From Lachnospiraceae bacterium (GTDB taxonomy: Bacteria; Bacillota; Clostridia; Lachnospirales; Lachnospiraceae), in contig JAFSTN010000043.1 in the NCBI GenBank assembly GCA_017450485.1, positions 1 through 62,277 on the forward strand: a DNA stretch of 62,277 nucleotides. The letters run 5' to 3'. Shown one piece after another: positions 1-62,277 of this stretch (within the stretch, counting starts at the first letter, position 1; each line of letters begins with the position of its first letter). Under the pieces are notes generated by a model, which was not told where the DNA came from, did no database searches, and saw only the letters and a list, made by a program, of their open reading frames with translations. Position numbers and translations under genes: made by a program.

Positions 1-71
1 TGACATTTAGTGCCTCCGAACTGTTTTGATACTTATATTGTACCAGAAAACAGCCCTCAAATCCAGCAATC

Positions 72-332
72 ATGCGGCTTTGTTCGGTTTTTGAATTAGA
101 TTTTATGACTGTATTTAGGTTACTTTTGTCGGTGCCATCATGTAATTCACTCAACGATTCATTCAGATGGGTCAAGTTTGTATGGGACAGCGATGCGAAC
201 GATCTGTGCTGCAGAGTCGATGGCGTTATTGAACTCGACAGCTGTGCCAAGGAAGTGTATGAACTGATGGCACGTATGGCAGGTATAGTGGATGAAGCAT
301 ATCCCCGGATCATGAAGGCGCTGTGGGCTTAA
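72..332 (+). CDS. YbjN-like domain protein, short and possibly truncated
   Basis: Encodes 86 residues. The last ~55 (from NDSFRWVKFVWD to VDEAYPRIMKALW) resemble the C-terminal half of a YbjN-type sensory domain: two strands, then a long helix ending in a tyrosine-proline motif. The first ~30 residues show no family pattern and no good ribosome binding site precedes the ATG. The frame is closed by a stop at 27-29, so this is either a short stand-alone protein or the broken end of a longer one. The stop lies 3 bases before the AAA+ gene, so the two are probably co-transcribed. YbjN domains are often found with chaperone-like partners, which would suit this neighbour. The start is uncertain and the function is not known. 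Confidence 0.45.
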   Translation: MRLCSVFELDFMTVFRLLLSVPSCNSLNDSFRWVKFVWDSDANDLCCRVDGVIELDSCAKEVYELMARMAGIVDEAYPRIMKALWA

Positions 333-335
333 GAG

Positions 336-2567
336 ATGATTGTAGACGTAAACAATAAACTGTACAACTTTGTTAAATCTTATGGCAAAAACCTTCCGGA
401 GGAAGTTCCGGAAGGTATTTTGTATGGGTATATCAAGATCGTATCGATGAGTGATGACGATCTGGCACGTGCACTTAAGAACAAGGGATTCGATGTGGAA
501 ACGACCATAAAGGAGCTGAAGAGTGCGAGTGAAGTCTTAAAGAACCATGACCTGGATATCGATCTGCTGAAAGCTGGTCTACAGCTCGTGCTCCCGAAGA
601 GAGCGGATGATATCATGGTGAAACTGGAGTATGGAACCACGGTAATGGGATATGATGATTCCGTCACCATGAAGACGATCATAGAAGACGTGGTCGGAGT
701 CCTGCCGGAAGGGGAACTCAAAGCTTTCTCGACAGGCAGCAGCCTGTCCGATATAGCCGCGTATATCAAAACCCTCCCGAAGGAAGCAGCCGACTCCATG
801 GATGAATCTGAAGACAGATCTGCAGATAGATCCGGGCAAGGTAATGAAGCTGATGGACAGGAAAATGACGGATCGCGAGGGAAAAACGGTGACCATGTCG
901 AAATCTATTCCGATGTGCTCGCAGGGTATCTCGATAACCTGAAGAAGATAATTCCTCATTTCGGAGAAGACGGAAAGCAGGATCTGCTGTGGTCACAATC
1001 ACTGCTGCTGTCCATTGATGACGGCTATGGGGTTACAACGTTCATCAGAGAGCTTACCCGCCTGTATACAGATTCGCACTTATGTTTTGACACGGACATG
1101 AATTATACCATGTGGAAGTACAGGATCGATGACAATGGCGGCAGAGAAAACCGCTTTGCAGACTGGGACGTTCTCATGGAGGCATTAAATAAACTGTCAC
1201 AGCATTCCGCCAGAGACAATAAACTCCACCATATCATAGAGGTGGATCTGTCAAAATGGACCACTGAACTGCGAACGGCGAAGATCAAGGAGTATCTCGG
1301 TAAGCTCAATGAAATGAATTCGATGATCCTTTTTGTGTTCCGGATACCTTATATGGAGCACAGAATAGTGAGTGATATCGCCAGAGCTTTGTCGGATGTG
1401 ATCAGAGTAAGACCGCTGATCGTTTCTCCCGCGAGCAATGATCAGATGATCAGATATATGCGCAGAAAGGCAGCGGGATACGGATATACCTTTGCTTCTG
1501 ACTGTGATGATGTGCTCGAACGCGGTATAGTAGCAGAGAAAAATGACGGGAGTTTCTACGGATTCAACACATTAAAGCAGATGGTCGAATCTATCCTGTA
1601 TGACCGGATAAGTGACGAAGCCATGTCCCGGGCTTCGGCCGCGGACAAAGAAATAACCGCCGAAGAAGTGAAGAGATATCTGAACATATCCTATGATGAT
1701 AAGACAGCAGATGAACTCATAGCGGGTATGGTAGGTGTGAAGCCTATTATTGAGCAGGTTGAGACTCTGATCAATCAGATCAAGGTGCAGCAGCAGATGT
1801 CAGAGCAAGGCAAGTCCCTCGAGAGACCGACGATCCACATGGCATTTACGGGCAGCCCCGGAACCGGCAAGACCACGATCGCACGCATTATAGCGAAGAA
1901 GATGAAAGAAGCTGGGATATTAAGCAAAGGTAATTTCTATGAGATCAAGGGCAGGGATCTGTGCGGCCAGTATATCGGCGAGACCACTCCCAAGACCTGC
2001 GGATACTGCAGATCGGCATACGGCTCCGTATTGTTCATAGATGAAGCATACGAGCTCTACAGGAGTGCGCCTGACTCCAAGGATTACGGCAGAGAAGCCA
2101 TCACGGCACTTATCGCCGAGATGGAGAACCACCGTGATGACATGTGTGTGATCATGGCAGGGTATACGGAAGAAATGAAGACCCTCCTGGAGAGTAATCC
2201 CGGCCTTAAGAGCAGGATCCGTACTACTATCGAATTCCCCAATTATAATCGTGAGGAGCTCGAAGGCATATATTTCAATATGATCGGTGACGCATTTGAT
2301 TATGATGATGAATTCAAGGCTGCGGTACACGATTATTTCTCCGGGCTCGAAGATGAGGTGATAGAAGATAAGACCTTTGCAAACGGCCGTTTCGTCCGTA
2401 ACCTCTATGAGAATACATGGGGTGTAGCTGCGCTTCGCAGTGAGTTTGATGAGAGCGGCAGGCTTAAGCTGCGCGCCAGTGATTTTACATCGGCAACGGA
2501 TAAAACAGATGTACAGGGCACCGTCGACGAATTCAAGAGACGTCCCATGGGCTTCGGAGCATTCTGA
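336..2567 (+). CDS. CbxX/SpoVK-type AAA+ ATPase with a degenerate first ATPase domain
   Basis: A 743-residue protein. The C-terminal AAA+ module (about 440-735) is intact: Walker A GSPGTGKTT near 506-514, Walker B LFIDEAYEL near 565-573, and an arginine-finger region GLKSRIRTTIEF. It matches the CbbX/SpoVK/EccA family, ring ATPases that remodel protein partners. Residues ~190-420 look like a second AAA fold whose P-loop has decayed (SIDDGYGVTT, no lysine), giving a tandem arrangement with one dead site. Residues 1-180 are mostly helical and unrecognised, with an acidic, polar linker at ~155-185. The gene follows the YbjN-like ORF by 3 bases and ends in a hairpin. The substrate cannot be deduced, and the rest of the locus may lie left of the window. 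Confidence 0.85.
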   Translation: MIVDVNNKLYNFVKSYGKNLPEEVPEGILYGYIKIVSMSDDDLARALKNKGFDVETTIKELKSASEVLKNHDLDIDLLKAGLQLVLPKRADDIMVKLEYGTTVMGYDDSVTMKTIIEDVVGVLPEGELKAFSTGSSLSDIAAYIKTLPKEAADSMDESEDRSADRSGQGNEADGQENDGSRGKNGDHVEIYSDVLAGYLDNLKKIIPHFGEDGKQDLLWSQSLLLSIDDGYGVTTFIRELTRLYTDSHLCFDTDMNYTMWKYRIDDNGGRENRFADWDVLMEALNKLSQHSARDNKLHHIIEVDLSKWTTELRTAKIKEYLGKLNEMNSMILFVFRIPYMEHRIVSDIARALSDVIRVRPLIVSPASNDQMIRYMRRKAAGYGYTFASDCDDVLERGIVAEKNDGSFYGFNTLKQMVESILYDRISDEAMSRASAADKEITAEEVKRYLNISYDDKTADELIAGMVGVKPIIEQVETLINQIKVQQQMSEQGKSLERPTIHMAFTGSPGTGKTTIARIIAKKMKEAGILSKGNFYEIKGRDLCGQYIGETTPKTCGYCRSAYGSVLFIDEAYELYRSAPDSKDYGREAITALIAEMENHRDDMCVIMAGYTEEMKTLLESNPGLKSRIRTTIEFPNYNREELEGIYFNMIGDAFDYDDEFKAAVHDYFSGLEDEVIEDKTFANGRFVRNLYENTWGVAALRSEFDESGRLKLRASDFTSATDKTDVQGTVDEFKRRPMGFGAF

Positions 2568-2602
2568 GAAAGATACGATCGATAGACGGCTCTGCAAATA
2601 CG

Positions 2603-2634
2603 AACGAGGCACCCCGGTTACGGGATGCCTCGTT
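2603..2634. terminator. Hairpin shared by the AAA+ gene and tRNA-Gly
   Basis: A 9-bp perfect stem (AACGAGGCA with TGCCTCGTT) extended by three more C-G pairs around the loop GGTTAC. It lies between the end of the AAA+ gene and the 3' end of tRNA-Gly on the other strand. The flanking T-tracts are short on both sides, so it may act as a bidirectional terminator of moderate strength. The 2568-2886 stretch holds only this hairpin, tRNA-Gly and two divergent promoters. Confidence 0.7.
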
Positions 2635-2645
2635 TGGATTTAAAG

Positions 2646-2718
2646 AGCGATAGACGGGACTCGAACCCGCGATCTTCGCCTTGGCAAGGCGACGTACTAC
2701 CAGCTGTACCACTATCGC
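2646..2718 (-). tRNA. tRNA-Gly (anticodon GCC)
   Basis: The minus strand folds into a full cloverleaf: acceptor GCGATAG with CTATCGC, anticodon stem TCGCC/GGCGA around the loop TTGCCAA with anticodon GCC, and a T arm with GGTTCGAGTCC. The discriminator base is U, as usual for bacterial tRNA-Gly. CCA is not encoded in the DNA. Confidence 0.96.
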
Positions 2719-2750
2719 ATATACGCCTCCAAATCGCTGACGCAATTGAT

Positions 2751-2779
2751 ATAATATCAAACCCGCGTATCCGTGTCAA
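2751..2779 (-). promoter_or_regulatory. Promoter of tRNA-Gly
   Basis: On the minus strand TTGACA (2774-2779) is followed after 17 bp by TATTAT (2751-2756), a near-consensus sigma-A promoter about 30 bp upstream of the mature tRNA 5' end. Confidence 0.85.
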
Positions 2780-2795
2780 CTATAAATTTACAGTA

Positions 2796-2824
2796 TTGAT
2801 TTTGGAACCGATACTTCCTAAAAT
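2796..2824 (+). promoter_or_regulatory. Promoter of the DHH phosphoesterase gene
   Basis: TTGATT (2796-2801), a 17-bp spacer and TAAAAT (2819-2824) sit 62 bp before the DHH gene start and diverge from the tRNA-Gly promoter. Confidence 0.6.
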
Positions 2825-2886
2825 GTATAGATAGGATATACGGATCAAAGAAACGATCATACATCGATTTAAAGGAGATACTTACT

Positions 2887-3813
2887 ATGGCTATGAGATT
2901 GGTTACACGTTCTGACTTCGACGGACTGGCATGCGGTGCGTTGCTTCTGGCAGCAGGGGTAGTCGATCATTGGACTTTCGCGCATCCCAAGGATCTTCAG
3001 GACGGTCTGGTAGAGATTGACGAGAATGACTGTCTCGCGAATGTGCCTTATGTACCCGGCTGCGGTATGTGGTTTGATCATCACTCCAGTGAGCATGAGA
3101 GGCTTGCTCTTGAGGGTAAGTACAAGGGCGAGAGCCGTATCACTCCCTCATGCGCACGTATCATATATGAGTATTACGGCGGCAAGGATACATTCCCGAA
3201 TTTCGATGATATGATGGTAGCCGTTGATAAGGTTGACTCCGGTGATCTGACTTACGACGAGATCATGAATCCTCAGGGATGGATACTGGTTGGGTTCCTT
3301 ATGGATCCCCGTACGGGACTCGGCCGCTGGAGACAGTTCACTGTTTCGAATTATCAGCTGATGGAGAAGCTGATGATCGCCTGCAGGGACATGACGACCG
3401 ATCAGATACTCGCCATGCCCGATGTACAGGAGCGTATTGAGGTATATAACGAGCAGACTGCCAAGTTCAAGGAGATGGTTAAGGAGCACACCCACACCGA
3501 GGGTAAGGTCATCATCACCGACCTTCGCGGAGTGGAGCCTATCTACACCGGTAACCGTTTCATGATCTACAGTATGTATCCCGATCAGAACATATCCGCA
3601 TGGATCGTCAGCGGACGCGGTGGCAAGGGATGCTCGGCAGCTGTAGGATACAGCATCTTAAACAAGACCTGCAAGGTGAATGTAGGCAGCCTGATGCTTA
3701 AGTACAACGGCGGAGGCCATGAGAAGGTAGGTACATGCCAGTTCACCGATGAGGATATGGGTACCGAACTTCCCAAGATGCTCGATGAGCTTTGCGAGAT
3801 GGCTAATGCATAA
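2887..3813 (+). CDS. DHH-family phosphoesterase
   Basis: A 308-residue soluble protein. The N-terminal DHH domain has SDFDGLACGALL near residue 9, an aspartate motif for metal binding, and WFDHHSSE near residue 61, the family's DHH signature. The C-terminal DHHA1-like part ends with a glycine-histidine motif (NGGGHEKVGTCQF), which binds substrate in this family. Relatives hydrolyse phosphodiester or phosphoanhydride bonds (oligoribonucleotides, cyclic dinucleotide products, polyphosphate); this one resembles proteins annotated as exopolyphosphatase-related. The exact substrate is not evident. There is no signal peptide, so it acts in the cytoplasm. The start is supported by AAAGGAG 9 bases upstream. 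It is monocistronic, with its own promoter and a strong terminator. Confidence 0.88.
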   Translation: MAMRLVTRSDFDGLACGALLLAAGVVDHWTFAHPKDLQDGLVEIDENDCLANVPYVPGCGMWFDHHSSEHERLALEGKYKGESRITPSCARIIYEYYGGKDTFPNFDDMMVAVDKVDSGDLTYDEIMNPQGWILVGFLMDPRTGLGRWRQFTVSNYQLMEKLMIACRDMTTDQILAMPDVQERIEVYNEQTAKFKEMVKEHTHTEGKVIITDLRGVEPIYTGNRFMIYSMYPDQNISAWIVSGRGGKGCSAAVGYSILNKTCKVNVGSLMLKYNGGGHEKVGTCQFTDEDMGTELPKMLDELCEMANA

Positions 3814-3828
3814 TATCTGAGGATACCC

Positions 3829-3859
3829 GGACCGATGCGAAAAGCACCGGTCCTTTTTA
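3829..3859 (+). terminator. Intrinsic terminator after the DHH gene
   Basis: A 10-bp stem (GGACCGATGC with GCACCGGTCC, one A-C mismatch) closed by a GAAA tetraloop and followed by TTTTTAT. Confidence 0.9.
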
Positions 3860-3873
3860 TTTTCAAAACAGTA

Positions 3874-3901
3874 TTGACACCCGTATTCCAAATGTGATAC
3901 A
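3874..3901 (+). promoter_or_regulatory. Promoter of the GntR/ABC operon
   Basis: A perfect TTGACA (3874-3879), a 16-bp spacer and GATACA (3896-3901) preceded by TGT (extended -10). Transcription would start near 3908, inside the palindromic operator, which fits repression by the first gene product. Confidence 0.7.
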
Positions 3902-3903
3902 AC

Positions 3904-3924
3904 TGTACTATCACAAATAGTACA
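3904..3924. promoter_or_regulatory. YtrA-type GntR operator palindrome
   Basis: A perfect inverted repeat, TGTACTAT, 5 bp (CACAA), ATAGTACA. It lies just after the -10 and ahead of a YtrA-subfamily regulator. YtrA-type repressors are known to bind GTACTA-type palindromes over their own promoter, so this is the expected autoregulatory site. Binding is inferred. Confidence 0.8.
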
Positions 3925-4008
3925 CCACACACACCAGGCCGCAAATGATGATATCCGTAAATGAGACAGGATATGGCGGCGGTTGAGGTGAGAAAGGAGC
4001 AGGCAGGT

Positions 4009-4374
4009 ATGGTACCTATTAATTTCCGGGATGCCAGACCCATATATGAGCAGATCTCGGATTACTACAAGCAGCTGATCCTGTCGGGAGTCATGGCACA
4101 GGACGAACAGATGCCGTCGGTCAGGAACCTGGCAGTTGAACTGGCGACCAATCCCAATACCATACAGAAGGCATATGCGGAACTGATCAGAGACGGATTC
4201 GTATATACCGTGAAGGGGAGAGGGAACTTCGTCGCGGGCGGCCAGGGGCTGTTGGATCAGAAAAGAGACGAACTCCGGGAGACGCTTATAAGGACACGCT
4301 GCGAAGGAGAACAACTGGGGATCGACATGGATGCCCTGTGGAAGGAAGCAAAAGACAAGAGAGGACATGTTTAA
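4009..4374 (+). CDS. YtrA-subfamily GntR transcriptional regulator
   Basis: 121 residues. The N-terminal winged helix is typical of GntR: PIYEQISDYYKQLILSGV, then MPSVRNLAVELATNPNTIQKAYAELIRDGFVYTVKGRGNFV. Only ~50 helical residues follow, the short dimerisation tail of the YtrA subfamily rather than a ligand domain. The start at 4009 is chosen because AAGGAG ends 9 bases upstream and the family's conserved N-terminus begins here; an in-frame ATG at 3961 would add an unconserved extension. The stop abuts the ABC ATPase start (TAAATG). It probably represses this operon through the 3904-3924 palindrome; in relatives cell-wall antibiotics relieve repression, but the inducer here is unknown. Confidence 0.92.
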   Translation: MVPINFRDARPIYEQISDYYKQLILSGVMAQDEQMPSVRNLAVELATNPNTIQKAYAELIRDGFVYTVKGRGNFVAGGQGLLDQKRDELRETLIRTRCEGEQLGIDMDALWKEAKDKRGHV

Positions 4375-5280
4375 ATGATAGAGATCATAAATATAAGCAA
4401 ATCATATGATGACTATCCCGCCGTTAAGTCGCTTAATCTGCAGATGAACGAAAGAGAAGTGTTCGGCATGGTCGGAACCAACGGCGCCGGCAAGACAACA
4501 CTGCTTCGCATGATGGCAGGAGTGCTCAAGCCGGATGAAGGCCGGATAGTCATAGACGGAGAAAGCGTGTGGGACAATCCCGCAGCCAAGTCTAAATTAT
4601 TCTTTATCACGGATGATGCATATTATTTCATGAATGCGACTCCGGAGGATATGAGGGAGTATTACAGGCGGATATATCCCACTTTTGATACGGAGAGATT
4701 CGGTAACCTGATCAGTAACTTCGGATTGGATACCAAGCGCAGGATCTCGGGATTTTCCAAGGGCATGCGCAAGCAGCTTTCCGTGATCATGGGCATATGC
4801 AGCGGATGTAAGTATCTGTTCTGCGACGAGACCTTCGACGGTCTGGATCCCGTCATGAGGCAGGCCACGAAGTCGCTTTTTGCCAAGGATATGGAGGACA
4901 GAGGCCTGACACCGATACTTACTTCACACAATCTGCGTGAGCTTGAGGATATATGCGATCATGTCGGACTCCTGCACGAAGGTGGCATACTTCTGTCGAG
5001 AGACATCAACGATATGAAGCTCAACATCAATAAACTTCAGGTGGTATTTGAGACAGAGGATGACAGGACTGAACTTGAGTCCGGACTGGAAGTCATCATA
5101 CACAAAGAGCAGGGCAGGCTGCATACATATACCGTGCGTAACAACCGTGAGACAGTGGAGAGTATTCTCGGTGGGATCGGAACGGTATTTGCGGAGCTTC
5201 TGCCGCTTACTCTTGAGGAGATATTCATCAGTGAAACGGAGGTAGTCGGATATGACATCAAGAACATCATCCTCTCCTGA
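4375..5280 (+). CDS. ABC exporter ATP-binding protein (YtrB-like)
   Basis: 301 residues. Walker A GTNGAGKTT at about 34-42, a modified signature SGFSKGMRKQ near 124 and Walker B YLFCDETFDGLDP near 146, then an H-loop in LTSHNLRELEDICDH. The ~80 residues after the ATPase core form the C-terminal regulatory domain of multidrug and bacitracin-type exporters. It begins immediately after the regulator's stop and overlaps the permease by 29 bases, so the three genes are one translationally coupled unit. Together they should form an ABC-2 exporter regulated by the YtrA-like protein. The substrate is unknown; cell-envelope stress agents are the usual guess for this family. Confidence 0.9.
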   Translation: MIEIINISKSYDDYPAVKSLNLQMNEREVFGMVGTNGAGKTTLLRMMAGVLKPDEGRIVIDGESVWDNPAAKSKLFFITDDAYYFMNATPEDMREYYRRIYPTFDTERFGNLISNFGLDTKRRISGFSKGMRKQLSVIMGICSGCKYLFCDETFDGLDPVMRQATKSLFAKDMEDRGLTPILTSHNLRELEDICDHVGLLHEGGILLSRDINDMKLNINKLQVVFETEDDRTELESGLEVIIHKEQGRLHTYTVRNNRETVESILGGIGTVFAELLPLTLEEIFISETEVVGYDIKNIILS

Positions 5281-7495
5281 GATAAGGACGAGTGACTTAC
5301 AGATAGAATTATCCAAGCGTCGCCTATGGATATTGGCACCATCTATACTGGCGTATGTATGTTATTTCATACTGGGGACCATACTGGTGCTTGCGAGAGC
5401 CAGACGTGTATATCACATCTGGTACGGCGGAAACATGGAACTGAGCATGGAGGAGTTCCTTCAGCAGACCACGGCCGGCTGGCTGGGCATGGGCAGCGCA
5501 GTAGCGGTGATCACGGTGATCATAGCCATCTTGTCGGGGTTTGCGGGTTTCTCTTTCGTATACAGGACACAGTCAGCTGATTTCTACTTCAGTCAGCCGC
5601 TGACACGTAAGAGACAGTTCCTGAACATTTACTTAAACGGCGCTGTAGTTTTCGCGGCCATGTCTTTTGGATTTACTTTGATCGGATTGCTGGTGGCAGT
5701 CGGGATGCGCGGTGTGACAGCAGCCATCCTCGGAGAGATCGCGCTTAACTGGCTCAGGAATCTGGTGCTTTTCGTTGCGGTATATAACACCACGATCCTG
5801 GCTGTACTCATATGCAGGAATCAGATCACGGCCATATTCGTAACAGGCATATTCCTGGGAGCGGACCCGGTTGCCATAGGCTTAAGCGAGTATATGAAGA
5901 GCATGTATTATGCAACATATTACAACGTGAACTGGCTGCTTGGAGCCAGACTCGTCTACAGGCCCAGGATCTTTTCTCCCATCGTGAACTTCGTATACGG
6001 AGCAGATGTATGGGCGGATAATAAGGCCAACGAACTCGCAGCCTACGGTGGTGTGTGGAAGTTTGATCTCGCCATGCTCATATTTGCCGTGGTCATCGGC
6101 GGACTCGTATACTTCGCCTACATCAACCGAAAGGCGGAGGATATCGGTACCGGCGTCGTACATCCCGCGATCAAGAACATCCTGAAACTCCTCGTTGCGA
6201 TCCCCGTAGCCATGATGGGAGCGGTAGCAGTAGATGTGATGATGGAGAACGCTTATGGCGATATTCACGTGCTGTCGATAGTCATACTCATATTCGTGGC
6301 AGCGATCGTATGCATGGCTACCGAGATGATATGTGCGGGCAGATTCAAAGCTGCACTTAAGAGCGCATGGTATATAGCCATTGCCGCCGCGGGAGCGATA
6401 CTTCTTTTCTGTGTATATAAGAAAGACCTGACAGGGTTTGACAGATACGTTCCCGAGATCACTGAAGTGGAAGACTGTGCGATGTTCAAGGATTACAGCT
6501 TCAGGGAAGTGTTTGATGATAACGGTTCATACCTGAACTCTACCCAGTACTATCTGACCAATATGCATCTGACGGATATCAGCACCATGACCGGAATAGC
6601 CAAAGCCGGACAGGAGACACAGCGTCATAATGCGATAGCGGGGGCAACTGAAGGCGTGAAGCGGATCAACGGTAATGATGCAGTTATCTCTTATCACATG
6701 AAGAACGGCAGATATACTGTCAGATATGTGACTATTCCCGAAGATTTCGATCCCGCAACCATGGATAAGATCATAGGCAGCGATGAGTACAGGCGTGTCG
6801 CATTCGGTGTAGACAGGGCTGTAGGCCAGGTAAAGAAGTGGGATGCATTCGGAACGATGAATTATAATGTCGGATATGACACCAATATGAGCAAACTGTC
6901 TCCTGAAGTGTTCGGAGAGTTCGGTGAAGCTTACAAGGCAGATCTGAAGAAATATGATTACAGTCTGGCAAGCAGCGAATACCCGGTGGGAACCGTTACG
7001 TATTCATCCGATAATCAGAATGCATACGCCACGTACTTCAACTATACATTTGAAGTGTATGACTGCTATACGAACACGCTGGAGTTCCTGAAAGCACACG
7101 ATCTGTATCTGGATCCCCGACCCGATCCGGAGGATATATCCCAGATCGATATCTTTATGACGGTCTTTGATGAGGATACGGACGAGTCTTTGTATGATTG
7201 CGAAGCCGTGTTCGACGAGCGTGATCAGATCGAGGCTGTGGCGGAGCATATAATTACCGCGAACTGGTATGAATGGAAACTGAACGACCGGACTGCCGGC
7301 GTGACCGTATCCACGATGATACATAAGAAGGACAGTGATAAGAGTATTCCGAGTGAGTATTACGGGTCGATCCTTAACGCTGACATACCGCAGGAGATGC
7401 TGGATATCCTGAATGAGCATATCACCTACGATTACAGGAGTGAGGGCGGTAATGAGGCGAGTATGACTTATACGGAAGAAACTATAATTGACTGA
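5252..7495 (+). CDS. ABC-2 type permease with a large extracytoplasmic C-terminal domain
   Basis: 747 residues. About ten hydrophobic segments occupy residues 25-390: the first is RRLWILAPSILAYVCYFILG, the last WYIAIAAAGAILLFCVY at ~373-389. The C-terminal ~355 residues are soluble, acidic and aromatic-rich, with no close family recognised; they should lie outside the membrane. The start at 5252 has GGAGG 9 bases upstream and lies inside the ATPase gene. The permease is much longer than a typical ABC-2 subunit (250-400 residues), so the extra domain may replace a separate lipoprotein or sensor. It works with the ATPase just upstream. No terminator is evident before the next gene. Confidence 0.85.
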   Translation: MTSRTSSSPEIRTSDLQIELSKRRLWILAPSILAYVCYFILGTILVLARARRVYHIWYGGNMELSMEEFLQQTTAGWLGMGSAVAVITVIIAILSGFAGFSFVYRTQSADFYFSQPLTRKRQFLNIYLNGAVVFAAMSFGFTLIGLLVAVGMRGVTAAILGEIALNWLRNLVLFVAVYNTTILAVLICRNQITAIFVTGIFLGADPVAIGLSEYMKSMYYATYYNVNWLLGARLVYRPRIFSPIVNFVYGADVWADNKANELAAYGGVWKFDLAMLIFAVVIGGLVYFAYINRKAEDIGTGVVHPAIKNILKLLVAIPVAMMGAVAVDVMMENAYGDIHVLSIVILIFVAAIVCMATEMICAGRFKAALKSAWYIAIAAAGAILLFCVYKKDLTGFDRYVPEITEVEDCAMFKDYSFREVFDDNGSYLNSTQYYLTNMHLTDISTMTGIAKAGQETQRHNAIAGATEGVKRINGNDAVISYHMKNGRYTVRYVTIPEDFDPATMDKIIGSDEYRRVAFGVDRAVGQVKKWDAFGTMNYNVGYDTNMSKLSPEVFGEFGEAYKADLKKYDYSLASSEYPVGTVTYSSDNQNAYATYFNYTFEVYDCYTNTLEFLKAHDLYLDPRPDPEDISQIDIFMTVFDEDTDESLYDCEAVFDERDQIEAVAEHIITANWYEWKLNDRTAGVTVSTMIHKKDSDKSIPSEYYGSILNADIPQEMLDILNEHITYDYRSEGGNEASMTYTEETIID

Positions 7496-7544
7496 CCCGG
7501 CATTTGCATTTCGTGCACAATAATGAACACTTGAATTGATTTTT

Positions 7545-7597
7545 CCCCGCAAATGGTATACATTACCTTATAAGGGTATTTGTACCTTTGCGGGGGG
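7545..7597 (+). promoter_or_regulatory. Inverted-repeat leader covering the ribosome binding site of the GGDEF-EAL gene
   Basis: CCCCGCAAA (7545-7553) pairs perfectly with TTTGCGGGG (7587-7595), which contains the G-rich Shine-Dalgarno of the ATG at 7604. Two small hairpins (GGTA/TACC) fit between the arms. If both arms are transcribed, the ribosome binding site would be hidden. An extended -10 candidate (TGG-TATACA, 7554-7562) lies between the arms and would leave the left arm out of the RNA, so the role is uncertain. Confidence 0.4.
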
Positions 7598-7603
7598 TTA
7601 TGT

Positions 7604-9292
7604 ATGAGTGGCGGAAAGGATTCCGACAGACGTTTTCATAGATTGGCTGATTCCAGATTCAGGAATCTGTATCTGTATCTGGCCTTTGCGGTCAGTATAC
7701 TGACTGTTATCGGCAATGGCTTTATATCCAACCTGTTTGGCAATTCTGTTCTGAATCTGCCGTTCGGTGAATATTCCATTCCTGCGAGCAGTATATCGGG
7801 TGTTGTACAGGCAGTTTCCGCGACGGCCTGTATTCTGATGGTCATCATTGACTATAAGACCGGCTTTAAGCTTGGTATCTTTACTTTCCTTTTTTCCATA
7901 TTCGGAATAGCGCGGGGCATAATCGCGACCGGATCCATGGCATCCCTTCCCGGTGCGGCTAACTGCGTTATCTTCATCTTTGTAACGCTTCTGATCAGTA
8001 ATCAGCTTGCTGCTTCGGACAGATTTGCACTGACGGATTCAAGTACGGGGCTGCCGAACCGGTATGGTTTCGAGCGTGCATTGACCAACAGACTGAGCGC
8101 CATAGGCGGAGGCTATGTGGCATATCTCCATGTCGGCGGATTCCATGATCTGAACGCGAATCTGGGCAGAAAGTACGGTAATATCATCCTGGCTGAGACG
8201 GCAGAGCGTATAGAGGATGTTATAGGCGAGCAGGGCGATGTATACAAGATAGAGGGAGCCGAGTTCGCGATCATTCTGTCGGAGACCGCCAACTATGAGT
8301 CTATCCTCGAGCAGACCGTAGATGCCGTGGAGGCTCCCATAGAAGTCGACAGAAACGGTATCAAGGTAAACTGCTTCGTTACAGCCAATGTCGGAGTTTC
8401 GGATATCTATGACAGACACTTGAGCACTGAAGAAGTCATGATGTGTACGGATGTCGCCATGAATTATGCGGTCAATCATGAAGAGACGAAGATATGCACA
8501 TACAATGATGCCCTGAAGGCCAAAGTGGCCAGAACTACCGAGGTTGAGAAGCTTATCAAGGAAGCGCTGGAGAAGGAGTATTTCTATGTGCAGTATCAGC
8601 CCCAGTATGTGCTTGACGGCAAGAAGCTCAGGGGCTTTGAAGCTCTGGTCAGGCTACGTATGCCTGACGGATCCATAGTATCACCCGGCGAATTCATTCC
8701 CATAGCCGAGAAGACCGATCTGATCCTGGAGATAGACAGATATGTCAGACGCCGCGCCATGAATGAGTTTAAGGAGATCTGCGAGAAGACCGGTGACAGT
8801 CTGGTCGTATCCGTGAATGTTTCCGCAAAGGAGGTTTCGAGTCCGGGATTTGCCGACGAAGTGATGGGAGTGGTACGTGAGGTTGGTTTCCCCGCCGAGT
8901 GTCTCGAGATAGAGATCACCGAATACTCACTCATCAAATCCGTGGAGAATACCATTGCGAATATTCAGGACCTGCGAGAATACGGAGTCAAGATCGCCGT
9001 GGATGATTTCGGTACGGGATATACTTCCCTGTCGCAGCTGCTCAATCTGCCGGTGACGCTTCTTAAGATCGACAAGAGCCTCATCGATAATATCGAGGAC
9101 AGTGAGATCAACCGTGACTTCGTCAAGACCGTTATATATATGGGACACCTGATGAATTGCGAAGTCATATCCGAAGGTGTGGAGAAAGAAAGCCAGTTGA
9201 GGCTCTTGAACCAGTATGACTGCGACTTCATACAGGGCTTCGTATGGAGTAAACCTCTCGATTATGATGCCGCTGCAGATGTGTGCAGATAG
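7604..9292 (+). CDS. Membrane GGDEF-EAL protein, probable c-di-GMP phosphodiesterase
   Basis: 562 residues. Five or six hydrophobic segments (about 15-140) anchor it in the membrane. A GGDEF domain follows (about 150-290) but its signature is EGAEF, so cyclase activity is probably lost. The EAL domain (about 310-555) keeps the key residues: EALVR, VNVSAKE, LEIEITE, VDDFGTGYTSL, LLKIDKSL and SEGVEKESQ, so hydrolysis of c-di-GMP to pGpG is expected, perhaps tuned by GTP binding to the dead GGDEF domain. The ATG at 7604 is chosen for its GGGGGG 6 bases upstream; a TTG at 7580 in frame lacks such a site. It is a single-gene unit, followed by the hairpin at 9344-9382. Confidence 0.9.
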   Translation: MSGGKDSDRRFHRLADSRFRNLYLYLAFAVSILTVIGNGFISNLFGNSVLNLPFGEYSIPASSISGVVQAVSATACILMVIIDYKTGFKLGIFTFLFSIFGIARGIIATGSMASLPGAANCVIFIFVTLLISNQLAASDRFALTDSSTGLPNRYGFERALTNRLSAIGGGYVAYLHVGGFHDLNANLGRKYGNIILAETAERIEDVIGEQGDVYKIEGAEFAIILSETANYESILEQTVDAVEAPIEVDRNGIKVNCFVTANVGVSDIYDRHLSTEEVMMCTDVAMNYAVNHEETKICTYNDALKAKVARTTEVEKLIKEALEKEYFYVQYQPQYVLDGKKLRGFEALVRLRMPDGSIVSPGEFIPIAEKTDLILEIDRYVRRRAMNEFKEICEKTGDSLVVSVNVSAKEVSSPGFADEVMGVVREVGFPAECLEIEITEYSLIKSVENTIANIQDLREYGVKIAVDDFGTGYTSLSQLLNLPVTLLKIDKSLIDNIEDSEINRDFVKTVIYMGHLMNCEVISEGVEKESQLRLLNQYDCDFIQGFVWSKPLDYDAAADVCR

Positions 9293-9316
9293 TATTTACC
9301 TGCCTGCAGCCTTAGG

Positions 9317-9346
9317 TTGGCATAGTAATTAGATTTGTGATATAAT
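9317..9346 (+). promoter_or_regulatory. Promoter of the amino-acid ABC transporter operon
   Basis: TTGGCA (9317-9322), an 18-bp spacer and a perfect TATAAT (9341-9346). The -10 overlaps the left arm of the hairpin that follows. Confidence 0.7.
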
Positions 9347-9382
9347 ACGCAAGGCGATTTTTTTATCGCTTTGCGTATTTTT
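9344..9382 (+). terminator. Hairpin with T-tract overlapping the promoter
   Basis: AATACGCAAGGCGAT (9344-9358) pairs with ATCGCTTTGCGTATT (9365-9379): 15 bp with one G-U pair, a T6 loop, then a T5 run. It looks like the intrinsic terminator of the GGDEF-EAL gene, yet its left arm shares bases with the TATAAT of the next operon. Confidence 0.75.
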
Positions 9383-9421
9383 GTAAGACGCCAGTCTTAT
9401 GATTGCAGAGGAGGAGATATT

Positions 9422-10258
9422 ATGAAAAAGAAGATCATCGCGGTCATACTCGGTATGGCCATGGCAGCATCCGTATGTGCGTGCGGTTCAGCCACAGATA
9501 CTGCCGCACCCGCAGCAGACAATGCTGCAGCAACAGAGACAGCAGATGACACTGCTGCATCGGAGAGCACTACAGATTCCAAGAAGTGGATCATTGCTAC
9601 CGATACATCTTTCAAGCCTTTCGAGTATACCGATGAGAAGGGTGATTTCGTAGGTATCGACATGGATATCCTTGCAGCTGTAGCTGAGGATCAGGGCTTC
9701 GATTACGAAGTACAGGTACTTGGCTGGGACGCTTCCATCGCAGCATGCCAGGCAGGTCAGGCAGACGGCATGATCGCCGGCGCATCCGTTACCGAAGAGC
9801 GTAAAGCCAGTGGCTGGATATTCTCAGACGGATACTATGATGCAAATCAGTGCATGGCAGTTGCAGCTGATTCCGATATCAAGGGCTTCAGCGACCTGGA
9901 CGGCCTTTCTGTAGCAGTTAAGACCGGTACTATGTCAGCAGCTTATGCCGAGAGCCTTGCAGCCGATTACGGTTTCACCGTTACATATTTTGAGGATTCA
10001 CCTACCATGTATCAGGCTGTAGTAGGCGGACAGGTAGCAGGCTGCTTTGACGATACCCCTATCATGGCCAGCAATATCAAGGATACCGGTATAGCAATGA
10101 AGCTGGTTGAAGGCACAGGAAATGATCCTGCAGCTTATGGTTTCGCTATCTTCAATCCCGCTAACCAGGAACTGATAGATATGTTCAATAAGGGACTGGC
10201 TAATATCAAGGCGAACGGTAAATACGACGAGATCCTTGCCAAGTATCTCGGTGAATGA
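9422..10258 (+). CDS. Amino-acid ABC transporter substrate-binding lipoprotein
   Basis: 278 residues. It starts with a lipoprotein signal (MKKKIIAVILGMAMAASVCAC, acylated cysteine probably at 21), then an Ala/Thr/Asp-rich linker to about residue 57. The rest is a family-3 solute-binding fold: IATDTSFKPFEYTDEKGDFVGIDMDILAAVAED is the typical opening and VAVKTGTMSAAYAE the second lobe. It should capture a polar amino acid outside the membrane and hand it to the permease and ATPase encoded next. The start is set by GAGGAGGA upstream of 9422; an earlier in-frame start would disrupt the signal peptide. It is separated from the permease by a UUCG hairpin that may give it higher expression. Confidence 0.94.
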   Translation: MKKKIIAVILGMAMAASVCACGSATDTAAPAADNAAATETADDTAASESTTDSKKWIIATDTSFKPFEYTDEKGDFVGIDMDILAAVAEDQGFDYEVQVLGWDASIAACQAGQADGMIAGASVTEERKASGWIFSDGYYDANQCMAVAADSDIKGFSDLDGLSVAVKTGTMSAAYAESLAADYGFTVTYFEDSPTMYQAVVGGQVAGCFDDTPIMASNIKDTGIAMKLVEGTGNDPAAYGFAIFNPANQELIDMFNKGLANIKANGKYDEILAKYLGE

Positions 10259-10284
10259 TCCGTTCTGAAACCTAAAGTATACCG

Positions 10285-10312
10285 CAAGGCCGGGGCTTCG
10301 GTTCCGGCCTTG
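10285..10312 (+). promoter_or_regulatory. Intercistronic UUCG-capped hairpin
   Basis: CAAGGCCGG pairs with CCGGCCTTG and the stem continues through two G-U pairs to a C(TTCG)G tetraloop. No T-run follows, so it is more likely an mRNA-stabilising or partial-termination element that raises binding-protein output over permease and ATPase than a full terminator. Confidence 0.6.
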
Positions 10313-10354
10313 ATTCTTCATATAGACTAATTATTTTGAAAGGATCAACCCCCT

Positions 10355-11029
10355 ATGGAAATCATCATTACCAAATACGGAGGACTCCTCATCAAGGCAA
10401 TGGGTCAGACACTGTTGCTGGCATTGTACGGATTGTTCTTTGCCTGCATTGTCGGACTCATATTCGGCCTGATGAGCGTGATCAAGAACAAGCTCTGTAA
10501 TATCATCGCACAGGTATTCGTATTCGTGATACGAGGCGTGCCGATGATAGTACTTGCTTTCTTCATCTATTTCGGCGTGCCGTACTTCCTGAATACGATC
10601 ATAGGCGTCGGAAAGCAGATGACGCTGACGGCATTACAGGCCGGTACCATATGTCTGACATTAAACTGCGGAGCATATATGGCCGAGATCATCCGTGCGG
10701 GCATACAGTCTGTGGATATAGGTCAGATGGAGGCGGGCAGATCACTCGGTTTATCCTATGGCAAGACCATGCGCAAGATCGTGATGCCGCAGGCCATCCG
10801 CACCATGATCCCGAGTATCATCAATCAGTTCATTATCACACTCAAGGACACATCGATCCTGTCGGTAATAGGTTTCCCGGAACTGGTCAATTCAGCTAAG
10901 AACGTTCAGGCCAACACTTTCCTGTCATTCCAGACATGGGCGGTAGTCGGTGTCATGTACCTGGTAGTCATCACCATACTGTCTTATGCGGCCAAACTGA
11001 TGGAGAGGAGGATGAACCGTGGACGATAG
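10355..11029 (+). CDS. Amino-acid ABC transporter permease
   Basis: 224 residues with about five membrane segments. The cytoplasmic coupling loop of polar amino-acid permeases is clear: [42 protein letters not shown], the EAA motif that contacts the ATPase. The N-terminus ([29 protein letters not shown]) matches the HisM/GlnP type. Only one permease gene is present, so the transporter should use a homodimer. The ATG at 10355 has GAAAGGA upstream. It overlaps the ATPase gene by 11 bases. Confidence 0.94.
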
Positions 11030-11759
11030 AAACGTAAAGATACATGTATCGAATCTGAGAAAATGCTTCGGTGATCTCGAAGTCCTTCAGGATATCTCCA
11101 CCGACATATACGAGGGAGAAGTAGTGGTCATCCTGGGGCCTTCCGGATCCGGTAAGTCAACCTTCTTAAGATGCTTAAACCGTCTCGAGGAGAAAACCTC
11201 CGGCGAGATCGTGGTCGACGGTAAGGACATCTATGCCAAAGGCGTGGATATCAATAAGATGCGTGAGGACATCGTCATGGTATTCCAGCACTTCAATCTG
11301 TTCAACAACTATGATGTGCTCGGCAATATGACGCTTGCACCGGTAATGCTTAAAAAGGCAAATAAAGCAGAGGCCGAAGCTAACGCAATGAAGATGCTTA
11401 AGAGAGTGGATCTGGTGGAAAAGGCTCATGTCTATCCCGCACAGCTGTCAGGCGGACAGAAGCAGAGAGTAGCGATCGCCAGAGCATTGTGCATGAATCC
11501 CGATATCATGCTTTTCGACGAGCCTACTAGTGCGCTGGACCCCGAAATGGTAGGTGAGGTACTGGGTGTAATGAAGTCACTTGCCGCAGAGGGCATGACC
11601 ATGGTTATAGTCACGCATGAGATAGGATTCGCCAGAGAGGTGGCAGACCGTATCATATTCATGGATGGCGGATATATAGTCGAGGAGGGTACTCCCGAGG
11701 AGGTTATAGGCAATCCCAGGGAAGCGCGTACCATCGACTTCCTGAACAAGGTGCTGTGA
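11019..11759 (+). CDS. Amino-acid ABC transporter ATP-binding protein
   Basis: 246 residues of the GlnQ/HisP type. Walker [10 protein letters not shown] near 41-49, Q-loop [10 protein letters not shown], signature [15 protein letters not shown], Walker [15 protein letters not shown] and H-loop [14 protein letters not shown] are all intact. It starts with GTG at 11019, supported by GAGAGGAGG 7 bases upstream and by the position of the family's N-terminus; no in-frame ATG fits. It drives the permease upstream for import of a polar amino acid. The D-loop and C-terminal end are normal for the family. Confidence 0.95.
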
Positions 11760-11783
11760 TCAGCCGGATTATGAGGTGTGCAT

Positions 11784-12377
11784 ATGGATAAATATATAGT
11801 TACCATATCCAGACAGTTCGGATCGCTGGGACGATTGATCGCTGCCGAACTTGCGAAGAGACTCGATGTGGAATATGTAGACAGGGACATAGTGGAAGAA
11901 ACAGCCAGGCGTATGGGCCAGCCCGTTTCGGAGATCAGTAATTCCGAGGAAGTAGGTATCGGACAGTTTCTGCGGAGGGCATTTCCTCTAGGTGAGAAGA
12001 TCGGACTCAGAGACTCGATATTTGAGGTTCAGAAGAACATCATCCGAGATTTTGCGAAGGAACAGTCGGGTATTGTGGTCGGCAGATGTGCGGACTATAT
12101 ACTTCGTGATCATCCCAGGGTTTTGAGCGTGTTCATCTATGCTCCGGTGGAGGAACGACTGAACAACTGCGTGACCAGACTCGGCATGGACGAGAAAGAA
12201 GCACGCAGGATGATAGCCGATGTTGATACAGCCAGGGAGCAGTATCACAAGAATTACATTCCCGGATACAAGAATCCTTTCAGCGGACGTGATCTGTGCA
12301 TAGACAGTTCTACGTTCGGCGTGGAGGGGAGTGCGGAAATCCTTGAGCATATCGTCAGAGAGAGGTTCTATGACTGA
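11784..12377 (+). CDS. Cytidylate-kinase-like family protein
   Basis: 197 residues. The start MDKYIVTISRQFGSLGRLIAAELAKRLDVEYVDRDIV matches the cytidylate-kinase-like family 2 (Cytidylate_kin2), common in Lachnospiraceae, whose P-loop is altered (SRQFGSLGR in place of GxxGxGK). Downstream, GIVVGRCADYILRDHPRVLSVFIYAP and the RM..D..R..YH..Y elements match the family's nucleotide-binding and LID regions. Its substrate is not established; it may phosphorylate a nucleoside monophosphate or a different small molecule. ATG 11784 follows GAGG by 7 bases; a GTG two codons earlier is less likely. It overlaps mnmA by 8 bases. Confidence 0.85.
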   Translation: MDKYIVTISRQFGSLGRLIAAELAKRLDVEYVDRDIVEETARRMGQPVSEISNSEEVGIGQFLRRAFPLGEKIGLRDSIFEVQKNIIRDFAKEQSGIVVGRCADYILRDHPRVLSVFIYAPVEERLNNCVTRLGMDEKEARRMIADVDTAREQYHKNYIPGYKNPFSGRDLCIDSSTFGVEGSAEILEHIVRERFYD

Positions 12378-13530
12378 TGTAAGTTCATCGGCCGTGCCGG
12401 TCAGAGGCAGGGCTCTGATAGCCATGAGCGGCGGAGTGGACTCGTCGGTGGCCGCAGCCTGTATGCAGCGTGACGGATATGAGTGTATCGGTATCACGAT
12501 GCAGCTCTATGACAATGCGACCGTATACGGAGATAGCACACAGGCGGCATGCGATCGTACTTCAAACGGCAGAACATGCTGCTCTCTGGTTGATACGGAA
12601 GATGCGAAGCGGGTATGCGAGAACCTGGGCATAGACCATTACACGGCGAATTTCCGTGAGGCATTCGGAGAGTGCGTGATCAGGAAGTTCACGGACAGCT
12701 ACAGCCGGGGCATCACTCCAAATCCATGTATAGATTGCAACAGATATCTGAAGTTCGACCGGCTGATGAAGCGTGCGGAAGAACTGGGATGTGATACCGT
12801 GGTGACCGGGCATTATGCCAGAGTCATAATAAATCCCGAAACCGGCGAATATGAGCTTCACAAGGGTATGGATCCCTCTAAGGATCAAAGCTATGTCCTG
12901 TATATGCTGAGTCAGGAACAGCTGTCTCACATCAGATTCCCCATAGGCGAGCTCAACAAAGATGAGACGAGGCGGATAGCGGATGAATACGGATTTGTGA
13001 ACTCACACAAGCCGGACAGTCAGGATATATGTTTTATACCCGACGGTGATACACGGGGATTCTTAAGGAGACAGGGTGTGGAATGTGAGCCCGGAAGCTT
13101 CGTAACGGAGAACGGGGAGTTCCTCGGTGAACACACGGGAATATGTGACTATACCATAGGTCAGCGCAAAGGACTCGGTATACCCGCACAGCATCCATGG
13201 TATGTTAAGAAGATCGATCCCGAAATGAATGAGATCATACTGTCTGATAATGATGCGCTTTTCGGCCGTGAATTGAGAGCTGTGGATGTGTGTTGGACAT
13301 ATGCGGCCGGTAAGCCCGCTTCCGCTGAGATCAGATGTAAGGCACGTATCAGGTACCATCATCGGGAGGCGGATGCGGCGGTTTACATAACACAAAGCTC
13401 CGGCACCGATGCACGGCCGGCAGACAGTGTCAAAGTGGTATTTGATGAGCCTCAACGCGCGATCACACCCGGACAGGCGGTTGTTTTCTATGACGGTGAC
13501 AGAGTTCTCGGCGGAGGGACTATCGTATGA
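12370..13530 (+). CDS. mnmA: tRNA-specific 2-thiouridylase MnmA
   Basis: 386 residues. MnmA adds sulphur to U34 of tRNA-Lys, -Glu and -Gln, using ATP and a persulfide donor. The PP-loop SGGVDSSVAA lies near residue 19, the first catalytic cysteine in NPCIDCNRYLKFD, the tRNA-binding part in GHYARV and KDQSYVLYML, and the second catalytic cysteine in DSQDICFIPDGD. The family signature IGQRKGLGI follows, and the C-terminal beta-barrel ends with VVFDEPQRAITPGQAVVFYDGDRVLGGGTI. ATG 12370 has GAGAGAGG just upstream; an earlier in-frame ATG at 12331 would add unconserved residues. It overlaps the kinase-like gene and, by ATGA, the cyclase gene downstream. Confidence 0.97.
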   Translation: MTDVSSSAVPVRGRALIAMSGGVDSSVAAACMQRDGYECIGITMQLYDNATVYGDSTQAACDRTSNGRTCCSLVDTEDAKRVCENLGIDHYTANFREAFGECVIRKFTDSYSRGITPNPCIDCNRYLKFDRLMKRAEELGCDTVVTGHYARVIINPETGEYELHKGMDPSKDQSYVLYMLSQEQLSHIRFPIGELNKDETRRIADEYGFVNSHKPDSQDICFIPDGDTRGFLRRQGVECEPGSFVTENGEFLGEHTGICDYTIGQRKGLGIPAQHPWYVKKIDPEMNEIILSDNDALFGRELRAVDVCWTYAAGKPASAEIRCKARIRYHHREADAAVYITQSSGTDARPADSVKVVFDEPQRAITPGQAVVFYDGDRVLGGGTIV

Positions 13531-15329
13531 CGAACAGTAAACTGGTACATATCATTGTGATGGCGGTGGCGGCGGTACTGGTATTCATACTGACGATGAC
13601 CGACGCGCTGTATGCGCCCGATGCATTTCTGACAGACAAACTGTATACCAGACTGTCCGGACCGAACAGCAGGATCATCATAGTGGGCATAGATGAGGAG
13701 ACTCTCGGTGAGTACGGCAACTTCACTTTGTGGTCAAGAGAAAAGACTGCCGAGCTGCTTGAGCTTCTGTACAGCGATCCGGAAAATGCACCTGCCGTAG
13801 TTGGCATGGATCTGCTTTTCACCGAACCGTACGATGAGGAAACAGATGCTCATCTAGCCTCTGCGGCGGCACTTGCCGGCGGAAATATAGTCAGCGGTTC
13901 TCATATCGTATACCGCGGTCAGGTGGAGACCGATGAAAGCGGTAAGAGATATTATAATTCCGAGCATATCGATCGCATAGAGATGCCCATAGAAGGACTG
14001 GCTGACGTCACTACAGCGGGATTCACAAATGCATGTGTGGCGAAAGACGGTTATGTCAGATATGCTATGAACACCATAGTCACTCCCGACGGAGGAGAGC
14101 AGGACGGTTTCGCATATGCGGTATATAAGCTCTATGCTGAGAGCAGAGGCGAAGATGTATATGTGCCCGATAAGCAGAGCAACGGCCTCTTCCAGTTCAT
14201 GTATTCCGGCAAATCCGGCGAGTATTCCAAGGTTTCCTTCAGAGCGGTGCTGGCCGGAGAAGTCCCCGCCACGGCATTTAAGGATGCCATAGTACTCATC
14301 GGCGCTTATGCTCCCGGCATGCAGGACGATTATCAGCCCGCATCCGACCGTGATACGTCCATGTACGGCGTGGAGAACCATGCCAATGTCATACAGGCAT
14401 ATATGCAGCATAAGACCATGACCGCTGTAAACCGGTGGCTGGCGGCAGTCATAGCTGCACTGATCATCATTCTTTTCCTTGCTCTGACGCAAAAAACCGG
14501 TCTTTGGCCGGGACTGATCGCATCTGCGGCAGTGGGAGTGATCTGCACTCTTGCAGGCAGACTTCTGGCCGCTCACGGTCACTATATTCCTCTCATATAT
14601 GTGCTGTTGTTCCTGGTGATCGCGGATGCATATCTGATCGTCGGCAAGTATGTGATAGAGAAGATCAGACGCAGACATACGTTGGATGTGTTTAAGAAAT
14701 ATGTGGCTCCGCAGGTAGTGGATGAACTGTCCCGAAGCGGTGATTTCGAACTTAAGCTCGGAGGGGAGAAACGGCATATCGCGGTTCTCTTCATCGATAT
14801 CAGAGGATTCACCACCATGTCCGAGAGTTTGGATCCCGTGCAGGTGGTGGAGATACTGAACGACTATCTGGCGCTGGTTACCGATTGTGTGCTGTCAAAC
14901 AGCGGTACGCTGGATAAGTTCATCGGGGATGCTGCGATGGCGGTGTTCAATGCTCCTTTTGATCTGGATGACTATGTATATAAGGCCGTGAAGACCGCAT
15001 GGGATATAAACAGCAGATCAAAGCCCCTCGAGGAATCCCTATTGGAAAGATTCGGTAAGGGCGTTAAATTCGGTATAGGTGTCAACTGCGGTGATGCGGT
15101 CGTGGGTAATATAGGATGCGATTTCCGCATGGATTACACTGCTATCGGCGATACGGTAAATACGGCAGCCAGACTGGAGGCAAATGCCGGTGCAGGTGAG
15201 ATCTATATCAGTGAGGAAGTACTGAATGCTCTCGGAGACAGAGTTAAAGCGGATCTGGTCGGAGATATACCGCTTAAGGGTAAGAGTAATAAGATCAATG
15301 TCTATACTGTGACAGAATTGGAGGCCTGA
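13527..15329 (+). CDS. CHASE2-domain class III adenylate cyclase-like protein
   Basis: 600 residues. One membrane helix (about 7-24), an extracytoplasmic CHASE2 sensor (about 30-290, beginning RIIIVGIDEETLGEYG), about three more helices (300-375), then a class III cyclase domain (about 400-590). Catalytic features are present: metal aspartates in VLFIDIRGF and FIGDAAMAVF, the base-selecting lysine in TLDKFIGD and aspartate in DYTAIGD (the pair typical of adenylate cyclases), and asparagine and arginine in TVNTAARLE. It should make cAMP in response to an external signal. It is translationally coupled to mnmA (ATGA overlap), an unrelated function, and is followed 1 base later by a FecR-domain gene, a pairing seen in other CHASE2 cyclases. 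Confidence 0.92.
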   Translation: MTNSKLVHIIVMAVAAVLVFILTMTDALYAPDAFLTDKLYTRLSGPNSRIIIVGIDEETLGEYGNFTLWSREKTAELLELLYSDPENAPAVVGMDLLFTEPYDEETDAHLASAAALAGGNIVSGSHIVYRGQVETDESGKRYYNSEHIDRIEMPIEGLADVTTAGFTNACVAKDGYVRYAMNTIVTPDGGEQDGFAYAVYKLYAESRGEDVYVPDKQSNGLFQFMYSGKSGEYSKVSFRAVLAGEVPATAFKDAIVLIGAYAPGMQDDYQPASDRDTSMYGVENHANVIQAYMQHKTMTAVNRWLAAVIAALIIILFLALTQKTGLWPGLIASAAVGVICTLAGRLLAAHGHYIPLIYVLLFLVIADAYLIVGKYVIEKIRRRHTLDVFKKYVAPQVVDELSRSGDFELKLGGEKRHIAVLFIDIRGFTTMSESLDPVQVVEILNDYLALVTDCVLSNSGTLDKFIGDAAMAVFNAPFDLDDYVYKAVKTAWDINSRSKPLEESLLERFGKGVKFGIGVNCGDAVVGNIGCDFRMDYTAIGDTVNTAARLEANAGAGEIYISEEVLNALGDRVKADLVGDIPLKGKSNKINVYTVTELEA

Positions 15330-15330
15330 T

Positions 15331-16821
15331 ATGAAATTAAAAGACTTCTTGGGTACTACAAAAGGAAAAGTTACAGTCATTGGAGGAGCAGCGGTAGTGG
15401 CCGTGGGGATCGGCGTGGCTGTACTCCTTCAGGGGAGCGGCTACCGGAGCATATCGGTGGAAGCTCTCACAGGTACCGTCAATGTAGCGGGTACGCACAA
15501 CAACGGTGCTGCTTACGTGGGGGAACAGCTTGAAGACGGCGATGATGTGACCGTTACCGCCAACTCGGATCTGACCATGTGCATGGACGGCGATAAATAC
15601 GTGTATGCCGATGCGAATACGCATTTCTCGCTGAGTGCGGATCAGAGTAAGGATTCCAGCCGGATAAAGATAAATCTGGATGCCGGAAGCGAGCTCAATG
15701 AGCTTCAGAATGCACTGGGTGCAAATGATTCATACGAGGTGGATACACCGAACTCAACGATGGCCGTCAGAGGTACGAAGTTCAGAGTGACCGTATATAC
15801 CGGAGATGACGGATATAAATATACGCTGCTCGAGGTATACGAGGGCACCGTATTCGTCAGACTCAAGACCGAGACGGGGAATTATAACGGTGTGGAGCGT
15901 GACTTCACCGCAGGCGAGAGCGGACTGATCAGAGGAAATGATACACTTTCGGAGTTCGTGACAGTGGATAAGGCCGAGCTTGCCGAGGTATCCGCTGCCG
16001 AGGAAGAGGTATTGCTACTGCACTATGAGAGTCTGCCCGAGGATGGAGTGGAGAGGCTTATAGAACTGTTGAAGAACGGAGAGATCAGAACCGCAGGTGA
16101 AGAGCCCGCAGCCGGAGAGACCGCTGAAGAGACTGTCGGAGAAGCTGACGAAAACTCCGATGATGACGAGGATAAGACGGCAGCGGCCGACGCAGCAGAC
16201 GACGGATCCGGTGACGGTGATCCGACTGAGCAGACCGGCGCATCCGATGACGGTGATGCGGCGGAAGATACAGCAGACACGACCGCAGCAGCTCCCAATG
16301 CCGTAACATCGAAGCCCGCACATGTACACACTGCGGGAGACTGGCAGGTACAGACGGCAGCTACATGTCAGGCTGAGGGTACCAGAGTACGGGTATGCAG
16401 CAGCTGCGGTGCCGTGATCAGTACCGAGCCGATCGCAAAGATAGATCATATACCGGGTGACTGGGTTACATGGCAGTATCCTTCATGCGGTGTAGCCGGC
16501 GGTAAGAGCAGATACTGTACCATGTGCGGAGCGGCGCTGGCTACAGAGGATATACCGGCTCTTTCACACAACTGGGGAGCTTATGGCGATGACGGAACCA
16601 GGCAGTGTTCGATATGCGGTGCCGTGGAAGGCGGCGGACCGGTGAAGGATACCGGCAGCGAATCGCAGCCGGAAGGCACACATGAGCATTCCGGCGAAAG
16701 CACAAGTGCGCAAGCTACGGTATACTCCGACCCCTGTCCGCAAGGCGGAAATCATAATTGGCAGAATCTACCCACCGCCAGTGGATTTAGATGTTCAAAG
16801 TGTGGCGCGACTAAGCCGTGA
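15331..16821 (+). CDS. Membrane-anchored FecR-domain protein with Cys-rich C-terminal repeats
   Basis: 496 residues. An N-terminal membrane anchor (about 16-34) is followed by a FecR-like beta domain (about 42-200; VEALTGTVNVAG, NSTMAVRGTKFRVTVYTG, LLEVYEGTVFV). Residues ~235-325 are a highly acidic Asp/Ala/Glu linker. The last ~170 residues hold repeated units of the form HxxGxW...C...C-x2-CG...H (CSSCGAVI, CTMCGAAL, CSICGAVE, CSKCGATK), resembling zinc ribbons or surface repeats. Only 1 base separates it from the CHASE2 cyclase, so it probably senses or presents an outside ligand to that protein. A strong terminator follows. Confidence 0.88.
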   Translation: MKLKDFLGTTKGKVTVIGGAAVVAVGIGVAVLLQGSGYRSISVEALTGTVNVAGTHNNGAAYVGEQLEDGDDVTVTANSDLTMCMDGDKYVYADANTHFSLSADQSKDSSRIKINLDAGSELNELQNALGANDSYEVDTPNSTMAVRGTKFRVTVYTGDDGYKYTLLEVYEGTVFVRLKTETGNYNGVERDFTAGESGLIRGNDTLSEFVTVDKAELAEVSAAEEEVLLLHYESLPEDGVERLIELLKNGEIRTAGEEPAAGETAEETVGEADENSDDDEDKTAAADAADDGSGDGDPTEQTGASDDGDAAEDTADTTAAAPNAVTSKPAHVHTAGDWQVQTAATCQAEGTRVRVCSSCGAVISTEPIAKIDHIPGDWVTWQYPSCGVAGGKSRYCTMCGAALATEDIPALSHNWGAYGDDGTRQCSICGAVEGGGPVKDTGSESQPEGTHEHSGESTSAQATVYSDPCPQGGNHNWQNLPTASGFRCSKCGATKP

Positions 16822-16838
16822 TCTGACAGGTTATGGAT

Positions 16839-16885
16839 ACCGCGGGATCTGAACATTGTTTCGGATCCCGCGGTTGCATTTTTTT
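16839..16885 (+). terminator. Terminator after the FecR gene
   Basis: A perfect 11-bp stem (ACCGCGGGATC with GATCCCGCGGT), a 14-base loop and a T7 run at 16879-16885. Confidence 0.93.
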
Positions 16886-16901
16886 AAAAAAAGAGTACAA
16901 T
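16874..16901 (+). promoter_or_regulatory. Candidate promoter of the MMPL-to-PlsC operon
   Basis: TTGCAT (16874-16879), a 16-bp spacer and TACAAT (16896-16901). It overlaps the terminator tail of the previous operon and would give a leader of about 24 bases. The match is moderate. Confidence 0.45.
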
Positions 16902-16931
16902 CTATCATTTAGAGGCATTTGATCAGTCATC

Positions 16932-19469
16932 ATGGAAAACGAAGAAGTTAAACTCGGAAACAGCGCAATGCTGAAGATTTGCGCTTTCATAGTAGACAAA
17001 CGTAATCTGTTTTTTCTGATATACGCGATCCTTGCAATTTTTTCGGTCATAGCCAAGGGATGGGTGGAGGTTGAGAATGACCTCGCCTTCTACCTCCCGG
17101 CTACGTCCGAGACCAGACTGGGACTGGATCTCATGGAGGAGCAGTTTACCACTTACGGCACAGCCAATGTCATGGTGGCAAATGTTTCCTACTCCCAGGC
17201 ACAGGATATACAGAAGGATATAGAAGCAATGGAAGGAGTATTCTCCGCAGACGTGGATGATACTCCTGATCATTATGCGAACGGTTCGGCCCTGATATCA
17301 GTGACATTTGATTATGATGAGGATGATGATCAGTGTCTGGTATGTCTCGATGCGCTTAAGGATTATCTGGAAGGATATGATTATTATCTGACCACGAGTC
17401 TGGGTGATACGCAGTCCGAACTGATCGGAGAGGAGATGAACACGATCTCGATCATCGTCGTGTTCGTCGTGGTGGGCGTGCTCTTACTCACATCACAGGC
17501 TTATGCCGAGGTTCCGGTTCTGCTCATTACGTTTGGTTCTGCTGCGATAGTTCAGATGGGATCGAACTTCGTATTCGGCAAGATATCATTTGTATCGAAT
17601 TCCGTGACGATAGTTCTGCAGCTTGCCCTGTCCGTGGACTATGCGGTCATATTCCTGAACAGATATAAGGAGGAGCATAAACTCCTGCCTCCGCGTGAAG
17701 CGACTATCATCGCTCTGTCGAAGGCAATCCCCGAGATCACCGGCAGCTCCATGACAACCATAGGCGGTCTGGTCGCGATGATGTTCATGCAGTATAAGAT
17801 GGGCGCCGATATGGGTATCGTGCTCATCAAATCCATTATCTTAAGTCTGATATCCGTATTCCTTCTGATGCCGGGTATCATCATGGTATTTGCGAAGCTT
17901 ATGGATAAGACACAGCATAAGAACTTCGTACCTGATATTCCTTTTGTGGGCAAGTTTGCCTATCATACCAGATTCTTCATAGCTCCTCTTTTCGGTGTGG
18001 CTATCGTGGCAGGATATCTGATCTCATCCAAATGCCCTTATGCATACGGATATTCGCTGATCACACCTCCTCTGACCAACGCCGTGCAGGAAGCACAGGA
18101 TATACAGGATGAAACCTTCGGGAAGAAAAATATGCTCGCGTTGGTAGTTCCTTCCGGTGATTATGAATCCGAGGCCAAGCTGCTCAAGATACTGGAGGCA
18201 AGAGCAGAAGTGGAATCCACTACGGGGCTTGCCAATACGGAAGCTATAGGAGGATATACGCTGACTGACCGGCTGACACCCAGACAGTTCTCCGAACTTC
18301 TGGATCTGGATTACGAGGTGGCAGAGCTGGTATATGCCGCATATGCGGTCAATGACGAGGATTATGCAAAAGCGATCAACGGACTGGCCAATTACCGTGT
18401 GCCTTTGATCGATATGTTCATGTTTGTCTATGAGGAAGTGGATGAGGGATATGTGACTCTGGATGATGAGCTGATGGAGAAACTACAGGATGCTTACCGG
18501 ATGATGAATTTCGCCAGACAGCAGCTTCAGGGTGAAGATTATTCACGTATGCTGGTCTATCTGACGCTGCCGCAGGAATCCGAAGAAACTTTTGATTTCC
18601 TACAGGAGATACACACCATTGCCGGGAATTATTACGATGCGGATAAGATATATGTGGTCGGTGAGTCGGTCAGCCAGTATGACCTGAAGAAATGCTTTGC
18701 CAGAGATAATACGGTCGTGAGTGTCGTATCCATTCTGGCGGTTCTGGTCGTATTGCTGTTTACATTTAAGTCGGCAGGCATGCCCGTGCTTCTGATCGCT
18801 GTCATACAGGGCAGTATATGGATCAATTTCTCGTTCCCGACCATAGCGAACGAACCGCTTTTCTTCCTGGGTTATCTGATCGTATCGTCCATCCAGATGG
18901 GTGCGAATATCGATTATGCGATAGTCATAGCGAGCCGATATACGGAGCTGAGAGGCACCATGGTACGTAAGGAGGCGATCATCAATACGATGAACCTGTC
19001 GTTCCCCACGATCATCACATCAGGCACCATGATGGCGGTAGCCGGTACCCTGATCGGAAAGATGACTTCGGATTGTGCGATATACGGTATAGGCAAGTGC
19101 CTGGGCCGTGGCACGATCATATCCATATTTATCACGATGTTTGTTTTGCCACAGATACTTCTGGTGGGAGATAAGATCATCGAACTGACTGCTTTTGTCA
19201 TGAATATGCCCATACAGAACAGGCAGACGACGGGTGTCATGCGTATCGACGGAGCCGTGCGGGGGCATATCGACGGAAATATAGTAGGCACGATGCATGC
19301 GGTCGTACGCGGATCCATAAGTGCATTTATAGATAATAACAACATCACGGAGCTTAGCAATGATCCGGAAGCGGAGATCGGTGTTGACGGAAAGACTTCG
19401 GTTGAAGATGCAGTGCCTGCTGAAGATGAAGGGACCGTGGATGTTGACGGCGGGGAGGTGAACTCATGA
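16932..19469 (+). CDS. MMPL/RND-family exporter
   Basis: 845 residues with the two-fold RND layout: a first helix (about 25-45), an external domain (45-165), five or six helices (170-335), another helix near 345, a second external domain (370-585) and a final helix group (590-760). Each half has the conserved charged helix start (QLALSVDYAVIFLNRYKEE and SSIQMGANIDYAIVIASRYTE), as in MmpL-type lipid exporters driven by proton flow. The ~85-residue cytoplasmic tail holds Gly/Asp/Val repeats (GAVRGHIDGNIVGTMHAVVRGSI) that look beta-helical. No clear ribosome binding site precedes 16932, so the start is a little uncertain. Its stop overlaps the GLUG protein start (ATGA). It probably exports a lipid or surface polymer with its neighbours. 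Confidence 0.88.
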   Translation: MENEEVKLGNSAMLKICAFIVDKRNLFFLIYAILAIFSVIAKGWVEVENDLAFYLPATSETRLGLDLMEEQFTTYGTANVMVANVSYSQAQDIQKDIEAMEGVFSADVDDTPDHYANGSALISVTFDYDEDDDQCLVCLDALKDYLEGYDYYLTTSLGDTQSELIGEEMNTISIIVVFVVVGVLLLTSQAYAEVPVLLITFGSAAIVQMGSNFVFGKISFVSNSVTIVLQLALSVDYAVIFLNRYKEEHKLLPPREATIIALSKAIPEITGSSMTTIGGLVAMMFMQYKMGADMGIVLIKSIILSLISVFLLMPGIIMVFAKLMDKTQHKNFVPDIPFVGKFAYHTRFFIAPLFGVAIVAGYLISSKCPYAYGYSLITPPLTNAVQEAQDIQDETFGKKNMLALVVPSGDYESEAKLLKILEARAEVESTTGLANTEAIGGYTLTDRLTPRQFSELLDLDYEVAELVYAAYAVNDEDYAKAINGLANYRVPLIDMFMFVYEEVDEGYVTLDDELMEKLQDAYRMMNFARQQLQGEDYSRMLVYLTLPQESEETFDFLQEIHTIAGNYYDADKIYVVGESVSQYDLKKCFARDNTVVSVVSILAVLVVLLFTFKSAGMPVLLIAVIQGSIWINFSFPTIANEPLFFLGYLIVSSIQMGANIDYAIVIASRYTELRGTMVRKEAIINTMNLSFPTIITSGTMMAVAGTLIGKMTSDCAIYGIGKCLGRGTIISIFITMFVLPQILLVGDKIIELTAFVMNMPIQNRQTTGVMRIDGAVRGHIDGNIVGTMHAVVRGSISAFIDNNNITELSNDPEAEIGVDGKTSVEDAVPAEDEGTVDVDGGEVNS

Positions 19470-22400
19470 AAAAGAGAGTTGCATCCCTGATACTATGTGT
19501 GATGGTCGTCAGCTCCGGGTTCATGACAGACATCCATGCAGAGACCCCGGACGCCGGGAGCTACGCCGAAGCACGCGCAGATGCGAGCGAAACCGTGACC
19601 ACAGGCACTCAGACCGATGCTCTGGAAAATGTATCCGACCCGGATGCCGATATAGCAGCCGATGTTGAGGCACTGGTGGAGACGGACTGGGAGTACATAT
19701 CGATATCCGATGCTGATGACCTGATCGAACTGTCCCGTAACTGCATGCTCGATACATGGTCAAGGAATAAGCATGTCACTGTGGTAAACGATATTTCCCT
19801 GCTTGGCAAGGACTTTGAAGGTATACCGACTTTCGGCGGAATATTCGATGGTCAGGGCCACAGCATCAGCGAGCTGAACATAGATGGTAACGTATCGTAT
19901 GCCGGCCTTTTTTCATATGTGCAGAAGGATGCGGTCATCCGAAATCTGCATGTATCCGGGTCGGTAGTGCCCCAGGGAGAGCAGACCATGATCGGGGGCA
20001 TCGCAGGTGATAACAGCGGAGTGATAGCGGAATGCAGCTTTGAAGGTATAGTGAGCGGAAATGATTACGTTGGCGGCATCGCGGGCATGAACGAGCTCAC
20101 AGGTACGATCTCCGGATGCGAAAGCACGGGGTATATACGCGGAGTTCATTTTACCGGAGGTATCGCCGGAGAAAACATGGGCAATATCACAGGGTGTACG
20201 AATAATGCTCCGGTCAACACCTCAAATACCGATACCACCATCACCGATGAATCACTTAAGAACCTGCAGGCGATCATGGATATGTTGAATAATGTCCGTG
20301 GTGAAAATGATGATGAAGCCGGAACTTCATCCACCGTATCGGATGCGGGAGGTATCGCCGGATTATCCATAGGTATCATCAGTCATTCAACGAATCACGG
20401 TACGATCGGATATGAGCATGTGGGATATAATATCGGCGGTATCGCAGGCAGACAGTCCGGGTACATTTATTCATGTATCAATAACGGACAGATACTCGGG
20501 CGTAAGGATGTCGGAGGTATCACGGGTCAGGCGGAACCTTATATAACCATAGATTTCAGTTCGGATATAGCATATCAGCTGTCAGAGTCGATCGCCAAGC
20601 TTCATGATCTGGTTACCGTGACGCTTAAGGATACCCGCGGACAGTCGGATGTTCTCACCAACAGGCTCTCTGTTATACAGCAGTACACTACAGGTGCGAT
20701 CACGGATGCGAAATACCTCGCAGAGAACACCGTAGACTTCGCAAACGGAGTAAGCGGAGCTGCCTCGGAAGCATTCTCCAGAGTGGATTATATCCTGGCT
20801 GAATCATCCAAACAGGACGGGGCGCTTGATCAGACATCTTATGCGGGAACGAATATAGGCAGTGCGATGGAGCATACACGGGAAGCTGTTGAGGATCTCG
20901 ATATCGGGAAGTATATGAGCGACAGCGATAAGCAGCTCTACAATGATTCCAAGAATACGATAGAGAAGTCAACGGTAGAGTATAAGGGGTATTATTCGAC
21001 CGGGTTAAAGGGTGCATATAATCAATTCATTTCGGACCATGATGAAGGAAGAGGACTCATATATATTCGTGACGATGGGAAAGCATATGATAACACGGAT
21101 ATAGGTACTGCTTCAGCTGCCGGACACTGGGAATATACTGATGGGACGAAATTCCCCAAGACGGACGATGAAGCTGATATGCAGCTGGATGCTGCTGCAA
21201 AAGCCGCAGCTCCCGCTGCAGCTGATAAATATGCCCAGACTCAATACACAATCCAACATCCGGGATCTACCTATGTACAGGATGTGGCTGATGCTTCCGC
21301 CACTATATCGGGAACTCTGCTTAAGTATACGGATATCATGGCTGAAGAGACGAGGGGCGATGCGATAGATGCGGTAAACTCTCTGCAGGCTGCGGCATCA
21401 AACCTGACAACGGCAGGACAGCAGACAAAAGGCATAGTAAGCGAGCTGGCAGGTCGCGGCGCGATCACATTCCCCACATTGTCTGCGGATTATAGATCAC
21501 ATACGACCAGTCTTGCAGATAATCTGCAGGTCATGAACGATAATTTCGGTTTGCTCAATCAGGAACTCAATGGGGCCACGTACACCCTTACGGATGATCT
21601 GCAGGCAGTATCCGATCAGTTCAATGACATCCTGATGCTCTATACAGATGCTCTGGACGGAGTGCTGGAAAAGGATTATACGGCGATAATCACGGATGAC
21701 TCACTTGCCGAGGCGGAGACCTGCACCGATGCTACCATAGCTGACAGCATCAACTACGGAGTCATAAACGGAGATTTAAACGTGGGCGGTATCGCCGGCA
21801 CCATGGCTATCGAATATGACTATGATATGGAGAGTGATATCACCGGTATCAGAGATTCGAAGCTTAACACATCGTATATAACCAAATGTGTGCTCAGAGA
21901 CGACAGAAACTATGCCGAGGTCCGCAGTGTGAAGAGCTATGCGGGCGGTGTATGCGGTCTGCAGGAGATGGGTACGCTTCTCCGGGGCGAGAACTACTCA
22001 TCCGTCAGCTCGGATTCGGGTGATGATGTGGGAGGAATCGCCGGATCATCCTTATCCTATATCGTATCTTCTTTTTCCAGAGGAATAATTTCGGGCAATA
22101 ACTATCTCGGCGGTATAGTCGGCGACGGCACGCATATCAGAGACAGCGTGTCGATCGTTGATATCGATGCATCCGGCAGCAGAAGCGGAGCTATAGCCGG
22201 ACATATCAAGGATGAAGGCGAGGTAAGGAATAACTATTTCGTAAGTGACAGTCTGGCCGGTATCGATCGTGTCAGCTACAGTCTCAAGGCAGAGCCGATA
22301 ACCTATGCCGAGCTGATGAACGGGAACCCAAACGTTCCTTCGGATTTCGACCACCTGACGATCACATATTTGCTGAATGATGAAGACAGTGATGAACCTG

Positions 22401-23242
22401 TACAGATATCCAAAGTCAGAGTCGGCTACGGTGACCGGATCACCGGCGAAGAATATCCGTCCGTGGAGCCGAGAGATGGTTTCTATATTGAATGGGATAA
22501 GCCCTCGATAGAATGTGTTTCCACTGACACCACGGTTACCGCGAATTATAAGAGATATCTGACCACCCTATCCGACGCGACCGGAGAGGCAGGTGCACAT
22601 CAGTCGGAAATACTGGTCGACGGCGCATTTAAAGAAGGAGATTCTCTGGTAGTAGCCAGACAGATAAACTATGACAGTGAGGATCCTTCTACACTTGCCG
22701 CGTACGAGACCATAGACCTGATCATTCCCGATGACGGAGCAAACGTGCATCAGATCAGATTCAGGCCGGATACGGTATACGGTGATAAGGTCGGAGAGGA
22801 TTTCGTGCTCCGAGTGGAGGATGGAAGCGGACTTACGGAATTGACGCGGACCGGCTCGCTGGGTGGATATTATACATATGAGCTGACCGGCAATGAAGCC
22901 AGAATCATTCTGGATGTTTCAAGTATGGAAAAGAATGATATAATGAACATAGTGCTCATTGCTCTGGCAGGAACGGCAGGCGTAAGTCTTATCGCTGTGA
23001 TCATATGGGCTGTCACCAGGCGTAAGAACCGTAAGAAGATACGCCGTGCTGTGCGTCATATGAAGCGTGATATCAGGACGCGTATAGACAATAAGGAGCA
23101 GATGTTTGTTCCCGATGATGCGCAGACCGAGGATGCCCGAACTGAAGATAAGCCGACCGAAGATATACAGCCTGAAGATAAGCAGACCGATGAGCCGGAA
23201 ACCTGTGTTGAATCTTCCGGTGATAATGGGGATGGATCTTAA
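19466..23242 (+). CDS. Giant surface-anchored GLUG-repeat protein
   Basis: 1258 residues. A signal peptide (1-26, ending HAE), an acidic spacer, then GLUG-type beta repeats (about 110-350; units like GGIAGDNSGVIAECSFEGIVSGNDYVGGIAG). Residues ~355-745 are a long helical, Ala/Gln/Asp-rich region probably forming coiled coils, reminiscent of the helical hairpin in YhgE/Pip-type exporter partners. A second GLUG set (about 755-930), a beta-rich region, and one membrane helix (about 1158-1183) precede a basic, then acidic, Glu/Asp/Pro/Thr-repeat cytoplasmic tail. It should span from membrane to surface. Coupling by ATGA to the MMPL gene suggests it is that exporter's extracellular partner. The function is not known. 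Confidence 0.85.
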   Translation: MKKRVASLILCVMVVSSGFMTDIHAETPDAGSYAEARADASETVTTGTQTDALENVSDPDADIAADVEALVETDWEYISISDADDLIELSRNCMLDTWSRNKHVTVVNDISLLGKDFEGIPTFGGIFDGQGHSISELNIDGNVSYAGLFSYVQKDAVIRNLHVSGSVVPQGEQTMIGGIAGDNSGVIAECSFEGIVSGNDYVGGIAGMNELTGTISGCESTGYIRGVHFTGGIAGENMGNITGCTNNAPVNTSNTDTTITDESLKNLQAIMDMLNNVRGENDDEAGTSSTVSDAGGIAGLSIGIISHSTNHGTIGYEHVGYNIGGIAGRQSGYIYSCINNGQILGRKDVGGITGQAEPYITIDFSSDIAYQLSESIAKLHDLVTVTLKDTRGQSDVLTNRLSVIQQYTTGAITDAKYLAENTVDFANGVSGAASEAFSRVDYILAESSKQDGALDQTSYAGTNIGSAMEHTREAVEDLDIGKYMSDSDKQLYNDSKNTIEKSTVEYKGYYSTGLKGAYNQFISDHDEGRGLIYIRDDGKAYDNTDIGTASAAGHWEYTDGTKFPKTDDEADMQLDAAAKAAAPAAADKYAQTQYTIQHPGSTYVQDVADASATISGTLLKYTDIMAEETRGDAIDAVNSLQAAASNLTTAGQQTKGIVSELAGRGAITFPTLSADYRSHTTSLADNLQVMNDNFGLLNQELNGATYTLTDDLQAVSDQFNDILMLYTDALDGVLEKDYTAIITDDSLAEAETCTDATIADSINYGVINGDLNVGGIAGTMAIEYDYDMESDITGIRDSKLNTSYITKCVLRDDRNYAEVRSVKSYAGGVCGLQEMGTLLRGENYSSVSSDSGDDVGGIAGSSLSYIVSSFSRGIISGNNYLGGIVGDGTHIRDSVSIVDIDASGSRSGAIAGHIKDEGEVRNNYFVSDSLAGIDRVSYSLKAEPITYAELMNGNPNVPSDFDHLTITYLLNDEDSDEPVQISKVRVGYGDRITGEEYPSVEPRDGFYIEWDKPSIECVSTDTTVTANYKRYLTTLSDATGEAGAHQSEILVDGAFKEGDSLVVARQINYDSEDPSTLAAYETIDLIIPDDGANVHQIRFRPDTVYGDKVGEDFVLRVEDGSGLTELTRTGSLGGYYTYELTGNEARIILDVSSMEKNDIMNIVLIALAGTAGVSLIAVIIWAVTRRKNRKKIRRAVRHMKRDIRTRIDNKEQMFVPDDAQTEDARTEDKPTEDIQPEDKQTDEPETCVESSGDNGDGS

Positions 23243-24134
23243 ACCGGTCTCTTTAGATGATATCGAAATCATATATCAGTACACCTCCCTTTACGGGGAG
23301 GGGTGCTGTCAGCATTCACCCGTCAGTATGTGGTCCCTGTATGAGAAGTACGGAGACAGTTTTTGCATTCAGGACGGCTTTCTTTATGTGTGCAGAGAGC
23401 ATCTGTGCGATGACGGCTACCGTGTCTATCTGGCTCCGTTCGGTGCGGGAGATATTGCGGGTGCTTTTGAGAATATCCTGTCGGATGCTCATTCCCATGG
23501 AAAAAAAGCCAAATTCATAACTCTGACCGAAAAGTATGTCAATATACTGAATGGATCCTTTCCGGATAAATTTGAATGTATAAATGACCGGGATCTGGCT
23601 GAGTATATCATCAGTACCGAAACCATGCGGGATTTTCCCGGTAAGATCCATGCACGCAGACGCACGGAGATACGGTCGTTCTGGCGGGATTTCGGTGACA
23701 GGACCGAGGTGAGCGAGATGACAGCCGGTGACCGGGAGGAAGTGCTGGACTATGCCTCTGAGTGGGTGGAGAAATACTCCGAGACACATGATGAGGAAGC
23801 ACTTGAACGGGAACTGAAATGTATCCAGAAGCAGATCTGGAATTACGATAAACTTGGTATCTCAGGCACGGTCATCAGGATAGACGGTAATGTAAAGGCG
23901 TTCTGCTATGGCGTAGGTCTTAATGACGACTACTATGACGTACTCATAGAGAAAGGCGACAGGGAGTATCCCGGCATTTACAGAGTTCTCAGACAGGAGT
24001 CTACGAAACTGAATGTGACCGGATATAAATATGTCAATTTTGAAGAAGATGTGGGAGTGCCGGGCCTCAGACGACTGAAGGAGTCTTACGGGCCGGAGTT
24101 CCTTATCGGAAAGTACAGGGTGACCGAAAAGTGA
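23226..24134 (+). CDS. DUF2156 / LPG-synthase C-terminal-like acyl- or aminoacyl-transferase
   Basis: About 302 residues resembling the cytosolic DUF2156 domain of MprF-type lysylphosphatidylglycerol synthases, a double GNAT-like fold. Recognisable elements are YRVYLAPFGAGD, a helix with MRDFPGKIHARRRTEIRSFWRDFGD, and the end TGYKYVNFEEDVGVPGLRRLKESYGPEFLIGKYRV, which is diagnostic of the family. There is no membrane flippase domain, so it is a stand-alone soluble transferase that may move an amino acid from a tRNA to a lipid or other acceptor. The start is uncertain between ATG 23226 and 23232, both inside the GLUG gene. The stop overlaps the GTG of the phosphatase gene. Confidence 0.8.
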   Translation: MGMDLKPVSLDDIEIIYQYTSLYGEGCCQHSPVSMWSLYEKYGDSFCIQDGFLYVCREHLCDDGYRVYLAPFGAGDIAGAFENILSDAHSHGKKAKFITLTEKYVNILNGSFPDKFECINDRDLAEYIISTETMRDFPGKIHARRRTEIRSFWRDFGDRTEVSEMTAGDREEVLDYASEWVEKYSETHDEEALERELKCIQKQIWNYDKLGISGTVIRIDGNVKAFCYGVGLNDDYYDVLIEKGDREYPGIYRVLRQESTKLNVTGYKYVNFEEDVGVPGLRRLKESYGPEFLIGKYRVTEK

Positions 24135-27100
24135 AAAACAGAGTCAAATACATGGCTACGCTGGGACTGATCTTTATCACGTTTCTGGCTGCAATACAGT
24201 ATGTTTTTCTGACGAACGTACCGGATTCGGTATCTACGTTCTGTTTCGTCTGCATAACAAATGTCATCGGTCTTGTGGTTATGTGTGCGGCGAGCTTCAG
24301 GAAGATCCGCCGGATCAGGAAGTCAACGATCCTGAAGGGAGCTTTTTTTGCCGTTCTTCTGACCGGATTTAACATTTTCGTTCTGCTCGGGTCGCGAAGC
24401 ATGGATTCGGTAGTGGTCTCGAGTGTAGTCAGTCTGTATTTTGTTTTTGTAACTCCGTTGCTCCTGTTGCTGCGCAAAAAGGTCAATTTCCTTTCAAGCA
24501 TAGCGACCGTAATGGCGGTGATCGCTTTGCTGCTGATGTTCGGCGGAAATACGGAGGCACTTTTTTCGTCAACGAAGGTCATTTATCTTATTCTGGCCGA
24601 TCTGTTCTTCGCAGCATACGTAGTCGGCGTATCCATTCTGGGCGAGAATGAAGACAGCGCAGCCCTTACCATTTCGCAGATGCTGTTTTCCGTGCTATTT
24701 GCATTTATAGCATGGACAGTCGAAGTGGTTGCGGGCAAAGCAGCCATGTCTCTCCCGACGGATAAGCTCTTCTGGATCAGCGTCATCTTCATGGGAATAT
24801 TCATACGTGCCGTGTACGGACTGTTGCAGATCAAATGTCAGAAGCATGTCTCCGCGATAGGCGCATCGTTGATATTCTCAACCGAGATCGTCATCACGAT
24901 GATCATGAACCCCATATTGAGTAAGATGCTGGGAACCTCTTATAATCCGGCAACTCCGTATCAGGTGATCGGAGCGATCCTCCTGATCATAGCGAATCTC
25001 CTTGTCGATGAGACGATCACATCCAGGCTTGGATATGACGGTATGGATTCGTCATCAGTATCCAAAAAGATGGTGATGAATACGCTCACATTCTCCATGA
25101 TTACTCTGGCACTGTCCGCGATCATCAGTTTCTCGGCCATATATCTGATACGTGATTCGGCAGTGTCCGGCTCCACAAGACTGGGAGAGGATGCATCCGA
25201 TATCAGTACTACTGCGATGATAGAGGAACTTGAGCGTAATACTTCCAGACAGGTCGAGGATAAAGCAAAGCTTGCCGAGCAGAAGCTTGCCGCATATTCG
25301 GATGCTGTACAGTATGCGGCTTCCTATGCGAATACACTGTATGCGGCACCTGATGACTATCCTGCCAGACCGGTGGATATTCCCCGTGCGGAGAATGAGG
25401 GCGTCTGGACCATGCAGATGCTGCTGGCCAATAAACTCATACAGTATGAGGATATCAAACCCGATAATGAACTCCTTGGCAATATGGAAAATGTATTTGA
25501 GCCGATCGTACGTAAGCATGAAAACATCGTGACCATATATTTGGGAACGGCTGACGGTCTGATGATAAGTTATGACAGGGATTCACAGCTGGCGGCGGGT
25601 GAAGAGAATCGGTACTACGAGTACAGGAAGCCCGATAACTGGTATAACCTCGGTATGACAAGCGGGGAATGCCGGTTCACCGACACATATTGGGACAGCT
25701 ACGGACGCGGACTGACCATCACCTGCTGTGCTCCGTTCTATGGGGCTGACGGAAGTTTCATCGGCGTGATCGGTATGGATATATTGATGAAAGACTTAAA
25801 TGAGTCCATGGTCAATGACGGTATCGTGGATCCGACCGTAGCCACTATGATCGATGAAAAAGGCAATGTTATAGCCAGTAAAGATCTGGATCCGGATGCA
25901 CAGGAGACATATAACATCTTTTCAACCGAATCCGAGAGTATTCTGAAACCGATCGGGCAGCTGATAATTGAGCAGGAAGACGGAATAATGAAGACCGGTG
26001 AAGATGAAAGAGCTGTCTATGTGTCATATGCGACGATAGATTCCACAGGTTGGCGACTGTGCATCATCAGCCCGGTATCCAATGTGATCGTACCGGCGAA
26101 TGAGATACGTGAGAGCATTGATTCCAATACCGATTCGGTGGTCTCATCGGTTTTAATGGGAGTTCTGAGAGTTATTCAGAACTGTCTTGTATTGATCGGT
26201 GTGATCCTGCTGCTGATCACATTTACGGCGGGACGTTTCTCCAAAAAGATATCCGACCCGCTGAAGCAGCTGGAGAGGGATGTACGCAATATAAGCGACG
26301 GAGATCTGGATTATCGTACTCAGGTCAGCACCGATGACGAGATAGGTACACTGGCTCAGTCCTTTAATGAAATGACGGATTCTCTCCAGCATTATATCAG
26401 CGATCTGAAAGAAGTCACGGCGAAAGAGGAGAGGATCGCCAGTGAACTGAGCGTGGCGAACAATATACAGGCGAGCATGCTGCCGCGTAATTTTGACGAG
26501 ATCAATGCATCTCACCGGGAGTTCGACCTGTATGCGACCATGGATCCGGCCAAAGAGGTCGGAGGAGACTTCTACGATTTCTTCCTTGTGGACGACGATC
26601 ATCTGGCTCTGGTCATAGCCGATGTATCCGGTAAAGGTGTTCCGGCGGCACTGTTTATGATGATTTCCAAGATGCTGATCAGGAACCGGGCGGAGATGGG
26701 CGGTACACCCGCGGAGGTCCTGTCTTATGCGAATGATAAGCTCTGCGAAGGCAATGAACTGGAGTACTTCGTTACGGTATGGATGGCGATCATAGAGCTT
26801 TCCACCGGAAAAGGAATAGCTGCCAATGCCGGCCATGAGCATCCTGCAATCAGACGTGCAAACGGTGAGTGGGAGCTGGTCAAATACCGTCATTCACCTG
26901 CAGTGGCCACAATGGAAGGACTGACTTTCAAGGAGCATGAATTTGAGCTTGATCCCGGGGACAGCCTGTATGTTTATACAGATGGTGTTCCCGAAGCGAC
27001 TGATGCCGGGAACGGACAATTTGATACCGACAGAATGCTGTCCGCACTGAACAAGGATCCGAAAGCATCTCCGGAGGCTTTGCTCGCCGCGGTCAAGGCG

Positions 27101-27190
27101 GATATAGATGAATTCGTCGGCGATGCCGAGCAGTTTGACGATATCACGATGCTGGCTATTGACTGGCATGGAGCGAACCATGATCGATAA
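24131..27190 (+). CDS. EamA-Cache-HAMP-SpoIIE phosphatase fusion
   Basis: 1019 residues. The first ~300 form about ten helices of a drug/metabolite (EamA) transporter with the internal duplication. A helix (about 316-340) leads to an external Cache-like sensor (345-660; IVTIYLGTADGLMISYD, GMDILMKDL), then a helix (675-700), a HAMP domain (700-755) and a coiled linker. The C-terminal PP2C/SpoIIE phosphatase (about 785-1015) keeps its metal-binding motifs: EVGGDFYDFF, IADVSGKGVPAALFM, YTDGVPEA and FDDITML. It should dephosphorylate a protein on Ser/Thr in response to an outside signal. No STAS or anti-sigma partner lies nearby. GTG start, overlapping the previous stop (GTGA). Confidence 0.9.
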   Translation: MKNRVKYMATLGLIFITFLAAIQYVFLTNVPDSVSTFCFVCITNVIGLVVMCAASFRKIRRIRKSTILKGAFFAVLLTGFNIFVLLGSRSMDSVVVSSVVSLYFVFVTPLLLLLRKKVNFLSSIATVMAVIALLLMFGGNTEALFSSTKVIYLILADLFFAAYVVGVSILGENEDSAALTISQMLFSVLFAFIAWTVEVVAGKAAMSLPTDKLFWISVIFMGIFIRAVYGLLQIKCQKHVSAIGASLIFSTEIVITMIMNPILSKMLGTSYNPATPYQVIGAILLIIANLLVDETITSRLGYDGMDSSSVSKKMVMNTLTFSMITLALSAIISFSAIYLIRDSAVSGSTRLGEDASDISTTAMIEELERNTSRQVEDKAKLAEQKLAAYSDAVQYAASYANTLYAAPDDYPARPVDIPRAENEGVWTMQMLLANKLIQYEDIKPDNELLGNMENVFEPIVRKHENIVTIYLGTADGLMISYDRDSQLAAGEENRYYEYRKPDNWYNLGMTSGECRFTDTYWDSYGRGLTITCCAPFYGADGSFIGVIGMDILMKDLNESMVNDGIVDPTVATMIDEKGNVIASKDLDPDAQETYNIFSTESESILKPIGQLIIEQEDGIMKTGEDERAVYVSYATIDSTGWRLCIISPVSNVIVPANEIRESIDSNTDSVVSSVLMGVLRVIQNCLVLIGVILLLITFTAGRFSKKISDPLKQLERDVRNISDGDLDYRTQVSTDDEIGTLAQSFNEMTDSLQHYISDLKEVTAKEERIASELSVANNIQASMLPRNFDEINASHREFDLYATMDPAKEVGGDFYDFFLVDDDHLALVIADVSGKGVPAALFMMISKMLIRNRAEMGGTPAEVLSYANDKLCEGNELEYFVTVWMAIIELSTGKGIAANAGHEHPAIRRANGEWELVKYRHSPAVATMEGLTFKEHEFELDPGDSLYVYTDGVPEATDAGNGQFDTDRMLSALNKDPKASPEALLAAVKADIDEFVGDAEQFDDITMLAIDWHGANHDR

Positions 27191-27506
27191 AGACAGTTTT
27201 CATATATTGAATTTCGTAAAAAAAGAAGAGTATTCCGGTTCAATGGACGGCATGAGATATATGATCAGACGTGTGCCGGGTGAGAAGCCGGAGCCGGATG
27301 CGGAGGTGCCGGATCGTATATGTGTCATTATTTGGCCGGAACCGCTGGGGCTTTTCTCCACACCCGATGAGCTGAAGACGACAGAATACTTTACACTGGA
27401 TGAAGACGGTATATCCGACGTGGCGGACTGGTTGAATTCACAGTATTTCGACAGACAGCCGGAGTGGGATGCCGCGAAGAGGAGAGGTTGTTCTTTTGAA
27501 AATTAA
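27180..27506 (+). CDS. Small conserved-looking protein of unknown function
   Basis: 108 residues, no signal peptide or membrane segment. It is rich in Asp, Glu and Pro, with a central ICVIIWPEPLGLFSTPDELK stretch and a C-terminal helix (ISDVADWLNSQYF). I recognise no family with confidence. ATG 27180 follows GGAG by 7 bases and lies inside the phosphatase gene; its end overlaps the acyltransferase by 11 bases. This tight packing argues that it is a working member of the operon, perhaps an adaptor or substrate of the phosphatase. Confidence 0.75.
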   Translation: MIDKDSFHILNFVKKEEYSGSMDGMRYMIRRVPGEKPEPDAEVPDRICVIIWPEPLGLFSTPDELKTTEYFTLDEDGISDVADWLNSQYFDRQPEWDAAKRRGCSFEN

Positions 27507-28833
27507 GGTAAAAGAAAAGGCATACAGCGAAGTTGCCGCGATGACACCGCGGATGCATATGCGACCTGTAAAGCAGAGCGCATTGCTTCGTCATACGATA
27601 AGTACGCTGTCTGAAGCCGAACTTCTGGCTGTTGGATTTAAATGTGAGACCAACGGGATGGAGAAACTGGGTGCGGACGAACCGGCACTTTTTCTGATGA
27701 ATCATTCCTGCTTCACGGATCTGGAGATCGCATTCAGGCTCCTGGCGAACAGGCAGTATCATATTGTATGCACCAACGACGGTCTGATCGGCAAGGCAGG
27801 TCTTTTCTCACGGGTGGGCTGTATACCGGCGAAGAAGTTCATTTCCGATATGTATCTGATCAAGGATATGAAATATGCGGTGGATGAGCTGAACAGTTCG
27901 ATACTTATGTATCCGGAAGCCAGTTACTCATTTGACGGCACGACCACACCGCTGCCCGACAGCATAGGTAAGTTCATCAAGATGCTCCGCATCCCCGTGG
28001 TCATGATACGCACCAAGGGAGCTTTTCTGCGCGATCCGCTCTATAACTGCCTGCAGAAGAGAAAAGTGAAGGTGACGGCCACCGAGACATATCTGCTGTC
28101 ACAGGAGGATATCGCACACAAGAGCGCGGATGAGATCAATGCCGTGATACAGGGCGCATTTGAGTATGATCATTTCAAGGAGCAGTATGAGAACGGAGTG
28201 ATCGTGGATGAGCCCTTCAGAGCCGACGGCCTCCATCGGGTCCTGTATAAATGTCCTGTCTGCCGGTCCGAGGGGCAGATGCACGGAGAGGGTATATATA
28301 TATCCTGTGGGCATTGCGGATCCCGGTGGGAACTGACGGAAAACGGGAAGCTTGAGAGACAATACGAGGACACCGATGGTGACGGGACAGTCGATGCCGA
28401 ACTTGAATCGGTGGATATCAGACGTGGTGTGCCCGTGAACGATGCGGTGAAGAAATTTGAGTTCGTGCCCGAATGGTATGCTTGGGAAAGGGAATGCGTG
28501 CGTCGTGAGATCCGGGCAGGAGAGTACGTGATGGATCTGGATGTCGAGATTTATATGATGGTGGATTTCGATTCACTATATCATGTGGGGAGTGGAAGAC
28601 TCATACATGACAATGACGGATTTACACTGACAGGATGTAACGGTGAACTTGACTATCAGCAGAGTCCAAAGCATTCGTACAGTCTCTATGCAGATTACTA
28701 CTGGTATGAACTCGGAGATATGATCGGTATCGGAGATGCGCAGAAGCAGTTCTACTGCATACCGAAGGATCAGGATGGGGCGATCGTAGCCAAAGCAAGG
28801 CTCGCCGCCGAAGAGATGTATAAACTGAATTGA
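27496..28833 (+). CDS. PlsC-like acyltransferase with zinc-ribbon insert
   Basis: About 445 residues. The N-terminal domain has the acyltransferase HX4D box in NHSCFTD (near 69-75), a GLFSRVGCIPAKKF segment and the YPEASYSFDG box near 138, as in 1-acylglycerol-3-phosphate acyltransferases. A rubredoxin-like zinc ribbon (CPVC near 253 and CGHC near 272) and a ~150-residue beta-rich C-terminal domain follow, giving nearly twice the usual length. The probable start is TTG 27496, 8 bases after GAGGAGAGG; ATG 27469 is an alternative but overlaps that site. It is the last gene of the operon and probably acylates a lipid or surface polymer precursor at the inner face of the membrane. Confidence 0.85.
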   Translation: MKIKVKEKAYSEVAAMTPRMHMRPVKQSALLRHTISTLSEAELLAVGFKCETNGMEKLGADEPALFLMNHSCFTDLEIAFRLLANRQYHIVCTNDGLIGKAGLFSRVGCIPAKKFISDMYLIKDMKYAVDELNSSILMYPEASYSFDGTTTPLPDSIGKFIKMLRIPVVMIRTKGAFLRDPLYNCLQKRKVKVTATETYLLSQEDIAHKSADEINAVIQGAFEYDHFKEQYENGVIVDEPFRADGLHRVLYKCPVCRSEGQMHGEGIYISCGHCGSRWELTENGKLERQYEDTDGDGTVDAELESVDIRRGVPVNDAVKKFEFVPEWYAWERECVRREIRAGEYVMDLDVEIYMMVDFDSLYHVGSGRLIHDNDGFTLTGCNGELDYQQSPKHSYSLYADYYWYELGDMIGIGDAQKQFYCIPKDQDGAIVAKARLAAEEMYKLN

Positions 28834-28840
28834 TATAGGT

Positions 28841-28868
28841 ATCGGTGATCATAATGCGGATCACCGAT
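28841..28868. terminator. Inverted repeat between convergent genes
   Basis: ATCGGTGATC pairs with GATCACCGAT around an 8-base loop, between the acyltransferase and the HAD gene, whose stop codon lies in the right arm. There is no T-run, so termination is plausible but unproven. Confidence 0.5.
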
Positions 28869-29673
28869 CCATGATATGATCTCTGATATATAAGCTTAAG
28901 CCGTCGTGGGCATTATCGTATTCGGTGATGACATCGGCGGCTTCTTTGACGGGCGGGGTAGCGTTATACATGGCAATACCGCAACCTGCGGCCTGTATCA
29001 TGGACAGATCGTTCTGCTCATCGCCTGCAGAATAAGAGTCGGATATCGGAACATTGAATAGTTTACATAACTCAACAATTCCCCGGTCTTTTCCGGCTTC
29101 TATATTGAAGAACTCCAGGTACCAGTCATTGGAAAATACCATCTTGATGCGATCTCCGATAAGGGGGTCAAGCTCACTGATTAGTTTACATAACAAATCA
29201 TGATCTTTTAAGTTGATGGCGAGCATTTTATACGGTTCTTCATCACAGTCGCCTATGGGATCATCGGTGAAGTGCACCGGGAGAAAAATCCGTTTTTTGT
29301 AATAGGTGATCTCCAGCTCGTCACGTCGGGTATAGATGGTCTCATGATTATAAGTCTGTACATGGATCCCCAGTTCGAAGCATTTATCCTGGATGATACG
29401 TGCACAGTCAAAGGGAACACAGGCGCTCCATACCGGTTCGGATTTCACACAGTCCCAGACCAGAGCACCGTTGTAGGCAACGATGTATCTGACCATATCG
29501 GTGATGCCGACGCTGTCGATCAGCTTCTGTATACTTAAGAGAGGGCGCCCGCTGTTTGGGATCAGCAGGTGCCCCGCATCTGTAAAGTCTCTGAGTATGT
29601 CGTGTGTTCTAGCGGATATGAGAGATTCGCTGTTTAAGAGTGTTCCGTCTAAGTCGGTGAAGAGCAGTTTCAT
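28861..29673 (-). CDS. Cof-type HAD-superfamily phosphatase
   Basis: 270 residues. Motif I FTDLDGTLLNS at the N-terminus (nucleophile and acid aspartates), motif II IPNSGRP, motif III lysine in KDRGI, and motif IV SAGDEQNDLSMIQAAG are all present with a C2B-type cap, placing it in the Cof/IIB group that dephosphorylates sugar phosphates or nucleotides. The physiological substrate is not evident. It lies 8 bases after the ABC-F gene on the same strand, so it is probably expressed from that promoter. The Shine-Dalgarno site (GAGG) is rather far from the ATG, which suggests coupling. Confidence 0.92.
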   Translation of the reverse strand: MKLLFTDLDGTLLNSESLISARTHDILRDFTDAGHLLIPNSGRPLLSIQKLIDSVGITDMVRYIVAYNGALVWDCVKSEPVWSACVPFDCARIIQDKCFELGIHVQTYNHETIYTRRDELEITYYKKRIFLPVHFTDDPIGDCDEEPYKMLAINLKDHDLLCKLISELDPLIGDRIKMVFSNDWYLEFFNIEAGKDRGIVELCKLFNVPISDSYSAGDEQNDLSMIQAAGCGIAMYNATPPVKEAADVITEYDNAHDGLSLYIRDHIMDR

Positions 29674-29681
29674 TAAGATAT

Positions 29682-31319
29682 TTAATCCTCGTCATCCTCG
29701 GTGGCACTGGTGTAGATCGTACGCTTACGTGCCATCTCATCGCTTGCGAGATACTCGTCATAGGTAGTGATCTTATCGATAAATGATCCGTCGGGAAGGA
29801 TCTCGATGATACGGTTTGCGGTAGTTTCCACTACCTGATGGTCGTGGCAAGAGAAAAGCTCGACGCCTTTGAATTTGATCATGCCCTGGTTGAGTGATGA
29901 GATCGCCTCCATATCGAGGTGGTTGGTAGGTTCATCGAAGATCAGGCAGTTGGCGCCCGAGATCATCATCTTGGAAAGGAGACATCTGACTTTCTCACCT
30001 CCCGAGAGGACCTTGACCTTCTTGACACCGTCCTCACCTGCGAAGAGCATACGTCCGAGGAACCCGCGTACATAGGTGATATCCTTGACGGGAGAGTAGC
30101 CCATCAGCCATTCGGTGATCGTATAGTCGTTGTTGAACTCTTCGGTATTGTCCTTGGGGAAGTAAGCCTGTGATGTGGTCACACCCCATTTATATGTACC
30201 CGAATCGGGTTCTTCCTCACCCATCAGTATCTTGAACAGCATGGTCTTGGCCTGTTCGTTGCCGCCTACGAATGCTATCTTGTCATCGTGACCTACAGTG
30301 AAGGAAATGTCCTTGAGCAGTTCGACTCCGTTGACGGTCTTACAGATATTTTCCACGGTCAGTACTTCGTTGCCGATCTCGCGTTCGGGACGGAAATCGA
30401 TATAAGGATATTTACGGCTGGACGGTTTGATGTCGTCGAGCTCGATCTTTTCCAGAGCTCTCTTACGGGATGTAGCCTGTTTGGATTTGCTGGCGTTAGC
30501 CGAGAAACGGGAGATGAACTCCTGCAGTTCCTTGATCTGTTCTTCCTTTTTCTTATTGGCTTCCTTGCGCTGCTTGATGATCAGCTGGCTGGACTCGAAC
30601 CAGAAGTCATAGTTACCGGCGAAGAGTTCGATCTTGCCATAGTCGATGTCAGCTGTGTAGGTGCAGACTTTGTTGAGGAAGTATCTGTCGTGACTGACTA
30701 CGATGACAGTGTTCTCGAAGTCGATCAGGAATTCCTCAAGCCATCCGATAGCGTCGAGGTCCAGGTGGTTGGTAGGCTCGTCCAGAAGCAGTATGTCGGG
30801 GTTGCCGAAGAGAGCTTTGGCAAGCAGGACCTTGACCTTCTGGTTACCATCAAGATCGGCCATCTGTGCATAGTGCAAGTCTGTCTCGATGCCGAGACCG
30901 TTAAGAAGCATGGCTGCATTTGACTCTGCATCCCATCCGTCCATTTCCGCAAACTCTGCTTCGAGCTCGGCTGCCCTGACACCGTCTTCATCGGAGAAGT
31001 CTTCCTTGGCATAGATGGATTCCTTTTCCTTCATGATGTCATAGAGGCGCTGATTGCCCATGATGACCGTATCCATGACGGGATAAGCGTCGTACTTGAA
31101 GTGGTCCTGCTCCAGAACGGAAAGTCTCTCACCGGGTGTGAGCACGATGTCTCCATTCGTGGTTTCGAGTTCACCCGAGAGGATCTTTAAGAAAGTTGAT
31201 TTACCGGCACCGTTAGCACCTATCAGGCCGTAGCAGTTGCCGGGTGTGAATTTGATATTTACGTCTTCGAAGAGCGCTTTCTTGCCGACTCTGTATGTTA
31301 CGTTACATGCTTGTATCAT
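29682..31319 (-). CDS. ABC-F family ribosome-associated ATPase (YbiT-like)
   Basis: 545 residues with two ABC domains joined by a charged helical linker (about 235-300; KQRKEANKKKEEQIKELQEFI), and no membrane part. Domain 1 has Walker A GANGAGKST and Walker B ILLLDEPTNHLD, with its signature changed to LDGNQKVKV, as is usual in this subgroup. Domain 2 has an altered Walker A (GGNEQAKTM) but an intact LSGGEKVRCLL and CLIFDEPTNHLD. ABC-F proteins bind the ribosomal E site and tune translation or give antibiotic protection; this resembles the housekeeping YbiT group more than resistance factors. It is preceded by AAGGAG and a strong promoter. Confidence 0.94.
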   Translation of the reverse strand: MIQACNVTYRVGKKALFEDVNIKFTPGNCYGLIGANGAGKSTFLKILSGELETTNGDIVLTPGERLSVLEQDHFKYDAYPVMDTVIMGNQRLYDIMKEKESIYAKEDFSDEDGVRAAELEAEFAEMDGWDAESNAAMLLNGLGIETDLHYAQMADLDGNQKVKVLLAKALFGNPDILLLDEPTNHLDLDAIGWLEEFLIDFENTVIVVSHDRYFLNKVCTYTADIDYGKIELFAGNYDFWFESSQLIIKQRKEANKKKEEQIKELQEFISRFSANASKSKQATSRKRALEKIELDDIKPSSRKYPYIDFRPEREIGNEVLTVENICKTVNGVELLKDISFTVGHDDKIAFVGGNEQAKTMLFKILMGEEEPDSGTYKWGVTTSQAYFPKDNTEEFNNDYTITEWLMGYSPVKDITYVRGFLGRMLFAGEDGVKKVKVLSGGEKVRCLLSKMMISGANCLIFDEPTNHLDMEAISSLNQGMIKFKGVELFSCHDHQVVETTANRIIEILPDGSFIDKITTYDEYLASDEMARKRTIYTSATEDDED

Positions 31320-31367
31320 TTAAAACTCCTTTATCTTACGCGGGTTTTCCAACAGACATACCGATAT

Positions 31368-31396
31368 ATTGTACACGATAGGGGGATCGTTTTCAA
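31368..31396 (-). promoter_or_regulatory. Promoter of the ABC-F/HAD operon
   Basis: On the minus strand TTGAAA (31391-31396), a 17-bp spacer and TACAAT (31368-31373) with a TG extension, 49 bases before the ABC-F start. Confidence 0.8.
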
Positions 31397-31433
31397 GGTG
31401 ATGTGTTTACGGCGCATATGGGGGTGAGTATAA

Positions 31434-31461
31434 TTGGAAGAAAAAGAGAATAGGATATAAT
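31434..31461 (+). promoter_or_regulatory. Promoter of the DUF3592/GDPD genes
   Basis: TTGGAA (31434-31439), a 16-bp spacer and TATAAT (31456-31461); GGAGGAGGAG precedes the start at 31556. The leader is about 90 bases long. Confidence 0.65.
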
Positions 31462-31555
31462 AGATCAGTGCCTTGAATCGGCATTCCGGATGTGAAAACA
31501 CGTAATCAGCTTAAGGCTTTTATGGAAAGCTTTTATCAGCGGAGGAGGAGAAAAG

Positions 31556-32611
31556 ATGATTTCATTGCGTGGACCTAAACTTAAAATCTTTTTCGGTATA
31601 ATGGCGGTCATATCCCTGGTTGCGGGCGTGTATTTTACGTTTTTCCAGATAAGGGGCTTTGAAGAGACTACAGCCACGATCATAGATGTTGTGGCGGATC
31701 ATACAGGGGAGGATATCACCTATTGGCCGATCGTGGAGTATACGGTGGATGGCATAACCTACACCGGACAGTCGGATCGATCCGGTCCCTCATACAGCGT
31801 TGGCCAGACCACTACCATATATTACGATCCGCAGAATCCGGAGGTTTTCCATGGCAGCGGTCATAGTGTTTATTTTATAGTCGTTGGTGCAGTTATACTT
31901 GTTGTTATAGTCGTTTCAAGTATCAGGGAGAGGAAGGATCAGAAGGAAAACGAAGAATATCGGAAGGCAACCGGTCATACCGGATATGCACCCCATGAGG
32001 AGGGTGAGGAGAGAGAGCTTTACTTTCTCACTGATCTGGGAACACCGAAGTATGGACACCGTATTGAAGACGGTTACAGGAGGGTGCTCTATGAGGCAAA
32101 AATGACGAAGTTCTCCCTGACCATGCCTTATAAGTTTGACTTTACAGATCATGAACATGGTATTACCACACCTCATCTGGTCGGACACGAAGAGCAGACT
32201 CAGTGGGGATCGGCTCTGCTGGATAATCATAACACCTTTGATTTTGACGGTGTGGACGTATGGAAGCATCTTAGGCAAAATGGTATAAGCGTCGATACTA
32301 ACTACACAGTGGGAGAAGCTACGCTGGTAGGTATGAAATACCGTATTTTACGTGATGGTGTGGAAATTGCCCGGGCTGAACAGACAAGTCAATACCCTCA
32401 TGAGGATGATGCATCTCAGCATAAAGTAGCTGGTGCGCTGCCTGTCCGCGGGTTCTTTCGTATTTGGACCGGAGAACAAAACCTCGATCTGTTGTTTGTT
32501 ACACTTATGGCTTTTGCCCGTACAGAAGCCGGTGACGACAGAGGCGGCAATTATGGCGCGATACTCGGTACGATAAAGAACCAAAAAAATGCAAAGCAAT
32601 ATGACAGATAA
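31556..32611 (+). CDS. DUF3592-type membrane protein
   Basis: 351 residues. Two membrane helices (about 10-32 and 103-122) flank a DUF3592-like extracytoplasmic beta domain (FEETTATIIDVVADHTGEDITYWPIVEYTVDGITYTGQSD... YYDPQNPEVFH). A cytoplasmic region of ~220 residues follows and contains a beta-rich fold similar to the LURP/tubby-like or scramblase-like class (ILRDGVEIARAEQT), which is only a guess. GGAGGAGGAG supports the start. It overlaps a small frame and then GDPD, so membrane lipid handling is possible but unproven. Confidence 0.75.
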   Translation: MISLRGPKLKIFFGIMAVISLVAGVYFTFFQIRGFEETTATIIDVVADHTGEDITYWPIVEYTVDGITYTGQSDRSGPSYSVGQTTTIYYDPQNPEVFHGSGHSVYFIVVGAVILVVIVVSSIRERKDQKENEEYRKATGHTGYAPHEEGEERELYFLTDLGTPKYGHRIEDGYRRVLYEAKMTKFSLTMPYKFDFTDHEHGITTPHLVGHEEQTQWGSALLDNHNTFDFDGVDVWKHLRQNGISVDTNYTVGEATLVGMKYRILRDGVEIARAEQTSQYPHEDDASQHKVAGALPVRGFFRIWTGEQNLDLLFVTLMAFARTEAGDDRGGNYGAILGTIKNQKNAKQYDR

Positions 32612-32747
32612 AAGGGGTGTGATAGTAAGTGATAGGATGAAAGGAAAGCTTGAAAGTGATATTATCAGAAATATAGATAAGATCTGTAGTGAGCTTAAGA
32701 GCAGTAAGGAGTTATACAAGTGGATTTCATATGGATGTTCTTCATAG
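32601..32747 (+). CDS. Possible small protein between DUF3592 and GDPD
   Basis: A 48-codon frame overlapping the end of the DUF3592 gene and the start of GDPD. The product is charged and probably helical (core MKGKLESDIIRNIDKICSELKSSKELYKW); an internal ATG at 32637 would give 36 residues. No strong ribosome binding site precedes either start. The tight overlaps and protein-like composition favour a real small gene; the lack of a signal argues against. Confidence 0.3.
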   Translation: MTDKRGVIVSDRMKGKLESDIIRNIDKICSELKSSKELYKWISYGCSS

Positions 32748-33568
32748 TTGTTCTGGTTATATGTTTGCTGTTTTTGTTCAGCGTAAAGCCCAGGAATCAG
32801 GCAATACACGACTGGAAGCCTTATCAGGAGGCGCTGTATGCTCATCGCGGACTGCATGATAAGAAAAAGGGTATTCCCGAGAACTCAATGGCTGCATTTA
32901 AGAGAGCGGTAGAAGCCGGATACGGCATAGAGCTGGATGTGCAGCTGTCCAAGGACCGTATACCTGTCGTATTCCACGATTTCACCCTTGAGCGTATGAC
33001 CGGACAACCCGGTAAGGTATATGAATATTCTCTTGAGGAACTGAAGCAGTTCAGGCTGGATGGGACAGATGAGCAGATACCTACATTTGAGGAATTCCTG
33101 GCTTTGGTAGACGGCCGGGTTCCGCTCATAGTGGAGTACAAGGTGGAGTGGATGGATTTCTCGGTATGCCCGATCGCCGACAGGCTCCTGCAGGGATACA
33201 AAGGCTTATATATCATCGAGAGCTTCAATCCGCTGGCTCTGTCATGGTACCGTAAGAACAGGAACGAGATCATCAGAGGCCAGCTCTCAGACAAGTTCAG
33301 ACGCAAGGACGGATTCAAGGGACCGCTGTATTTCTTCCTGAAGCATCTGTGTCTCAACTGGATGACGAGACCCGATTTCATAGCGTACAATCATGAACAT
33401 GCAAACGAACTCGGATTCATGGCTGCGACCAAGCTGTTTAAGGGTAAGCCGGTGGCATGGACGATACGTTCGCAGGCCGAGTTGGATAAGGCGAAAGAGA
33501 ATTTCAGTATCTTCATATTCGAGCAGTTTATCCCGAATAACAGAAGTATCGTGAAAATCGATAAATAA
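32720..33568 (+). CDS. Membrane-anchored glycerophosphodiester phosphodiesterase
   Basis: 282 residues. One N-terminal helix (about 3-22) anchors it. The GDPD catalytic set is intact: AHRGLHDKKKGIPENSMAAFKRAVEAGYGIELDV (HR, EN and ExD residues), VFHDFTLERMTG (second catalytic histidine) and IVEYKVEW. GDPD hydrolyses glycerophosphodiesters from phospholipid turnover to glycerol-3-phosphate and an alcohol. Topology (short N-terminus, basic residues after the helix) suggests the domain faces the cytoplasm. It begins with GTG 32720, 8 bases after AAGGAG. A strong hairpin ends the unit. Confidence 0.92.
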   Translation: MDFIWMFFIVVLVICLLFLFSVKPRNQAIHDWKPYQEALYAHRGLHDKKKGIPENSMAAFKRAVEAGYGIELDVQLSKDRIPVVFHDFTLERMTGQPGKVYEYSLEELKQFRLDGTDEQIPTFEEFLALVDGRVPLIVEYKVEWMDFSVCPIADRLLQGYKGLYIIESFNPLALSWYRKNRNEIIRGQLSDKFRRKDGFKGPLYFFLKHLCLNWMTRPDFIAYNHEHANELGFMAATKLFKGKPVAWTIRSQAELDKAKENFSIFIFEQFIPNNRSIVKIDK

Positions 33569-33590
33569 GAATATATGTCGAAACAAAACA

Positions 33591-33617
33591 AACCCCCGTA
33601 TCACACATACGGGGGTT
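33591..33617. terminator. Bidirectional terminator of GDPD and tRNA-Thr
   Basis: An 11-bp perfect stem (AACCCCCGTAT with ATACGGGGGTT), a 5-base loop, followed by T-rich sequence on the minus strand (TGTTTTGTTT) and CTTT on the plus strand. Confidence 0.88.
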
Positions 33618-33623
33618 CTTTCG

Positions 33624-33696
<73 letters not shown>

Positions 33697-33728
33697 ACTT
33701 TGTATGACTTTCGTCAAACACAAAGCGT

Positions 33729-33757
33729 ATTATAACATAGCAAAATTGACTGTGCAA
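33729..33757 (-). promoter_or_regulatory. Promoter of tRNA-Thr
   Basis: On the minus strand TTGCAC (33752-33757), a 17-bp spacer and a perfect TATAAT (33729-33734), about 33 bp before the tRNA. Confidence 0.82.
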
Positions 33758-33789
33758 GAAAAAAAGACACAGTTTCGACACAATATGGT

Positions 33790-33833
33790 TATAATATTAA
33801 ACATGCTTGCGGTTTTTTGATTCCGCGAGCATG
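33790..33833 (+). promoter_or_regulatory. -10 element and leader hairpin of the Gld-type ABC operon
   Basis: TATAAT (33790-33795) lies 63 bp before the ATPase start. Right after it CATGCTTGCGG (33802-33812) pairs with CCGCGAGCATG (33823-33833), 11 bp with one G-U pair, in the 5' leader ahead of AAGGAG. It may stabilise the mRNA; no T-run follows. Confidence 0.55.
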
Positions 33834-33857
33834 AAATGTTTAAGAAGGAGCATACAC

Positions 33858-34907
33858 ATGATAGAGATCGAACATCTGACAAAAAAGTATGGCAACCATA
33901 CAGCGGTGAATGATCTGAACCTGACCATCGAGCCCGGCAGGATCTACGGATTTCTGGGACCTAACGGCGCGGGCAAGTCCACGACCATGAACATTATCAC
34001 CGGCTATCTGGCAGCCACTGACGGCACCGTGAAGATAGGCGGCTATGACATATACAGGGAGGCGAATAAGGCGAAAGCCCTCATAGGATATCTGCCCGAG
34101 ATACCTCCGCTGTATCCGGATATGACTGTGCTCGAGTATCTTGAGTTCGTTGCGGAACTTAAGAAGATACCGAGAGCCAACAGGCAGGAGGAAGTAGATG
34201 AAGCCTGTGTCATGACCGGTATATCCGATGTAGCCGGCAGACTTATCAGAAATCTGAGCAAAGGTTATAAACAGAGAGTAGGACTCGCACAGGCGATCCT
34301 CGGTAAACCCGAGATAATCATTCTGGATGAGCCCACTGTAGGTTTGGATCCTGCACAGATCAGAGAAGTTCGTGATCTGATCAGAGAGCTTGGCAGGGAT
34401 CATACCGTGATCTTAAGCTCGCATATCCTGTCCGAGATATCGGAGGTCTGCAACTATGTATTCATCATCTCCAAAGGTAAGCTGGTTGCATCCGATGAGA
34501 CGGATAAGCTCTTGAGTAATATGAACGGTTCGCGTGAGATCGATGTTACTCTGACCTCGGACGGCAATACTGATCCCCAGGACATAGCAGACATCTACAG
34601 TGCCATAACCGGTGTTGACAGTATAGAGACGGGCACAAGCCCTGAACCCGGCGCTGTTTCGATCAAACTTCACACATCAGCCGATGTTGATATACGTGCG
34701 GATGTATTCAAGACAGCTGTTCAGAACGGCCTCATCATTCTCGAGATGACGAGCCGTGCGAGATCGCTGGAGGATGTATTCCTTGAGCTCACGCAGAACG
34801 ATGGTACGGAGGAACCTCCCGAGGATGCCGATGACGTCGCAGATACCGAACCCGATGCGGACCAAAGCACCGTAGACACAGACACCGAGGAAGGAGGCGA
34901 GGAATAA
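33858..34907 (+). CDS. ABC transporter ATP-binding protein (GldA-type)
   Basis: 349 residues. Walker A GPNGAGKST near 35-43, Q-loop YLPEIPPLYPDMTV, signature LSKGYKQRVGLAQAI, Walker B IIILDEPTVGLDP and H-loop SSHILSE are intact. The typical exporter C-terminal domain is followed by an acidic 35-residue tail (Glu/Asp/Thr-rich). It matches the GldA group that pairs with GldF/GldG-like membrane parts, fused in the next gene. AAGGAG lies 7 bases before ATG 33858; an ATG at 33807 would add residues overlapping the leader hairpin. The stop shares one base with the permease start. Confidence 0.93.
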   Translation: MIEIEHLTKKYGNHTAVNDLNLTIEPGRIYGFLGPNGAGKSTTMNIITGYLAATDGTVKIGGYDIYREANKAKALIGYLPEIPPLYPDMTVLEYLEFVAELKKIPRANRQEEVDEACVMTGISDVAGRLIRNLSKGYKQRVGLAQAILGKPEIIILDEPTVGLDPAQIREVRDLIRELGRDHTVILSSHILSEISEVCNYVFIISKGKLVASDETDKLLSNMNGSREIDVTLTSDGNTDPQDIADIYSAITGVDSIETGTSPEPGAVSIKLHTSADVDIRADVFKTAVQNGLIILEMTSRARSLEDVFLELTQNDGTEEPPEDADDVADTEPDADQSTVDTDTEEGGEE

Positions 34908-37018
34908 TGCTTGCGATATTCAAGAGAGAATTACGCGCCTGCTTTACCGGTATCACCGGATGGCTCTTTATGGCAGTTGTACTGGCGCTGTTCGGACTGT
35001 ACTTTTTCGTATATAACATGCTCAGCGGATATCCCTATGTATCATATACACTGAGCTCCATGGCTTTCATCATGCTGATCGCCGTTCCCATACTGACCAT
35101 GAGGATCATATCGGAGGACAGGCGATCGAGAGCTGATCAGCTGATCCTGACAGCCCCTGTCTCTGTATGGAAGATAGTTTTCGGTAAGTTCCTTGCACTC
35201 GGAGCACTGTTTACCATAGACATGCTGATCATATCCGTGACTCCTCTTGTCATGTCTCTCTACGGCACCGTGCCCATGGGAGAGAGCTATACGGCTATAC
35301 TCGGATTCTGGCTTTACGGACTGGCATGCATAGCTATAGGCGTGTTTGTATCCGGCCTTACCGAGAGCCAGATCATTGCCGCCGTACTGTGTTTTGTGAT
35401 CCTTTTCCTCGGATACATGATGAACAACATCTGTACTCTCATTTCGGAGAGCGGGAATATCGTGACTAAGATCCTCGGCTGTTACGATCTGTATTCGGCA
35501 CTTGGACCGTTTATGGCAGGCACTCTTGACCTGACCTGCGTCGTATACCTGATCACGGTCATCCTAGTGGCACTTCTTCTGGCTGTTCAGATCATAGAGA
35601 AAAGAAGATGGAGCATGAGCGTACGCCATATAGGCCTGGGGGCATTCAGTATAGCTACGATCGTCACCATAGTGGCGGCAGGCGTCCTGATCAATTTCGG
35701 AGTTCGCAAGATCCCCACGGAATATACGAGCATAGATGCCACATATAACGGTATGTTCAAACTGACTGACGAGACACGTGAATATGTCACGGCACTGGAT
35801 CAGGATATCGATATATATGTATGGAGTTCGGAGGGGCAGACCGATACTACCCTCAAGGAGACCCTGAACAGACTTGAAGATCTCTCTCCACGTCTGAAGG
35901 TTAAGTACATCACTCCTTCGGAGCAGCCGAACTTCTATTCAAGCTATACGACCGATGAGCCTACGGCCGGTTCCATGATAGTGGTCAGCGATCAGCGAAG
36001 CCGTGTGGTAGATTATAACGATATCTATGAGCATGGTATGGATTACCAGACATATGCCCAGACCATAGAGGCGTATGATGCAGAGGGTCAGATAATCAGT
36101 GCCATTGAATACGTGACCATGGATGCAGAGCAGATGCCCAAGGCATACATACTTGAAGGCCATAAGGAGACTGCCCTCGGCTCAGCCTTCATGGAGACTC
36201 TGGCAAAAGCAAATATCACTTCGGATACGTTAAGCCTGCTGAAGGTGGAAGCCGTACCTGATGACTGTCAGCTGCTCATCATAAACGGGGCAATGTCAGA
36301 TCTGTCATCCGATGACGAAGAGAAGATCCACGCATATATAGAGAACGGAGGTAATGTGCTTCTCACCACCAGCTACGATGCCGGACACCAGCCGAATGTG
36401 GAGAAACTCCTGGGCATATACGGTATCACGAAGCAGGACGGGATAGTGATGGAGTATGATGCCGGACATATATATCAGAAGGTGGCATATTATCTGCTTC
36501 CGGAGGTTGTCGACAGCTCATATACGGGAGACATAGATAACGGTTATGTTTTTGCACCTTTTGCCGCAGGCTTCACCATCGATGAAGATAATGCGGATTA
36601 CGAATATACAGATATCCTGGTCACCAGTGATAAAGCAAAGGCCATGACGGTCAATGAGCAGGGTGAAGCCGATGAGAACGCGGCAGGAGTAAACGGACCT
36701 TTCTATATAGGTGTAGCCGTAAATAAAGCAGATGAAGCCGGTTCGCTCATAGTGTTCGGCAGCATGGATGTATTCAATGATGATGCCGATGAGATAGTAG
36801 CGGGCTCCAATAACGCACTGTTTAAGGGCATAGTGAGCAGACATGTAAATGAGAGCAATCTCGATCTGCCTGTCATCCCGTCCAAGCAGTATACGGTCAG
36901 CAATCTGGTGATCTCCAGTGCGACGGGCGTTATAGTTGGCGTATTTCTGATGCTCCTCATCCCCATAGCGATGATAGCGAGCGGTATAGCTATATGGGGA
37001 TCAAGACGCAAGAGATGA
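34907..37018 (+). CDS. GldF-GldG fusion: ABC-2 permease with extracytoplasmic domain
   Basis: 703 residues. Residues 1-235 form six helices of an ABC-2 permease (FKRELRACFTGITGWLFMAVVLALFG; ISEDRRSRADQLILTAPVSVWKIVFGK is the coupling region). A seventh helix (about 242-268) leads to a large GldG/IFT52-like external domain (about 275-655; SSDDEEKIHAYIENGGNVLLTT), closed by a last helix (about 675-697). In Bacteroidetes GldF and GldG are separate; this fused form is common in Firmicutes as an exporter of unknown substrate. It overlaps the ATPase by one base (TAATG), with GGAGG upstream. Confidence 0.9.
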   Translation: MLAIFKRELRACFTGITGWLFMAVVLALFGLYFFVYNMLSGYPYVSYTLSSMAFIMLIAVPILTMRIISEDRRSRADQLILTAPVSVWKIVFGKFLALGALFTIDMLIISVTPLVMSLYGTVPMGESYTAILGFWLYGLACIAIGVFVSGLTESQIIAAVLCFVILFLGYMMNNICTLISESGNIVTKILGCYDLYSALGPFMAGTLDLTCVVYLITVILVALLLAVQIIEKRRWSMSVRHIGLGAFSIATIVTIVAAGVLINFGVRKIPTEYTSIDATYNGMFKLTDETREYVTALDQDIDIYVWSSEGQTDTTLKETLNRLEDLSPRLKVKYITPSEQPNFYSSYTTDEPTAGSMIVVSDQRSRVVDYNDIYEHGMDYQTYAQTIEAYDAEGQIISAIEYVTMDAEQMPKAYILEGHKETALGSAFMETLAKANITSDTLSLLKVEAVPDDCQLLIINGAMSDLSSDDEEKIHAYIENGGNVLLTTSYDAGHQPNVEKLLGIYGITKQDGIVMEYDAGHIYQKVAYYLLPEVVDSSYTGDIDNGYVFAPFAAGFTIDEDNADYEYTDILVTSDKAKAMTVNEQGEADENAAGVNGPFYIGVAVNKADEAGSLIVFGSMDVFNDDADEIVAGSNNALFKGIVSRHVNESNLDLPVIPSKQYTVSNLVISSATGVIVGVFLMLLIPIAMIASGIAIWGSRRKR

Positions 37019-37027
37019 TCGTACGGA

Positions 37028-37051
37028 GAGGGTGCTTATGCACCCTCTTTT
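37028..37051 (+). terminator. Terminator of the Gld-type ABC operon
   Basis: An 8-bp perfect stem (GAGGGTGC with GCACCCTC), a TTAT loop, then TTTTGTG. Confidence 0.9.
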
Positions 37052-37082
37052 GTGTTATGATATGTGGGCGGAGGAAATAAGG

Positions 37083-37421
37083 ATGATACTGGATCATACG
37101 ATGAATATCGAAGATATAATAAGGGATGGAAATCAATTCTTCCCTGATATGATCAAATTCTGTATTGACAGGAAAAGAAGAAAGGTCATCATTGATGAAG
37201 AAATGCATATAGACATGGAGCATGAATTATATGATGACGGTTCGGAGTATGAAGACATATTCGGCGGCAACATTATGATCGACCGTGAGCCATACGAGGT
37301 CATTTGGGAAGGACATCCGAATATTGAGAGAAATAAAAAGCTGGGCGGACGGGGAAGACTGATAACAGATGAAGATGTAATACGCGACCTGTCGGAGATC
37401 CTTTATGAATGGGTGAAGTAA
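37083..37421 (+). CDS. DUF5674 family protein
   Basis: 112 residues, soluble and acidic. The pattern FFPDMIKFCIDRKRRKVIIDEEMHIDMEHELYDDGSEYEDIFGGNI...HPNIERNKKLGGRGRLITDEDVIRDL matches DUF5674, a family of unknown function: a buried helix, a His/Asp/Glu-rich strand and a conserved arginine-glycine motif. ATG 37083 is 7 bases after GGAGG; a start at 37032 would overlap the terminator. The next small gene begins 17 bases later and is probably co-transcribed. Confidence 0.8.
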   Translation: MILDHTMNIEDIIRDGNQFFPDMIKFCIDRKRRKVIIDEEMHIDMEHELYDDGSEYEDIFGGNIMIDREPYEVIWEGHPNIERNKKLGGRGRLITDEDVIRDLSEILYEWVK

Positions 37422-37438
37422 TTGAGCGGAGATGTATC

Positions 37439-37753
37439 ATGAACAGAAACACATGGAACAGTATGTCTTTTTTTGAGCAGCTGTCGAATATTGACGGAGA
37501 TGTGGACAGACTTATACGAGCTCATGAAAAGTATCTGAATAATGAAGCCGATAAGGATAACGGATATTTCTATCTTGATAATATAGTGAAGATGATCAGG
37601 ATTACATTTTTTGATCCAAAGAACAGTGAGAAAGCATATAGAGCCATAGAACTGCTTGATGAGGCAGAGGAACTGAAACGATACCTGAACGGAGAATGCG
37701 ACAGCGAATATATACGTAGTTACTGGAATCAGTATACAAAGGCTATAAGCTAG
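37439..37753 (+). CDS. Small helical protein of unknown function
   Basis: 104 residues, soluble, nearly all helix (SMSFFEQLSNIDGDVDRLIRAHEKYL, EKAYRAIELLDEAEELKRYL). No family recognised. ATG 37439 follows GGAG by 7 bases. It lies between the DUF5674 gene and GH127 (16 bases to the latter) on the same strand. The DNA here is more A+T-rich than its neighbours, a slight hint of separate origin. Confidence 0.75.
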   Translation: MNRNTWNSMSFFEQLSNIDGDVDRLIRAHEKYLNNEADKDNGYFYLDNIVKMIRITFFDPKNSEKAYRAIELLDEAEELKRYLNGECDSEYIRSYWNQYTKAIS

Positions 37754-37769
37754 GAAAAGGGGATGTAGT

Positions 37770-39953
37770 ATGGATAAGAATAATTATTCCGCACCGCTTA
37801 AGCTTCGAGACATACATATAACGGATGAATTCTGGAAAAAAGAGATAGAACTGGTCAGGACCGAGGTCATCCCTTATCAGTGGGATGCCATCAATGACCG
37901 TGTGGAGGGTGCAGAGCCCAGCTACTGTATGCGCAACTTCAAGGTGGCAGGGAATATGAACGCACAGATGCGTGCCCAGGGTGCGGCGTATATACCGCCG
38001 GCTTACACATTCAGAGGATTTCAGGCACTGCCGGAGGATCCTGCTCATCCCGAGCCGGATAAGTTCTACGGATTCGTATTCCAGGACACCGACTTTTCCA
38101 AATGGATAGAGGCAGTTGCATATTCGCTTGCCCAGTATCCGGATGCCGCATTGGAGAAGATAGCGGACGGAGCTATCGATATCGTATGCGATGCACAGGC
38201 ACCCGACGGATATCTGGATACATACTATATAATCAACGGACGTGATATGTCGTTTACGAATCTCAGGGATCATCATGAGCTGTACTGTCTGGGACATCTG
38301 CTGGAAGGAGCTGTGGCATATTACCAGGCTACGGGTAAGGATAAGCTGCTCCGTGCCGCTCAGAGATTTGCCGATTACGTGGATAGCGTGTTCGGACCTG
38401 AGCCCGGTAAGTGTAAAGGTTACCCTGGACATGAGATAGCAGAGATGGCTCTTGTCAGGCTATACGACGTGACCGGAGACGAGAAGTATCTGAAGCTGAG
38501 TAAGTTCTTCATAGATGAGAGAGGAACGAGACACAAGGCTGACTATTATGATCCGAATTTTGTGATCGGAGGTGAAGCTGACGGGGAGAATGCCAATGTA
38601 GATGATATGTACAGACATGATCTGTATTATTTCGACCTCGAGGACCATCCCGATCAGAAGATACGCGGGCATGAAGATGAGGAGAGACACGTATATCATC
38701 AGTCAAATAAACCCGTACGTGAGCTCACAGAGGCAGCAGGCCATGCAGTACGTGCAGTGTACCTGTATTCGGGCATGGCGGATGTGGCGAGACTAACTGA
38801 TGATGAGGAACTCTATGAAGCCTGTCGCCGCTTGTGGGACAATATGGTCAACAAGCGTATGTATATCACCGGCGGTATAGGATCCACGCATGTGGGAGAG
38901 GCATTCTCGTTTGATTATGATCTGCCGAACGATACCGACTATGCGGAGACATGTGCGTCCATAGGTCTTATCTTTTTCGCCAGAAGAATGCTGCAGATCA
39001 GTCCTGACAGCAGATATGCGGATGTTATGGAGCGTGCACTCTATAACGGTGCACTCAGTGGTATGGCATTGGACGGAAAGAGCTTCTTCTATGTGAACCC
39101 GCTCGAGGTCAATCCCAAGGCATGTGCTCTCGATGAACGCAAGAAGCATGTTAAACCTGTCAGACAGAAATGGTTCGGATGCGCATGCTGCCCTCCGAAT
39201 ATAGCACGCCTTATCTCATCGATAGGTGAGTATGCTTATACCGAATCGGAAGATACACTGTACATACACCAGTATATAGGTGCTGATATCACTACAGAAG
39301 CAGGCGCCGATGTCAGCATGAAATCTTCTTTCCCATGGGAGGGGGATGTGAGCATAGCAGTCAGAGGAGTGCCGGACGGATATAAGGTGGCGCTGCGTAT
39401 ACCCGACTGGTGTCTCGGTACATATGAGATGACCGGCGCGGATGATATGGATAAGGACGTGAAACACGGTTATCTGTATATAAGCGGTGCATGGGGAGAA
39501 GAAAGAAAGATCGATATCAGCTTCCCCATGGATATACGCCTGATCGCATCAAGCGACGATGTGAGAGAGGACTTCGGCCGTGTGGCAGTAACGCGCGGAC
39601 CGATCGTATACTGTATGGAAGAGCAGGATAACGGTGCCAAACTGTACAGGCTGGCTGTGGATTCGGAGAGATTTGCCTCGCAGAGCCATGTGGAGATGTA
39701 TGATATAGGTTCGGTTCCGTGCCGCATCATATACATTCCCGGTGTGGAGCGGTGCGGATATGCGAATACCGACCTGACCGTCGACATAGCGAACAGTCCA
39801 CGGGGCAAGCTTGAGACCGGCAGGATGAGCACTCAGCTCTACAGCGACTATAAGCCGCTGCATAGTGAATCGAAGACACTCAAATTCATTCCGTACTATA
39901 TGTGGGCTAACCGCGGTGAGAATGAGATGAGCGTGTGGGTGGATGTGAAATGA
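37770..39953 (+). CDS. GH127 beta-L-arabinofuranosidase (DUF1680 family)
   Basis: 727 residues, the usual family length, with no signal peptide, so cytoplasmic. The (alpha/alpha)6 core has the active-site elements of HypBA1-type enzymes: YAETCAS near 391-397 (Glu and Cys) and [13 protein letters not shown] near 468-480 with the paired cysteines that bind zinc with the glutamate and provide the nucleophile. The ending with two beta domains is normal. It removes terminal L-arabinofuranose from imported arabino-oligosaccharides. It is followed by ispF with an ATGA overlap, although the two functions are unrelated. GGGG upstream of 37770 serves as ribosome binding site. Confidence 0.93.
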
Positions 39954-40495
39954 GGATAGGTACCGGTTATGATGTGCACCGCCTGGCAGAGGGACGTAAA
40001 CTCATCATCGGCGGCGTGGAGATACCATATGAGAAAGGGCTCGACGGACATAGTGACGCAGATGTCCTGACTCATGCTATAATGGATGCGTTGCTCGGGG
40101 CAGCAGGCAAGGGTGATATAGGTCTGCATTTCCCGGATAACGATCCCGAATATAAAGGTGCCGATTCGATACAATTGCTCAGACATGTGGTAGACATAGT
40201 ATCGGAAGAGCATTTTGTGATAGAAAATGTCGACTCCACGATCATAGCTCAGGCACCCAAGATGAGGCCTCATATAGATGAGATGCGCAGGGTATTGGCT
40301 GATGCGATGGGACTTGATATATCACAGGTCAATGTAAAAGCTACTACCGAGGAGCATCTGGGCTTCACCGGTGAGGGTCTGGGTATATCGGCACAGGCAG
40401 TCTGTATACTCAATACTCCCGCGGATATGATGAGCTTCGATGTGACGGCGCAAGGTAACTGCGCAGGATGCTCAGGTTGTCCGGTTAAGGCATAA
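39950..40495 (+). CDS. ispF: 2-C-methyl-D-erythritol 2,4-cyclodiphosphate synthase, with Cys-rich tail
   Basis: 181 residues; the usual length is about 157-160. IspF makes MEcPP in the MEP isoprenoid pathway. [11 protein letters not shown] and [19 protein letters not shown] carry the metal-binding Asp, His and His; [13 protein letters not shown] and [23 protein letters not shown] complete the active site. After residue ~160 there is an unusual tail with [12 protein letters not shown], three cysteines at CxxCxxC spacing. The ATG at 39950 overlaps the GH127 stop. The tail might bind metal or an iron-sulphur cluster, sensible next to the [4Fe-4S] enzymes IspG/IspH that use its product, but that is inference. 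Confidence 0.95.
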
Positions 40496-40501
40496 ATTTC
40501 T

Positions 40502-41176
40502 ATGAAATGGTTAGATGATCTAAAAGAAGAAATAGCTGTAGTACGTGAACGTGACCCCGCGATCCATTCCGATCTGGAAGTATTTCTGTATCCGAGCTTT
40601 CAGGTGATGAGATATTATCGCAGAGCACATAAGCACTATCTGAAGGGACATTACTTCCTTGCCAGATATATATCGCAAAGGGGCCGTAAGAAGACCGGTA
40701 TAGAGATCCATCCCGGTGCAACGATCGGCAAGCGTCTGTTCATCGATCACGGCATGGGAGTCATCATTGGTGAGACATGTGAGATCGGAGATGATGTCAC
40801 ACTGTATCAGGGTGTAACCCTGGGCGGTACAGGTAAAGAGCAGGGCAAGCGCCATCCTACCATAGGCAACAATGTCCTGATCTCGACCGGAGCGAAGGTC
40901 CTTGGCAGCTTCAAGATAGGTGACAACTCCAGGATCGGCGCCGGCAGTGTGGTACTTGAGGAAGTTCCGCCCGGATCTACCGTTATCGGTGTTCCCGGAC
41001 GTATAGTCAGACGTCTGGTTGATTCGCATCCTCAGGATACTCTGGATCAGATCAGACTGCCCGACCCTGTCAAAGAGGATATCACATGTCTTAAGAAGGC
41101 AGATTCGGAACTGACCAACAGACTGCTTGAACTCGAGCAGGAAGTCAGGGAACTGAAGAAGAATGCTAAAGTATAG
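40502..41176 (+). CDS. cysE: Serine O-acetyltransferase
   Basis: 224 residues. Transfers acetyl from acetyl-CoA to L-serine, the first step of cysteine synthesis. The left-handed beta-helix hexapeptide core is clear: [69 protein letters not shown]. The histidines in FIDHGMG and RHPTIG are catalytic in the family. The N-terminal helical domain is short, as in Gram-positive CysE, and a coiled C-terminus ([12 protein letters not shown]) ends it. It begins 6 bases after ispF and is followed by cysS, a sensible grouping of cysteine supply and charging. Confidence 0.96.
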
Positions 41177-41193
41177 AGATATCAGGAGACATT

Positions 41194-42597
41194 ATGAAGA
41201 TTTATAATTCGCTGACCAGAAATATCGAGGAATTCGTACCGAATGAGCCCGGCAGGGTTTCCATGTATACCTGCGGCCCTACGGTATACCATTTTGCACA
41301 CATAGGTAATCTGAGGACCTACATATGTGAGGATGTTCTTGAGAAGATACTCAGATTCTCCGGTTACGACGTGAAGCGTGTGATGAACATAACCGACGTG
41401 GGACACCTCTCCTCCGATGCCGATACAGGTGAGGATAAGATGCTCAAAGGTGCCCAGAGAGAGCATAAGACTGTCATGGAGATCGCAAAGTACTATACCG
41501 ATGCTTTCTTCAAGGATTGTGAGAAACTCAATATCAAGATGCCCGATGTGGTAGAGCCTGCCACCAACTGTATCGATGAGTTCATCCATATGATAGAAGT
41601 GCTGCTTGAGAAAGGCTATGCATACAAGGCAGGCGAGAATGTATATTTTGATACATCCAAGCTTAAGGAGTATTACGTATTCGGTAACCAGAACGAAGAT
41701 GAGCTCATGGTCGGAGTCCGCGATGATGTTTCGGAAGATTCGAACAAACGCAACAAAAATGATTTCGTTCTGTGGTTCACCAAGTCCAAGTTCGAGGATC
41801 AGGCTCTCAAGTGGGACAGTCCCTGGGGCGTGGGTTACCCCGGATGGCATATCGAGTGCTCCTGCATCAGCATGAAACATCTGGGCGAAAAGATGGATAT
41901 CCACTGCGGCGGCATTGATAACATGTTCCCTCACCATACCAATGAGATCGCACAGAGCGAGGCGTATCTGGGACATAAGTGGTGTAATTACTGGTTCCAC
42001 GTTCATCATCTGAATGATGAGACGGGTAAGATGAGCAAGAGCAAGGGCGAATTCCTGACGGTATCTCTGCTTGAGGAGAAAGGTTACGATCCGATCGTTT
42101 ACAGGATGTTTGCTCTGCAGTCTCACTATCGCAAACCGCTGACATTCTCATACGAGACACTGGATCAGACCGCAGCGACATATAAGAAGCTTAAGAACAG
42201 AATCGCTCTCGTAAAACAGGATGGCGCCGTAGATGAAGCCGCAGTTAAGGATTGGCATGATAAATTTGCCGAGGCGGTAGGTAACGACTGCAATACAGCA
42301 ATGGGCCTGACGCTTCTGTATGATGTGCTCAAATCTGACTTAAACGGTTCTACCAAGCTTAAGGTCATTGAAGACTACGATTATGTGTTATCACTTGATC
42401 TGCTTAAAGCTGAAGAAACGGGAGCGGAAGCCGGTGATGATGAGCTTGCGGCATATGTAGAGGATAAGATCGCCGAACGCGCACAGGCCAAGAAAGATAA
42501 GGACTTCGCACGGGCTGATGCGATCAGAGATGAGCTGACTGCAAAAGGCATCATTATAGAGGACACCAGAGAGGGTGTTAAGTGGAAGAGAGCATAA
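41194..42597 (+). CDS. cysS: Cysteinyl-tRNA synthetase
   Basis: 467 residues. Class I synthetase: the HIGH element is FAHIGNLRTY near 27-36, KMSKSKG near 278 is the KMSKS loop, and zinc ligands appear as CGPT, ECSC and HHTNE. It attaches cysteine to tRNA-Cys. The ~90-residue C-terminal part has an Ala/Glu-rich helical domain. GGAG lies upstream of ATG 41194, and the next gene (mrnC) overlaps its last 16 bases. Confidence 0.97.
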   Translation: MKIYNSLTRNIEEFVPNEPGRVSMYTCGPTVYHFAHIGNLRTYICEDVLEKILRFSGYDVKRVMNITDVGHLSSDADTGEDKMLKGAQREHKTVMEIAKYYTDAFFKDCEKLNIKMPDVVEPATNCIDEFIHMIEVLLEKGYAYKAGENVYFDTSKLKEYYVFGNQNEDELMVGVRDDVSEDSNKRNKNDFVLWFTKSKFEDQALKWDSPWGVGYPGWHIECSCISMKHLGEKMDIHCGGIDNMFPHHTNEIAQSEAYLGHKWCNYWFHVHHLNDETGKMSKSKGEFLTVSLLEEKGYDPIVYRMFALQSHYRKPLTFSYETLDQTAATYKKLKNRIALVKQDGAVDEAAVKDWHDKFAEAVGNDCNTAMGLTLLYDVLKSDLNGSTKLKVIEDYDYVLSLDLLKAEETGAEAGDDELAAYVEDKIAERAQAKKDKDFARADAIRDELTAKGIIIEDTREGVKWKRA

Positions 42598-43082
42598 GTA
42601 AAGAAAATGACCTGTCAGGTGATGATCTCCGTATGGAGAGCCTGACAGGTTCGATATGTAAATACTTCGGAGCGGGGACACATGACGCGAAGTCACAGTC
42701 CGCGCTCAGTCTCGCATATATAGGTGACTGCATCTACGATCTGGTCGTACGCACGGTTCTCATAACACACGAAGGCGGCAAACACGGAAGTTTACATAAC
42801 AAAGCCACACACATAGTAAATGCTCAGGCACAGGCTGATCTGATAGACGCTATAGAACCCGAGCTTACCGAGGAGGAGCGTGCCGTATATCATCGCGGCC
42901 GTAATGCCAATAACACATCCAAGGCCAAGAACGCATCGATCGTAGCCTATCGTAAGGCCACCGGTTTAGAAGCACTGATCGGCTATCTGTATCTAGAAGG
43001 ACGCCACGACCGCCTCGTCGAACTGATGAAGATGGGGATGGGGGATCGTTTTACTGTATCATCAGGTGATCAAAAAGGATAA
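42582..43082 (+). CDS. mrnC: Mini-ribonuclease III
   Basis: 166 residues. An RNase III catalytic domain without a double-stranded-RNA-binding domain, as in MrnC, which matures 23S rRNA in Firmicutes. The signature SLAYIGDCIYDLVVRT supplies the acidic residues and KATGLEALIGYLYLEGR the second acidic site; VNAQAQADLIDAIEPELTEEERAVYHRGRNAN is the typical middle. GTG start at 42582 with GAGGG upstream, inside cysS. The order cysS-mrnC-rlmB is conserved in many Firmicutes. Confidence 0.95.
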   Translation: MEESISKENDLSGDDLRMESLTGSICKYFGAGTHDAKSQSALSLAYIGDCIYDLVVRTVLITHEGGKHGSLHNKATHIVNAQAQADLIDAIEPELTEEERAVYHRGRNANNTSKAKNASIVAYRKATGLEALIGYLYLEGRHDRLVELMKMGMGDRFTVSSGDQKG

Positions 43083-43087
43083 GAAAC

Positions 43088-43837
43088 ATGGAACCCAGAG
43101 AATTAACGATAGAAGGCAGGAATGCCGTTATAGAAGCGATGCGTGCGGGAACACCGATAGACAAGCTGTTCATACTGGACGGATGCCAGGACGGACCGAT
43201 GTCGACCATACGCAGAGAAGCAAAGAAGCGTGACATATATGTGAAATATGTTTCCAAGGATCGCCTGGATCAGATGTCATCCACGGGTAAGCATCAGGGC
43301 GTGATAGCATACGGTGCAAGCTATGAGTATTCTACTGTAGAGGATATACTTGCCCGTGCACATGAAAAACAAGAGGATCCGTTTATCATCCTGCTTGACG
43401 GTATAGAGGATCCGCATAATCTCGGTGCGATCATCAGGACCGCCAATCAGGCCGGTGCGCACGGTGTGATCATACCGAAGGACAGAGCGGTGGGACTGAC
43501 CGCTGCCGTAGCGAGAGCATCCGCGGGTGCACTCAGTTATACTCCGGTTGCCCGTGTAACGAATATCGGCCAGTGTGTAGAGGAACTCAAGAAAGAGGGA
43601 CTCTGGTTTGCATGCGCCGATATGGACGGAGAGGTTATGTATAACCTGAATCTGACCGGCCCGATAGGACTTGTGATAGGTTCCGAGGGTGACGGCGTGG
43701 GCCGTCTTGTTAAGTCTAAGTGCGACTACGTCGCATCCATACCCATGAAGGGTGATATAGATTCTCTGAATGCTTCGGTAGCTGCCGGAGTGCTGGCCTT
43801 TGAGATCGTCAGACAGCGAATGGCATCCGGTAAATAA
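43088..43837 (+). CDS. rlmB: 23S rRNA 2'-O-methyltransferase of the SpoU/TrmH family (RlmB-type)
   Basis: 249 residues. An N-terminal L30e-like substrate-binding domain (IEGRNAVIEAMRAG... KHQGVIAYG) precedes the knotted SPOUT domain with its three motifs: LDGIEDPHNLGAIIRTANQAGAHGVI, IGLVIGSEGDGVGRLVKSKCDYVASIPMKG and SLNASVAAGVLAFEIVRQR. Members methylate G2251 of 23S rRNA or other ribose sites. It follows mrnC by 5 bases and ends the operon. The exact target site is inferred from the family. Confidence 0.94.
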   Translation: MEPRELTIEGRNAVIEAMRAGTPIDKLFILDGCQDGPMSTIRREAKKRDIYVKYVSKDRLDQMSSTGKHQGVIAYGASYEYSTVEDILARAHEKQEDPFIILLDGIEDPHNLGAIIRTANQAGAHGVIIPKDRAVGLTAAVARASAGALSYTPVARVTNIGQCVEELKKEGLWFACADMDGEVMYNLNLTGPIGLVIGSEGDGVGRLVKSKCDYVASIPMKGDIDSLNASVAAGVLAFEIVRQRMASGK

Positions 43838-43867
43838 CGTATACCGGGTAAGCGGATCATAATCGTA

Positions 43868-44803
43868 TCAGCTATCTGCATGAGCATACTGAGTCCGGTA
43901 TTTTGCCGGAGATATTCCGGTTATCCGCTGAAAACTCCTGAAGAAATATGCATAGCTCGAGTATCCCAGTTTATCCGATACTTCTGACACGCTCAGTCCC
44001 CGGCGAAGCAGTTCCTGAGCATAAGCGTTTCTCTGCAGATCGATATACCGTCCGGGAGGCATATGAGCATGCTGTCTGAACAGACGCGACAGATAATCGG
44101 GATGCAGGTGAAAGTGATCCGCCAGCTCCTTTACCGTCAGGTCGCTTTCTATATTATCCTGGATATATGATATGATCTCATTTACTTTTTTCTGGGATTC
44201 CGTGACCGGCAGAGCTGGATGATGTGAGCTTGCATGACCGGCCAGTGCAGTGATCTCCGATATCAGAGTGAAAAATACTGTCAGTGCCTCCGGAGACAAG
44301 TGGTCCGTACGGGATGACAGATCATTAAGAAGGGATATGATCCGGTCTGCCGCCCCTGTGCATCCCGGATTTTCACCTTTTTTCTCTTTCAGATCTATGA
44401 GCATCGGTGTCCCTTTATTAAGCAGGGCTGAAGGGATGCCTGCGTCTGCTCCGAATATGTTTCTCAACCATGAATCGGTGATATTGAGCACATACCTCTC
44501 ATAGCATACACCGCTCTCGTGATAGAGCTGATGAACGCAGAAGGGAGGTATGATGATCAGAGTATACTCCGACACCGCAAAAACATGATCCTCGATCAGT
44601 ACATCAGGCAGAGGTGTCAGAGTCAGATACAGTTCTGCTCCGTTGTGGCTGTGCGGACCGACAGGTGTGTCCGGAGCGTTGCAGCGATAGGCTGTGTGAT
44701 ATGGCGAATCAAGCGGAAAGAAAAGCAGAGCTTCCATAAATCCTCCCGGCAGGTATAGTGCCTGATCCGACCGGCTGTACGCAATATGGTCGGAAAAGTA
44801 CAT
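43868..44803 (-). CDS. AraC-family transcriptional regulator with cupin sensor
   Basis: 311 residues. A cupin-like N-terminus (about 45-130, PHSHNGAELYLTLT...DYTL-type region with VHQLYHESG) is followed by a linker and an AraC DNA-binding domain (about 210-305): EIISYIQDNIESDLTVKELADHFHLHPDYLSRLFRQHAHMPPGRYI and AQELLRRGLSVSEVSDKLGYSSYAYFFRSFQRITGISPAKYR. It is divergent from the oxidoreductase gene (about 90 bp between them), so it probably controls that and the isomerase, sensing a sugar. The inducer is unknown. Confidence 0.93.
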   Translation of the reverse strand: MYFSDHIAYSRSDQALYLPGGFMEALLFFPLDSPYHTAYRCNAPDTPVGPHSHNGAELYLTLTPLPDVLIEDHVFAVSEYTLIIIPPFCVHQLYHESGVCYERYVLNITDSWLRNIFGADAGIPSALLNKGTPMLIDLKEKKGENPGCTGAADRIISLLNDLSSRTDHLSPEALTVFFTLISEITALAGHASSHHPALPVTESQKKVNEIISYIQDNIESDLTVKELADHFHLHPDYLSRLFRQHAHMPPGRYIDLQRNAYAQELLRRGLSVSEVSDKLGYSSYAYFFRSFQRITGISPAKYRTQYAHADS

Positions 44804-44892
44804 AAAATTAGTAATATATATACATATTATTCTTTCTTTTCACAGAATACAATCGACATATAGAAATAAAGTCCCCGTGAAAGGAGAGGCGT

Positions 44893-46047
44893 ATGGAAGA
44901 AGTAAGACTGGGTATCATCGGCATAGGCGGAATGGGAACCAATCATGCCAACAGCATATTAAAGGGAGATATCCCGGGACTTCGTCTGACCGCAGTAGCG
45001 GATGTCAGTGAGCAAAGACTTGAATATGCCGAAGAGCATTTCCCCGGAGACATCAGTATATTCCCGGATGGAAAGGAACTGATCCGTTCCGGAAAATGTG
45101 ATGCCGTACTGATCGCTACAGCGCATTACGAGCATCCTGCTTATGCGATATACGCACTGGAGCACGGACTGCATGTTCTGATCGAGAAACCGGCCGGAGT
45201 ATATACGGCGCAGGTACGCGAGATGAACGAGGTTGCAGCACGAAGCGACAGGGTATTTGCTATCATGCTCAATCAGCGGACCAACTGTGTATACCGCAGG
45301 CTCCATGAGATGATACAGAGCGGCGAGCTGGGTGAGCTGAAGAGAGTCAACTGGATCATCACCGACTGGTATCGTACACAGGCATACTACGATGCCGCCG
45401 GATGGAAGGCGACCTGGGCCGGTGAGGGCGGAGGAGTACTCTTAAACCAGTGTCCGCACCAGCTGGATCTCCTGCAGTGGCTGTGCGGGATGCCGGTAAG
45501 GGTCAGAGCATTCTGCCATGAGGCGAAGTGGCATGACATCGAAGTCGAAGACGATGTGACAGCGTATCTGGAGTATGCAAACGGAGCGACCGGAGTATTT
45601 GTTACGACCACAGGAGATGCACCGGGGACAAACCGCCTGGAACTCACATTTGAAATGGGCAAGATCGTGTGCGAAGACGGTAAGCTGATATATGACAGGC
45701 TTTCGGAAAATGAGAGGACATTTTGCAAGACTTCTCCAAACGGGTTCGCCAAACCGGAGATCACTCGTATCGAAGTGGAGACCGACGGTCTTAACGAGCA
45801 GCATGCCGGAGTGTTCAAGGCTTTTACGGACAGGATACTCCACGGAGGACAACTTGTTGCGGAAGGCACTGAGGGAATAAACGGACTCATCCTGTCCAAC
45901 GCAATGTATCTGTCATCATGGCTGGATAAGACGATAGATATACCTTTTGATGAGAATCTCTTCCTTGAGGAACTGAACAGGAGAAGGGCGGCATCGAAAG
46001 CAAAGACAGGCACGGGTGTGGTGTTTGATACTGAGGGCACATATTAA
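44893..46047 (+). CDS. Gfo/Idh/MocA-family NAD(P)-dependent oxidoreductase
   Basis: 384 residues. The N-terminal Rossmann fold has GIIGIGGMGTNHANSI; the EKP motif (HVLIEKPAGVY) near residue 99 positions substrate and cofactor, and GGVLLNQCPHQLDLLQWLCG carries the active-site histidine region. Family members oxidise sugars, inositols or sugar amines. AAAGGAGAGG precedes the start. It is divergent from an AraC regulator and followed 24 bases later by a TIM-barrel isomerase, suggesting catabolism of an inositol-like or hexuronic substrate, though none can be named. Confidence 0.92.
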   Translation: MEEVRLGIIGIGGMGTNHANSILKGDIPGLRLTAVADVSEQRLEYAEEHFPGDISIFPDGKELIRSGKCDAVLIATAHYEHPAYAIYALEHGLHVLIEKPAGVYTAQVREMNEVAARSDRVFAIMLNQRTNCVYRRLHEMIQSGELGELKRVNWIITDWYRTQAYYDAAGWKATWAGEGGGVLLNQCPHQLDLLQWLCGMPVRVRAFCHEAKWHDIEVEDDVTAYLEYANGATGVFVTTTGDAPGTNRLELTFEMGKIVCEDGKLIYDRLSENERTFCKTSPNGFAKPEITRIEVETDGLNEQHAGVFKAFTDRILHGGQLVAEGTEGINGLILSNAMYLSSWLDKTIDIPFDENLFLEELNRRRAASKAKTGTGVVFDTEGTY

Positions 46048-46071
46048 GATCAGGAGTCGGAAAGGATAAAT

Positions 46072-46938
46072 ATGAGCAGAGAATATAAGATATCGGGATT
46101 TGCAGATGAGATAGCGGATGATCTGGCCACACAGATCGAAAGCCTGCGAAAGCTTGACATACATTATGTGGAGATGAGAGGAGTTGACGGCAATAATCTG
46201 ATCTATCACACGGATGAAAAGATAAAAGAGATACGAGCCAGACTGGATGATGCCGGCATATCGTTGTCGGCGATGGGAACTCCTCTGGGTAAGATCGGCA
46301 TTGACGAACCTTTTGAGAAGCATTTCGAGGAGTTCAAGCGCGCTATAGAGGTGGCTCATATGATGGGCACGCGTAACCTGCGTATGTTCAGCTTCTATAT
46401 GCCTTCATCTGATGCAGACAGACGGGATTACAGAGACCGCGTATTTGAACGCATTGGAAAGTTTGTGGATGAAGCCATAGCAGGAGACGTTGTCTTTCTC
46501 CATGAGAACGAAAAGGACATCTACGGTGAGAAAGCACCGGAATGTCTTGATCTGATGAAAAACTTTGCATGTGATCATTTCAAAGCGATATTTGATTTTG
46601 CCAATTTCGTACAGGCCGGTCAGGATACGCTCGAAGCCTATGAGATGCTGAAGGATCATATCGCATACATACATGTGAAAGATGCCAGATCCGGCAGCGG
46701 AACAGTGGTTCCTTCAGGCTATGGAGACGGTCATGTGGAGGAGATATTAAAGGATCTCTTCGATGGCGGATTCGACGGCTATCTGTCCATAGAGCCGCAT
46801 CTGTTTGGCTTTAAGGGATTTGCAGGACTGGAGAGAGGCAATGCCACTCCGCTAAATGAGACCGGAGAAGTCGTGAGCGGCTACGAGGGCTTCAGGATCG
46901 CACATGAAGCGCTGGTGAAGATATTGGAGGGGATTTAA
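46072..46938 (+). CDS. Sugar phosphate isomerase/epimerase (xylose-isomerase-like TIM barrel)
   Basis: 288 residues of the AP-endonuclease-2/IolE-like TIM-barrel family. Metal-binding residues are expected in VVFLHENEKDIYG (Glu, His), FDFANFVQAGQ (Asp) and YIHVKDARSGSG (His, Asp), with SIEPHL at the end. GGA-rich sequence lies upstream. It probably acts with the oxidoreductase in front of it in breakdown of a sugar or cyclitol. The end overlaps an inverted repeat. Confidence 0.88.
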   Translation: MSREYKISGFADEIADDLATQIESLRKLDIHYVEMRGVDGNNLIYHTDEKIKEIRARLDDAGISLSAMGTPLGKIGIDEPFEKHFEEFKRAIEVAHMMGTRNLRMFSFYMPSSDADRRDYRDRVFERIGKFVDEAIAGDVVFLHENEKDIYGEKAPECLDLMKNFACDHFKAIFDFANFVQAGQDTLEAYEMLKDHIAYIHVKDARSGSGTVVPSGYGDGHVEEILKDLFDGGFDGYLSIEPHLFGFKGFAGLERGNATPLNETGEVVSGYEGFRIAHEALVKILEGI

Positions 46939-46950
46939 GAAAATCCCCTC
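46927..46950. terminator. Inverted repeat between convergent genes
   Basis: GAGGGGATTT pairs with AAATCCCCTC around AAGA, overlapping the isomerase stop and facing the XRE gene on the other strand. There is no T-run on either side; it may be a weak bidirectional terminator. Confidence 0.5.
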
Positions 46951-46955
46951 GCTCA

Positions 46956-47162
46956 TCATGGTTTGTATTCCAACAGGTCCCCGGGCTGGCAGTCGAGGGC
47001 TTCGCATACCGCGACGAGAGTTGAAAAACGGATGGCGGATATCTTGCCGTTCTTCATCTTGGACAGATTAACGTTGGATACTCCGACCTTTTCCGCCAGA
47101 TCATTCAGTGATATCTTACGGTCAGCCATGACTCTGTCGAGCCTGAGTATTATCTCTCCCAT
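46956..47162 (-). CDS. XRE-family HTH regulator (YozG-like)
   Basis: 68 residues, essentially one helix-turn-helix: LDRVMADRKISLNDLAEKVGVSNVNLSKMKNGKISAIRFSTLVAVCEALDCQPGDLLEY. It matches the short YozG type found with DUF2975 membrane proteins. ATG 47162 is preferred because GGGAGG ends 8 bases upstream; a GTG three codons earlier would lie in the ribosome binding site. It follows the DUF2975 gene by 14 bases and probably autoregulates the pair. Confidence 0.93.
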   Translation of the reverse strand: MGEIILRLDRVMADRKISLNDLAEKVGVSNVNLSKMKNGKISAIRFSTLVAVCEALDCQPGDLLEYKP

Positions 47163-47176
47163 ATCGGTCACCTCCC

Positions 47177-47764
47177 TTACAGGGTCTCGTCTGCCTGAGT
47201 CTGAAGGGTTTTACCGTAGTCCAGGATGGTCACGATAACCCAGGTCAGTATGCCGCACAGTATACCGGATGCCATGCCCGAAGTGAAGAAGATGATGGCA
47301 CTCAGTACGATCATCACGACAAGTACGCGCTTGATCACATTGTCGGTAAAAGGGTTTTCTTCGGTACCGATCAGATTAAAGATGCTTCCGATCAGTGTAA
47401 ACATTACGGCTATGATGCCTGTGATCGCTGCGGCGGTGAAAGCAGTTATGGATGCACTGATGGCGTAGGGGTGATCCTTTATGGCTTCACGGATCGCAGG
47501 AACATCCGACTCGAGATTAGAGGGATCTTCCATGCTGAAATGAAGCAGTCTCACGCCTCCGATCGTGTCTCCGACAGATACGTAACCCGCATTGGACATC
47601 TGTTCATATTTCGCGTCGAATTCTTTGCCCATCTTCAGTATCGTTATGCCGGCGATCAGTGCCATAACACATCCGATGATAGCTATTATGCTGAATGCGG
47701 TTGTGACCTTCCTGCCGACGCTGCAGCTTTTTTTGATCTTTTCGAGTTTTATGTTTTCTTCCAT
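47177..47764 (-). CDS. DUF2975-type membrane protein
   Basis: 195 residues with four membrane helices (about 20-42, 100-127, 145-165 and 170-188) and a ~55-residue extracytoplasmic loop after the first. Layout and partner gene (YozG-like HTH) match DUF2975. Its function is unknown; such pairs are thought to be small membrane sensor and regulator modules. ATG 47764 follows AAGGAAAAGGAA; an in-frame start at 47827 would begin inside the promoter -10. Confidence 0.85.
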   Translation of the reverse strand: MEENIKLEKIKKSCSVGRKVTTAFSIIAIIGCVMALIAGITILKMGKEFDAKYEQMSNAGYVSVGDTIGGVRLLHFSMEDPSNLESDVPAIREAIKDHPYAISASITAFTAAAITGIIAVMFTLIGSIFNLIGTEENPFTDNVIKRVLVVMIVLSAIIFFTSGMASGILCGILTWVIVTILDYGKTLQTQADETL

Positions 47765-47798
47765 TTTGTTCCTTTTCCTTTCAATGTATGATTCCTTA

Positions 47799-47846
47799 CT
47801 GATCAGCTGATGATCAGAGAATACCATCCGGATTAATTTTTGTCAA
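47799..47846 (-). promoter_or_regulatory. Promoter and candidate operator of the DUF2975/XRE pair
   Basis: On the minus strand a perfect TTGACA (47841-47846), a 17-bp spacer and TATTCT (47818-47823). The start region contains repeated CTGATCA-type palindromes (47799-47817), a good candidate for binding the XRE regulator. Confidence 0.75.
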
Positions 47847-47914
47847 CAAGAAATTAACGATAAACGATAAAAAATATTCGAATAGCGTATATATAGGTGA
47901 GCATCCGAATAATA

Positions 47915-47923
47915 TGTTATACT
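47915..47923 (+). promoter_or_regulatory. Extended -10 of a leaderless promoter for sigH
   Basis: TGT-TATACT ends exactly 7 bases before the ATG of sigH (47931). No Shine-Dalgarno site precedes the ATG, so transcription probably begins at or next to the start codon. No good -35 is visible. Confidence 0.6.
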
Positions 47924-47930
47924 CATATCT

Positions 47931-48560
47931 ATGAGTAAAGAACACGCGGCACAGTCAGCCATGCTCACCGACGAACAGTATATAGCCTTATACCGCGAGG
48001 GTGACACCGATTCCATAGAGGTCATCATGGACCGCTATAAGAACCTTGTGCGTTCCAAGGCATCCAAATTGTATATCCTCGGCGGTGACGTGCAGGATCT
48101 GATCCAGGAGGGTATGATTGGACTGGTCAAGGCTGTGAGGGACTATGATTTCGGACGTGACGCGAGCTTTGCCACTTTCGCTGATCTGTGTGTATCCAGG
48201 CAGATATACAATGCGATACAGTCATCCGCGAGACTCAAGAACTTGCCGCTCAATGATTATGTGTCGTTGACAGCGGGTCGCGAAAACTATGACGGTGATG
48301 AGGGATCCGTACTTATAGATGAGCTTCCCGATGATACTTCAGCAGAGCCGGAGAGCGCTTTTATCAGTCAGGAGACCGCTGATGAGATCAATCATCTCGT
48401 GGACACGATACTTACGGACTCCGAGAGAGACGTGTTCAGACTCCACGTGGCAGGTCTTACTACATCGGATGCCGCAGCGATCCTCTCCATGGAACCGAAG
48501 TCGGCAGATAATGCACTTCAGAGAGCCAGACAGAAACTCAGACGTGAACTGACTCAGTAA
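47931..48560 (+). CDS. sigH: RNA polymerase sigma-70 factor, SigH-like
   Basis: 209 residues. Region 2 (about 20-100) reads MLTDEQYIALYREGD...MDRYKNLVRSKASKLYILGGDVQDLIQEGMIGLVKAVRDYDFGRDASFATFADLCVSRQIYNAI, close to the sigma-H (sigma-30) family of Bacillus and Clostridia. Region 4 (about 145-205) is LVDTILTDSERDVFRLHVAGLTTSDAAAILSMEPKSADNALQRARQKLRREL. Sigma-H controls stationary-phase, competence or sporulation entry genes in relatives; no sporulation genes lie nearby. The ATG has no ribosome binding site, consistent with a leaderless mRNA. Confidence 0.9.
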   Translation: MSKEHAAQSAMLTDEQYIALYREGDTDSIEVIMDRYKNLVRSKASKLYILGGDVQDLIQEGMIGLVKAVRDYDFGRDASFATFADLCVSRQIYNAIQSSARLKNLPLNDYVSLTAGRENYDGDEGSVLIDELPDDTSAEPESAFISQETADEINHLVDTILTDSERDVFRLHVAGLTTSDAAAILSMEPKSADNALQRARQKLRRELTQ

Positions 48561-48577
48561 CATAAAGGAGCATATAT

Positions 48578-49330
48578 ATGAAATACATATCATGGAATGT
48601 CAACGGCCTGCGTGCCGTGATGGGCAAGAACTTCATGGAGGTCTTTGAAGGTCTGGATGCGGATGCATTCTGTTTGCAGGAGACGAAGCTTCAGGAAGGA
48701 CAAATAGTCCTGGATCTTCCCGGATACGAACAGTACTGGAACTATGCCGAGAAAAAGGGATACTCCGGAACGGCGGTTTTCACGAAGCATAAGCCGATTG
48801 ATGTGACCTATGGGATCGGAGTGGAAGAGCACGATCACGAAGGAAGAGTGATCACACTCGAATATGCCGATCATTTTCTCGTATGCTGCTATACACCTAA
48901 CTCCCAGAACGAGCTCGCCAGGCTTGATTACCGCATGACATGGGAGGAGGCATTTCTTAACTATCTGAACAGTCTCAAAGCGAAAAAAAGTGTGATCCTC
49001 TGCGGTGACTTAAATGTCGCACATCAGGATATCGACTTGAAGAATCCTGCATCCAATCATCATAATGCCGGTTTTACAGATGAGGAGAGAGCGTGTATGA
49101 CCACACTTCTGGGTGCCGGATACATCGATACTTTCAGATTCTTTTATCCCGATACCGAGGACATATATTCCTGGTGGTCATACCGATTCCAGGCGAGGAG
49201 CAGGAATGCAGGATGGCGTATCGACTATTTTATAACATCCGATGATATGAAGGACAGGATCCGGGATGCAAAGATACACACCGATATCACGGGTTCCGAT
49301 CATTGTCCGGTAGAGTTGGATTTTGAATGA
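48578..49330 (+). CDS. xth: Exodeoxyribonuclease III / AP endonuclease
   Basis: 250 residues of the ExoIII/APE1 family. Catalytic motifs: WNVNGLRAV (Asn), LQETKLQ (Glu metal ligand), CYTPNSQ (Tyr), CGDLNVAHQDIDLKNP (Asp, Asn), SWWSYRFQARSRNAGWRIDYFI and GSDHCPVEL (Asp, His). It cleaves DNA at abasic sites for base-excision repair. AAAGGAG precedes the ATG by 8 bases. It follows sigH by 17 bases and may be co-transcribed. Confidence 0.96.
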   Translation: MKYISWNVNGLRAVMGKNFMEVFEGLDADAFCLQETKLQEGQIVLDLPGYEQYWNYAEKKGYSGTAVFTKHKPIDVTYGIGVEEHDHEGRVITLEYADHFLVCCYTPNSQNELARLDYRMTWEEAFLNYLNSLKAKKSVILCGDLNVAHQDIDLKNPASNHHNAGFTDEERACMTTLLGAGYIDTFRFFYPDTEDIYSWWSYRFQARSRNAGWRIDYFITSDDMKDRIRDAKIHTDITGSDHCPVELDFE

Positions 49331-49434
49331 GGGGACGGCACCTGATGCTTTCCGGACGGGGGATGCTGTATCCCTGTCCCCGGTTTATGCTATACTGAAT
49401 TAGTTGAGATTTATTTACCGAAAGTGAGATCAAT

Positions 49435-50394
49435 ATGGAAAAGAAATACGCTCTCCTGATAGATGCGGAGAACGCAGATATCAAATATCTGACGGATATA
49501 CTTAACGAGCTGAAGACTTACGGCAACGTGACTTATAAGCGTATGTACGGCGATTTCACATCATCCACCATGAAGGAATGGAACCGAAGGGCGCTGGAGT
49601 ATGCCATAGTGCCGATCCAGCAGCCGCATTACTCCAAGTATAAGAATGCTGCAGACATCATGCTGGTCATCGATGCGATGGACATCCTGTACAACAAATC
49701 TGTGGACGGCTTCTGTATCGTTTCCAACGATTCCGACTATACACGTCTGGTTAACCGTCTCTGTGAAGCAGGATACGAGGTCATAGGCATGGGCTCGAGC
49801 AACGCATCCAAGACACTCAAGGCTGCCTGCACCGAGTTCAAGAATCTTGAGAAGATTTTCTCGGATGACCTTGATACCGTGGACACCGGTGCGGCCGGTC
49901 AGAAGAAGGGAAGGAAGAACAATAATACATATGAGGAGGATGAGGATAAGGGTAATATCACTCCTATAGAGGAGATCCGAAACTCAGTAATGAACCTCGT
50001 ACAGAAGGATGAGAAAGCTGGACTCGGCGGTATCAAATCCACTCTTCAGAGACAGTTTTCCGATTTCGATGAACGTAACTACGGCTTCACCACGATACGT
50101 AAGTTTATCGAGAGCATGAAGGACTTCCAGGTGGTTCAGGAAGACAGCACAGTGTATGTAACGATGAAGCAGCCTGACATAGAGGAGCTGGAGGTCAACC
50201 AGTTCATACGCAGTCTGCTTTTCCAGAAGCCGTATGAGATGGGAGAGCTCTCCAATAAGGTGCATGAGAAGTTCGATGGGTTCGATCCCAAGCATTACGG
50301 CTATAACCAGTTCGGTAAGTTCGTATCGAATATCGACGGAGTGGTAGTCGTCAGAGATGCGAACAACAACGCGATTGCTCAGCTCGAAGAATAA
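49435..50394 (+). CDS. NYN-domain (LabA/DUF88) protein with two OST-HTH/LOTUS domains
   Basis: 319 residues. The NYN domain (about 1-145) is a PIN-like RNase fold with acidic residues in LLIDAENAD, DIMLVIDAMDIL and VSNDSDYTRLV. A polar linker (about 155-175) leads to two LOTUS/OST-HTH domains (about 178-245 and 252-315; GFTTIRKFIESMKDFQV and GYNQFGKFVSNIDGVVV). LOTUS domains bind RNA or partner helicases. The expected role is RNA processing or decay. It sits 17 bases before a degenerate GGDEF gene. Confidence 0.92.
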   Translation: MEKKYALLIDAENADIKYLTDILNELKTYGNVTYKRMYGDFTSSTMKEWNRRALEYAIVPIQQPHYSKYKNAADIMLVIDAMDILYNKSVDGFCIVSNDSDYTRLVNRLCEAGYEVIGMGSSNASKTLKAACTEFKNLEKIFSDDLDTVDTGAAGQKKGRKNNNTYEEDEDKGNITPIEEIRNSVMNLVQKDEKAGLGGIKSTLQRQFSDFDERNYGFTTIRKFIESMKDFQVVQEDSTVYVTMKQPDIEELEVNQFIRSLLFQKPYEMGELSNKVHEKFDGFDPKHYGYNQFGKFVSNIDGVVVVRDANNNAIAQLEE

Positions 50395-50411
50395 GTCCAT
50401 AGGGGGGATAT

Positions 50412-51332
50412 ATGGCATACAATACATTGTCTTTTGACACCAGACTCTCAGACAATATCAAGAACTACAGCCTGGAGACTCTCTATGATGAGCAGGAGGT
50501 CATGGGACTGATCAAACATCTGGCGAGACATACCGGCGCGGAGCTCATGCTGACCGACAGGCATGGTGAGAAAGCCTTGGTATGCGGTGATTTCTCGCAT
50601 TTCGAGATCGATGTGGTAGGAAACCCCGGACGCAAGATCAGGGTTCAGGACAGGACCATAGCACATCTGTATGTAAAAGAAGACTCCATACCCGCCGACA
50701 GCCGTGCGGAAGTATTGGAACTCATAGATGATCTGGTTGGTCTGTTATCGTACCTCGGAGAGCAGTCATACAGATACAGGGAAGCATCCATTTATATCGA
50801 TGAACTGGAGAGCCAGGTCAAGGATTCCGTCAGGGTGCGTATGGATCATGAAAAAGACGATCCGCTGACTGGTGTATTCAATAAATCCTATTTCGAAAAG
50901 AGGGCAGCGATCATCGACAGATCCGAAGTTGCCCCGGTAGCGGTCATTGAAGCCAATATCAATGACTGGAAGATTGCCAATGACAATTACGGTGATGAGG
51001 GCAGTGACAGACTCATCAAAGTGATCGCGGATATACTGAAGGCCGAGGCCAAGGATGAATATGTCATCGGACGTACTGACGGAGATGTGTTCGTCATACT
51101 TATACCGATGCCTGAGGATGGGGAAGCGGAAGATTATGTAAACCGCATCCAGTCAGCATGCGACAGTTTCGAGGATCAGTACCTGACACCATCCATAGCC
51201 TGTGGTCTCGCATTTAAGGAAAACGTAGAAGAGACTATAGAGGATAAGATATCCGATGCTGAATATCTAATGTTTGAGAATAAACTTGAGATAAAGAACT
51301 CGCCTGAGTATCGGGCAAGGATAGGTAAATAA
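50412..51332 (+). CDS. Soluble protein with a degenerate GGDEF domain
   Basis: 306 residues. Residues 1-130 may form a GAF- or PAS-like sensor (AELMLTDRHGEKALVCGDFSHFEID). A GGDEF fold follows (about 150-295): DDPLTGVFNKSYFEKRA and NINDWKIANDNYGDEGSDRLIKVIADIL, but the signature is TDGDVF in place of GGDEF, so cyclase activity is doubtful. It could be an allosteric GTP or c-di-GMP binder. GGGGGA lies before the ATG. It shares a bidirectional terminator with glmM. Confidence 0.85.
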   Translation: MAYNTLSFDTRLSDNIKNYSLETLYDEQEVMGLIKHLARHTGAELMLTDRHGEKALVCGDFSHFEIDVVGNPGRKIRVQDRTIAHLYVKEDSIPADSRAEVLELIDDLVGLLSYLGEQSYRYREASIYIDELESQVKDSVRVRMDHEKDDPLTGVFNKSYFEKRAAIIDRSEVAPVAVIEANINDWKIANDNYGDEGSDRLIKVIADILKAEAKDEYVIGRTDGDVFVILIPMPEDGEAEDYVNRIQSACDSFEDQYLTPSIACGLAFKENVEETIEDKISDAEYLMFENKLEIKNSPEYRARIGK

Positions 51333-51335
51333 TTC

Positions 51336-51362
51336 GGGGCAGCCTCACCGGCTGCCCCTTTT
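51336..51362. terminator. Bidirectional terminator
   Basis: A 9-bp perfect stem (GGGGCAGCC with GGCTGCCCC), a 5-base loop, then TTTT on the plus strand and AAT-rich sequence opposite. It serves the GGDEF gene and glmM. Confidence 0.92.
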
Positions 51363-51371
51363 AATTCGTGT

Positions 51372-52694
51372 TTATACGCTTTCTACGACTGCGCGTGCAT
51401 CTTCGATGATTTTGTCGCAATCGGCTTCCGTGGCGGCTTCTGCCATGATACGTATCAGCGGCTCGGTACCTGACTTACGCAGGAGGAGACGACCGGAACC
51501 GTCAAGCTTGGCATTGGTCTCTTCTATATAAGCAGTTATCTTCGGATCGTTCATGATGCGGTCCTTATCCGTTACTGCTATGTTCACGAGCTTCTGAGGA
51601 AGTATCTTAAGTCCGAGAGGAAGAGCGGAAGCGAAAGTCTTCTTGTTCACCAGGATCTCTGTAACGATGATGGCGGTCAGTATACCGTCACCGGTGTTGG
51701 CATATTTGGATATGATGATATGACCGGACTGTTCACCGCCGACCTGATATCCGTGCTCGGCTATTTCCGCAGATACATACTTATCACCGACATCCGTTAT
51801 TACTACGCCTATATCATTGGCTTTAAGGGCATTGATGAGACCTAAGTTACTCATGACCGTGATGACCGCTTTATTACCGGTGAGTTTGCCCTGCTCTTTG
51901 AGCATGCAGGCTATCATGTATATGATGGTGTCACCGTCCATCACTTCGCCTTTTTCATTGACAGCAATACATCTGTCGGCATCACCGTCAAACGCAAATC
52001 CGATGTCGAGCCCCTTTTCCACAACGAAATTCTGTAATGCTTCTATATGAGTGGAACCGCATCCGCGGTTGATATTCTTACCATCCGGGTTATCGGAGAT
52101 CATATAGGTATCGGCACCCAGCATGGTGAACACGTTCTTGGCGATGGACCATGCTGCTCCGTTCGCACAGTCCAGACCGATCTTATATCCTCTGAAACTG
52201 TTCTCGGGGATGGATGCGAGATGACCTATGTATGAGTTACGGCCGGAGAGATAGTCGATGCATCTGCCGGTCTCCTCGCTGACGGGAATGGTACGTATGC
52301 CGTCGATGTAATCCTCAATCTCCTGCAGAAATTCCTCGTTCATCTTATTACCGTCGGAATCGATGATCTTGATGCCGTTGTCATGATAGGGATTATGACT
52401 GGCGGTGATCATGATGCCACAGTTGAACTTCTCACGCTTGGCTATATAGGATACGCTGGGAGTAGTGGTGACGTGCATGATATATGCATCCGCGCCCGAT
52501 GAAGTGATGCCTGCGCAGAGCCCGTACTCGAGCATATAGCTGGAGCGACGGGTATCCTTTCCTATAACTATGCTGGCGGGAGTACCGTCCTTTGAGAAGT
52601 ACCACCCGATGTACTGGCCGATCTTGAGAGCATGCTCTACGGTCAGGTCTTTATTGATACGGCCTCTGAAGCCGTCCGTTCCGAAGTATTTCAT
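51372..52694 (-). CDS. glmM: Phosphoglucosamine mutase
   Basis: 440 residues. Interconverts glucosamine-6-P and glucosamine-1-P for UDP-GlcNAc and peptidoglycan. The active-site serine is in MITASHNPYHDNGIK near residue 97, the metal loop is AFDGDADRCIAV, the sugar-specificity loop is GGEQSGHII and the phosphate site is RKSGTEPLIRIM. The start MKYFGTDGFRGR is the family N-terminus, with GGAGACAGGA upstream. Two overlapping TATAAT-like sequences lie about 60 bp before it on the minus strand. It diverges from groESL. Confidence 0.97.
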   Translation of the reverse strand: MKYFGTDGFRGRINKDLTVEHALKIGQYIGWYFSKDGTPASIVIGKDTRRSSYMLEYGLCAGITSSGADAYIMHVTTTPSVSYIAKREKFNCGIMITASHNPYHDNGIKIIDSDGNKMNEEFLQEIEDYIDGIRTIPVSEETGRCIDYLSGRNSYIGHLASIPENSFRGYKIGLDCANGAAWSIAKNVFTMLGADTYMISDNPDGKNINRGCGSTHIEALQNFVVEKGLDIGFAFDGDADRCIAVNEKGEVMDGDTIIYMIACMLKEQGKLTGNKAVITVMSNLGLINALKANDIGVVITDVGDKYVSAEIAEHGYQVGGEQSGHIIISKYANTGDGILTAIIVTEILVNKKTFASALPLGLKILPQKLVNIAVTDKDRIMNDPKITAYIEETNAKLDGSGRLLLRKSGTEPLIRIMAEAATEADCDKIIEDARAVVESV

Positions 52695-52824
52695 ATCCTG
52701 TCTCCAATCTGTATATCTGCGTATGATATCCGCCGGGGCGAATACATAGATTATATCATTATATACGGTAAATTACGAAAAAAATAACAAATCGGAAAAG
52801 ACTTATAAAAAAACTATAAAGTAG

Positions 52825-52853
52825 TGGAAATCTAAAAAAAGGGGTAGTATAAT
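52825..52853 (+). promoter_or_regulatory. Promoter of groESL
   Basis: TGGAAA (52825-52830), a 17-bp spacer and a perfect TATAAT (52848-52853), with the CIRCE element starting 12 bp downstream. Confidence 0.75.
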
Positions 52854-52865
52854 ACGATTTAGTTG

Positions 52866-52892
52866 TTAGCAATCACCACGATAGAGTGCTAA
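52866..52892. promoter_or_regulatory. CIRCE operator (HrcA binding site)
   Basis: TTAGCAATC, 9 bases, GAGTGCTAA: the CIRCE inverted repeat with one mismatch (A for C at the seventh base of the left arm). It lies over the start of groESL transcription, so HrcA should repress the operon and release it on heat stress. hrcA is not in the window. Confidence 0.95.
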
Positions 52893-52955
52893 TAAAGGCC
52901 GAGGGTGATGAATAACAGACAGATAGTTCAGATCATATTTTAAGGAGGCACTAAA

Positions 52956-53240
52956 ATGAAATTAAATCCATTAGGCGACAGAGTTGTGTTAAAGCAGCTG
53001 ATAGCTGAGGAAACCACCAAGTCCGGTATAGTTCTTCCCGGACAGAATAAGGAAAAGCCCCAGCAGGCTGAAGTCATAGCAGTAGGCCCCGGCGGAATGG
53101 TAGACGGTAAGGAAGTAGCTATGCAGGTTAAGGTTGGCGACAACGTAATCTTTTCCAAGTATTCGGGAACCGAAGTTAAGATCGACGAGGAAGAATTCAT
53201 CATTGTTAAGCAGAGCGATATTCTGGCAGTGATCCAGTAA
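52956..53240 (+). CDS. groES: Co-chaperonin GroES
   Basis: 94 residues, full family length: LGDRVVLKQLIAEETTKSGIVLPGQNKEKPQQAEVIAVGPGG is the core with the mobile loop, and KVGDNVIFSKYSGTEVKIDEEEFIIVKQSDILAVI closes the barrel. It caps GroEL during protein folding. TAAGGAGG lies 7 bases before the ATG. Co-transcribed with groEL 51 bases downstream, under the CIRCE-controlled promoter. Confidence 0.98.
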   Translation: MKLNPLGDRVVLKQLIAEETTKSGIVLPGQNKEKPQQAEVIAVGPGGMVDGKEVAMQVKVGDNVIFSKYSGTEVKIDEEEFIIVKQSDILAVIQ

Positions 53241-54917
<1,677 letters not shown>

Positions 54918-54937
54918 ATCCAAAACAGATTTTTTAT

Positions 54938-54967
54938 CGGACCGGTCAGTTATGGCCGGTCCGTTTT
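54938..54967 (+). terminator. Terminator of groESL
   Basis: An 8-bp stem (CGGACCGG with CCGGTCCG), a 10-base loop and TTTT. It ends 4 bases before the -10 of the CarD-like gene. Confidence 0.88.
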
Positions 54968-54968
54968 A

Positions 54969-54977
54969 TGTTATAAT
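54969..54977 (+). promoter_or_regulatory. Extended -10 of a leaderless promoter for the CarD-like gene
   Basis: TGT-TATAAT ends exactly 7 bases before ATG 54985, with no ribosome binding site. The layout is the same as at sigH. Confidence 0.6.
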
Positions 54978-54984
54978 CATGGTT

Positions 54985-55365
54985 ATGGAAGAGATAAAAA
55001 GCGCGTATGCAAAGAAAGACATAATATACAGTTCCACCATGGGGCTGTGCATAGTTTCGGATATAACGAAGCTGTCAGCTGATAAGAACATGACTCCGAT
55101 GCCGTACTATGTGCTTAAATCCTATTATGATAAGACTCATGTGGCTTATATACCCGTGGAGAAGCACGAGGTGGAGCTTCGTCCGCTCATAGACGAGGAG
55201 ACCGCTCTGGCCGAGTGCGAGGAATTAAAGGAAGCTTATAAAACGGATGACGGATATGTTCCCGATGAATTGAGAGTAGGAGAGATAGCTTACGTGATGA
55301 AGCTGACACCCGAGGAACTCAAGATACTCGCCGGAGCAAAGATGCCGGATGAAGAAGAGGCTTAG
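54985..55365 (+). CDS. CarD-like (CdnL/TRCF RNA-polymerase-interacting) protein, short
   Basis: 126 residues. The first ~75 resemble the CarD/TRCF RNA-polymerase-binding domain: AKKDIIYSSTMGLCIVSDITKL...PYYVLKSYYDKTHVAYIPVEKHEVELRPLIDEETA. The DNA-binding helical region of full CarD is absent; a ~45-residue acidic helical tail (TPEELKILAGAKMPDEEEA) follows. It may contact the RNA polymerase beta subunit to tune initiation. ATG 54985 is favoured by the -10 spacing; ATG 54979 is two codons earlier. The next gene starts 29 bases after. Confidence 0.78.
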   Translation: MEEIKSAYAKKDIIYSSTMGLCIVSDITKLSADKNMTPMPYYVLKSYYDKTHVAYIPVEKHEVELRPLIDEETALAECEELKEAYKTDDGYVPDELRVGEIAYVMKLTPEELKILAGAKMPDEEEA

Positions 55366-55394
55366 CCGGATCGTATCGGCATGGGAGATCAGCT

Positions 55395-55808
55395 ATGACG
55401 GAGACCGGACATATGGCTATGGATATACATGCTCCGCAGATCACGGAAGCAGCACACGAATGGGCCTATGCACTGTGCGAGTTTGCCGGTGAGGCGCGGG
55501 AGTATGCGGACACGTTCTGGGACAGGCTTACGCAGTCTGAGGGAGTATACGGTGAATATGTGAACTATATGCTCACCCAGGACTTTGCATGTACGTATTC
55601 GATAGACGGAGTGACCATCATTGATATCATGGTCTGGCAGATAGACCGGTTTAAGGCAGGAATGGATACGGTGAGACCCGAGCGTGATAATCCCGACAGG
55701 ATGCTACTCACTGCATTTGTGACCATGCTGGATATGGAAGAAAGACCGGAAGAGCTGCTCGATGCCTACAGGCGTGATACCGGTACGGACTATCCGGGCA
55801 AATTCTGA
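55395..55808 (+). CDS. Hypothetical protein, soluble and helical
   Basis: 137 residues, acidic, with no signal peptide or membrane helix. Helices such as ITEAAHEWAYALCEFAGEAREYADTFWDRL and DIMVWQIDRFKAGMDTV dominate, and the end is a short Tyr/Pro-containing tail. No family recognised. The ATG has GGAG 7 bases upstream, and it is probably co-transcribed with the CarD-like gene. Confidence 0.8.
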   Translation: MTETGHMAMDIHAPQITEAAHEWAYALCEFAGEAREYADTFWDRLTQSEGVYGEYVNYMLTQDFACTYSIDGVTIIDIMVWQIDRFKAGMDTVRPERDNPDRMLLTAFVTMLDMEERPEELLDAYRRDTGTDYPGKF

Positions 55809-55853
55809 TCATTAAGAACAGATAAATACATTACATAAACAGTGTATTATATG

Positions 55854-55920
55854 ACAAAAATCATTTCATAAAAGATTTTTGTCAAATATACTTGACATTA
55901 TTCTATGGAGACGTTATTAT
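55854..55920 (+). promoter_or_regulatory. Strong promoter with flanking inverted repeats
   Basis: A perfect TTGACA (55892-55897), 17 bp and TATTAT (55915-55920). Just upstream, GACAAAA (55854-55860) pairs with TTTTGTC (55877-55883). A second inverted repeat (GGAGACGT at 55907-55914 with ACGTCTCC at 55940-55947) spans the -10 and the start site. Both are candidate operator sites for the XRE regulator of this operon. Confidence 0.75.
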
Positions 55921-55966
55921 ATGCTCATGAAGGGCACAGACGTCTCCTTTTAGTTTGGAAGGAAAC

Positions 55967-56013
55967 GGATCCCGAATCTCAAACACCCTTGACGAAGGGG
56001 AGATGAAGGATCC
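55967..56013 (+). ncRNA. Structured 5' leader of the small membrane/HTH operon
   Basis: The transcript can fold as nested helices: GGATCC (55967-55972) with GGATCC (56008-56013), ATCTC with GAGAT, and CCCTT with AAGGG closing a GACG loop, with a 5-base bulge (AAACA) on one side. The element sits ~30 bases before the first gene. No known riboswitch class is matched. Confidence 0.5.
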
Positions 56014-56043
56014 TGAGTTGAAAAAAGAAAAGAGGAAAAGAAA

Positions 56044-56286
56044 ATGTGTGGAATCAACAGAATCAGTTTTGAAGAATTAAAGAAAGCTCCAGTAAGCATC
56101 AAAATGCTGTATGTCGTAATGGCATTCCTGGCCGTAACAGGTCTGGTACTTATCATGATCGATATCTTTGAGGTAGGACGTGACAACCTCACGATCGCAT
56201 TGGCGTGTATAGTAACGGCACAGATCATCAACATTTTCGGAGTCTGCAGATATGCCGGGAAGCTTCACCGCGGTGAAGACAGATAA
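56044..56286 (+). CDS. Small two-helix membrane protein
   Basis: 80 residues. Two membrane helices (about 20-42 and 49-68), with short charged ends. No family recognised. AAGAGG lies 9 bases upstream of the ATG. First gene of a three-gene unit with a YDERQ-type membrane protein and an XRE regulator; likely a small membrane partner whose expression the regulator controls. Confidence 0.8.
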   Translation: MCGINRISFEELKKAPVSIKMLYVVMAFLAVTGLVLIMIDIFEVGRDNLTIALACIVTAQIINIFGVCRYAGKLHRGEDR

Positions 56287-56314
56287 GGACAACAGATAAC
56301 AGGAGGATAAAAGA

Positions 56315-56857
56315 ATGGAAAGATCAATGGCAATGTCAATGGGTATGGCAACAGGACTTATGGTAGGACTAATACTGGTTATCGTACTGCTTAAGTTCGC
56401 CAATAAGGATAAGAAGGTTAAGACCGAATATGATGAGCGTCAGAAGGCGATCAAGAACAAAGGATATGTGTTCGGGTTCTACACGATGGTGGGTCTGCTG
56501 GCAATTGAGTCGATCATGTCGATGGCAGAAATATCAATTCCGATCCCCGGTTTTGCGGTCTTTTTTGCAGACATTATCGTCGGCATCACCGTTATGTGCG
56601 GATATGCTGTCTGGAACGGAGTTTACTGGGGGATGAACAATGATCCCAAGAGATACGCGATCGTTTTTTCCATCGCCATCATTTTAAATATCATACCCAT
56701 AGCATCCGGTATCATTTCCGGAAGTTTCAGTGTAAATGCAGATCCTATGGACTCACTTCCGCTGTATAACGTTCTCGTTCTGGCCATGTTTGCGGTCCTG
56801 CTTATGATCATGCTGATCAGATATATTGCTGACAGGATGAGCCGAGAGGAGGGGTGA
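56315..56857 (+). CDS. Membrane protein with YDERQ motif
   Basis: 180 residues. One N-terminal helix (about 9-27), then a cytoplasmic DKKVKTEYDERQKAIKNKGYVFGFYTM segment, then four more helices (about 57-80, 82-104, 113-136 and 145-167). The YDERQ motif before membrane helices is typical of small membrane families (DUF2178/DUF3796-like) found next to HTH regulators. AGGAGG precedes the ATG. Function unknown. Confidence 0.82.
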   Translation: MERSMAMSMGMATGLMVGLILVIVLLKFANKDKKVKTEYDERQKAIKNKGYVFGFYTMVGLLAIESIMSMAEISIPIPGFAVFFADIIVGITVMCGYAVWNGVYWGMNNDPKRYAIVFSIAIILNIIPIASGIISGSFSVNADPMDSLPLYNVLVLAMFAVLLMIMLIRYIADRMSREEG

Positions 56858-56861
56858 TATC

Positions 56862-57056
56862 ATGAAGAATCTGAAACTAAAAGCAGCCCGTGCGGGCAAG
56901 GACCTCTCCCAGGAGGATCTGGCGAAGATCTGCGGCGTGTCCAGACAGACCATGAGTGCGATCGAGAAAGGAGACTACAATCCGACCATCAATCTGTGCA
57001 TCTCGATATGCAAAGCACTGGATCTGACACTTAACGACCTGTTCTGGGAGGAATAA
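56862..57056 (+). CDS. XRE-family HTH regulator
   Basis: 64 residues, a single HTH: LKAARAGKDLSQEDLAKICGVSRQTMSAIEKGDYNPTINLCISICKALDLTLNDLFW. The YgzD/YvaO type often partners a membrane protein. GAGGGG lies upstream, only 4 bases after the previous stop, so it is coupled. It probably regulates this operon. Confidence 0.94.
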   Translation: MKNLKLKAARAGKDLSQEDLAKICGVSRQTMSAIEKGDYNPTINLCISICKALDLTLNDLFWEE

Positions 57057-57091
57057 TAACGACAGATCAGCGGGAAATAACGATCGATTAG

Positions 57092-57117
57092 CGGGGTGGT
57101 ATGTACCACCCCGTTTT
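57092..57117 (+). terminator. Terminator of the membrane/HTH operon
   Basis: A perfect palindromic stem of 10 bp (CGGGGTGGTA with TACCACCCCG) with a 2-base centre and TTTT. Confidence 0.9.
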
Positions 57118-57167
57118 ATGTATGGTAAAATTGTTGATAAACGTGGTCAATAATGAGGGGAGATATG

Positions 57168-58559
57168 ATGGGACAGAATATTTTAGCAGCATTCATGGTT
57201 CCTCATCCGCCGCTCATCGTTCCTGAAGTAGGACGCGGCGGAGAGAAAGAGATAGAGCTTACCACGAGATCATATGAGAGTGTGGCCGATGAGATCGCTC
57301 GCCTTGATCCCGAGACGATCATCATATCCAGTCCGCATGCGACCATGTATGCGGACTACTTCCATATTTCTCCGGGGCGCGGAGCCAGGGGATCGTTTGC
57401 CGGCTTCAGGGCGCCGCAGGTTAAGTTTGATGAGGAATACGATACGGGGCTTGTTGAAAAGATCGGAGACCTCTCATATAAGTACTCTTTTCCGACGGGT
57501 ACCATGGGAGAACGTGACAGAGAACTCGATCACGGGACGATGGTCCCGCTGTATTTCATCAGACGTGTGCTCCCGTCATGTAAGATAGTGCGTGTAGGTC
57601 TTTCGGGACTTCCGCTGACCGATCACTACAGGCTCGGTCAGATCATAAAAGAGGCCGTGGAGGATACAGGACGTCGTGCGGTATATGTGGCGAGCGGAGA
57701 CATGTCGCATAAGCTTCAGGAATACGGACCGTACGGATTTGCTCCCGAGGGACCTCAATATGATGAGCGCATCATGGATGTATGCGGACGTGGTGCATTT
57801 GATGAGCTCTTTGACTTCGATGACACGTTCTGTGAGCGTGCCGCCGAGTGCGGTCACAGATCCTTCGTGATCATGGCCGGGGCTCTGGACGGTTGTGCGG
57901 TACGCGTGCATAAGTACTCACATCAGGACGTGACCGGAGTCGGCTACGGGATATGTTCCTTTTATCCCGAGGGTGAGGATGACGGCAGGAGATTCCTTGA
58001 TATCAGGTTAGACAGGATGGAACGTGAACTGACTGAGAAAAAGAATAATTCGGATGCATATGTGCGACTGGCACGCAAAACGATCGAAAGCTATATATCG
58101 GAAGGCCGTATCATAGATGTGCCGTCGGATCTTCCGGGTGAAATGACGGACAGACAGGCCGGAGCTTTTGTCTCCATACATAAGCACGGAGCTCTCAGAG
58201 GCTGTATAGGTACCATCATGGCAACGACAGACAGCGTTGCGCAGGAAATCATCAATAATGCGATCAGCGCTTCGACGAAGGACCCGAGATTCGAACCGAT
58301 CACAAAAGATGAGCTCAAGTGGCTGGATATCAACGTGGATATACTGGGTGATCCCGAGGATATCGATTCACCCGATGAGCTGGATGTTAAGCGTTATGGT
58401 GTGATCGTAACCTCCGGCTATAAGAGAGGCCTTCTGCTGCCCGATCTGGACGGAGTTGATTCCGTGGAACAGCAGATCGATATCGCGAGACGCAAGGGCG
58501 GTATCGGCGAGCATGAGAGGTATAAGCTGCAGAGATTTGAAGTCATACGGCACTACTGA
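57168..58559 (+). CDS. AmmeMemoRadiSam fusion: Memo-like and AMMECR1 domains
   Basis: 463 residues. Residues ~5-265 form the Memo-like domain, related to class III extradiol dioxygenases (FMVPHPPLIVPEVG, SSPHATMYADYF, VASGDMSHKL, GHRSFVIMAGALDG). Residues ~285-460 form the AMMECR1 domain (GAFVSIHKHGALRGCIGTIMAT, DPRFEPITKDELKWLDINVDIL). Such A and B proteins occur with a radical SAM partner, which follows here, completing the three-part AmmeMemoRadiSam system in two genes. In mammals the system's homologs are linked to disease; the bacterial reaction is not established. ATG 57168 is 6 bases after GAGGGG. Confidence 0.92.
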   Translation: MGQNILAAFMVPHPPLIVPEVGRGGEKEIELTTRSYESVADEIARLDPETIIISSPHATMYADYFHISPGRGARGSFAGFRAPQVKFDEEYDTGLVEKIGDLSYKYSFPTGTMGERDRELDHGTMVPLYFIRRVLPSCKIVRVGLSGLPLTDHYRLGQIIKEAVEDTGRRAVYVASGDMSHKLQEYGPYGFAPEGPQYDERIMDVCGRGAFDELFDFDDTFCERAAECGHRSFVIMAGALDGCAVRVHKYSHQDVTGVGYGICSFYPEGEDDGRRFLDIRLDRMERELTEKKNNSDAYVRLARKTIESYISEGRIIDVPSDLPGEMTDRQAGAFVSIHKHGALRGCIGTIMATTDSVAQEIINNAISASTKDPRFEPITKDELKWLDINVDILGDPEDIDSPDELDVKRYGVIVTSGYKRGLLLPDLDGVDSVEQQIDIARRKGGIGEHERYKLQRFEVIRHY

Positions 58560-58582
58560 TCAGTGGCGGCCGTGAGAGTGGT

Positions 58583-59449
58583 GTGGCAGTGGCGAGATGT
58601 GAGGTCTGTTTCAGACATTGTGACATATCCGAAGGTCAGAGAGGATTCTGCGGGGGACGTATCTGTGCAGGAGGAGCAGTGCGTGCGTCAAACTACGGAC
58701 GCATCACAGGCCTGGCGCTCGATCCGATCGAAAAGAAACCTTTGAACAGATTTCATCCGGGCAGCATGATTCTGTCCGTGGGCTCATACGGTTGTAACCT
58801 GCGCTGTCCCTTCTGTCAGAACAGCGATATATCATGGGATGAGCATGTACTTGATTGGGAGACGGAAGCGCGCCGTATATCCCCCGAAGAACTGTGCGGA
58901 CTTGCTGCGGAATATAAGCCGCACGGTAATATCGGAGTGGCATATACATATAATGAGCCGCTGATCGGATATGAAAATGTGCGGGATACCGCGAAGCTGG
59001 TGCATGAAGCCGGCATGATGAATGTGATCGTTACGAACGGATGCGCAGGACTGAATGTCCTGTGGGAGATCATACCGTATATCGATGCGATGAATATAGA
59101 TTTAAAGGGTTTCACCGACAGCTTCTATAATGACATGCTGTGCGGTAACAGAACCATGGTCATGGATTTTATATCTGAAGCCGTGAAGCACTGCCATGTG
59201 GAGCTCACCACGCTTATCATCCCCGGAGAGAATGACAGCGAAGATGAGATGCGTGAGATCGTTTCATGGATCGCAGGCCTGACCGATGCTGACGGAAATG
59301 CGATCGGTAAGGGCATACCGCTTCATATCTCAAGATTTTTCCCGAGATTCCATATGACCGACCGCGGTCCGACAGATATCGGACTTATATATCATCTGGC
59401 CGACGTAGCCCGTGAGAAACTTGAGTACGTTTATACAGGGAACTGTTGA
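58583..59449 (+). CDS. amrS: AmmeMemoRadiSam system radical SAM enzyme
   Basis: 288 residues. An N-terminal cysteine cluster (CEVCFRHCDISEGQRGFCGGR), then the radical SAM motif GCNLRCPFCQN near 70-80, binding a [4Fe-4S] cluster and SAM. AYTYNEPLIGYENV and NIDLKGFTDSFY are conserved in the AmrS/pyruvate-formate-lyase-activase-like group. It should generate a 5'-deoxyadenosyl radical to modify a substrate with the Memo/AMMECR1 protein encoded 24 bases upstream. The GTG start is inferred from the conserved N-terminus; the ribosome binding site is weak. Confidence 0.93.
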   Translation: MAVARCEVCFRHCDISEGQRGFCGGRICAGGAVRASNYGRITGLALDPIEKKPLNRFHPGSMILSVGSYGCNLRCPFCQNSDISWDEHVLDWETEARRISPEELCGLAAEYKPHGNIGVAYTYNEPLIGYENVRDTAKLVHEAGMMNVIVTNGCAGLNVLWEIIPYIDAMNIDLKGFTDSFYNDMLCGNRTMVMDFISEAVKHCHVELTTLIIPGENDSEDEMREIVSWIAGLTDADGNAIGKGIPLHISRFFPRFHMTDRGPTDIGLIYHLADVAREKLEYVYTGNC

Positions 59450-59452
59450 TAC

Positions 59453-59544
59453 GACACCGGCGATAATGTCTGCCGCAGCGAGTACTGTCGAGTTTTGCTT
59501 GCGAAACTGTAGTCGCAGCAAGGTAGATCATTATCGATGGTGTC
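59453..59544 (+). ncRNA. Long imperfect foldback element before dtd
   Basis: Almost the entire 116-bp gap between the radical SAM gene and dtd folds back on itself: GACACC with GGTGTC and CGATAATG with CATTATCG (14 bp with a 2x2 internal loop), then CTGCC with GGTAG, GCGA with TCGC, and inner pairs to a loop near 59495. No T-run follows. It may be an RNA element, a short palindromic repeat element or a processing site. Confidence 0.5.
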
Positions 59545-59565
59545 ATAGAGGATCGGAGATAAAAG

Positions 59566-60006
59566 ATGCGTGCGGTAGTAACGAGAGTAAAGGAAGCATC
59601 CGTCACGATAGACGGGCAGACAAAAGGGAGCATAGGAGCGGGATTTCTGGTCCTGCTCGGAGTACATAAGGACGACACAGAGGAGATCGCGAGATGGGTT
59701 GCCGACCGCATCTGTGGCCTGAGAGTATTTGAGGATGATGAGGGGCGCATGAATGTGAATCCCACGGATGCGGGAGCCGAGATCCTCATCGTCAGCCAGT
59801 TTACGCTGTATGCGGATGTCTCATCTAGACGGCCCGGTTTCACCGATGCGGCACGTCCGGATAAAGCCATTCCTCTGTATGAGCTGGTGATAAAAGAATG
59901 TGCGGCACGCGGCTTCAAGGTCGAGACCGGAGAGTTCGGCGCGGATATGCAGGTCGCATCCGTTAATGACGGCCCTGTCACTATAATCGTAGAGAAAAAC
60001 GCGTAA
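59566..60006 (+). CDS. dtd: D-aminoacyl-tRNA deacylase
   Basis: 146 residues, full family length. Removes D-amino acids from mischarged tRNA. MRAVVTRVKEASVTIDG is the N-terminal strand, VSQFTLYADVSSRRPGF the SQxTL catalytic motif, and VNDGPVTI the second motif (an NxPxT variant). Cytoplasmic. GGAG lies 7 bases before the ATG. It follows the foldback element and precedes the GH10 fusion by 18 bases. Confidence 0.96.
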   Translation: MRAVVTRVKEASVTIDGQTKGSIGAGFLVLLGVHKDDTEEIARWVADRICGLRVFEDDEGRMNVNPTDAGAEILIVSQFTLYADVSSRRPGFTDAARPDKAIPLYELVIKECAARGFKVETGEFGADMQVASVNDGPVTIIVEKNA

Positions 60007-60024
60007 GGACGCAGGAGGTAACGA

Positions 60025-62091
60025 ATGAACTTAAAGACTGCTTATGAACCGTATTTTAAGATCGGAGCGGCAATATCACGGAAAAACCTGAATACTCCGG
60101 CACATATGAAACTCCTGTGTGCGCAGTATAACAGCTTTACCTGTGAGAACAGCATGAAGCCGATGTATTTCCTGGACAGGGATGAGTGTAAGGCGGATCC
60201 GGACAGGTATGATCTGGCTCCGGCGCTTAACTTCGATCATGCCAGACCGTATCTGGACTTTGCTCAGTCACACGGTATATCCATGAGGGGGCATACTCTT
60301 GTTTGGCATAATCAGACTCCCAGATGGTTCTTCTGTCAGCATTACAACGAGAACTATCCTTTTGCAGACAGGGAGACCATGCTGGCGAGACTTGAGAGCT
60401 ATATACGCGGCATACTCAATTTTGTGCAGAGTGATTATCCCGGTGTCATATATGCATGGGATGTGGTCAATGAGATCGCAGACGACGGCGGGTTCAGACA
60501 TTCACTGTGGACTAGGACCGTCGGAGAGGATTTCTTTATCAGGGCATTTGAATATGCCCGTAAGTATGCGGATCCCGATGTGGCGCTTTTTTATAATGAT
60601 TATGAGACTTCGCAGGAGTGGAAGTGTGACTTCATCATTGAGCATGTGCTGAAGCCTATGATGGATCTCGGAATCGTAGACGGTATGGGACTCCAGTCGC
60701 ATTTGCTGATGGATCATCCGCAGCTTGATGCATATCGCACTGCATTGGAGAAGTACGGAGCGCTGGGATTACAGATACATGTAACCGAACTGGATATGCA
60801 CAACGCCGATCCTTCGGAAGAGTCCATGCATGATCTGGCACTCAGGTATCAGGAGTTTTTCCGTATATATCTGGAGGCAAAGAAGTCCGGAAAGGCGGAC
60901 ATCACGTCAGTAACATTCTGGAACCTGCTCGATGAGGACAGCTGGCTTACGGGATTCAGGAGAGAGACGAGTCATCCCCTGTTATTCAGTGGCAGATGTG
61001 AGGCAAAAGAAGCTTATTATGCCGTCCTTGAAGCAGCAGTCGCTAAGGATGACATCGATAAATGGGAGCCGGATTATCCCGATGCCGAGTATGAAGTAAA
61101 AGGCATGCCTGTACCCGAGATGCGTATATTCCGTGAGAACATTTGGAAGGACGGAGAGTATACATATGAGGCGGCATACGGCTTTACACCGAATGTGTTT
61201 GCCTATATCCACAATGATGACGAGAAACGTGACTGCATGCTGGTGGTACCCGGCGGCGGATACTGCATGGTAGTGTCGCATGAGGGTGAACTGCCCGCAA
61301 AGGAATTCTACGACCGCGGGATGAACGTGTTCGTCTTAAGTTATACCACGGATATCACTATGTCGGTTCCGCTTAAGGATCAGCCGCTTAAGGATATATC
61401 CAGAGCTGTCAGGTTCATCAGGCATAATGCCGAGGAATATAACGTCGACGGCAGGAAACTATTCATCATCGGATTTTCCGCAGGCGGACATGTGTGTGCA
61501 AGCCTGACGGTTCATTTTGATGATGTGAAAGATCCCGATCCGGAGCTTGATAAGATATCCAACAGACCGGACGGAGCCATTCTTTCATATCCGGTCATCA
61601 CATCGGGAGAGTATACTCATGTCGATTCGATCAGAGCGTTGCTCGGGCCCGATCCGACAGATGAGGAGCTTGAGTACTACTCACTGGAGAAGCAGGTTCC
61701 CGATAATGCACCGCCGTGTTTCATATGGCAGACTGAGGTCGACGAACTCGTACCGGTCGAGAACAGCTATCTCTTTGCGATGGCGCTCAGGGAGAAGAAG
61801 ATCCCCTTCGCACACTATGTATTTCCGGCCGGACATCACGGATTGTCGATAGCAAACAAAGAGTATTTCAGAGGCTGGTCCGGCGGCGAGTATACCATGG
61901 AGCAGGTCATGAGGGCCGCGAATGCCGTGAAGGACGGAAAAGGAGTGAATGTATCGGAGGAGCGCAGACAGGAACTCATAAAGCAGTTCTTCAGCGGAGA
62001 AGAGTTCGAACCCTCCGGCCTGGATATGAGCCTGAAAGAAGATGTGGGCCTTCTGCCTGATCTCATTTGGGCCTGGCTGAAACGGCTGTAA
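60025..62091 (+). CDS. Cytoplasmic GH10 endoxylanase fused to an alpha/beta-hydrolase esterase
   Basis: 688 residues, no signal peptide. Residues 1-345 form a GH10 barrel: HTLVWHNQTPRWFF, the acid/base glutamate in WDVVNE near 150 and the nucleophile in HVTELDMH near 255. Residues ~365-640 form an alpha/beta hydrolase: oxyanion loop VPGGGY, nucleophile GFSAGG near 482-487, Asp in WQTEVDELVP and His in AGHHG near 602, as in acetyl esterases. The enzyme should cut and deacetylate xylo-oligosaccharides that have been imported. AGGAGG lies 7 bases before the ATG. A C-terminal extension of ~50 residues follows the esterase domain. Confidence 0.93.
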   Translation: MNLKTAYEPYFKIGAAISRKNLNTPAHMKLLCAQYNSFTCENSMKPMYFLDRDECKADPDRYDLAPALNFDHARPYLDFAQSHGISMRGHTLVWHNQTPRWFFCQHYNENYPFADRETMLARLESYIRGILNFVQSDYPGVIYAWDVVNEIADDGGFRHSLWTRTVGEDFFIRAFEYARKYADPDVALFYNDYETSQEWKCDFIIEHVLKPMMDLGIVDGMGLQSHLLMDHPQLDAYRTALEKYGALGLQIHVTELDMHNADPSEESMHDLALRYQEFFRIYLEAKKSGKADITSVTFWNLLDEDSWLTGFRRETSHPLLFSGRCEAKEAYYAVLEAAVAKDDIDKWEPDYPDAEYEVKGMPVPEMRIFRENIWKDGEYTYEAAYGFTPNVFAYIHNDDEKRDCMLVVPGGGYCMVVSHEGELPAKEFYDRGMNVFVLSYTTDITMSVPLKDQPLKDISRAVRFIRHNAEEYNVDGRKLFIIGFSAGGHVCASLTVHFDDVKDPDPELDKISNRPDGAILSYPVITSGEYTHVDSIRALLGPDPTDEELEYYSLEKQVPDNAPPCFIWQTEVDELVPVENSYLFAMALREKKIPFAHYVFPAGHHGLSIANKEYFRGWSGGEYTMEQVMRAANAVKDGKGVNVSEERRQELIKQFFSGEEFEPSGLDMSLKEDVGLLPDLIWAWLKRL

Positions 62092-62125
62092 AGCTAGCGT
62101 AAAAGTTCCCTCGGAAATTTTAGAC

Positions 62126-62145
62126 AATTAAATCGGAATTTAATT
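62126..62145. promoter_or_regulatory. AT-rich palindrome
   Basis: A perfect inverted repeat, AATTAAAT, 4 bases (CGGA), ATTTAATT. Its role is unknown; it lies 34 bases after the GH10 stop and could be an operator or a weak terminator. Confidence 0.35.
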
Positions 62146-62188
62146 GACCGGATTTCCTGAATCCCTTATTTTTCCAGGCTTAGAAGAT

Positions 62189-62260
62189 GTTTCCCTTATA
62201 AGATCATGACTGTTTTCCCTTGTTTTTGCCCTTATCGGCATTTATAAGGGAAACTTTTTT
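62189..62260 (+). terminator. Terminator or attenuator with alternative hairpins
   Basis: GTTTCCCTTATAA (62189-62201) can pair over 13 bp with TTATAAGGGAAAC (62242-62254). Alternatively CCCTTAT (62229-62235) can pair with ATAAGGG (62244-62250). Both end next to a T6 run at 62255-62260. The two folds exclude each other. Confidence 0.6.
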
Positions 62261-62277
62261 ATCCGGTCATCTTATCA

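Follow-up and report, generated by a model that had tools for sequence, protein, structure and literature searches.

A putative transporter-coupled partner-switching module within a composite six-gene run of a Lachnospiraceae bacterium

A gene for a stand-alone DUF2156 (LPG_synthase_C) protein and a gene for an EamA-Cache-HAMP-SpoIIE phosphatase, found side by side in a Lachnospiraceae draft genome, look like a conserved two-gene module. The reading we lean toward, at somewhat better than even confidence, is that the novel core of the locus is a transporter-coupled partner-switching module composed of these two genes and operating by the mechanism proposed below. It draws on the observed conservation of the module, its fusions and domain make-up, the predicted folds, and the STAS and RsbW-like genes. 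If true, a DMT transporter-phosphatase and a GNAT enzyme would couple a phosphorylation switch directly to the handling of metabolites.

Layout of the run and co-occurrence of its genes

The window, meaning the whole stretch of DNA analyzed here (62,277 nucleotides), is the entire contig C28 of the draft genome G000, which comprises 2.62 Mb in 49 contigs. A single run of six overlapping ORFs occupies positions 16932-28833 of its + strand. The run opens with a gene for an MMPL-type RND transporter (16932..19469), which overlaps by four bases the gene for a 1258-aa GLUG-repeat protein (19466..23242). The first module gene, encoding the 302-aa DUF2156 tandem-GNAT protein, follows at 23226..24134; its start is most likely the ATG at 23226, which overlaps the GLUG gene by 17 bases, the TTG at 23106 being merely the mechanical ORF start. 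The second module gene, for the 1019-aa EamA-dCache-HAMP-SpoIIE fusion (24131..27190), shares four bases (24131-24134) with the first and, counted from the ATG at 27180, 11 bases with a gene for a 108-aa protein without an assigned function (27180..27506). The run ends with a gene for a PlsC-like acyltransferase with a zinc ribbon (27469..28833), which starts at the ATG at 27469 (overlap of 38) or at the TTG at 27496 (overlap of 11), the latter suggested by AGGAGAGG upstream. The overlapping six-gene run described in the sequence-only reading was hence borne out, with its starts corrected.

A terminator scan called a strong terminator-like hairpin 5' of the run (16839..16874, + strand; 15 pairs, 9 of them G-C, with a T-rich tail), and it called no T-tailed terminator at the perfect 10-base inverted repeat (28841-28850/28859-28868) between the convergent genes at the 3' end. 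The 5' flank carries an MnmA-like tRNA thiolase gene, a CHASE2 cyclase, and a FecR protein, and the convergent 3' flank a Cof-like HAD hydrolase and an ABC-F-like ATPase. The cyclase and the FecR protein lie at 13527-16821, between MnmA and MMPL. Both were missing from this place in the congeners G001, G002, and G005; G003 kept the cyclase and had no FecR gene, so that the cyclase ended up 56 bases before MMPL.

Pfam searches upheld most of the domain calls that had been made from the letters alone, namely MMPL (PF03176; 130.7 bits, cut-off 20.5, E 7.7e-38), LPG_synthase_C (PF09924; 98.7 bits, cut-off 27.5, E 4.1e-28), EamA (PF00892; E 6.6e-12), dCache (PF02743; E 3.1e-20), HAMP (PF00672; E 1.5e-14), and SpoIIE (PF07228; E 1.7e-45). 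PlsC (PF01553) stayed just below its cut-off of 23 bits, at 22.7 bits. The GLUG call found a Pfam match in relatives only: the window protein had none, and the Glug cut-off was passed by four of the six relatives scanned.

The sequence-only reading had taken the six genes for one system that makes, decorates, and exports a lipid under the control of its own phosphatase, and had proposed co-occurrence as the test. In support, the genes overlap in one run, and in the genus sample of seven genomes (G000-G006) the complete set was present in two, G000 and G003, with five genes in G006 up to the contig end, where GLUG runs off. Against it, the units come apart in other congeners. MMPL, GLUG, the small gene, and PlsC were present in G002, from which DUF2156 and the phosphatase were absent; G001 and G005 retained PlsC alone between the same flanks; and G004 had no match for PlsC or DUF2156. 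The units also come apart beyond the genus, in the loci that were examined: the other four genes occurred in none of the 29 MMPL loci within the fetched stretches examined, and among the best 80 DUF2156 loci a GLUG, PlsC, or small gene lay near the module in one of 42 (L229), which belongs to the window's own genus. Co-occurrence in the genus, the MMPL loci, and the module loci largely refutes the six-gene lipid system, which was rejected as hardly credible. The run is a composite of separable units, grouped mostly because they happen to be neighbors. What survives of the proposed set is the DUF2156 protein with its phosphatase, which belong together.

Conservation and domain make-up of the module

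The module loci were taken from the best 80 loci fetched with two peptide patterns, 42 of which belonged to the module subfamily and 38 to generic DUF2156 proteins; given this way of fetching, the counts should not be taken for a census free of bias. Some entries overlap: L234 nearly copies L235, L229 and G006:C56 are probably one record, and L240, L251, and L271 probably duplicate G012, G163, and G192, respectively. Among these best 80 loci, EamA directly followed DUF2156 in 32 of the 42, fused with Cache-HAMP into one ORF in 15, a gene of its own in 16, and cut by a contig end in one. A phosphatase without a recognizable EamA was found in L248 and L261, and the remaining eight had neither EamA nor SpoIIE beside DUF2156. 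In contrast, an adjacent EamA or a SpoIIE was found in none of the 38 generic loci of the same 80, an unrelated EamA lying about 5 kb off in L281. Stand-alone DUF2156 genes were common in a sample of 200 family genomes (118 genomes); the gene adjoined EamA in G000, G012, G177, and G192 and stood alone in G163.

The subfamily is also set apart from generic DUF2156 proteins by a CQHS signature, present in 39 of the 42 module-type loci and none of the 38 generic ones among the best 80, counts to be read with the fact that one of the two fetching patterns itself held CQHS. In a DUF2156 tree of 49 rows (the window, 15 fused, 16 split, 8 without EamA, L240, and 8 of the 38 generic; L248 and L261 left out), the branch separating the subfamily from the generic rows had a support of 100/99. 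The fused rows were interspersed among the split ones, where two changes are needed; judged from these sequences, the fused form may have had a single origin.

In the split relatives, EamA and the phosphatase are separate genes, arranged in the order DUF2156, EamA, a membrane protein of ~300 aa, and Cache-HAMP-SpoIIE, with the phosphatase placed first in Hungatella (L271). Set A4 covers 11 of the 16 split loci (L246, L258, L265, L259, and L271 left out). The SpoIIE acidic motifs GGDFYD, ADV-GKG, and the C-terminal DD were invariant in 31 aligned proteins. Carriers among the matches listed included Lachnospiraceae, Oscillospiraceae, Synergistota, and a MAG bearing the label Spirochaetales; rumen or gut samples were the source of many, and Butyrivibrio sp. 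YAB3001 (L232) is a carrier that can be cultured. The DUF2156 relatives from named genomes were Lachnospiraceae, the closest among the matches listed being a red-deer MAG contig. No description of an EamA-SpoIIE or a DUF2156-EamA unit was found among the matches listed from open-licence PMC, in queries that never paired DUF2156 and EamA directly; PMC7411088 and PMC11442865 each hold both words of a query once.

PF09924 was the only Pfam family found in the 302-aa protein, which lacks a fused N-terminal flippase domain. Its subfamily aligned weakly by hhalign with two MprF-like sequences (71%, E 3.7e-5, 114 columns). A split MprF, in which DUF2156 would aminoacylate a membrane lipid, EamA would flip it, and the phosphatase would regulate the pair, is very improbable. 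EamA would here replace the flippase domain of MprF, and the enzyme would stand alone. S684 and R742 of MprF, reported to matter for aminoacyl-PG synthesis, have no conserved counterparts: in the 30 rows of A3 (the window, 28 of the 42 module loci, and generic L270), the S684 column held S in one row and A in the window, and the R742 column held K instead of R in all 30. The nearest structure was 2HQY (BT_3689), alike in whole-chain fold and in length. Residues and fold thus disfavored MprF-like lipid aminoacylation, and the earlier view that the DUF2156 protein adds amino acids to lipids was weakened. Stand-alone DUF2156 genes of this subfamily are not evidence for lipid lysylation, which corrects an easy misreading.

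According to PMC10700544, which also served for the comparison with H. pylori HPB8_1270, 2HQY holds acetyl-CoA, and a DUF2156 protein of H. pylori is involved in RNase J lysine acetylation. These points would suit a variant in which DUF2156 acetylates lysines of the partner-switching proteins or of the transporter, with EamA as a membrane sensor and not a carrier, as would the joining of EamA in one ORF with Cache-HAMP in the 15 fused loci and with a kinase-like protein in three loci among the best 80. We regard this variant as unlikely; no acetylated target is known, and Pfam matched EamA twice in the window protein, by which the transporter core looks complete. DUF2156/PF09924 also appears in PMC9379638, PMC9437257, PMC5898192, and PMC11630815. 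VlmA/Ady7 and Sbb17/Sba18 differ in belonging to natural-product pathways, and the excerpts on them name no phosphatase or DMT partner.

A further neighbor was observed in loci L250, L251, L254, L256, L262, L266, and L267, where a subfamily DUF2156 without EamA adjoins a gene for a protein of ~167 aa, located upstream of DUF2156 in L267. The product begins with a Cys-rich CxxCxxCC-like motif, and the single member searched against Pfam gave no hit.

Partner-switching genes and a proposed mechanism

In most descriptions of partner switching, the phosphatases are soluble or simple membrane proteins. The module looks like partner switching in its gene linkage, fusions, and predicted folds. It shares with RsbU/RsbV/RsbW and SpoIIE/SpoIIAA/SpoIIAB a PPM phosphatase with conserved acidic motifs, as well as STAS and RsbW-like genes, which some relatives carry in linkage and the window genome carries elsewhere. 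It differs from these systems in recurrently including a DMT transporter and a GNAT enzyme, in the fusion of the phosphatase to the transporter, and in split relatives that join an S-component-like to an RsbW-like domain. From SiaA/SiaB/SiaC/SiaD it is distinguished by the EamA at the N-terminus of the window protein and by the DUF2156 partner; an identity as SiaA was rejected at 92.9 bits, the curated NCBIfam cut-off being 700.

In the proposed mechanism, the DUF2156 protein, a soluble tandem-GNAT acyltransferase-like enzyme, would modify a small molecule, and the EamA/DMT transporter, with its two EamA repeats, would move or sense the product. Either the state of EamA or a ligand bound by dCache would switch the SpoIIE-type (PPM) phosphatase, which would dephosphorylate an RsbV-like STAS protein and leave it free to bind an RsbW-like ATPase. 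The window genome would supply the STAS and RsbW-like proteins in trans from contig C10, and the opposing kinase arm of the split relatives probably comes from their membrane protein, which has an RsbW-like domain. The substrate, transport direction, ligand, phosphatase target, and output are what we infer here. A self-contained circuit, which we consider quite unlikely, would have the GNAT enzyme make an acylated or aminoacylated signal that EamA exports, dCache reads outside, and SpoIIE reports via STAS/RsbW; in the split relatives, the S-component-like/RsbW-like kinase would form the opposing arm and monitor a signal or a molecule resembling a vitamin.

STAS genes were present in 12 of the 42 module-type loci among the best 80, were not found in the other 30, and also occurred on other contigs of the window genome. 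RsbW-like ATPase genes (HATPase_c_2) were found in linked loci and at G000:C10. The membrane protein of the split lineage had a predicted RsbW/SpoIIAB fold, its model being compared by VIA-align. In L247:9828-10676 and its relatives, a predicted S-component-like membrane domain is joined to the RsbW/SpoIIAB-like domain; no description of such a protein was found among the literature matches listed. If true, the split relatives would pair these two domains in the same link.

Contig C10 carries both STAS and RsbW-like genes, with identities to module-linked Synergistota proteins of 64% for the STAS protein, 62% for the ATPase, and 43% for a 210-aa protein. The STAS/210-aa cassette is preceded by a gene for a 625-aa STAS-domain protein (L329:7301-9178). 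The four congeners that lack the module have the 210-aa cassette next to its own Cache-HAMP-SpoIIE gene, encoding 724-728 aa. This gene was absent, with no local trace, from the three congeners with the module, where the best full-length match elsewhere reached 39%, compared with 48-57% among the other four. The 39% match is a different Cache-HAMP-SpoIIE of 723 aa, located on G000:C48 and common to the three; on C48, a gene for a 720-aa Cache-HAMP-SpoIIE protein lies close to one for a 1094-aa SpoIIE protein (L052:2437-9179). In the cassette comparison, the G005 STAS gene was not called in ORF picking, and the fetched G004 stretch held no HATPase.

Since the resident Cache-HAMP-SpoIIE is missing from the module-bearing congeners, a window phosphatase that serves the C10 cassette in trans would fit these sequences. 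The three genomes are close sisters (82-91% complete), so the loss may have been one event. The C48 protein could be the replacement instead; with this other 723-aa Cache-HAMP-SpoIIE in the same genomes, displacement of the resident by the window phosphatase stays a candidate reading. Additionally, the 210-aa protein occurred in 7/7 congeners, including the four without the module, so the cassette is not specific to the module and a specific tie between them was weakened. The six SpoIIE matches in the window genome likewise mean that the partner assignment of the phosphatase is not unique.

The MMPL-GLUG pair and the local genes

The MMPL and GLUG genes constitute a second conserved unit, apparently without a published description, none being found among the literature matches listed from open-licence PMC. 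The MMPL protein scored 107.1 bits for the HAE3 subfamily (TIGR00921), under the curated NCBIfam cut-off of 351.9. Outside the genus, 29 MMPL relatives of at least 40% identity were considered, with G211 (>40%) and L182 left out. A GLUG gene directly followed and, by mechanical ORF starts, overlapped the MMPL gene in 28 of the 29 loci, the sole exception, L174, sitting at a contig end; L182 (27%), outside the 29, is an MMPL relative without a GLUG gene. Most GLUG partners have a hydrophobic N-terminus, a C-terminal hydrophobic stretch, and 4-12 GG[IV]AG-like motifs, and a sequence search of the PDB with the GLUG protein gave nothing at E values of 0.1 or below. The GLUG proteins may be an anchored accessory protein of the exporter, and the two genes are presumably a separate export pair.

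The small gene and the PlsC gene are local neighbors of the module. The 108-aa protein, which had been called an orphan, proved widespread in the family, with matches in 107 of 200 genomes, among them that of the window. The PlsC/zinc-ribbon gene was matched in 11 of 98 genomes, six of which are genus members. G010 encodes a 912-aa fusion of a PlsC/zinc-ribbon relative with a permease of the cytosine/purine type (L042:8055-10793).
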